From positions 25,476,167-25,540,166 of the forward strand of contig NC_092018.1 in NCBI RefSeq assembly GCF_042242105.1: 64,000 nucleotides of DNA, read 5' to 3'. Below the pieces are notes generated by a model. That model saw nothing but the letters and a program-made list of their open reading frames with translations. It had not been told where the DNA came from and ran no database searches. Positions 1-64,000 of this stretch are shown piece by piece. The position numbers were made by a program, and so were the translations under genes. The number at the start of each line of letters is the position of its first letter. Position 1 is the stretch's first letter. Source of the stretch: Pempheris klunzingeri. Taxonomy: Eukaryota > Chordata > Actinopteri > Acropomatiformes > Pempheridae.

Positions 1-3000
1 AACAGACAGAGTCTCAACTGGAATAGGGAAAAGCACTGTTATCCTCTCAGTGTGGGCTCAGCACGAAGAGAAGGGGCATGTGACTTCAGTGCTCTGTTTG
101 CCAGATGGTGGGGGAAGGCAAAGACCTCGGCATGGTGACCCCAGTTTACACAAATTCTCACAACAGACGCTGCTGAGAAATAGTTAAGCATTTTACTATC
201 TTGTCAACTTCCCCAAACCTTTCTTTGTGAAGCAGTAACCTCCTTCTATAGTAAACAAATGCCTGCCACTGTTCAGGTGCCTAACACTTTTTAAGCTCCA
301 GTGCAAACATCAAATAAGAACAAAGACACAAATTATTGGCGAGAAAACGCTGCAGACACATCCTGAAGAGCTGCTACTGTAAAATATGCCAATGAATTCA
401 AAATAGTTTGTTATTGTCAGTCAGTGAGACACAACTTGACCAAAGTGTGGCAACATTGTCACTAAGGAGCATCAGACGATCCCATTAAATCTAGGAGGAG
501 CACCCTTAGAGTTGATGTGTCACCTAACTTTGATCGGAATTGCTAAATACAGTTCAAAATGATGCTACTGTATATCACATAGGTTGCGCCATGCTTAAAT
601 GGATAGATAGGTACATGTGGTTTCCTCCTTAACAACAAACAGAAAATAGACAAATGGGATTGAAACAGAAGAGATATTCAGTTAGTGAGCAGGTAGGGAA
701 ATGTCCATGTTCTACTGTATGGTAGAACTATACAGTTAGTATAGTAGATCCACCTCCAGTGTGCGGACTGGGCTCATCCGTGCTCTTGTGTTGACGCTCC
801 TCAGGACAGCTCCAGTGATTACAATTAAGCCAGCTCTTATCCCTGGACATAATCAAGGCAGGCCACTGTGCAGAGGGCGGGGTTAATCCTCAAGACCAGA
901 GTCTGGTAGAGAAGGGGGGGGGGTGTCGTGGTGGTAGGTGCAGCGTATGGACAGACAGACAGATGAGCAGATACATGAGGTTCTGTTTGGTTACTGTCTC
1001 AAGTGGAAGCCATCAAATTAATGCCACATTAGCATACACTCCATGGAAATATTCAGTACAGGTCTGTGTGCGGGTGTGTGTGTGTTTTGCAAGGGGAATA
1101 TAAAGGTATACAGCTATATACACCGAGGGAGGGGGAGGGAGTGGAGAGACAGGTTTCGGGAATATTCAGGAGAGGAATTCAATCAGCGCTCTGTGTTAAT
1201 GCAGAGCCCATGACACAGGGAGGGCATCAGAGAGGGGAGTGGATTATCAGCGAGTCAGCGTGTTACAAAGCACAGGCCAGCTGATGTTCTAATAACAACG
1301 CCACCCGAGGTCCCAGCAATTGGGTAGGGAGATTGTGCCACGAAAATCTAATTTAAAACCCATTTTGACATAAGCGTCATCGTATGTCTGCACTGACCCT
1401 GGCATTTAAGGACACAACATAGCATCAGACTGAGGAAAAAATGAAAGCTACTGAGTATGACTCATTATAATAACAAACGGCTGTAGACTGAAATTATCTC
1501 CACTGATATAAACAGGGTCATGATGGGAGAAGGGAAGACTTCTTCACAGGCATGCACTTAAATTGGTAGTTTGTATGGACCAAATCAAACCAAAGATGAT
1601 ACTGTGATAACATTTTGAGGATTGGTACCGCTTTCATACTATGTAAACTAATCTAAGGCTATCCTTAGAAGTGAGATACAGGCCAAGCAAGTAGAGGCAT
1701 TCATTCTTCATTACACTCAGCTACAACTGACAAATGTATCACTTAACGTTAGTGCAATATTTAAAAGCAGGACAATACATGTGGGCAATATCACATGAAA
1801 CTGCACATTACAGCTCACATCCTGGTCTCACACTGTGATATCAATATTCTAACAATGAATCTCCCAGTTGTACCCAAACTCACTCAGCTGGAAAATGAGT
1901 ATTTGAGATTTTAGCTCAAATGGAAAAACAGTACAGCTATGAAAAAAGGAGGCTGAACAAAAAAATGTGAGTGTTACAGTACAGGCTGCAGTTTAGAGGA
2001 TCATGGCTTCATTGCTGGGTAAAACAGAGTGGACCAAAAAAGTGTGGCTACTAGTTTTTATTCTGTTTAATGAAAAAAGAAGAAAACGAGAGAAGGCTCA
2101 ATAAATAAAATGGAAATCAAATGAGACAAAAAAAAAAAAAAAAGAAATGAGGTTTGTCACCTCCGTTAGCAGTTAGCAGGGATTCTCAGCACACGGATCT
2201 GAGTATCAATGACATAATGTTGTTTGTCAGCTACAAAACCATTCAAATACATCCTTGTAGTGTGTGAAGTGGGAAAGAAATACTATGTTAAATTACCTAT
2301 ATAAATACATCCTATTGGACCCAATTCTAGTTTTTATAATCTTAGCTAAAACTATCTAAAAGACTGAAGCCTAAAACATTTGACTCTGCGTGGCTCTCTT
2401 ACAGTTTGGATTATGTATATTTAACCTATACCATTTTTACACATAAGTTACACTAGGCCACAATTATCTTTATCATTCTTGGCAAAAAGAGCTCAGTTAA
2501 CCGTAAAAGTAGGCTTATAACAAAGGTTATAGGCTTATGACAAATAAGCGTTGCAAATCATGTCTTGGGACCTCACTCATTTTCCACCAGCTTAACAGAA
2601 ACTCACACAAAAGAAAAGCTTAACATATTTTGTACACATCACAAAATCCCCTTGCTGAAACAAAGCCACACTGTCTACCTTTCACAAAACTTCTATATTT
2701 AACCCCTTGACAGAGGCAATCGATACAATTCTAACACAGTCGTGCAGTCACGTTGTGTTTGCCCAGCCCAAACAAAGACATGAGTTATAGCCTTTGCAGG
2801 ACGGGCAATGTAGAACAGGTGCCAAGACACCAGAGCAGTGCCAGGATGGGTGGCTGAGGGGCTGGGGAGTGGGAAGGCCAGGGAGGTTGGAGGTGCATGT
2901 TAATCACCTCAGGAGCAGGAGGCAGAGCTCTGCAGGTGTCTGTCCCACAAAGGACCATTCACTCTGGGTCCGAACTAGCTTTCCCCTGACCACTCGCTAT

Positions 3001-6000
3001 CACAGACCGCTTCAGTCAGCTCACAACAGCCGCAAAACACAGTCCAGGAATGATTTAACACCGCAGAGCGACTCTGAATCACAATCATATGTAGTCTCTA
3101 TATGTAGTAAATACATACGGAGACACTCACAGGGAACAAGGCTGCGAGAGTCACTTCAAATAACACATCAGCATCGTCCTAGTTTGGCCGGTAATTACCT
3201 CTCTATGTCACTCAGCCATGAATGATGCATACATTTTGAACACAACTACGACTTTGAATGCATTGAGCTTAAGGGTGTGAAAAATTATCATGTTTGCCCT
3301 TACTGAACTGGCAAACACATAATACAAATCCTATACAACACAGCCGCTGCTCGATAATTCCCATGCACACTCAGTAATGAAATGCTACACTGACCATGAA
3401 ACTATAATGAGGTAGGCATAAGGCTAATATGATTAAAATAACAATGGCTCTCAATGTCGAGCCGTGATATATTTAGGTGTATATGCAAAGGGTCATTTCA
3501 AGAGGTGATTTCTTCTCTGTTATTAGTGCCGTAACCACAGTATTGTTCAAAAGGCCACAATGCAGCTTATAAATTATGTCCTGCACCCTAAAGGTCCAAC
3601 ACACCTATCGTCCACCCGCACAGGAGTTTTCACTCCCTGTGCCTGTACAGACTTGTGAGGAGTGTACAGGCTGTGCTGGATCGTTCCAGCTAGTTTTGTT
3701 ACACTTGTTAAGGTGGGAGATGTTTGGTGACGTCGTGTAAATCCAGCATATGTCCGGCCCAGCTTCAAGCCGAGCAGAAGTCTCATCAGACACACTAATT
3801 GAGAGCACCTGTGTGTATTTGCAGGGTCTCTCTGGGTAATGTGGGGGCTCAAAATAACAACAGGGCTTTTTCACAGCATAGGTGTCATTAATAATATTAA
3901 CGAGGGCTGTTTCAGGGCTGTGATGAGTCAAAATGCCTGGTGTGAAAAATTGGGTTTCAGCATTAATTAACAGTTAAAATAACATTCTTTTTTTTTGATG
4001 GGGGAAAAGAATCTGAAACACAATATTTGGTGAGATTTTCTTTCATCGTGTAAAATGTAAATCAAAATGTAAGCCAACTTTTTGTTGTTGTTTTAGCAGT
4101 TCAAGTCCCTTTATTCCTGTTCCTATATCAGTGCATACTGCAAGCTTTGAAAACCCTCAATTCATGGAAAAATGTATTTCAACCAATTTCAAAAATGACA
4201 AAGAAAAAACCAAAGTGGGATCAATAGGGCTCTGGACAACTCAAGAGACCATTTCCCTTTTTACTGCTGGTGAGCTTTATGTTGTGACTAAAATAGCTGG
4301 CTGGCCAAATACCAAACACTTGGCTGTAAAGGAAATAGGGTGGATAGTTCACTGAGATACAGATATTTACTTCTCTGGAGTGGTAAAGAATTAGCGGCTG
4401 TAAATGATCCATCTTTAATGTTGGTCGCAACATGAAAAAAGACAATATGATAAAAACTCCAGGAGGAAACGTATAAAATTTCACCACCAAACATTTTGTG
4501 GGTTAATCGTGCTTATAAAGGTAGAGATGACTGCTTGGTTTGTCACTCAGCACTTGAAGATTCTGCATTGCAAATTGTACTCCATCCAGAAAAGACTAAA
4601 TCTCTGTTAGGAATGCTCATTGTCTGGATGTTTTTGCCTTGAAATACCCATGGTCTACTGCAATGCCTTGCAACTGTTATTGCAGTGTGTTGCAAAACCA
4701 ATTAATGCATGGAGACGTTCTTTTTCTACTGTTTACTACTCTGCTTTTTCAAGTGCCATGAGGACTTCTGATTTAAACAACATCACAAAATAGTGGCTAC
4801 TGGCTGTTTTGACACAGAAATATTGATATTTTATCCTTCTGGAAACATGACTGTGAAAAAGCCAAGACCTTTATGGCCCTCATCACATAAAACAACCTTC
4901 TTGAAACATTTCACGCAGGTGCGAGAGCACAGGACCAGTCAATATCCACAACCCTCATAGAGCAGCTACTGTATTCATTGTCTTGTACCGGTAGATAACT
5001 CCATCACTCCCACTACCACAATAATTCATTCAATGGTGGAATATGGCAAATGTTTCTCATTACCCCACATTAAAATGCATGCAAATGTTCTGTAATGACT
5101 ACAGAAGAGCATATAAAAATGATTTCTGACTACAACATTGCCGAAAGAAGTGAAGTGGGTGGTTCAGTTGCCTTTCAACCATAATCTTGCTCTATGACTC
5201 TCCGTTCCATTGCTGCAGGAGCGCTAAGACATGAATAATTACCTGTAATCCACTTGCGACCACCTGTCCAAGGTGCACCCCCTTTAGTCCACTGCATGCA
5301 GGGAGAGGCCCCAGCCCGGCACACTTTAACAGTTTAGGCAGGCAATGTAAAAAATGGATGGACGCCTGTTTTCAGACAAGGGAATCGCACTCCGATAATG
5401 CCATGGTAAGTCAGTTCCTGCAGACTTGAGACAAAGACAGGATCTGACAGTAACCAGCTTCTACATTTATATCCAAATTGTTAACATGCTGCAGGGCTGA
5501 CAGTTAGGAACACTACATCTTCTTCAGGCATAGGACTTCCTAATAAATTAGTGCATTAGAGCATGAGCTGCTCTTGAGATTAAAACTGACCTCAAGTCTT
5601 GTCAAGTCCATTAGAAAATGACATTTTAACTTTTAAGATCCCCAAATGGTAAAACAAGAATTGAACAGAATGTCTGTTTTAAAGAGGCAGGCTCCAGCTG
5701 GGGAATATAAAAACATGTAGTTATGTGCTTGCCCAAACATGCCGCTATGCTGATGGTCATTTTCTTTTTAACTGCTGATTGTTTTAATGAATTTTAATAA
5801 CTGTTTTCTTTGCCTCTGGAAAAACTGAATTCATACCAGAGGACAAGATAAAGTTGTTGTGTTTTGTCAGCAAACAGGGAAGTGTGTGATAACTTAAGCA
5901 GCAAACAAATAAAATCTGATTTTTTACTAGCATTCACATGGTCGCAGCTTTCACCACTTTCGACCTTTGATGCATGTCTTACGCCCCCCCTCTCTCCCCC

Positions 6001-7500
6001 ATTTTCTGTCCCTCTCTCCCTACATTAAAGGCATAAAAATATTATTAATTAATTATTAATATAACCAAATATTAGCATTTATGTGAAGTCTTCTATTTAC
6101 CCCTGGTAACAGGGCATTTTTGTTTTCAGCACAGTCACAGGTGGTGTGGAAATTCTACCGTCCAGAGACTGCTCCATGTTTGAGTTGCAAATATTGTGTG
6201 TTCCGAATGAGCTACTTCCTGATTGCCAATCAGCCAAAAACTGTATTCTGTGAAAGTGAGGATGTGCTTACATCTGAGGAGCCTTTGCAAATAGCACTGG
6301 TATGAACCCATTAACAGGCTTACCATATGCAATGGGTGAAATGTTTCAGAATTTACAAACTGTTGGAATGCAACATCGGCTTCAGGTAAGAACTCAGTCT
6401 GTAACCAGGTCTGAATTTAGAATAGACTGGTCCCTACGGACACTGAGCAGTGTACAGTGTACTGCATTCACAAGTAGAAACATGCAACAACACAAAATCA
6501 TTCTAAAAGCTTCTGATTTAATTTGACTTTGGTCAAAAACCATCCATGGAAATAAATGACAAGATAAAAGTATGTGGTCACTGCTGCACTGCGATTCTCA
6601 ATTCTGCCTGACTATGTCTAAAGTGCCCTAATGGCTCGAACTTCTCCATTCATGTGATCAGTGAGAGACCTTGGCTGAAGTCAGGAAATCTTTGAAACAG
6701 AAGTGATCCAAAACAGCTTTCGCAGCAAAGATTTCCCTTCTTAAATGACCCCTTTGCAGACACAGTGCATCTTGAAGGCTATTGAATGAGTTGTCTGGCG
6801 AAATCTGGAGCACCTGGCCTCAGTGCTCACTACCACACAGCCTGACTCCCTGCACCTGCAGCCCTTCCTCTGGTTTTGCTTAGGTTTTCGTTCCATAGCC
6901 TACTTCACACCACACTCCACACACAGTTATGCTATGCCACTATCTAACTTAAAAATCAATCCAAATTTAGCGCTGCATTTCCATTTTTACTCCGCCGTGT
7001 CCCCCCACAGGCAGGGCTATGACAGTGTGTGAATTAGAAACCATATGAAGTACCTCCATAAAATTGTCATTAAAGTCTGTCATCATCTTCCCTACATCGC
7101 ACCCAAAGGGTGTTCAGCTGCTTCATGCAATGACCAAAGTAAACTAATATATGGACCAACAGGGTTTCATCATCCATCTGCAAATCACACCAGATCTCTT
7201 TCTAAAATGTATCTTGATATATTTAAAATACCACATTCTTCATTAACCACATTGAGGCTGTATTCTATGGCTGGGCTAAGCACATCTGCCACACTGACAG
7301 CAGCCCTACTAAATCAAATTCAACTGCAAGCTCCTTGCGGCAGCGTGCGATGAGTATTTCAAAGGTTCTGTACAGAAGACAGTCACACTCATGTAAATGC
7401 AAATTAAATGCACATGCTCGCCGTTAATTGCTATAATTGCCTTCAACCACATCCTGAGGCCCTTAGCGCCAGCGGGGTGTGGAGAGGCTGACCAGAGCCA
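1..7500. other. gene-free stretch, AT-rich
   Basis: I find no exon of a known protein here on either strand; the open frames are short and look like nothing I recognise. Visible contents are an A-tract at about 2130-2144, a degenerate repeat relic at about 5255-5365 and a pyrimidine-rich patch near 5980-6020. In human 22q11.2 the neighbour on this side of TANGO2 is ARVCF on the opposite strand. By synteny this could therefore be an arvcf 5' intron or upstream DNA, but nothing in the sequence proves it. Confidence 0.5.
5255..5365 (+). repeat. degenerate interspersed repeat relic
   Basis: The text running from the steps near 5258 to the ending AAAAATGGATGGA near 5350-5363, with 'gaggccccagcc' inside, resembles a very common teleost repeat tail. 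That tail reads roughly 'gataggctccagcc...gcgaccc...aaaatggatgga'. This copy is strongly diverged. The family assignment is from memory of the motif; I cannot name its class. Confidence 0.5.
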
Positions 7501-8560
7501 ATCAAAGTCCGCTGAGAACTTCATTTGAGGCTCGGTAATGGCCTGAGCTCGGGCCCTTGTTTTGAAGCACTCAGTCATTCTGGCGGTTACTCACATGGGA
7601 CACGAACACCGCGCTGCTAACCCACCGACGCCGTCAGTCCGGCCACCGACAGCCAAATAAGGTAATTAGAGGGGAGAACCCGGAAGACTCTCCATGGCAA
7701 CCCGCTCCCAAACAGGAGGGGCAAAACAATGGACGAGCGGGGATGACATGATTGACAGGTCGTTGCGGCTGGCGCTCGCTGCATTCATTAGCGATATGAG
7801 CTCCCAGCAACACACGCAGACACAGAATACGGTGATATTATCGATGGATTTCATGCAAAAAGCTTTACAGCAGCAGTTGCACACATTAAAAACACGCCGA
7901 ATATCTAACAAAAGCGTCATAAATCTTCTCCAACACACCGGGTCCGTGTGTCCTCATCAATATGCCTCCTCCGAGCACCTGCTCACTTCAGAGAGAGGGA
8001 GCCGGTTTATTTCCACTTTACACGGGAATTGCATTGTTTATTATTATTACATTGCTGTCACGCCCTCCTCCTCCTGAGTTGTAATGGCACAGGCTAAAAC
8101 TTGGCTTTGCAAGATAATCACCACATGGATTTGCCGTGTCGATGTTACCTCTGGTCCTCCTGTTCCTCGTTGTTCTCAAAGGCGAGCAGACTCTCCGGTG
8201 TGATGTGCGGTAGTCCGAGCCTCGGCCCAGCACCGTTATTCTGGGAGCAACTTGGCGGCTGCGGTGGACACTTGTGTTACAACCGGGGAAACCTCACATC
8301 GGAGCTACTTGTCAGGCTGCTGCTCACGCGTCCCCTCCGTCACGCGCCACACGCAAAGAGAGGAAAAAAAAAAAAAAAAAAAAAAAACCCGAAGTATGCT
8401 AACTGGTTTAAAAGTTAGTTCCTGCACTGGACTACGGTTAATTCTGACTAATTAGTGCCTGCGCCGTCCTGCTGTATGAAAGGCAGAGCAGCCTCTATCC
8501 CTCTCATCCACAACAGAGCTGGATGCTGTCCGTCACAGCAAGTGTCTCCGCCCCATCACC
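7500..8560. promoter_or_regulatory. CpG-richer block, candidate promoter (possibly arvcf)
   Basis: Against AT-rich surroundings this block has many CG dinucleotides (7590-7650, 8130-8350 and 8455-8580) and a 24-base A-run at 8364-8387. No open frame gives a recognisable protein. Placement upstream of tango2 and human synteny suggest the first exon and promoter of arvcf on the minus strand. This is inference only. Confidence 0.3.
8364..8387 (+). repeat. poly(A) mononucleotide run (24 bp)
   Basis: An uninterrupted run of A inside the CpG-richer block; it could be the tail of a retroposed copy or simple slippage. Confidence 0.9.
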
Positions 8561-9479
8561 ACCCGCACGGTGTTGGAGGAAATGTGCGACTGATTCTTTA
8601 TGATGATTTAGAATTAATAATCAAGTAATTTACTGTTATTGGTGCGTAATCAAAGCTGTAATTACTGATGGAAAAATATAATTCAGTCAACCTGGCCATT
8701 AAATGCCACAAAACACAGAATATTAGTTCAGTCACATGTATCAGGGTTTTTTTTTTCCAGTTTGTTTTAGTTATTTTTTTTTTAATTGTATGTCATCATT
8801 TCCTCTGTTTTCTATTTTTCTAGGTAAAACTAGGAACAACTATTGTTATAATTCAATAGTGCTTGTGGTATCGTCAAGTCAGCTTACATACAAAAGAAAA
8901 CGTGTAGTGAATATTATTTTCAAAATAAGAGTTTTCAAAGCGACACAAAACACCAGAGGAAAGCACATACAGTAGCCTACAAGATAAATCTGTGCAGAAG
9001 AAATTCATTGGTTTTATTATTATTATTATTTGATTATTATTTGGGTTTAGTTTACATTTTAAGATGGACAACCTTGAAGAATTATAATATTTGGTAAGCA
9101 CTGGATTGCGTATTTGTTGTATTTGTTCAGCCTATCCATTTTCTTATTATTTATTTATGTTTCTAAATTGCCCTATAAGCCCCAAATTAATGTGTCATAC
9201 AGCACTGAAACTCGTGTGCATCATTGGGAGGGATGAAACCAAAAGTGATAAGAAAAACCTCTGATTTTATCATATCAAAAAGTTGATCCGTGGACCTAAT
9301 AAAGATATTTTCAAAAAGCTGTATACTAAAAGTTTTCGTCTGGTTAAAAGCTCAATCAATATTTTAAACCACCAAAACGTGTTTATTATATCAATGCTTT
9401 TATTTTGAAGTAGTATAACCGGAAAAGCAGTCATTACTGTTTACTGTTAACTTGCCGATCATTATAGAGACTAGTAAAC

Positions 9480-9703
9480 CATGTATGCTGTAAATTGACC
9501 AATCAGAGCGAATTTCAGGGTTTTGGTGGAAGTGCGCTCGTTTTAAGTATGTACAGTGCCCGGGTGGGCGGGATTGGGGACAACGCACGGAGAATAAACC
9601 CTAACTCCCGCTGTAGAGGCTTATGGGACGACTGGAGACTCAAATCCAGGTCACTCGATGTGAGCACTTCCTCTCAGCTGTCAACATCGACCGTAACGGG
9701 ACA
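9480..9703 (+). promoter_or_regulatory. tango2: tango2 promoter and non-coding first exon
   Basis: A CCAAT box (9499-9503) is followed by a CG-containing stretch and a good splice donor, ACA|GTGAGT, at 9703/9704. The next exon has an acceptor ending TTTGTCAG at 10682 and holds the start codon, so a non-coding exon 1 ending at 9703 is the simplest model. The transcription start is not determined. Confidence 0.5.
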
Positions 9704-10688
9704 GTGAGTGCAACTAGCCGACACTACTCAGCAGTCAATTGTGTACAAGACAACAGGCAAACAATTAGCTGAGCAAACACTATTTCCAGTCTCGTGTGTT
9801 GCGCGTAACTAATTTTAGGTAGGTAGGTAAAGTTTGCTTGGTTTGTCTCGGTGTCATGGCTAACTTATGTCATTGGCTTTAGTAATGCTAACGTTAGCTA
9901 CGTTTTGCAGGGGTTACCAAGTTACGCTGGGTCTGCTGTTAGCGGTAGAAGTAGCCACATGCAGCTACAGCGTTATTTAATCGCCGTTTGTTCTGTAAGG
10001 AAAGACTTGTGTGTTATTAGCCGTGTACGTAACACACCGAGGCTATGCTATGTGGCTAGCTCATGTTGAAGCAGCACTGTAGCGACCAGCGTTATTAATA
10101 GCTTGACACGTTGCTAACGTTTTTTCACTTATTCAACACAGTTGTATTAAATCGTCAGCATTTGCAGTCAGTGTTAAAGACCAAATCACGTGGCTGTAGT
10201 GGTACCCTGCCTTAGCACATCATTGAATGACACTGTGACTCATGGATGAGCTTGTGTACGCCTCTTACTTAATTGCGACCTTAGCACTCATTACAGTTAT
10301 AAAGAATGATAAAGATAATAAATCTCTGTGATATTAACACTTGCTATTCTGAACGTGGGTCAGCTTCACAGGCGTACACAGCATGCACTCTGGCTGCTCC
10401 ATTTGTTTGCCCTACAGCCAAGTACACAATGTAAGTATTGAAATGATCACTGTTTAGTGAAGTATATGTATGTATTTCCTCCACTTGTGAGCTCTGTGGA
10501 TACACAGAAGAAAACCTGTAGCTGCTGTTATCTCTTTCTGTACAAGAATGCACAACTTAAATAAACCTAGGCCACGATCCTGCTTCACAACATTTATGCT
10601 GTGTCCACACTCCCACACATCTACACTGTCAAACACTAAACACAGGCGCTTGTTTCGCTGTCTGTTTCCTCCTCTTTGTCAGATATGA

Positions 10689-28550
<17,862 letters not shown>

Positions 28551-29368
28551 AGAAACTGATGGAGGAAACTCACTCTGTGCCTTTCTGCATCCCCTTTCCT
28601 CCCATCACCCCCACTTCCCCCGCCCCCCCTCCTCCAGCTGCACCTCACCGTCGCAGCTATGTGAACATGAAGACTGATCTGCACTTTTTCTACAGCTAGT
28701 CAGCGCTAGCTGCCTCATCTACACCAGTGACATGTATTTCTTATTCTTGATTTAAGTTAAAATGCATCTTTTGATAATGTGTGCTAATGTAAAAGATTGC
28801 CAAAGAACATTTATAGTTTTTTACCTACATAACAGCAGGGTGGGGTTGCATCAAAAAGTCTAATCCATTACAGATTGCTGGCAGCCTGCTTTGAACAGCA
28901 ATCAATACCTTTGTGCTCAAGATTATTTTAATGCAATCTAATTCATTCTTATCGGTGTAAGATTCTTTCCTTTAAATCCACAATGTGGAGTGAAATTAAG
29001 TTCCAGACTCCAATTATAAAAAGCGTCGTTTAGCTACAGCAGTTAAACAACAGCATTTTAATGTCAAAATCCTGCAAAGGTTTTCTGTTTCACACAATGA
29101 GAAGCCATAGTCACCAGCATTTTTCAATAGAATGTGTAATCCGATTTAAATTCACAGTAATTATGGTAGATTAGAGTTACCGACTACTTTTGACACTTCT
29201 CCTTACTGTAACCCTGTTACAGGTCATTCATTATGTATTCCCCAACCCTGCACAACACTAGTACTACCGTTGGCTACAACAGATATTTCAACTTTGATGC
29301 AAATAGTTTCAGGCACTGGATCTCTGACTGCTTCCATGGTAGATTAATACATATTACAGCTGTTTGAC

Positions 29369-29374
29369 AATAAA
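29369..29374 (+). terminator. tango2: tango2 poly(A) signal AATAAA
   Basis: First canonical AATAAA after the tango2 stop codon, implying a 3' UTR of about 0.8 kb. Another AATAAA follows near 29607, so a longer form is possible. Confidence 0.6.
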
Positions 29375-29394
29375 GACACTGTATCCAAACACTC

Positions 29395-30600
29395 ACATGT
29401 GCTTTACCAAATAATTATTGTTGTCTGCAATACACAAGTACGCTGTGAGGAACCCAATACCCCTCTATATCAAAAATCTCGGCTGGTTCCTCCTTTTACC
29501 ACATGTATTTTACAACACATGTTACTCTCACTAAACAGCCTGAAGGACACTATTAAGTGGTTTAGAAACTAAAACAGGAAAAGACCAGCTATCAGTAGTA
29601 ACCCTCAATAAATTCTTGAATAAGACTACTGAAGAGGCATTTAAATGACTATTTTGAACTGAGTGGTAATTCAATGAGGACAAACTTGGTTAATGTCACC
29701 TCTTCAGCTGTAGAGCCCACACCTTTTTCACATGCTTTGATCTACTGTCAGTTTTTGGAGATTTCATGAAGCCTTGTGGCTGTTCCAGCCAATGTCTTTA
29801 TTCTCTCTCAAAAAGCCATTAGGCCTTAGATGACATCCTCACAATGACAGAATTACAGACATGGCCAACATCACTACATTCATTTAAAATGTGTTGCTTT
29901 GAGAAGCAGCATCATTTATCTCAGCCTGTTCAAAATCTCCTTGAGTGACCTTGAAGCATATAAAGTAAACAATTATTTCAAGAAACCATCTCTACTATTC
30001 CTGTGTTTATAATAGAAGAAAAAGAAGAAATGAATTAAACTGAACGCTGGTTCTGCAGTCTTTACTTTACTGTTTCCTGTTGGTGAATAGTGACCCCAGC
30101 TGACAAATGGAGATATTGCAACTCACATGGCCCTCCCGTAATGTGACTGTAGGACAGGCATGAGTCTAATTAATTTATACTATAGGTGCAGAACATGCAC
30201 AGACACCATGATCTAGAAGATGAAAGCAGTAAAAAATAGAAAAGACAATTTATCAGACTAAGTATTGGCAACTTAAAGGTTTATGGCAACGCAGCATCTA
30301 CAGATCAACTCTTTCTTATACATACCTGACAAAGAAAATGGAATCATTATGATGATAGAGTATTTTTAATATAAAGAGCAAACGTAAACAGCCTTTTCAG
30401 ACCTTTCTGATGGAGACATACCACCACTTTTTGTCTTCTATACATTGCAGTGTCCTGTTTGTGGTGCAGAACCTGTGCAATAAAAACTACAGCTCCAAAA
30501 AGCCTCACGCCGACTGTGAAAGGAATCAAAGCAGAACATGTTTCCATCCTTCATGTCTTCGCTATTCAGGCGTTTACATGTCAACGTGTTGCTCATCGGA
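29395..30600. other. tango2-dgcr8 intergenic interval
   Basis: About 1.2 kb without recognisable coding, RNA or repeat features. It separates two genes on the same strand. Confidence 0.6.
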
Positions 30601-30619
30601 GCAAATGTGTAATGTTCTT

Positions 30620-30764
30620 CACGCTGATTGGTTCAATCATACCAGTAGCTGTCTCGCCGGGACGTTGTGATTGGTCCACTGATCGATCAATAATGAAAAA
30701 GCCGGTACTGGGAGGCGGGGCTTGGATGTTGGTTTGCCGCTGTGGTTTCCTTCAAGATGGCGGC
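30620..30764 (+). promoter_or_regulatory. dgcr8: dgcr8 core promoter elements: two CCAAT boxes, GC box, YY1-type site
   Basis: ATTGG (reverse CCAAT) occurs at 30627-30631 and 30670-30674, and a GC box GGAGGCGGGGC at 30711-30721. The perfect YY1-type site AAGATGGCGGC is at 30754-30764. There is no TATA box. YY1 sites just downstream of the start are usual for housekeeping RNA-processing genes, so transcription probably starts near 30720-30755. Confidence 0.6.
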
Positions 30765-30813
30765 GCTGCAGCTGAGGCAGTATGGCGGCGCGTCCAGAAT
30801 TCAAATAATTTAG
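30757..30813 (+). CDS. upstream ORF in dgcr8 5' leader (18 aa)
   Basis: The ATG inside the YY1-type site opens an 18-codon frame, MAALQLRQYGGASRIQII, then TAG, wholly inside the first non-coding exon (donor after 30861). Further short AUGs occur in the second leader segment, for example at 31262. If transcription starts upstream of 30757 this would damp translation. No evidence that the peptide is functional. Confidence 0.35.
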   Translation: MAALQLRQYGGASRIQII

Positions 30814-31239
30814 AAACGATAGTTAGGTGGCCAAACGGAGACAGTCGTGTCATATTTATCGGTAAGTATTTCCCGAATAAACTGTTAACAAGGTAGCTGA
30901 GCATTTCTGCGGACGCAAAGGTCTGTGCAAACTGGTGGTCGTTTGCTAGCATGTTAGCATTGATGTTAACGTTACCAGGGGCCCGCTGTGCAACTGGGGG
31001 CTGAACAGATGCGCTAAAACTCTCCTTTTCATCTCACGATAAATTTGGCTTTATTTGAATTTACATAAAGGTTGCTCATATTGCCAAGCAGGAGGACCTT
31101 TATGTTAGTTTGTCTAAGTTTGCGGCTACATAACGTTATTAGTAGTGGTAGCACGTTAAATATCCTGTCATATTACGCTTTTAGTCAGGAAGTTGCACTG
31201 ACTAACTCTGTTAACTCTCATTGATCCTTTTTTTTCTAG

Positions 31240-31520
31240 CTCCCAGAAGATACCAGTGGAGGATGAACAGTGCCTAGATCCCATATTAAGCTGAATGCAT
31301 TGTGATTTCCAATAATTGAGACAGTTATTCTGAAAAGCTGTCTACATTAATGAAAAGAACAATGTAGTCAGCTTAGCATTTTCACCTCTGGTACGTGGTC
31401 TATGCAGGGATGTGCTTCTGCATGCATTCTGGGTGTAGATAAGAAGAAAGTTTCTCAACAAGTCAGATTTTAGAATAAATTATTAGTCTGTATACATTGT
31501 AGTGTGTATTGTAGAAAAAA
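31240..31520 (+). other. dgcr8: dgcr8 5' UTR segment of exon 2
   Basis: The acceptor TTTTTTCTAG ends at 31239 and follows the donor TATCG|GTAAGT at 30861/30862. The segment contains short AUG frames and the mir-3618-like hairpin before the start codon at 31521. Confidence 0.7.
31335..31374 (+). ncRNA. mir3618: mir-3618-like hairpin in dgcr8 5' UTR (Microprocessor target)
   Basis: Bases 31339-31360 agree with the human miR-3618 sequence, as I know it, at 21 of 22 positions. The arms AAGCTG-T-CTACATT (31335-31348) and AATGTAG-T-CAGCTT (31361-31374) pair perfectly except for one T-T mismatch, closing a 12-nt loop. In mammals the equivalent hairpin in DGCR8 mRNA is cut by Drosha-DGCR8, which lowers DGCR8 levels. 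Whether a stable small RNA accumulates in fish is unknown; the main role is probably mRNA cleavage. Confidence 0.85.
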
Positions 31521-34500
31521 ATGGAGATAGATGATGTTCTACCCCCTCTCCCCTTGGAGCCACCTGATGATTTTGGCCAAGATGAGGGCAGAGCACCTCC
31601 ACCACCTCCCCTGCAAACGTCCAGTGACGCAGAGGTAATGGACGTTAGCTCTGGTGGTGATGGATATACATACACCCCAGGGGACGGGGAAGCCCAGCCA
31701 CAACAGCCCCTCAGCATGGGCTCAATAACTTTCTGTAGCCACCTCTCAGATGAGGCCAATCCCAGCCCACCGTGCCCCAGAACAGCCCGCCACGCTCCCC
31801 CGGTCACCAAGTTTCTACCAGACCTCAAGCTGCTCAGAGACGTTAAGATCAGTGTAAGCTTCACTGAAAGCAGCAGTAGCAAAGACAGGAAGGTTTTGTA
31901 CACAGGTGAGGGGCAGGAGGGAGGAAGTGATGACGGCTTAGACAGTCTGAATGGTGAGTTGCATGACTCGACTAGTGAGCAGGAGGTAGCTGAGGGTAGC
32001 TCTGGTGCAGGAAACATAGCAGGCAGAAGTTCAGAGGAGGCTGAGGTAGACCTGGAAAATAAGGTAGAGTTTGCTGTCCTGGATGAGTTGGACGACTTCT
32101 ACGAGAACTTCCTGGATCATGACGATGGGGAGCATGGCGGCTTTAAGTCTGAGGTCATAGTTCAGCAGGAGCAAGCAGATGACGAGGCCGTGACATACTC
32201 CTATGAGGTACGTGTGTTCTCCTGTCTGCCGTCGTCATTATCAGCTACACGCCCAGTTTTTCCTTACTGTCGACCAGAAATAATTAACGCCGAATACAAC
32301 CTATACAGTACAGTCAGTGCAAAAGAGGGTCTCCCCTGTGATTTCAGTTCTGCATTTTAACAGCAGTGGTGCAGACACGGTGTCAAAAAAGCCCAAGTTT
32401 CTCCACAGAAAATGATGGCTGCTGTAAATTGACTGAAGTCCAAACAAAATGATTAAAGCTGCGCTGTATTATGGATTATTCTCACTGCACTCACAACCCA
32501 CGAAAGCCTGCATAATCTTTTTTAACAATGCAGTTTTTAGCAGGAACACAACCTAATGGACGGATCGTTGGTGGTTTTCCAAATTCCAAGAGACCACACA
32601 TCAGTACAGCATGTTGTATCTTATGCCAAAGAGGATGCTGCTAATTAACTATCTCCCTAGTTTCAGGTTACGCTTTTTTTAAAAAAAAAAACAAAAATAA
32701 ACTTCCTAGTTGTATGAAGCCATGCATGTTAATTACACCTCTACCCAAACACAGTTCACCAGAAATGACCCTTTTGGAAAAACTCAATAGCCACCTCTCA
32801 GAAAATAGTACAAAACAGGATTTTGGTAGGAAAATCGGCTATTTGGTTTTTCTTTGAGTGTCCTCGCAAATACAGGCTGTTTATAGATATTCTATTGGCT
32901 GCAGAGAATGATAGCATACACATGGTTAACTGTGAATTAGAAGGAAAAGCACAGATAGAACTAAATCAAAACACCAATAAAAATGACTGTTGTGATCATT
33001 TGTTGATTTTTACACTGCATTGCTAGAGACCTTTTTCTGCATCGTTAAGCTGGACTGGTAAGGCAGGATCCAATGTTCCATTAAAGCAGCACAAGTTTAA
33101 ATAAATGTTTGTTTTTGTTTATTTCTTTGTTTTTATCACTGAAATGATAAATGAGATGCTGGAAGAGGTTAGTGCCATTTTTAATTTCTCCATTAAACAC
33201 AGGCTCTCCCTTTGACACAAAAGTAATCAACTGTAATAACAAGGGAGGAATCAAAACTGCTAAAAATGTGCCATTTAATTTTTAGTAGGAGTTAATATAC
33301 AATCAGTAATATCTGTTCAGAAGTATTTTACTCATGAAAGCAGATATGATAATTTTTCCTGAATTGTTGTAGACTGCTGTGTGGTTTTGTTTGTTTCTCT
33401 GCACCAGCTGTTCACTTTATGGCACAAAGCTGCTTCTCAGGCAAAGCACTCAAAAACTCCCTTAAAGTGGTGACCCACCCTTGTCTTCCGGCCTTAACCA
33501 TTGACTCTTCCAGGAGGAGTTTGACAATGATGTCGATGCTCTGCTGGAGGAGGGCATGCCGGTCCCAAAAAAGATGCGTCCGGCAGAAGACAAATACGGT
33601 GGGGACAGTGATCATCAGTCAGATGGCGAAGGAGGTGTTCAGCCCATGATGACCAAAATTAAGACTGTCCTGAAGAGTGAGTGGTGGAGCTGTCTGTTTC
33701 GGGGGCAATATCAAGGAGCTTGCGATAGAATGTGTTTTCAGTACTATTGGACACAATAAACCATATTTTAAACAGTATCTGCTACGTTTGTTTTACATCA
33801 GTGTAATTTGTATGCAAAGTATGCTGTGTGTTGTACTGCTCTGAAATAGCGTCACAATCTAAAAGCACTCGCTGCCAGGGAGGTTTTTGACATGTACACA
33901 CACGGTGGTGAGATGTAAAACACCGCATGCAAGGACTCAGTAGACTAATCGGGTTCAAAATTATAGTTGAACAAGTAAACATGAGAATTCAAATGGCACT
34001 GTCTTCACTACGTTCAAAGGAGCTCAGTGTTCAAAATATTATTATAATATAATATAATATATTATTCATAGTTAAAGGTGTCTTACCTAAACTTCAAAAT
34101 GCTGTGATACTTCCTTAATCCAGCAAGGTGGAGGTAGAGCAGCAGCTCCTTTTGGGTAGTGTAATGTTTATTTACTGTTTGGTGACAAAAAGTTGAGGTT
34201 CTGTAAGGTTGGTCCTAAACCTGATTTTCATATCTTTTTATGATTTAAATTAAGATGGTTTTTAATATTTATTCCAAGCCTGAGGTTAATTGTTGCCCAT
34301 TGTGAGTGTCTCTTGACTGCTTGTCACATGATTGGCCTTTAATAATTATAGAACAGTTCACCACATAATGTAATGGTGTAATGATTAGTGCCTGCGTTGA
34401 CATTTTGCCCTGTGCCAGGTCGGGGGCGTCCACCCACTGAGCCTTTACCTGATGGATGGATCATGACATTCCATAACTCAGGCATTCCAGTCTACCTGCA

Positions 34501-37500
34501 CAGAGAGACCAGAGTGGTTACCTGGTCCAGACCCTACTTCCTTGGGACCGGCAGTATTAGGGTAAGCTGCAACACAAGTGTCATGTCTAATTAACCTGCC
34601 ATACCACTAACTGACAGTACTGCCCAAGCATTTTGTTACAACTCTTGGTTGTCTTTTTGATGCAGAAACATGACCCTCCTACCAGCAGCATCCCTTGCCT
34701 ACACTACAAGAAAATGAAGGAACAGGAGGAGAAGGAGCTTAATGGGGAGGTGACAACTAACGCACACCTGTCTCCAGCCAAACCTGGTGAGGAGCCCAAC
34801 GGTGAGGAGAGAGCAGGCACGTCAAAGGTTACGGCTGAGGAGCAGGACGGCATGCCACCCTCCAGTCTGGCTGACGGTGTTCCAGATGGAGAGGGCACCT
34901 CGAATAACATCCTGCAGACTAAGGAGCCCCAGCCCTTTGACACTGCCCAAGGAGCCTTAGGACAAGTCAAGGCCAAGGTGGAGGTCTGCAAGGACGAGTC
35001 CATGCGTAAGGATTTTTCATCGTGCATTGTCAGTGATGCGTTTGAAAGCGTTTTGATCATTGTGTGTTTGCTGCTGTAAGAATTCTGGACGAAGCTGCCT
35101 TTCATGAAGTGATCTTGACTCAAAACTTCCTCACAGATCTTGAAGACTTCCGTGTGTACCTGGAGAAATGCTTTGACTTTGAGCAAGTTACTGTGAAGAA
35201 GTTTCGTACCTGGGCAGAGCGAAGGCAGTTCAACAGAGACATGAAAAGGAAGCAGGCAGAGTCAGAGAGACCTATCCTGCCTGCCAACCAGAAACTCATC
35301 ACACTGTCAGTCCAAGATGCACCTACTAAGAAAGGTAACACTTATATAGATTCATGGGTTTTCAGAAGAAAACAGTTAATCATTAGTTATCATTGAAAAC
35401 CATGAAAAACAAAACTATCAAGCTATCTGCAATTACATTCCTTTAGACCTACTGCAGTGTAGTTAAAGAAACTTGTTGTAATTCTCCTCTTTATATCTTT
35501 TTGCAAAAAGGGTGTAAGTTAAGTAGAGTTCAAATGTACTAAACTTTAAAACATTTCTGATTATGACACCTATACTGTAAGTGTTTGAAGTCCTTTTTAA
35601 GTGTATTGTTTGTTGATGTATTTCAATGTTTCTGTTTTAACAGAGTTTGTCATCAACCCTAATGGAAAGTCTGAAGTTTGCATCTTGCATGAATATATGC
35701 AACGTGTCCTAAAGGTTCGACCTGTTTACAACTTTTTTGAATGTGGTAAGTTCCTCCTTTTAATTGTTCTGAGGTATTTTAACTCCTATGCCACCATTGC
35801 CTTGTCAGGAATAAATCGTTTAAGAAAAAAAGTTACCAAGGTGTCTGAAGAGAGGAGATCTACACAATATGTACTACATTCTGTCGTCTACAGCTTAGTA
35901 CACATCACATTGCTGTTACCTCCCTACCTCCTGCTTTTCAAGTATGTTGTTGAGTGTGTAGTGTGGTGCAAGATATTCATAATAAAGCCAACTGATGTCT
36001 GTTTGTGTACCCCACAGAGAACCCAAGTGAACCCTTTGGAGCGTCTGTCATTATAGATGGAGTGACGTACGGCACAGGAACTGCAAGCAGTAAAAAACTT
36101 GCCAAGAATAAAGCTGGTAGATTCTATTATTTATTATTACTTGCATTGTGATAGGTTAGTTTGCATATTTCATGAATGAATATACACTGTACTAGTAACA
36201 GTGCGATTAAAGTGAGGTCTTCTGGAGGAATTTTGAAATGAACTCAAACTTGCACATATTTTGTTACAGTTGTGAGGTTGTTGTAAATTTACAGCATTTA
36301 AATCAGTTGAAAGGTTTTCATAAGGAACTATGATCCTGGGGTATTCTAATCAAACTGTTTTATACATCATACTGGAGGTGGGTGGCACTGCCTGGAATGT
36401 GATTTTATATTGGTTACCACAAGAATGCTAATAAGTTGAAGTCCACCCACTTAATTTCCTCTCATAACAGTCATTTATTTTTGTTGCACCTTCCTAGATA
36501 AAGAGTACAACCTATATTCTTACTATATACAGTAGAAAGTTACACTGGTAAATGAGTGATATAATACGTCACCAGCTCTGCTCTCACTTGTAATCTGGTG
36601 TAAACTTCAGCTCGAGCCACACTGGAAATCCTCATCCCTGACTTTGTGAAGCAGACCTCAGAGGAGAAGCCTGTGGAGGGCGATGAACTGGAGGTACTTC
36701 TTTCTTCCTATGTTCTTACCTGGATCTTTTTCAGTGAAGTGGAATACAGTAAGCTTAAGTTCACGGGCAGGTAACAGGAGTTCTCACAACGAGATCTGCT
36801 GCTGGAAGTAGAATATGTGTCCCTTGAAATTTTAATGCACCTTTTTAGAATTGAAGTTAACAGTCCATGCACTCTGCTCCACAGTATTTTAATCATATCA
36901 GTATAGAAGACTCGAGAGTTTATGAGCTGACCAACAAAGCAGGACTACTTTCGCCATATCAGATTCTTCATGAGTGCCTTAAAAGGTAAGGGATGATGCA
37001 AAACGTCACCAATAAAGTCCATTTCTGATTATTTTTGTTTGTGTAATTGTTTTAAGTGTTTATCTAATGTTGTAATTATTATGGTATCATTGATATGTCC
37101 GTCTTTGTGAGTAGCATAAAACACACCCAAAAATACCATACATATTTCCCATAGTTAAAGTGGGTGACAGTTCTAGTTTGTCAGTAGAATCCCACACAAA
37201 TGCCATAATCACTGTTATTGTTTTACAGTACGGTCGTCCACATTAATGTTCCAAGTAATTTGTAGTGAATTAGTTATTCTTTAAGTTTTTGTGTGTCATT
37301 ATTTTACATATGTTCATATCAGAGATATAATAAGATGACGTCTCTGTTCTCTTGTGTTGATAAAGACTGTCTGCTTGTTGTTTGCCTTGCTGGGCAGAAC
37401 CTGTGCTTGTTGGCAGTGCCTTTAATGCTCTCACACAACCTGTCACGACAACTTTGCCATCTTTCACTGTTGCTGTTGCTTAAACAGCCTGTCTTCGCAC

Positions 37501-38604
37501 TGTTGCCAAGGAGGACAGCGTGCCAGGTTGCAGATATATATATGCATATATTGAAAATGTACTGTTTCATCTCTCGTGTAGAAACCATGGAATGGGAGAC
37601 ACCAGCATTAAATTTGAGGTGATCCCAGGGAAAAACCAGAAGAGTGAATATGTGATGACTTGTGGGAAGCATACTGTGCGTGGCTGGTGTAAGTAGGCTG
37701 TAATCCTCTTCTACCCACACGGTGAGACTGATGTGTAGAGCTGAGGAGAGTGTTTATTTCAAGGAACATGTCTTTTACAGAAGAGTAACTTACTTAATTG
37801 TAGCTTTCAATTGCATGTTTTCTACATTTGCTACCAGGCAAGAATAAGAGGGTCGGAAAACAACTAGCATCTCAGAAGATCTTGCAGATGCTTCATCCAC
37901 ATGTCAAGAACTGGGGCTCACTGCTGCGCATGTACGGCAGAGAGAGCAATAAGATGGTCAAGAAGGTGAGTGTCCTCTTAAGCACTTCAGCAATGCAAAG
38001 CTTCTGTGATTAAGGAGAACTGTGGAAAGCAAAAGTTTGGCTTCATTTATCTTTTTCTATAAATACATAGCATCTGATTTAAAGTGCATTCTAATACACA
38101 CATTGAGTCAAACTCTAAAGGCCTAAAAAAGAGTCAGCAGTTTTCAGGCCAGAACAACCAGTGAAATGTGGTGATATTCTAGTAATAAAGATGGTCCTCC
38201 ATTGCAGGCACATCTCCCTGACTTTTAAAACAACTGATCTTTTGCAGGAGAGCTCTGACAAGAGTGTGATCGAGCTCCAGCAGTATGCCAAAAAGAACAA
38301 GCCAAACCTTCATATCTTGAATAAACTGCAAGAAGAAATGAGGAAACTGGCCACACAGAGGGTGAGGACTCCTCTCTCATTTTATAATGTCAGCTCTAAC
38401 AAGTTAACATTCATCCTGACATCGGCGACCCCCATCCCGTTAAGCCTTTTAGCAGATTTGCACTGTTTTCAGAATGCCCTCCTCATTATTATGGGAACTT
38501 CATTATTTTTTCTGTACCAGGAGGAGACCAGGAAGAAACCCAAGATGACCATAATGGAGTCTGCCCAACCAGGAAGTGAACCACTCTGCACTGTTGACGT
38601 TTAA
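31521..38604 (+). CDS. dgcr8: DGCR8, Microprocessor complex RNA-binding subunit
   Basis: The 782-residue protein is encoded by 13 exons: 31521-32207, 33514-33676, 34419-34561, 34666-35005, 35137-35334, 35644-35745, 36018-36116, 36611-36693, 36885-36985, 37582-37688, 37838-37965, 38248-38361 and 38521-38604. Phases agree throughout and the stop is TAA. The human protein has 773 residues. DGCR8 binds primary microRNA hairpins and positions Drosha in the nucleus. Domains are an acidic N-terminus, a WW-containing dimerisation and haem-binding region (about 292-360, with the haem-ligand cysteine in IPCLHY at 342), dsRBD1 (about 512-580), dsRBD2 (about 628-695) and a Drosha-binding C-terminal tail ending EPLCTVDV. 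The second half is nearly identical to mammals as I recall it; residues 120-230 diverge most. Exon 1 also encodes the mir-1306 hairpin. Confidence 0.97.
31598..31660 (+). ncRNA. mir1306: mir-1306 hairpin inside dgcr8 coding exon
   Basis: Bases 31602-31623 are identical to human miR-1306-5p, as I know it, and 31642-31659 match miR-1306-3p at 17 of 18 positions. AACGTCCA (31616-31623) pairs with TGGACGTT (31639-31646) around a 15-nt loop, and the CCACC/GGTGG arms pair below internal loops. The same bases code for DGCR8 residues about 27-47. In mammals Microprocessor cleaves this hairpin just after the start codon. Confidence 0.88.
32208..33513 (+). other. dgcr8: dgcr8 first coding intron (1.3 kb)
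   Basis: AT-rich intron with no recognisable feature. The frame reads through the donor to a stop at 32358-32360, so retention would give a truncated 279-residue product lacking both dsRBDs. Confidence 0.7.
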
Positions 38605-40433
38605 GTCTCTGAGTCACTGATGAACCACAGCACTGAAACCCAGTCACTGTCAGACATCACTCACCACCATCCATCACTCAATTATGCATCTCTGAGATCT
38701 AATGGCAATATAGTTACACATTGACCAGGCCGGTAGAACTGCTTGCTTCCTTCACTCACGTTTTATTGGTTCAACTGGTAGATGAAAGGGTAGGATTAAA
38801 TGCACTAACAGACAGTAGAGCAAATATCGTCTACCTCTCTAGATGCATCCTCGCTATGGCACTAGAAAAATAAAAAATAAAAATCACCCAGGCTGCAGGA
38901 GAAGTTAGCACGAATTGATGACACATGAACCACATCAAAAATACAAATGCATGCTTTTTTTGACGGCAAAAAAAAAACACATTGGTTTTGTTTTGAAGTG
39001 TTGTTTTCAACAGTCGCAACCTTAGTACCAGTGAGTGAGTACCAGCACCTGTTAGTTTTTGTTTTGTGCTTAAAGTATTTGAAAGGGACTACTAATAGTT
39101 GTGTATTTATACCAGTCATTTAATTCGGGAAACAAAGTTGCGTGTGTGTTGGATATTTTAGTGGTCGGTGTTATGGATATTTTGGGTGATGAATACAATA
39201 TTTGCCGTTTCCTCAGAATGGACAGTTGCTGTCTTGGTTTGCACGATTAAAAACATGCGTTGTGAAGTGATCACTATTCAGAACTGTTGTTATGCACTTG
39301 TGTCCTGTCATTTCTGTTGACTGATCATGTTGGTACAGGAACAACTGCTTTTTGGATATTTGGGGTGACTTTTGTATTTGGAGCGATTTTGTTGCCTTTT
39401 TTTATCCTCTTGCTTTGTCAATACAAGAAACGGACATCCTGCTCCCCATGCTAACACTGCAGTAAACCCAAGCACAGGGCCACAGGGTACTGTTATGTTT
39501 AAGGTAAAGGATCATTTCTTTTATGCTCTTAGTTTTTGCTAGCTTTTTATTCAAATACTAACACCATGCACACCCACTAACCCCTTAGTTCATGTCAGTA
39601 GCTTTTCATTTTGGTGCCCTGAACAAGTTGTGTTGGCTACATGTTGCCTTAGTTGATCCATTTCATGAAGGGCTCAGAGTAAATACAGTGCATTGGACCT
39701 AAAACACCCTTCAACAGGAAGTGGAAAGACCAAGCCCCCTTTACTTGATAAAGCATTTATTCTTTAGCCAATTAGTATTTTAATGAAGACAGCCCACAAA
39801 ACACCAGATACTTTAGGTAAAATGCCTACAGCATGTGCAGATTTTTTAAGACTTGTCTTAATGGATTGTGCATTTTGTGTGTGTTCACCATCATTGTGAC
39901 CGTTGATCATACTTTCTAACCACAAGTAGAGAACATTCTTCAAAAGGCAGTCTTGCGAAACGTAGTTGGTACACTGACATGAACAAAATACGATCAAGTC
40001 ATTTAGTCCAACACAAGCTGGTGAAACTGTGCATACCAAAGCTTACATACAGTCTTATGCATTTTATAGAATAATGTTGCTGCAAACTGTACAGTAGAAT
40101 CATAAGGAAATGCAGAGAAGAATTACTTGCTGGAACAAAAACTGCTGTGCATTCTTTGTCAAAGATTTGGCCTGTGGTTTTTCTACAAAATGTACGAGGA
40201 CACATCAGTTTAAACACAAGGCTGTTGTGATATTGTAGATCGCTTTAAGAATGTGCTTTCCCCTCTGTGCGTATGTCGTCTTGCCAAGCGTGTCAGTGTG
40301 AGAAGAGAAAAAAATACTGCTTTTACATGTTACTGTTGAGTTGTACCAATGAGTTGTTTGAGATGTTGCTGCCTAGAAATGAAGTATGTATTGCAACCTG
40401 AGCTCCATGACTTCAGTGATATTTGTTATGCAA

Positions 40434-40439
40434 AATAAA
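40434..40439 (+). terminator. dgcr8: dgcr8 poly(A) signal AATAAA
   Basis: Canonical AATAAA about 1.83 kb after the dgcr8 stop, with T- and G-containing sequence just downstream; cleavage is expected near 40450-40460. It lies only 32 bases from the opposing trmt2a signal. Confidence 0.65.
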
Positions 40440-40470
40440 ATGTCTTGACTAATGACTAGAAGGGCTTTGC

Positions 40471-40476
40471 TTTATT
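40471..40476 (-). terminator. trmt2a: trmt2a poly(A) signal (minus strand)
   Basis: TTTATT on the plus strand reads AATAAA on the minus strand, about 0.5 kb past the trmt2a stop. A second candidate lies at 40546-40551. If the distal one is used, its cleavage site overlaps the dgcr8 3' end. Confidence 0.5.
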
Positions 40477-40978
40477 CAGTCTCACAATGCTGAAACACAA
40501 AGAAAACAGGTTAACAAACTGAGGTGGCACTTATAGGTAAAGCTATTTATTCCACAGTATTTTATGCAGCACTGTTCCCATCAGTCAAACAAGGTATCCA
40601 TTTGAGGAAACCAAAAACTAAGGTTTTCATCTAGGTAGCTTGAAGGTCTAATTAGTAAATACAGCTGACAAGTTCTCAAACTAAAGGCAGAACAAAGGGA
40701 CATAAAGCTCAGCTAACAGCACAAAGCTCATTTCATTAACAGTTTGAAGCACAAATTAAAATTGCATTATGCCAGAAGTGGATGAGACATTGGTGAGTGG
40801 TAAATTGTTATTTGGATGAACTGACTTAGAGGTTAAGACTGGAAGGCCTTGTAGATACTTAAATGCCAGGAAGGAATACTGTTACTATTCCTTTTTCCTT
40901 GGGGTACTGTGTGTGCATACATTTCTACTTTGGAAAGCTCATGCTACCTATCGAACTGCAGCGGGCCTGTTTCTAAGG

Positions 40979-43900
40979 CTAAGACCCTGTCTCTTCCTGA
41001 GTGTGGCTGGTCTTCTGCTGCTGGGAATTGTAGTCCACTCTCTCCAGCAGCAGAAGCATCTCCACGTGCATGGTCTGAGGGAACAGATCCACGGCCATGG
41101 CCCGCACCGGACGGAACGGAGCCCCATGAACTCTGTTGGACGGTGCTCTGCAAAGACTGACAAGATAAAAAAAAATCCAACATGAAAGATTAACATTTTA
41201 TAGAGTTGGACACTTTAAAATTATACCTGTATGACTGTAGCAATATCTATTTAGCCAATACCTACAAGTGGACTGTGTTTAAATGTGGCTGATTTAATCA
41301 TGACTCACTCAATGAAGTTGTTCATGGCTGCCTTAGCGTTGCATGCCACATAAACCAGCCTCTTCAGGTGCTCTGCCCTCCTGATAGCAAGGATCACCTT
41401 GGAATCTGTTTCAGACAAGACCTGTTAGCATGTGACACATGTGGAAGTGAGTGGCACGCATGTTCGTGTTGTGGCTGTTCACTCACGTAGGCCTGCCCTC
41501 GGTGGGTCCACGATGGCTGTGATGTTGGGCGACACGAGGGCACTGAGGATGTTGGGGAACACGTCCTCAGCTTTTCCACAGTGCAACTCAACATTAGTTA
41601 GACCTTCGAATATGAAAGCAAATGAAAAAAAACTGATTTAAAAAGAATATAGAAAGTACACTTGAAGTCGATCTAACTGCAAAAGGGTCATTTTATGAAA
41701 CCAGGACTGCAGGATGACCATCTATCTACCGGTGCAGTACACAATCAAGCTCACAGCAGCTTTATGAGCCCTTTACCACTGACCAGAACACTGAATAACA
41801 CATCTGTTGGCACCATCATGTCCTGCACTGATAAATACACACACATCACTGGTGGTAGTTTGATGTTATTTGGTCTCTCACCATTGAGCTTCGCATTAAC
41901 TTTGGCATCCTCCACTGCCTCCTGGCACAGCTCAATGCCAATCACCTTCTTAACCCTCTGGAGGCAAAAATCAACACATATTAAAACCTCAATTTTCATC
42001 CCAGAAGCAACATTTCAAACGGGTATTGTGACACAGCAATTAAAAACAGTGCAGAGGTCTTTGGATGCGAGGCGTTAGGACTTGAGCGTCTGTTACGAAC
42101 TCGTGTCAGCTGTAGCTATCAAAACATCATCACAGGGGAATTGAGTTTCTATTAGGAATAGCTACGGTCACCTTAGCCAGAGAGATGCCGATGGTCCCTG
42201 TTCCACAGCACACGTCCAGCACGGTGCTGTCCTGATCCAGCTGGGCCCATTCCCCCACAGCCGAGTACAGCACCTCTGCAGCTCCTGTATTCACCTGCCA
42301 GGTAACACAGACACGCTGAACACCGGCACCGTTTGTGGATGGAGGCTTTTCCAGCTGGATCCATCATGTATTTGTGTGCCATAAGATAAAATACACAACT
42401 CTAAGCGTAGCTGGAAACGGCGCACATGGTTGTGGTAAATCCGTCTCACCTGGAAGAAGGAATGAGGAGATATTCTGAACTTCAGACCCAGGAGCTCCTC
42501 GTGAATGCAGCTCTCTCCAGCCACCAACTCGCAAGGCAAATCCTCCAAGTTAGGAGAAGTCCTTCAGAGCCAAAGACACAGATTTAATTCAGCATTCAGG
42601 CAGCTTTTAGTCGGTCGTTCTTCCTGCATGATGTTCTTACCTCTGACCCTCTCTAACAAAGTAAAGAGAGGTCACCCCACTGTCTTTCCCCTCTCCTTCT
42701 GTAAAGTACTTCCTCATGGAGCTCTTCAATGCACCGACCTCCTCTTCCTCCAGTTTCTACAGGAGTCGTTGAACAAGTAAGAGAGAACTCTAACAATGCA
42801 TGATGCTATTTTCAGACATGAGATCACACACACATTTTGTGGACAGGACATTTCCTCACCTGTGGGTTGAAGAACGCCACAGCCATGGCTTGTTTGGTCC
42901 TCGTGGTGCGTACGGTCAGCTGCTTCCAGTGTCCATCGTATGTTTCAGGACTGTACACCGAGTACGGCGTCGTCCTGTGTGCAAACACATTTTCAAACCA
43001 CTATTTTAGTTTTCCGGGTCCAGACTAGGACATGAGACCCTGTATTGTGTTTTTCATCTGCATATCTTGCTGTGGACAATCATGTAATAAGTGAATACCT
43101 GATGAACTTCTGAAACTCGCTGACCACTCTCTTGGCCTCAGCTGAGACGTGGCACGTCTCAGCCGGCCCCACCACAGCGCAGGAGCCGCCTTTGTATTTC
43201 CCCAGACGGAAACCGATGGTCTTATCCTCGCCGTCAGCACCCACCGAAATGAGGAACTCACACTTGTTCCTGTACTCCGTCTGCCACGATAAAAGGTAGA
43301 GAAACATGAACATTAGACACTACTGCATTACAATTAGTGAAATAACACAGCTGTGTGCATCTCAGTAAAACCAAGCCACCATGTAGTTATACCTGTGTGG
43401 GAGATGGTCTGATAGATTCCAGAGGACAACACATTTTGTTGTATTTCCCTTTCTGTGCGAACAGCCACGGCAACATGGCTTTGTTGGTGCTGCCAATCTC
43501 TCTGAAAGACAAACAGTGTAGTATTAATGTATGTTTGACACAGAAACAGAACTTTTTTGTTCAGTGTTTTGTCAACAATGTTTTTGCAGAATCAGGCAGT
43601 AAAATACGCCATCATGAGCATCATAAGAATAAAGGATAGTAAAACTTGGTGCTTCCATAGATACGGTATTAGCTTTCAGTGACATATTTGGCCTAAATCT
43701 AGTGCTGACAGAGCACAACACCTGTTATGGACACACATGAGGGTGTATTTGCGTATCAGGCTCTACAATAAATGGCAGCACTCACTTGGCCAGCCTCTGC
43801 AGGACCCCCACCACCTCCTGCTCCTTCCTCCTCAGCTGCTCCTCATAAGGCACATTCCACAGAGGCGTCACCACGTTGGCTATCTGGACACTGAGCGGCT

Positions 43901-44408
43901 CTTCTTGCTCGTCCCCCTGCGTCCGCTTGGACGGGGGCTGCCCTCCCGCGCCCTCCCCCTCCTCCTGTCTCCTCTTCCTCAGGATGGGGTCTGCTTTGGG
44001 CTTGGCCAGCTTGACGCTCAGCACCTGGCCCTTCCACTGCATGCCATGGACCATCTTCATGGCCTTGTCGCGCTCTTCCTCATTCTTGAAGGTGACGAAA
44101 GCAAACGTCTGCTTTCCAAACAGCTTGATTTTGTGCGGGTTGAGGCCGTGCTTGGCCAGGAACTTCTTCAGGTCGTTAAAGCCGATGAACTTGGGCAGAT
44201 TCCTGATCTCCACTTTGTAGATCTCGGATGTGAAGAGGTCCTCCTTGATGTAGCGGTACATGCTGGGGTCAGAGGCTGCCTCGGCTCCCCCTTCAGCTTT
44301 GACGTCAGACTTCCCATCATCCTGGCTGGAGTGCTGGGGGGGTTCATCTGGCTTCTCCTTTAAGGCTGGAGTGTCCTCGGCCACTGGGCTGGCACTAACA
44401 TCTGCCAT
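40979..44408 (-). CDS. trmt2a: TRMT2A, tRNA (uracil-5-)-methyltransferase homolog A
   Basis: Eleven coding exons on the minus strand: 44408-43786, 43501-43393, 43280-43099, 42974-42860, 42756-42641, 42561-42450, 42294-42172, 41957-41882, 41603-41487, 41405-41309 and 41156-40979. They give 615 residues ending in TAG; human TRMT2A has 625. The enzyme makes m5U54 in cytosolic tRNA T-loops using SAM. An N-terminal RRM spans about 64-137. The class I methyltransferase core has the SAM motif VLDVCCGTGTIG (444-455), IVDPPRAGL (about 515-524) and a catalytic-cysteine segment YVACNAKAA with Cys546. The usual family text there is SCNP, so flanking residues differ. The ATG at 44408 is used; an upstream in-frame extension is possible (see leader). 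The gene diverges from ranbp1 and converges on dgcr8. Confidence 0.96.
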
Positions 44409-44870
44409 CACTCTGCTGGGTGGTACAAGTATTCATTATCATCACTGAGATAGTCAAAGAGACCAAGCATATGTGAAAACCAGTTACTGACCAGACAATA
44501 GTTATTTTACTTTTTAGCAATTTTGACAATTTAATTACATGACGGCTGGACAGTATGTACATGGAAAAGGAACACATTTTTAAGATAGCAACATGTAGAT
44601 GCAGTAACTTGGCTTGTAGCTTGTATGTCAGGCTAAAAGACTGTTCGTCAGACTGCTTAAAGAAGCTGCGTTCATCTTTACACAAACCTTTTCGTCAGCA
44701 TCTATTTTACTACCGGACAGTTAGTAGTTTCCTAATGTGCTAAACATCAGCCACGACAGTCCAGATAATCATTATACATGTACCTCAACGTCTCACATTT
44801 ACTGTCAGTCCCACTGCTCACTGAAATGTGCTGGGCGTCGCCATGTTGAATTCACCACGTGAAGAGGTGA
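44409..44870 (-). other. trmt2a: trmt2a 5' leader with alternative acceptors and upstream ATG
   Basis: A first exon is suggested by ATGGCGACGCCC (ATG reading from 44844) and a donor after 44822 (CA|GTGAGC). Two acceptors are plausible. At 44412 (CCCAGCAG|AGTGATGG) the upstream ATG would be in frame, adding MATPSTFQV. At 44444 (ATCTCAG|TGATGA), which has the better pyrimidine tract, the upstream ATG gives a 19-codon frame whose TGA overlaps the main ATG as TGATG. Confidence 0.5.
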
Positions 44871-45400
44871 ACTCTGAACTCCTTTAAAGTGATAGTCGTC
44901 GTGACTACGTAGTTTCATTTTTCATGTTTTCAAAATCCTTTGTGTACACTTATACGCCATGTGAAATTATTATTCTTTCAAAATAAATAAATAATGTAAC
45001 CTGTCTTTTTGTAAAGTTTGGTTACTATAGCAACTGCCCGGGATTACCCGTGAGGCAGTTCATTTGTAAAAATGTAATTTTTGTTTCTTAATGCTTTACA
45101 ATATCACCACAGTATGATGTACACTTATTTTACGAATGCTCAGTAGTATTCATAAAATTTCACGCATGTATTTTACAGTTCGTTCAATTAAAGTATATAT
45201 ATACTGCAGTATATTCACAACAAATTGTTACATTACATTACATGTTCCGGCTGCTGATCAGCCGTTAGTGAATATATGATTGAAACTGCATCTGGCACGT
45301 GGGATGGATCCAGGCACGAGACGAGAGAGGCGGTGCGTGCGCCGTCACGATGTGGGCGCGGGCATACGTAGGAAATTCGGCGCGCGAAAGCTACAGCAGG
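44856..45400. promoter_or_regulatory. trmt2a-ranbp1 head-to-head promoter (Htf9-type)
   Basis: The two genes diverge with first exons about 0.5 kb apart. Elements include an E-box CACGTG (44856-44861) next to the trmt2a exon. The CG-rich ranbp1 side carries a near-palindromic E2F-like site TTCGGCGCGCGAAA (45376-45389) and an ETS-like CAGGAAGTG at about 45397. In mammals Ranbp1 and Trmt2a (Htf9a and Htf9c) share a bidirectional promoter and Ranbp1 is E2F- and cell-cycle-regulated. The E2F-like site here fits that. Confidence 0.65.
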
Positions 45401-45488
45401 AAGTGAGGGTAGCTGAAGGGAAACGGCGGTCAGTCCGGGATTTGAATCTATCAAACTACTTCCATAATCTACAAACATCTACATTACT

Positions 45489-48400
45489 ATGGCAGACCCG
45501 AAGGTGAGCTCGCTCATTTTAGGTCCTCTAATGTATTGTGTTCGCTTTGAAGTCGTTATTTTGTGGCAAATGTGATATTTTACATGTCATAATTCGTCAA
45601 AGTTTGCAAAGGAAGCTACGAGCCAGATATGTCGACAATGATGTAGTATTTTGCGATGCTAGAAAAGCTAGTTGGTGTGTTTTCCAGGGCTACAGGATGT
45701 AATAGAAGCTTAAAACTTTCTGCCAGATAATAATGTCCAGTACAAGATTGTAAACTCCTGCGCATTTTTTCAGAGTGAAGGTAGACTTAACTAAAAAGTT
45801 CTCTGAAGTATGCAGCTAGTCAGCATGTTAACATTAGCATCACTCTGGTCATTAGCTGCTTAAGGAGGCAATGGACACAACCATCTAACGACTAAACTAC
45901 ATTATGGCAGTCGTCTATCAGTTGAACAGGGTTCTTTACAACCTGCACGGAAGCGGCTGGACAGCGACAGCGGGGTCAGCTAAGTCCCCAGTCTTTGTCT
46001 GCCAAGCAGCTGCTAACAGTAGTTGGCTAATGTTAGCTTAAGTAGCGGGGCGCTGCAGCCGGTGACTGCGTATTATCCGTCAGCAAACCGTTACACGGTT
46101 ACATTAAGCGGAGTGCCAGTTAGCCCAATAATCATGTCACCAAAGCTCCTGTCAAAGTCCCTAACAAGTGTTAATTAGCGACACGCACCGTGGTGCGGAA
46201 AGCCAGATGATTAGCTCTCGACTAGCAGGCTAGTGAAAGGCCTCGTTAACAGGCTAGGCAACTTCACAATGAGTTGCTTTGGAAAAACAAAGTTGAACAA
46301 CTATTAACATTAATGAAGGAAAATGCAACATTGACAAATCCAAACTTGTCTAATATCCGCCTAATCATCCAAGGTAGCGGCCTTGTTGAATTAATTATAC
46401 AGTTACTGCGATATTTTTAAAAGTCAGTAGCGCTACTTTTGGCTAAGGCGCAAAGACTTCACGTTGGGATGCAGCTAACTTGCTATGTCGCTAACTAGAA
46501 AATCCCGTAAGCGTACTAGGCTAGCAGAGGGTTTAGCAGCCCGCAGAAAGGAAAGTTACCGGCGTGTGCTCGGTTTCTTAACCGCGACAGATTTCGCACA
46601 TCGTGTTATTCACGCGGTGCTCTTTTCGCACTTTGTCACAGGCCGTGGACGTGCACGCTTTTCTGCATAGCCGTCTTTGTCCTTTTTTGCATGAAGGATA
46701 TGTTTTTTTTGTTTTTTTTCCCTGCCTTACTAGTAATGTGCATGTTCTCTCACTCAAACGTGGGAACATGTAACCCCCAAATAGAAAGATGCTTGGCTCA
46801 GCAACAACGATTTACTAAAGGCTTTGCCAGTTTCCCCCTACAAAAGCTATACTTAACCAGTGAGCTCTTAAATCCCTCTATTGAAGCATTCATGGCCTGT
46901 TGGTCAGTTGTCAGAAGTCACTTATTCCCACTGAGTTTTAAAGAATCATACTGACCCACGCCCCATGCCCACTTAATTAAACTTAGTATGAGTCTCAGAC
47001 ACAGATTAGTGGAAATATTTGCTTTGAATTAACATACTGATGGCTTTTCCTTTTTAGGACCAGGAGGACCACGACACCACTGCAGACAGTGCAGAGGACT
47101 CTAATCATGATCCCCACTTTGAGCCCATCGTGTCCCTTCCTGAGCAGGATGTGAAAACATTAGAAGAGGATGAGGAGGAACTCTTTAAAATGTAAGCTGA
47201 TTTAATGACTGCTTTTGTTCACTCGCACGTGTTATGATCATGCTATACGTTTAGCTGTGAGACTGTTTGGTAAGCCAGTACATTGGTGTCTTCACAAGCA
47301 GTGGCATCCTGTTAATGAAGTATACCACTGTTTTCCCAGGCGGGCTAAACTATATCGTTTTGCCTCTGAGAACGACCCACCTGAGTGGAAGGAGAGAGGA
47401 ACTGGTGACGTAAAACTGCTGAAACACAAAGAGAGGGGCACAATCCGTCTTCTGATGAGGAGAGACCGAACCTTGAAGATTTGTGCTAACCATCACAGTG
47501 AGTCAAGTCAATTTAAAGAGAAAATACAATTAACTGACTATAATAATATACATTGAAATAGCTGTTTCCAAAAGCAAATCTATTGGACTGCAAAAAGGTA
47601 TATGAAGTGTACTTGTACAGGCTGATGCATGGGCACATGTACCTTTTAGGGGAAAAAACAAAGCCATGTATATTTTCTGATGTCCCCATAGGTCCTTGCA
47701 CTTCTCAGTTAACATGTCATCCTTTCCCCCTTCCCAATTATTCGTTAGTGTGTCAGTGTATCTGCAAGAACCAGTACATCTTGCTTTCTCATTATAATCT
47801 GCCCGGTATTGGTACAAACGTTTGCAACTTGGTGAGCTAGTATTCACTGTGTTTTTGTTCTCATCAGTCGTGAATTATAACTTTGATGTTCCAAAGTGTG
47901 GTGGTTGTGTTCGCTGCTTGGATGCATCACATTTACATGAGCAGCAGATTGGCTCAGACGAGTGCTTTACACTGAATGTTTGTGTTCCCCCAAGCAAATA
48001 AGAGTCAAATGAAGGACAAGAAAAGTGTAAGGAGACAGAATTAATAGTTTTGCTTAGTGTAATAAACACACTACTGGTTCTGGTAAGAACAGAAATGGTT
48101 GCTTGTTAGGGAATGTAGTTCAAAGCGGGTGGTAAACAATAAAAAACAGCAAGACGGATATGGTCAACATGTACCTTACAGGAAAGTTGAAAGGAAGGGA
48201 GTGAAACCAATGATTGGGATCTGAGCAGTCTGCCCAGGGGATTCAGCTCAGTTGGTAGCTGGTGGAGGATCCTCTCGCCAGACCTCTTCCCTGGCACTGG
48301 CTACAGGTCGGCTGGAAATGTTGGGTGGGAACGCATTACTTGACATGGTAACTAATAATAAAGCGTTGCCCCCAATATTAGAGAACCACTACATGTGATG

Positions 48401-49614
48401 ACCCCATCCAGGGTATATACTCGTATATCTGCCTTCATGTGTTAACCTCACCCCCCCCCTTGTAAACCACAGTTGTACCCACGATGGAGCTGAAGCCCAA
48501 CGCTGGCAGTGACAGGGCATGGGTGTGGAACACACTAGCAGATTACGCTGACGAATGCCCCAAACCTGAACTCCTGGCAATACGCTTTTTAAATGCAGAA
48601 AGTAAGTATTAATACATCTAAACCAATATCACACATGAAAGGTGTTTGTCTCTTCAGGGTGACTACTATATAGCCCAAACAGCTGTAAGAAAACCACTTT
48701 GTCCAAGTTTTGGGTAACAACATCCCACCCAGCAGCTCTTCTTACTGCAGCCTCATTGGCCACCGTACAATAGCATGGTGATGTGAATGCATGCCAACTC
48801 TCTGTTCCATTTGCAGATGCTCAGAAGTTCAAGGTGAAGTTTGATGAGTGTAAGGGGGAGGCCAGAAAAATTCTAGAGGGAACAGGTATGTAAAACTTTG
48901 AACAAGTTTGTTTGAAATGTTTGCTACTTCAGTAAGAAAGTGCCTTGGTTTATTATTTGCTGTAATCTGTGTTACATGGTAACACAGCAGTATTCATTAT
49001 TTTCAGAGTTGCCAACACTGTTTTGCTCGGGTTTGAGTTATTTGTGTAAAGCTGCCTTTTAAATTAAATTCAGTCTGGAGGTAACATTGCGATCTTGTAT
49101 GAGTCTGCAGACTCACTCTGTTCTTCGCTGCTCACTCCAGCCTGGAACTTTTTCTGTCTGCTACATGAACATGCAGAATGTAACACTTTACTGGCTTTCT
49201 AAAAGGCTGGTGTCAATATGTTCTGCTACATTACAGTTCACACATTAATAATATTCTAATGTGCTCACATTAGCACAAGGCCCCACTGTCCAGCTCAAAT
49301 TCTAAATGTAGAGGCTGTAGGAAGAGGTGGGATATCCCCAAGACAGTGAGCTGAGATGCAAAGTGAAAATAGCAGGAATGTTTTCTCTTAAGACAAACTT
49401 GCATTCTAGGCAAGCTGACTTACATAGCTTTTGAGTTGACCGCACACTTCACTGTTTTGCCACAGGCAACACTGATAGCGCAAACAAAGTGGCCGAGAAG
49501 CTGGAGGAGCTGTCCGTAAAAGACAAGGCTTCAGGAGAAAAGAAGGAGGACAAAAAGGAGACTGAGAAGAAAGAAGATGAGAAAAAGGAGGTGAAGGCGG
49601 AGGGGAAGAATTGA
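45489..49614 (+). CDS. ranbp1: RANBP1, Ran-specific GTPase-activating protein (Ran-binding protein 1)
   Basis: Six coding exons: 45489-45503, 47058-47191, 47340-47497, 48473-48601, 48817-48885 and 49466-49614. They give 217 residues ending in TGA; human RANBP1 has about 201. The protein binds Ran-GTP through a single RanBD (about 26-162) and helps RanGAP strip Ran from export complexes in the cytoplasm. The RanBD begins [10 protein letters not shown] and contains [13 protein letters not shown] and [16 protein letters not shown] leucine-rich export signal [11 protein letters not shown] lies at 176-186. The tail is a long Lys/Glu run, longer than in mammals and likely disordered. The first exon codes only MADPK, and intron 1 (1.55 kb) is CG-richer. 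The E2F-like site upstream suggests S-phase expression. Confidence 0.96.
45504..47057 (+). other. ranbp1: ranbp1 intron 1
   Basis: A 1.55-kb intron carrying the downstream flank of the CG-rich promoter region (repeated 'gctaac'-like words, CG pairs up to about 46670). No coding or RNA feature was recognised. Confidence 0.6.
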
Positions 49615-50671
49615 GAACCAAGAACTTGCTTTGCAGATCTTCAATTTATCAGTTTTTCCTCTTTTTCTACAATAGACTCTAAATGAGCTGAATTTGGACA
49701 CTTGCATATTCTTAGTTTTTTTTATTATCTGTTTTGCCTCAAGATCACAAGTCCTTGATGCCACTGGGGGGGGAAAATACAATATAGTGAATTTATGAAA
49801 AAAGAAGCCCTTCCCTCCCACCCTTTCCCCCCTGTACCATGGAATGCCACACTTCCCATCCTTTTCATCTACAGTTCAATGTTACTTTTGACAAACTGTG
49901 AAAAGAGGCTTGTGATAATTCCCACATTGGGGTATTATTTTTTTGTTTTGTTATTCTGAACCAGAGTTTGTTTGTAGGGAGAGAGGATAATGTAGCCTGC
50001 TTGTTAGCAGCACAGGGTCAGGGACCAGGCATTATGGAGGTGCATTTCTAAAATCAAATTCCATGATGCATCTCAGTGGGCCTTCTTACCCTGTCCATGC
50101 TTCCACGGTTAGAAACAGCAAGTAACGTGAAGACTTCTCAGTGGATGCCTTGTAGACATAGTTTCTTGGTTGCTTCTTTCTATCGTCAGTTCTGTTGGGA
50201 ACTGACTACAAGAGGAATCTGCTACAGACAGTTGAGGGGCATCAGATGCGTGCTGCAGATTGCAGTGTCCACTGATAGCTGACTGATAGGAGATCAGATG
50301 CACTTAGCTAAGCGTTTCATTTATTTCCTTTATTTTTTTGTTTTAAATATTTGAAAATCATTAAGTCCAAAGTCAACGGTTCATCAGAGTTCGGTGCAGC
50401 TAGCTCTGACTTAAGTTCCTCACCAGGAAAACCCTGTTTGTATTCTTTAGATCATAACATTCCCAGACTTAAAGCATGTAGAGTATATGTAACAGTGTGC
50501 CCTATCTGATCTGTGTGCTCACCACCCTCTCCTTCTCTTTCCACTAATTGAGTTCTTAACCTTGCCTCTAAAGCGCATCTAAGTGCCAGTGCATCTGTAA
50601 ATACATGTATATGGATGAAATGTTGCTTTTCATTTGCACTCAAATGATTTGAAATGTTTCCTCCACCTTCG

Positions 50672-50677
50672 AATAAA
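50672..50677 (+). terminator. ranbp1: ranbp1 poly(A) signal AATAAA
   Basis: Canonical AATAAA with downstream TG-containing text, giving a 3' UTR of about 1.08 kb. Confidence 0.7.
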
Positions 50678-50974
50678 AGCTGTCAAAGACCACACGTTCG
50701 CATTCATATAAAGTCACTTGTTCTTTGTATCGCTAATGATAAAATGTGCACCTCATAAATAATACTGCTCTATGCTAACACATTGTGTTGAGGGTAGAAA
50801 CGAGATCATGTGACTGGTTACATGCAAGCAATCCTGCAGATTGATGGTGTTTTAACTTCTAAAATTTGATTGTTGCATAACAGCTGTGGCCCAAAGAAAG
50901 AACTGACTTTACCAATATGGTGCAGGTGTTCCATGTTCCAAAAATCAATTCATTCACCCAAAAGAGTTGGAAAC

Positions 50975-50980
50975 TTTATT
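50975..50980 (-). terminator. zdhhc8: candidate distal zdhhc8 poly(A) signal
   Basis: TTTATT on the plus strand reads AATAAA on the minus strand, about 2.7 kb after the zdhhc8 stop. Variant ATTAAA signals lie closer (for example 53301-53306 and about 52257), so a shorter 3' UTR is possible. Confidence 0.4.
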
Positions 50981-53711
50981 TACTCTGCTCAGGTCATTGG
51001 GAAATACTTCCTCTTCACAAAAATAGGAACACATGTACATTTATAGTATATTCTGTGTTTTAATACATATTGAGCTTTCTATTTTGAGTTTCAGAAAACA
51101 TAATCAGCTTGTGGCTGATGGAACAGATTCATTGCTGACTGTCAGGAATGGTCCCTGACCTGCAGTGATGTCCATTCCCAAAAAAACAAAAAAAGGAACA
51201 TTGGACTAATGGCAGTCATCTTAAAGAGGAATGACATCGATAGTGTTTTGATATGTGGTCAAACGGGAGTCTGAAAGGGTGTTTTCAGGCAGCCAACGGT
51301 CTATTCAGGTATTTCAAAATGTTCCAGTTAGCTGTTCCACTGAGACAGACTTACCAAACAAGAAGCCCTGAATACCACAACCTTACAATAGACAATTTAA
51401 CAATTCAGAAATACATGACTTGAATAGAGTATCCTGTGTCAACGTCACATTACTGTATCATGCTAAGGCAGCTGGGTGAGAACATAAATGGGAGACCATA
51501 CTAGCCAGAAGGTTGTAAACTACAGCGAGCTTTGATAGCATCCAACCTTATCAGGAAGTAAGACTCTACCTCAGCTACCAGCCTTTATACTGATCTCTGG
51601 AGAAAGGGATCTACGAATGTATGAAACAAAACGAATCCTGTAAAATATGGTGTCATCTGATAACTAAGCACTGACTTTCTTCCAGAACTTTGCCGTAAAA
51701 ATTTTTTAACCCAGTTTTGAGTTACTCACAATTGTCATTCCTACCATTTGCTGCTCGCTACAAAATACTAACGGTGTTTCATTTCCCTAAGTGTACAGGA
51801 GTGTTCCAACTAGTCACATGTATGAAACAGCTTTTCCTCTCAAAAGGCAACAATGGTTTAATCGTAATGCAAAAGTAGCTGGATCCATGTAAATTCTGGT
51901 ATATTCTTTCATATTCAGTTGATGCTAAATATAAATAAATACCTCCCACTTAGATATTATCAGTTCATTTTTATGGTCAAAAGTGATAAATGTTATGAGA
52001 TTATTTTTTTTTTTTAAATCAACAGCAAGAAAACAAGATTTTAACTGAGTGGCAGGTAATACTGGAGCTGTACCAGACAGCCGCTGCACAATGATTTAAA
52101 ACGTTCAGTCTTCATGATGTCACCCTGTCATTTAGACATTAAGGGCTGTAAATCACATGGCAGCTTCTACTGAGGGCCCAGTCTTTGGCTTGTGGACAGC
52201 ACGTATTGGCAATTCAACGTGGACCATGTGACTGTTCACCAGCCAAAGATTGTGACTTTAATATTTCACTTCCTCTCTTAGAACAAGCTATATTAACTTC
52301 ATGGATTTCACCCATGATCATGATCTTATTTACTGAATTTATAATTTATCAACAAAACACTCCACTCAAAATAAAACATCCATTTCAGGCTTAATTATCT
52401 GTATAAAAAAGATGTATCAAACATAGCTTTTGAAAGGTCGGGTATATAAAAAGGAAACAAAACGATTAAAAAAAACCCTACAAAATAATGAATGGGTGAC
52501 CGGTTCTGTTCATTTTACTACATGGGACAATGGCTTGTTTCACTACTCTTCTCCATTCCTATGATTATAACACAAACATGGTTTACATACTAAATCATTT
52601 TCCTCTTTTTTTTTTAGACAGCATACACAAAAAAAAGTTGTTTTGGTTGTGCGAGGCTGGACTCATTCTGAACTCACTGAGAACTGTGGGGATGAGGTAT
52701 TCTGATCTTTCAGAACATATCTAACGTACTCTGTCCAGCACTTGCGTCATGGGTCATGAAATCAGCTGACTGAACTTGACTAAAACAAACAGAAGCCTAT
52801 GATGATGTGCTGCACCTTCATGAAAGGAATAAAGGGGGCTAAGCTATAATCCAGCCCTACAAACCTGCACTCGACTGGGCCAAAGAAGGAGACGTTCATA
52901 ATGTATGAATTAATATCTGCTAGCATCTCTGCTGGTTGCATTCAGTCCTGAGAAATTTCTCTTTGACAAGGAAGAAGTTTATGTTTACTTGAAATCGAAA
53001 GCAAGTCTTTCTCATTGAATTTGGAATGCAACCACCAGACATGATAGGGTGACCTTCCCCTCTTGGTATCCCTTTTCCCAGCTTGTCACCTCACTGATTT
53101 TATGTTGCCTGCAGTTGCAGTTGGTGCTAATCTAACTGATCCGTCCTCCGTCACCTCTCCAAGATGTACAACTCCACCAAATATGCTGGAGATGACATTA
53201 ACAGCGCAAGTTAATGTGAAGCACCTTGACTTTCTTGAGGTCGACTGACTTAGAAAGGAGCTTCGTCTGCTCACGGAGGTCCGTGGTGAAGATCTCAGTG
53301 TTTAATTCATTCTTCAGCACCTGCTGGAGCAAAGTTTGTGTGCGACATTTGGAGCAACGTACGCTTCATGACCACAGCTGAGAGACAACAGTAATAATAT
53401 TGACAACCTGTTGGACGGTCCACTCTTACGAAGATGATGAGCCACAAAATGTTAACATGACACTCCTCACACATAAAGCCTGCAGCGCTATCAACTGACA
53501 GCCAACCCCTCCGGTACAGACACACACAGGCATTTGGCTAGACAGACCCACACAAGAGCAGACAGATCCTCTGATTGGACAATAACTCCAAAGCAGGGAG
53601 CGCTATGTGCCCCTGACTGGCCGTTATCTAGACTTCACAAACACAACAGAAGAGGGAATCTCTTTGTAGCAGGGTGGCCATTGTCGTTGGAGGTGGATGC
53701 GGTGCTCCTGC
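50981..53711 (-). other. zdhhc8: probable zdhhc8 3' UTR
   Basis: About 2.7 kb without coding content between the zdhhc8 stop and the opposing ranbp1 3' end. Treating it as 3' UTR rests on the distal poly(A) signal. It includes a T-rich run near 52003-52016. Confidence 0.4.
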
Positions 53712-56700
53712 TCACACCGATATCTCATATGTGGTGCCTCCTACACCTGTCACCTTTTTGACGTTACCGTGGCGACTGGGGCTGAGGGTGGCACCCTGGG
53801 CACTGGGGTGGCAGTCCATCTGCCCATTAACTTTCATGGCCTCTCTGACGGGAAAGAAAAGAACAGAGGAAAGTGTTCAACACAAACAGTCAGGATGCAG
53901 ATTAGCTGTCTGGAGCATGACACGTCTTAAATGGCAACAAAATGCAATACGGGTGATTACTTGACAGTGAAGTTGTTAGTAAGGAAAAAAGCTTGGAAAT
54001 GTTAAGCAGGTGAAAAGCATGCAAAGGAAAAAGAGACACACAACTTTATTCATCTGACATTTGTCAAGTAACACAAAATGGATATTTTACTAGCAAGGTT
54101 AACATATAAATCAGAACAGAACATGTAAGAATTCATGCCAGACAACACTTAATATGGACACAACATTTGGACAAATACCATACACTGTTTACAAATGCTA
54201 CACATTGCCTCCATTAGGACACTAGTGCCAGCCAGTTGCTGACCGCGTCCAGCCCATCAGTCCCTATAAGGGCAGTACAATGCATGCAGTCCCACAGGGG
54301 TAACATTAGGATTCATACCTTGGGCCCCCCAGACGAGGTGAGTCTGTCCTCTCATGGGCATTGATGTAGGAGAGTTTCTGGTGGGTATAGGAGGGGGATC
54401 GGGGCATAGCAGGGGAGTGGGGCTGGTGGGCTGGGGAGCGGTAGGGGCCGTCGGGGCCAGTGGCCCTGCTGTGGCTGCTGTTGCTACTGTGATCTGTGTG
54501 AAGGGAGCTGGATGAAGTCCTAGGGGCGCGGCCCAGCGTGGAGCCTGCGTGGCGCAACACAGGGGTTCGTTGCCCATAGCTCACCAGCCCGACCCCCATC
54601 AGGTTGTCCCTGGAGCCTCCATAGGCCGGAGGTGTTGGGCCTCTGGAGCCGGGGCCACGAGGCCCATCTGGGTAGCAAGCATTATGGGGTGCACCGTAAC
54701 CCCCATCAAACACACCAGAGTCCTGGGCATAGATATGGGTCTGGGAGCGCCCATGCAGCATCTGACGCTTCTCCCTCTCCTCCATCTCCTTTCGCTCCTG
54801 GATGGAGGCCATGATGGTCTGGGAGAGGTTGTCGTAGCGCACCGGGGATGGGTCCCTATCCCTCGGATGAGGGGATTGCCTGCCCACCCCCCTGGGCAGC
54901 ATTACTGGACTGTAGGTGGAAGTGACCTGCTGCCTCTGCATCTCAGGCTCCCGGATGTGGCACATTTTGGTGGGCAGGTAGGGTGAGTGGAACCCCATGG
55001 AGGGCGTACCACGGTGGGCCATGCACTCACTGGCAGTGGCTGGGGAGATGCTGGGGTTCAGCAGGCTGTCGTACGAAAGGCTACCATTCCGGTTGGAGAG
55101 CGTGTTGGGTGAGAAGACACTCTTGTACGGGGTGGAGGTGACTGTCTGCGGTTGCAGGGCTGGAAGCTGGCCTTTCTCCGGCCGGCGGTGACCCTGCTTC
55201 AGGCTGAGAGAGCGGGAATTCATGGAGTCAGAGTCCAGCTGGAGGGGAGACGACTGGAAAGTGCGGTGGAGGGGAGTGTTGGTGTATTCAGGCAGGTCCA
55301 GGTTTGGCTCAGATCTGTAGTCATGACCCCGTACACCCTCTTCCAAGATGGCAGAGGTCTTGCAGTCATCGGGCATGACAATCTGTGGATCAGATTAGTA
55401 GAATAACATCTCAGATCTTAGGGAAAATGTGACTGAAGTCCTTTTGCACCAGGCAATGAAATCCTGCTAATCTTACTACCATAATAATGATGCTGCATTA
55501 AGAACGCATCTCGTACATAAGTGCCAAACAAATCATGTCTTACCTTCTCTCCAGCAGTGTGGTAGTGGACTTTCGGCATGGTGCCAAAGGACGGCCTGAA
55601 TTTGTACATGGCTGGAGTGGAAGGGTGGGTCTTACCAGAAAGAGAACTCTCTACGACACACACACAGAGAGAGGACCAGAGTTAAGACTGCACAGACATT
55701 AGAAATGACACCATTACACCGGCTCTGATTGACTTTGTTCATTTCTGGGAAAGAAGACAAAACCTCAGAGATGAATTCCAAATTAATTCATGAATTATCA
55801 AAGTAAAGAGGCTGTAGGGATCGAGTTCTCAAAAACCACACCATCGCCATTCCCGCAGAATGAAAATGAATTGGACTGGGTGGGTCGTCCATTCTGTAAC
55901 TGATATGAAACATATTTAAGGCCTGCAGCTGCCAGCGGCCCATCCTCGACCGGCAAGCATGTAGCTGCTCCTTTGCTCTGGTGCACAAGTGTCTCTGAGG
56001 GATATGCCAAGAACTCTTACTTCCTCCAAACTGTTTATAAAGAGGGAGGCAATTCAGTTTGTCCTGCTGCAGTACTTTGAAGGACCACCAGGCAGTGGTG
56101 GTGCTCCACAGAAGAGCATAAAGTGTTCACTCCCTGACATAATGCAGCATGACACTGGAGATCCTCCGGAGATAACCTGCCGTAACGATATCTTATTAAC
56201 ATTTAATACTATTGACTTCAACAGTATGGAGAACACATTAGCACTGGCTAACTACAACCACACCAGGATCTGTCACAGTTCCTTATTTTTAGCAGATGTC
56301 TTCCAAAAGCAGGTGGTTATTTTTTGGTTAGAGTCCTGGTTCTAGACCATATTCCTCTCTCATCCCTCCATTTGACAGAGCTCCGTTGCCACACACAACC
56401 AGAAAAAAAGGTGGTGATTCATGTTGCAATGCTTCATTGTGAAATCTTTCCATTGTGCCACAAATCAGGTGCTGATTCAGTAAACACGGCTTGCTTTTTT
56501 GCTACAAATCATGCCTATTATCCAGCGTGGCATATAAAAAGCCATTGACCTGCCATTTGGGTGGACATTTATCACACTGAACTAGGGCCAAGACACACAC
56601 AGGGACACTGGTGATGCACAGAGGGAGTTTGGTACATCCCTGACGGCGAAAGAGAAATGGGATTGACGCTGCCTAACAGGAGAGTTGTTGGTGAATACAG

Positions 56701-58930
56701 GGAAGTTGCGTTCCTGTGTCTCTTACCTTCGCTGGAGGTCAGCTGACTTTTCAGCTGGTTGTACCTGTCAGCTTTGGGCGGCAGCGGCGGCTGGGTCTCT
56801 TTGTCGTCCAGGCCGTCCAGACTGCTTTTGGACTACATGGAAGAACAGCAGGGTGTTAAAAGCATCCAGAACAGGTGGGGCAACAGCAGAGGAATTAGAC
56901 GGAGCATGTGTTAGTGTTGGGGATGCACCAACACAACTCTCGCAGATGGTTGTAGGGTAGCAAAGCTGCACTAGGCAGCTGCTCTACTTGAGCTTAAATG
57001 TATTCTTTTTCTGACTAATGAAGTGGAAATGGGGAAAGGAAATGAACAGTTGTTTCTCTCAGTAGAGCATTAATTTGGTCATATTTTGATTGAGCATTAC
57101 ACTTCTATAACAATGTCAGACTCCTGATGGAGAATTAATTTAAAAAAAAATCAGTGTGACAGAACCAGAGATGTCTTCTTTTTTATTCCACGCATTCTTC
57201 ATCCTCATCAAAAACCTGGTGACTACATTAACTACAATGCAACTGGACTGCAGACAGTTCATGCAGAGATTCGGCTGCGCTGTGCTACAGTAGTGGGGAC
57301 AGACGATAACTACTATGCCTGTAAGGACAATGAATTAGCAACACCAACCAATTACAAACTGTTAACTTTAACAATAAATGGCATGAACGGAAACCAACGG
57401 CTGCATATCTGTGAATCACTCAGCTTTGATGTCAAGTGCCTAATAATATCCTTTTAATGAAAAAATGACTTGAATGTAATAATCCCAAAAATAATCCTGT
57501 TACATGTTGCCTTGAGTAGGAGCTTGTTTGGGAAATGGGAAACTAGGAACAGAACTGTGACTACAACCCATTATACGTTTGTGAAACGAGACTATGGGAA
57601 GAAACCAAAGCAAGAGAAAACGGTTACACCACTGCAGATGAAGGACTAAATGTAGGTCAGTCGGATGATGGAGTAAGAGAGAAATAACAGCGAAAAAGCT
57701 CTGTAGTAATTGTGAACACTCACCTTGGAGCTGACGATGGTGCTGTGGATGCCGTTGTCGCTGACCTTGATGGTGATTTGTCTGTCTGACAGGTCAGGTC
57801 TAATGAATGGGGGCTGAATTTTCATATGGGGCTTTTTCCTCGGGTCCAACATGTACCTGCAGAGGAATGGCATGAGTAAAAACAGCCTCTTTATTGTCAC
57901 GTTCACACTACTTTTCAATTTTCAGTTTTCATATGTATGGTGCAGCAGTCAGCATTGGCATTATACTTGCAACAGTGTCCACTGCCTCTTAGGAAGCAAC
58001 CAGGATGACAAATTTGCAACTCTGTCACAGCCAAACCAGCACAGGCAAATTCTTAATGTAGTCTCACTGCAGCCTAAATCTTTAGAATTTAGTCTTTATT
58101 TCTACATGAAAAATACTGTTTCCTGTATCTTATGTTCACCTAGAATAGCTTCTATAATGTTATGTGCAGTGAGGCTTGAGATTCTTTATGAATAAATGGA
58201 AATAAAAACAATGCCAGTTTATATTCCATGGGATTGTTACATATGTATATACAGATATATGAAGTGATGTATGTACTGAACATGTATGCCCATCTATGAA
58301 ATAAAACATATCGAAATGTACAGTAAAACAGGTAACAATGACAATGTGATCTCAGCACTCACTCCTCTCTTACTGCACCTTATCTCCCTTCCACAGATAT
58401 ACAGCAGAGTACTATGATGAAATTAGCAAAGCACTTTGAATAATCCCATTTGGCTGGTTACACACTTTAAAACAGACATGTCCAACACCACTTCCTAAGT
58501 GAGTCTTACAAGGTTTTTGTTTTAATGTTTAATGTCAGTGACTCGATTAATGTTTAATAGTTAGCATGAAAACTTGGGAAGTAACATTTGGCATATTTTC
58601 CGAGCCGTCTTCACATATTTCAAGTAATCAACTCCAACATATGAAAAGCCCACGGCACTAAATGAATGGCACTGATCTGCTGCGGCACTGCTGATTATTA
58701 AAAGATTCTTCTGACATTTCATTCACTTTCAGTCAGGTCCAACATGCTTTGAGTGGTTCAGTAAATAAAAAGCCTTCCACTGGGGACTAGGCAACAACTT
58801 TGAAGGAAGATGCTTGTAACAGCATTTCACCCCCACCTGCTGTTGTCTCTCTGCAGTCACACTGTTGATTTTTATGGAATGGGATTTGTCCCTATAGGTT
58901 GTAAAACTGGCGTTCTGGGTTTTACCCATG

Positions 58931-58972
<42 letters not shown>

Positions 58973-60704
58973 AAGCACGTTGACTAGCTCTGTGCTTTGT
59001 TTCTCATTAACTGTTGTTCTACAGAGTGATTCAATTCTCTCAGCCATCTGCCTCCCCCCGGGGTTGCTGGCTGCTTTCATACAGAACTGGATACACACCT
59101 CCACAACCATCTAAGAGCATGTGCATACACACACATAAATGCTGCCAACTGTGTTACTATTGCAGCTATTGCGATGGTGCTACGGCATGGATGGCATGGG
59201 CTTTTATTGGCCCTGGTACACATGCATATGCATAAGAGTGCATCTGCATAAAAACACACAAACAGCGGCACTCATTAAAAATCATTAGGAGTTAAATCTG
59301 CACTGACAGAAAAAACCCTGGAAAGCATCTACTGCATACATACATACACACACATGCAGCATTATAAAGCATCTTACCTAGGTGCCAGGGGACTGCATAA
59401 GACATACTCCACGTTGCCACAGCAACCCCTGGTGAAGGGATTTACTCCTCCACGAAACTTGCCCGTCACCTGAGGAACACAACGCCTTGTTTAGATCCAG
59501 CAGCAAGGGAAGCACAAGGCCACAGTGCACACACACACACACACACACACTTTTCCATACACACAGGGGGCTACTGCTTGAATACAAAATAGGTGATTCA
59601 TGTTGTTGAAGCATCACATAATTAGTGCATATGGGATTATTCGTACGGCTGCTGTGTTGGCCCTTTTACTGGCTGTTTTTACTATCTTTAATGAGGTAAA
59701 TCTGTTTCTGTGCCCAGTTGCCAACAGTCAGGCGGCTCCGGGCGTGAATGTTTGGACCAGTGTCAGTGTGGAACAGGGCTGCACGGCTCTGTTGATCTTC
59801 GCTGGATAAACAACAGACGAATGATTGTTTGTGTGTGTACTTTCAGAACAAGCTCCTCTGCTGGTCCCTCCTCACCTGTTCGTTGGTTGTTCGACCTCGA
59901 GCAACAAGCACCATATGGAAACCTGTGAGTCCCATGACTGGAATAAAGAAAAGCCCTGCGATGCACATCACCACTAGACTGGACACAAAGGTCAAGCTCA
60001 ACAACAATATAAAGGTGACAAGAAGACGAGCTGATGTATTGTAACAACCATTGACTCCGCTAGAAGGACAAAGCTAACAGCACCAAACGCTTGTCCACTC
60101 AGGAAACATTATTCTGAAAAATAAGATGAACAAGCTCAAGTGCTCATTTAAAAAAAAAAAAAAAAAAACAGAAGTAGGCTTTGCAGTGTGATTTCCAGTG
60201 AGTGAAAGGATACGTGACAGTGGTGTGCAGTGCTCCCAGTCTCTCTCGGTGGTGGAGGACAAAGATGAGGCCGAAGGAGAAAACTCCCACCATGTGGATG
60301 CTCAACGACAGCAGGAAGAGGAAGAAGTAGCGATAGTTCCTCCTCCCGATGCAGTTGTTCACCCAGGGACAGTGGTGGTCGAAGTCCTGAGGGAGGAGGG
60401 AGGGAGTCACACTTGTGTTTGCTCCTTGTGTCGCTAGTCAGACATTGAGCCTTAATAAATAATAAAACATAGGAGGATACAACGCGGTGTAATTCTGCAG
60501 CCTGTGTGTAGGAGTGTATTAACGTCCTGATGTGTGTGTCTTACGTTTGTACGACCAAAATGAGGATTTGACAGCCAGTACTGACGACTGTATTTTACGG
60601 TTGAAGCTGCCAAAAGCTTTATGTTTATGCTTGATGTTTATGCCAGTAATTATGATCTTTAATGATGACTGTTTTTTTTGTGCTAAAAACACAGATATAT
60701 CAAA

Positions 60705-60775
<71 letters not shown>

Positions 60776-63465
60776 TTTTCAGTGTTTGTCTAGAATCTTG
60801 ATTCTTGGCAACACGTCGTATGTACAAACAAACTACATCACATATCATATCAAACATGCCCAGTGCAAACAGGATCACATAGTTGATAAAAAGCTAATAT
60901 TGACTACCTTGATGTTTATTTAGATTTTGGTGTCTGCATGTAATTGCGTTTGTATCCCCCACCCACACACCCACACACACACACACACACACACATACCT
61001 CCACACAGTTGTCACAGACGCTGCAGTGCGAGCAGCGAGGCGGCCTGTAGAAGTGACAGGTAGCGCACCACTTCATCCGGACCTGAATGCCCTTGATCTC
61101 CACATTCTTGTAGAGCGGCGCTCGGAAATCATCGTCCTTGTCCTCGTCTTCATCCGCTGCAAAACACACACACACACACAGATGGGCACATTAGCAGAAC
61201 AGATGCATATTGTGTGTGTGAGGAAAACAGTCACAAACGCAGGGGAAAAAAAGGATGATTCTGATTTCTGTATCTCAGTGAAGCTCACCCCTCTGCTGGG
61301 GGCCTGCAGAGAGAAATGAACATTAAAGACATGACCTGCTCCTTCAGGCCTGTTTTTAACATTAAGACTGATGAACAAGCACCCCCATAACTTCATACAT
61401 TATCAGAATGGAGGCTTTTTTATTAGGGTTAAACCTCTAACCCAGGCCAAGCTGGTTCCTTGCTCTGACACAACCATAAGCCCATAAGCTCTAAACTACA
61501 GTGGCAGAGTACAGCAGTGGCATTTCTGCTGTCCTGCAGTCAATCAAAGTGTTTATGAGAGCCTTTGTACAGGGTGCCACTTTCCTGCGACTGAGAGCTT
61601 TTTGCTTTGGAGCTGCTGTGCAAAATAAAATGTCTTTCAGCTGATCAAAGGGCACTTTCAAATGATCTACACGGTGCTCCAACCTGAGAAAATAATTTCA
61701 CAGTATAATAATAACTACAGGGAGATCCAGGTACACACACATACACACACAAAGAGAAAAAAAAGAGAAGACAAAGGTACAGCACAGAAATAAACAGTAC
61801 CACAAGCCAAGATTGCTCTGTTATTATGGCTGTCAAGTCTCTTCAAATAGATTTTAAAGGTAAACCGCCTGCCAAACCAACAAACACAAAAAGCAGCTAC
61901 GCCTGCGTCTCCTCTGACAGCTTCTTTTCTGTAAACGCTCCATGTGTAGACTATCCATCAGACAAAGCAGTGGCCTAGTTCATACAAAATACAGTTACAC
62001 TGCAAAAATAACATGCAGTTTGGTTCAATTACAGCTTTGGCCTGACATAAGAGAAACAAATTCACTATGACCTGAAGTATTTTCACCTCTTTTTACTGAA
62101 ATTGTTGATTTGCATTAACAGCTCTTTTACTCATTTATTCCTGATGAATTTCTCATGTCTACTTACACCTCATTGCATCTAAATACATGTAGTGTCTCAA
62201 TCTTTATCAAGTACATTTCAGGCTAAACCCTGTTATCACCTTTCATGTTAAACTGTGTTCATCTTCAAACATACCTGCTGGTGGTATAAAACTATAGAAT
62301 TTAGTCCTAACATTTTCTTTCAACATCCTCTGGGATCAAAGACAAAATATTTTTTCTGGCACGCTGCACTTCTCGCGGGTCAAATCCAATTAAATGAAAG
62401 TCACCACATCACCACATCCCCATGTCACAGTGGGATACAGTTGTGGCACAACTCTACAGTGTGTTAAACTTCAAAGTCAGATCCTGCATAATGTCAGAGC
62501 ACCTTTTAACCACGGGAAACTTTTCCAACAGACAATGTCACTGAGTTCTGCTAAGTGAAGTACATTTTGCAAAATTGCACTAAATTGTGAAAATTGCAGA
62601 ACCTCCTGATGTTTTTTTGCTTGTATCTGTGTAGCTGTTAGCCACGGTCATCTCTCTCTTCTCTCTATTACCTCACTTTGCAGTTTCGGCAAAAAAGAAA
62701 ATGACAATAAATTGCAGTGCCATTCGTCGATGACCTGAATGGAGAAATCCTTGGTGCACACCAACCTTTCATTCTCACTTTTATAATCTGGATGATGGAG
62801 TGATTTTCTGAGCAGTTCATGGCTCTGTCAGTTCTTTTCTTTTTTTTTTTTTTTTAAGTCAAAACTTTACTGGTGGGTCTGCTGCCTTTGAGATATATAA
62901 TCAAGAGAAAACTCCTCGTCCCTCGGTAGTCTATAAAACCCAGCAGGGCAGTGGAAGCAGAAGGCCACCGTCACCTCTGGGGAGGCAGATAACCCGCACT
63001 TCATACAACCTAATGATTATTACCCTTTTATGGGGAGAGAGAGACAATTCCTTATCATTTACTAGCGCATTACAAACATCCCTGGGGATGAGTTCAATCA
63101 TCATTACTTAACCCAGATAGCGCCAAGCACAAGAGGCCTGAATCAGTCAGCACGGCTTGTTTGACAGGCTGAGCAGCTGAGAGATACTCAATACTGCCTG
63201 CTACATGAAACCTTGTATAACTTCCTGCATGTAGAGCATGCTGACTTTAACAGGCTGTATGGCTGATAATGGGGTAGTGGGTTTCCCCAGAATTCTGCTG
63301 TGTTAAAAACACCATTTACACCTTCACCAGCATGCGTACAAACCTCTGGGGTAAACACCAGGGTCCATGAAGGTTGCCATGCTGAAGTTGGCCAAGACGA
63401 AGAGGAAGACCAGGCCATTGTAGAGGGGCACAGCGGGAGAGATTACCTTCGTCAACCAGGGGCAC
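53712..63465 (-). CDS. zdhhc8: ZDHHC8 palmitoyltransferase, partial (exon 1 beyond right edge)
   Basis: Ten exons on the minus strand: 63465-63344, 61156-60999, 60386-60214, 59978-59876, 59469-59378, 57856-57724, 56832-56727, 55650-55544, 55382-54319 and 53844-53712. They encode 729 residues ending in TGA; the missing exon should add about 36, giving nearly the human 765. The enzyme S-palmitoylates membrane proteins at the Golgi and in neurons. Exon 2 holds a transmembrane helix ([20 protein letters not shown]). Exon 3 holds the cysteine-rich zinc segment ([18 protein letters not shown]), and exon 4 [12 protein letters not shown] plus helix 3. Exon 5 holds helix 4, the TTxE motif being RTTNEQ. 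The long cytosolic tail is disordered, with [20 protein letters not shown] in the 1.06-kb exon, and ends TTYEISV, a class I-like PDZ ligand. Intron 4 is only 235 bp. Confidence 0.95.
58934..58971 (+). repeat. (TG)n microsatellite
   Basis: About 19 TG units in zdhhc8 intron 6 (between the exons at 59378 and 57856). Confidence 0.95.
59528..59550 (+). repeat. (CA)n microsatellite
   Basis: About 11 CA units in the zdhhc8 intron between the exons at 59876 and 59469, some 60 bases before the latter. Confidence 0.9.
60150..60168 (+). repeat. poly(A) run (poly(T) in zdhhc8 sense) in intron 4
   Basis: Nineteen A on the plus strand, T on the transcribed sense. It begins 45 bases after the exon 4 donor inside a 235-bp intron. 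Confidence 0.9.
60711..60770 (+). repeat. (AT)30 microsatellite
   Basis: Sixty uninterrupted bases of AT in zdhhc8 intron 3. It can extrude as a cruciform and its true length is likely variable. Confidence 0.95.
60963..60994 (+). repeat. (CA)n at zdhhc8 exon 3 donor
   Basis: Plus-strand CA units; in zdhhc8 sense they are TG units that begin inside the donor itself (GAG|GTATGTGTGTG, exon ends at 60999). Confidence 0.9.
61161..61181 (+). repeat. (CA)n at zdhhc8 exon 3 acceptor
   Basis: In zdhhc8 sense a TG tract lies right before TTTTGCAG|CGG (exon starts at 61156), replacing the usual C/T-rich polypyrimidine tract. Confidence 0.9.
61182..63343 (-). other. zdhhc8: zdhhc8 intron 2
   Basis: About 2.2 kb with no coding content recognised; it includes a T-run near 62840-62857. 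Confidence 0.7.
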
Positions 63466-64000
63466 CTAGAGACACAAACAAAGGAGCAGAGATTAGGATT
63501 CTTTCTGCCTATCACGTGGCACCAAATCACATTCAGTCACATTTTAATTATTGATGTGATGTGATTCTCTTGTTCAAGTATGAGTGACCATGACATATTG
63601 AAATGTGCCTTTTCAAATGAGCCCTCTCATCCTACTCTTATGAGTCTTGGTAATAAAGTGGAGTGATAATCACGACAGGAAACATAAGGAGAGTGACTTA
63701 GAGCATGCTTGGTATTTATACAATAAAAAGAAATGGATGTGCCTCAAAGACAATTGCTTGCTTCCTTCATGCTTCCTCCTTATTTAGGTGTCCATCTTAA
63801 AGAATAGAAAGATGACAGCACCATGAAGAGAATGACAGCGCCACGCCCATCTGAGCATGTAAACCAAGCTGAGGTGACGCTGCAGTGGTCTACTGTTAAA
63901 CGGCTTTTCCCATCAGCCAGTTTTTGGCCAAACTACACCCAGTGACACAGGACACTGCCACATGGCAGGAGGGGACTTTGGCTCTCTGTGATGACAGTTA
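63466..64000 (-). other. zdhhc8: zdhhc8 intron 1, 3' part
   Basis: No start-codon exon was found before the window edge; the first zdhhc8 exon must lie further right. Confidence 0.7.

Follow-up and report, generated by a model that had tools for sequence, protein, structure and literature searches.

What keeps the mir-1306 segment of the dgcr8 coding sequence conserved in a fish: the RNA hairpin, the peptide encoded by the same bases, or both? Autoregulation of DGCR8 mRNA by the Microprocessor was reportedly described by Han et al. in 2009. Within the DGCR8 coding sequence, miR-1306 has been characterized as a hairpin both conserved and suboptimal, and the Microprocessor cuts the optimal miR-3618 hairpin and the adjacent miR-1306 hairpin in a SAFB2- or ERH-dependent manner, by which DGCR8 is lowered (PMC13041536). 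The original prediction, made from the letters of a 64,000-nucleotide stretch of Pempheris klunzingeri contig NC_092018.1 (the window), had placed a mir-1306 hairpin on dgcr8 codons and proposed a double constraint, on protein and RNA structure at once.

The host gene is recognized by the frame at 31521-32207, whose translation matched the human DGCR8 chain 6lxd_B with an E value of 8.7e-48. The match to this full-length human protein starts at residue 25 of the exon's protein, and residues 1-24 were left unaligned by phmmer. Further parts of dgcr8 are found at 35046-35393 (human chain residues 432-502, E 3.4e-35) and at 38119-38601 (E 2.3e-22). The limits of the exon, 31240-32207, were inferred from splice-like sequence signals alone, namely the splice-acceptor-like TTTTTTTTCTAG, which ends at 31239 just before the exon, and GAG/GTACGT at the exon end, 32207. 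Because of the acceptor-like sequence ending at 31239, the exon that carries both hairpins may not be the first exon of the gene; in the excerpt of a paper on pig (PMC6523565), the first exon is given as the host of miR-1306. The features of this region are as follows.

31240..32207, plus strand: dgcr8 exon with part of the 5' UTR, the start codon and the first 229 codons, from splice-like signals and the DGCR8 match
31287..31375, plus strand: mir-3618 hairpin in the 5' UTR part of the dgcr8 exon, from Rfam RF04152
31521..31523, plus strand: dgcr8 start codon, the first ATG of the open frame matching DGCR8
31598..31664, plus strand: mir-1306 pri-miRNA hairpin within the coding sequence, codons 26-48, from the RF01014 match and pairing
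31602..31623, plus strand: miR-1306-5p sequence, 22/22 identity
31642..31659, plus strand: miR-1306-3p sequence (18 nt), 17/18 identity
31776..31868, plus strand: codons 86-116, matching the 31-residue DGCR8 peptide of PDB 7cnc (7cnc_B, E 1.6e-10)

The window was screened with 4227 Rfam families under their curated cut-offs, and three families scored above them: mir-3618, mir-1306 and SNORA77. The mir-1306 family (RF01014) matched at 31595-31666 on the plus strand, where the whole model (positions 1-72 of 72) aligns and scores 102.0 bits, above the gathering score of 70 (E 3.8e-22). Each of the 18 base pairs assigned by Rfam is formed by standard partners here, and four extra basal pairs are possible between 31598-31601 and 31661-31664 (UCCA/UGGA). 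The predicted overlap with the dgcr8 coding sequence is thereby confirmed, in a frame that matches 6lxd_B. The hairpin had been placed at 31598-31660; its start stands, whereas its end falls short, as the stem with the basal pairs reaches 31664. The arms span codons 28-47, in keeping with the predicted residues 27-47 or so.

The arm identities that had been claimed (22/22 for 5p, 17/18 for 3p) were reproduced, with mature queries of which the 5p sequence and the 3p core are also printed in the excerpt of PMC3314633. There, an identical miR-1306-5p is printed for rat and pig, and the rat, mouse and pig 3p sequences include the 18 nucleotides used as the 3p query. On either strand of the window, the second-best site has 6 mismatches for 5p and 4 for 3p, and a query of the species' own 646-Mb genome with mir-1306 returned a single match, the present locus (one candidate scored). 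The match is real and far beyond chance. The minus-strand Rfam scores of mir-3618 and mir-1306 (59.5 and 35.5 bits) lie below the cut-offs of 99 and 70; an antisense reading was rejected, these scores being the mirror image of near-palindromic stems.

The only 3p mismatch is at 31647, where A replaces the G of the Rfam consensus and of rat; the position is unpaired in the Rfam structure, and the change turns codon 43 into Ser instead of Gly. No occurrence of this fish 3p-arm variant was found in the 12 papers searched for it. Together with three differences at the model ends, it makes up the four departures from the Rfam consensus, which all fall on unpaired model positions (1, 2, 53 and 71), although, with three of the four at model ends, unpaired location alone is weak evidence. 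In sequence, structure, strand and host-gene position the locus otherwise resembles mir-1306 as known, with one difference in placement: the survey PMC3675212 lists human and chicken mir-1306 in the DGCR8 5' UTR, whereas here it lies in the coding frame. Judged by its sequence, mir-1306 in dgcr8 is a well-preserved orthologue of an exon-encoded pri-miRNA that is already known, as is its partner.

That partner, mir-3618, is found about 220 bases upstream of mir-1306; it was absent from the original prediction, though it is part of the known mechanism. RF04152 matched over its full length, within the 5' UTR portion of the exon that holds mir-1306, with 105.9 bits against a cut-off of 99 (E 2.4e-24). 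Over 89 positions, the hairpin differs from the Rfam consensus by 10 substitutions and one inserted base, and the pairs are kept: of 31, three are changed on both sides and retained, one is changed on one side and none is broken. The fold of 31275-31390 has a z score of -6.18, and none of 200 shuffles was as good; by this prediction, the mir-3618 hairpin is strong, unlike that of mir-1306. Seven ATGs lie upstream of the start codon between 31240 and 31520, three of which (31295, 31350 and 31362) open short frames within the mir-3618 hairpin. The layout is that of mammalian DGCR8 mRNA autoregulation: at its 5' end, the mRNA bears two hairpins, mir-3618 (31287-31375) upstream and mir-1306 (31598-31664) in the coding sequence, here within one inferred exon. 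For the fish mRNA, the cleavage known from mammals is predicted from sequence.

Elsewhere in the window, the minus strand carries a trmt2a-like frame near 44 kb, which matches 7ntn_A (tRNA (uracil-5-)-methyltransferase homolog A) at E 1.1e-25. A frame for a DHHC palmitoyltransferase is located near 61 kb. The order dgcr8, trmt2a-like, DHHC presumably corresponds to that of human 22q11.2. The SNORA77 match, at 49107-49235 on the plus strand (55.5 bits against a cut-off of 42), falls between the trmt2a-like and DHHC-like genes, perhaps in a ranbp1 intron, to judge by gene order. In mammals, mir-185 lies near DGCR8; it is absent among the five Rfam matches that the window gives with E values of 0.1 or less, positions 1-31000 included.

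Constraint at the RNA level was assessed by setting codons 26-48 against two references, the Rfam consensus and the precursor given for rat in the excerpt of PMC3314633, the rat comparison being the cleaner one, as the Rfam seed may include fish. At third codon positions, the mir-1306 segment is virtually unchanged relative to mammals: 23 of 23 equal the Rfam consensus and 22 of 23 equal rat, in a stretch where 15 codons are fourfold and seven are two- or threefold degenerate. With codons drawn afresh by the exon's own synonymous usage, about 8 of the 21 same-amino-acid codons would be expected to agree; the probability that all 21 agree by chance is about 10^-9.6, a figure that presumes full saturation and independence, with a usage table that includes the tested codons. 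The single third-base difference from rat is in codon 36 (GAC here, GAT in rat); it lies in the apical stem of two pairs, where pairing is retained as C-G here and U-G in rat. RNA-level constraint on the hairpin segment is supported by this pattern of codons, and with it the RNA part of the proposed double constraint. Among the matches listed from a library with few subscription papers, no title concerned synonymous constraint at the mir-1306 hairpin in teleosts.

These counts bear on the possibility that conservation of the protein or of codon usage alone is at work and that the hairpin is incidental in this fish. Such an account is very improbable, in view of the third bases at codons so free to vary and of a covariance-model score 32 bits above the curated cut-off. 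What speaks for it comes from folding, which alone would not have proved the mir-1306 hairpin. Taken by itself, the hairpin has a folding energy of about -31 kcal/mol, and equally good folds arose in 2 of 200 dinucleotide shuffles of the segment 31580-31680. When codons 26-48 were recoded for the same peptide, 229 of 5000 sequences with usage-weighted codons and 113 of 3000 with permuted codons folded as well, so that the native hairpin is predicted to be only marginally stronger than its synonymous recodings; the codon-permutation test on the exact hairpin gave z scores of -1.83 and -1.92. The second point in favour of an incidental hairpin is that its lower stem is predicted to be improbable in context, with a mean probability of 0.59 in isolation and of 0.00-0.13 in five flanked contexts. 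The drop is due to alternative pairing of the 3p arm with downstream bases; in the same five contexts, the apical helix remains likely to form (0.71-0.98). If forced, the pri-miRNA state is predicted to lie 2.7-3.1 kcal/mol above the free optimum (two contexts). A fold of this moderate strength agrees with the description of miR-1306 as suboptimal in PMC13041536.

The competing structure is a predicted downstream stem at 31651-31690 on the plus strand, in which 31651-31659, within the 3p arm, pair with bases after 31664. A codon-permutation scan of 69 windows, for which the eight lowest values are given, was strongest at codons 31-54 (z -4.45, 1/300), a window that includes this stem. As a candidate switch, the stem is no more than a lead: when codons 49-66 were recoded synonymously, 39 of 400 variants gave a lower-stem probability as low as the native sequence does, so that its competition is not unusual.

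We then consider the protein. Identity to human DGCR8 is 20/23 for residues 26-48, 8/37 for 49-85, 27/31 for 86-116, 9/11 for 117-127, 18/58 for 128-185 and 20/44 for 186-229, and two conserved islands stand out, residues 26-48 and 86-127. The N-terminus had been called fast-changing outside the hairpin; this describes residues 49-85 well and does not hold throughout, as the second island shows. Codons 86-116 of that island match the DGCR8 peptide of 7cnc, which we take to be the ERH-DGCR8 complex, the peptide presumably being the ERH-binding segment. The matching island lies in the same exon as the mir-3618 and mir-1306 hairpins.

The first island ends where the hairpin ends. It differs from human at residues 26, 36 and 43, of which 26 and 43 fall on unpaired RNA positions of mir-1306. 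Residue 36 is Asp here and Gly in human, and this swap must alter 31627, which is paired by Rfam in the two-pair stem beside the loop. On a double constraint proper, DGCR8 residues 26-48 would have a protein function of their own, with the hairpin laid on top. We regard this as rather unlikely. The contrast between 20 of 23 identical residues in the island and 8 of 37 in the next stretch would be expected of it, but the limits of the island are those of the hairpin, and for this reason the separate protein part of the double constraint is not demonstrated. The replacements relative to the Rfam consensus (codons 26, 43 and 49) also sit at unpaired RNA positions, as they would under an RNA rule, but the human change of Asp36 to Gly in the apical stem departs from that rule. 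A Pfam search of the exon's protein gave no family at E up to 0.001, which also counts against a protein function, although such a search has little power for short motifs.

The simplest reading of the island, from these alignments, is that the RNA is conserved and the protein follows; conservation of residues 26-48 may be a by-product of the RNA hairpin. A stricter version has the residues kept only via the hairpin, the protein being a passenger, and has hairpin strength tuned by the competing downstream stem. This combination is conceivable but doubtful. Its passenger half agrees with the evidence, except that the human change of Asp36 to Gly in the two-pair apical stem tells against complete control by the RNA. 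Its tuning half is weak, since recoding of codons 49-66 lowers the probability of the hairpin's lower stem to the same extent in 39 of 400 cases.

It may also be asked whether the locus chiefly makes a functional miRNA that acts on other genes and may be transcribed independently of dgcr8, cleavage of the mRNA then being a side effect. We consider this unlikely, though several reports point toward it. The excerpt of PMC6523565 deals with the regulation of TGFBR2 by miR-1306 in granulosa cells of the pig and claims for miR-1306 a separate promoter, distinct from that of DGCR8; the excerpt of PMC6628503 treats it as a regulator in chicken; and the 5p sequence is identical here, in rat and in pig (PMC3314633). 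Against it stand the low read counts printed for rat (4-28 per sample for 5p and 0-4 for 3p, although arrays show 3p in 5 of 6 samples; PMC3314633) and for tilapia (at most 15 miR-1306-5p reads; PMC4855716), and the fact that miRNA function alone requires no tie to dgcr8. Excerpts on other fish describe a sturgeon small RNA one mismatch from dre-miR-1306 (PMC4266654) and give miR-1306 by name only, with no sequence, in yellowfin seabream (PMC7461063), in medaka (PMC12896521) and in a predicted network in turbot (PMC8301059); it is also listed in a study covering zebrafish, bichir and axolotl (PMC4927183). The fish miRNAs so named may derive from dgcr8.

A miRNA as main product and a role in feedback are compatible and not mutually exclusive. 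The explanation that we favour, as highly probable by analogy with mammals, is that the coding sequence of dgcr8 carries an orthologous mir-1306 hairpin which, together with its partner mir-3618 in the 5' UTR, serves Microprocessor feedback. The two hairpins are both found here, with their sequence and pairing preserved. From the mammalian work, Drosha-DGCR8, when plentiful, would bind the strong mir-3618 hairpin and be handed on to the weak mir-1306 hairpin by cluster assistance involving ERH and SAFB2. The mRNA would be cut, and dgcr8 mRNA would fall until Microprocessor was scarce again; the freed hairpin could also yield miR-1306. The RNA requirement would fix the codons and thereby most of the amino acids.

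Published observations on the mammalian system bear on this explanation. According to the excerpt of PMC3814725, Drosha cleaves stem-loops at the 5' end of Dgcr8 mRNA with "only a twofold effect", and the preferred stem-loop varies with cell type. The excerpt of PMC7160132, citing earlier work, derives both miRNAs from Dgcr8 mRNA by processing and puts mir-1306 at a much higher level than mir-3618, and that of PMC8728216 notes that MirGeneDB 2.1 places "DGCR8 exon-encoded MIR-1306" among non-canonical microRNA genes. The relative levels of the two miRNAs, the differences between cell types and the separate promoter in pig somewhat weaken the feedback explanation. The printed small numbers of reads, the modest folding strength of mir-1306 and its improbable lower stem in context also count against it; the tilapia reads and the sturgeon small RNA count in its favour.

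The dgcr8 codons 26-48 illustrate clearly how an RNA element can hold protein-coding bases in place. The mir-3618 and mir-1306 hairpins known from DGCR8 feedback are both preserved in a fish, mir-3618 with paired changes, and this speaks for an old origin of the arrangement with two hairpins. This arrangement is the one tied to cluster assistance by recent work, and the published picture is not overturned.
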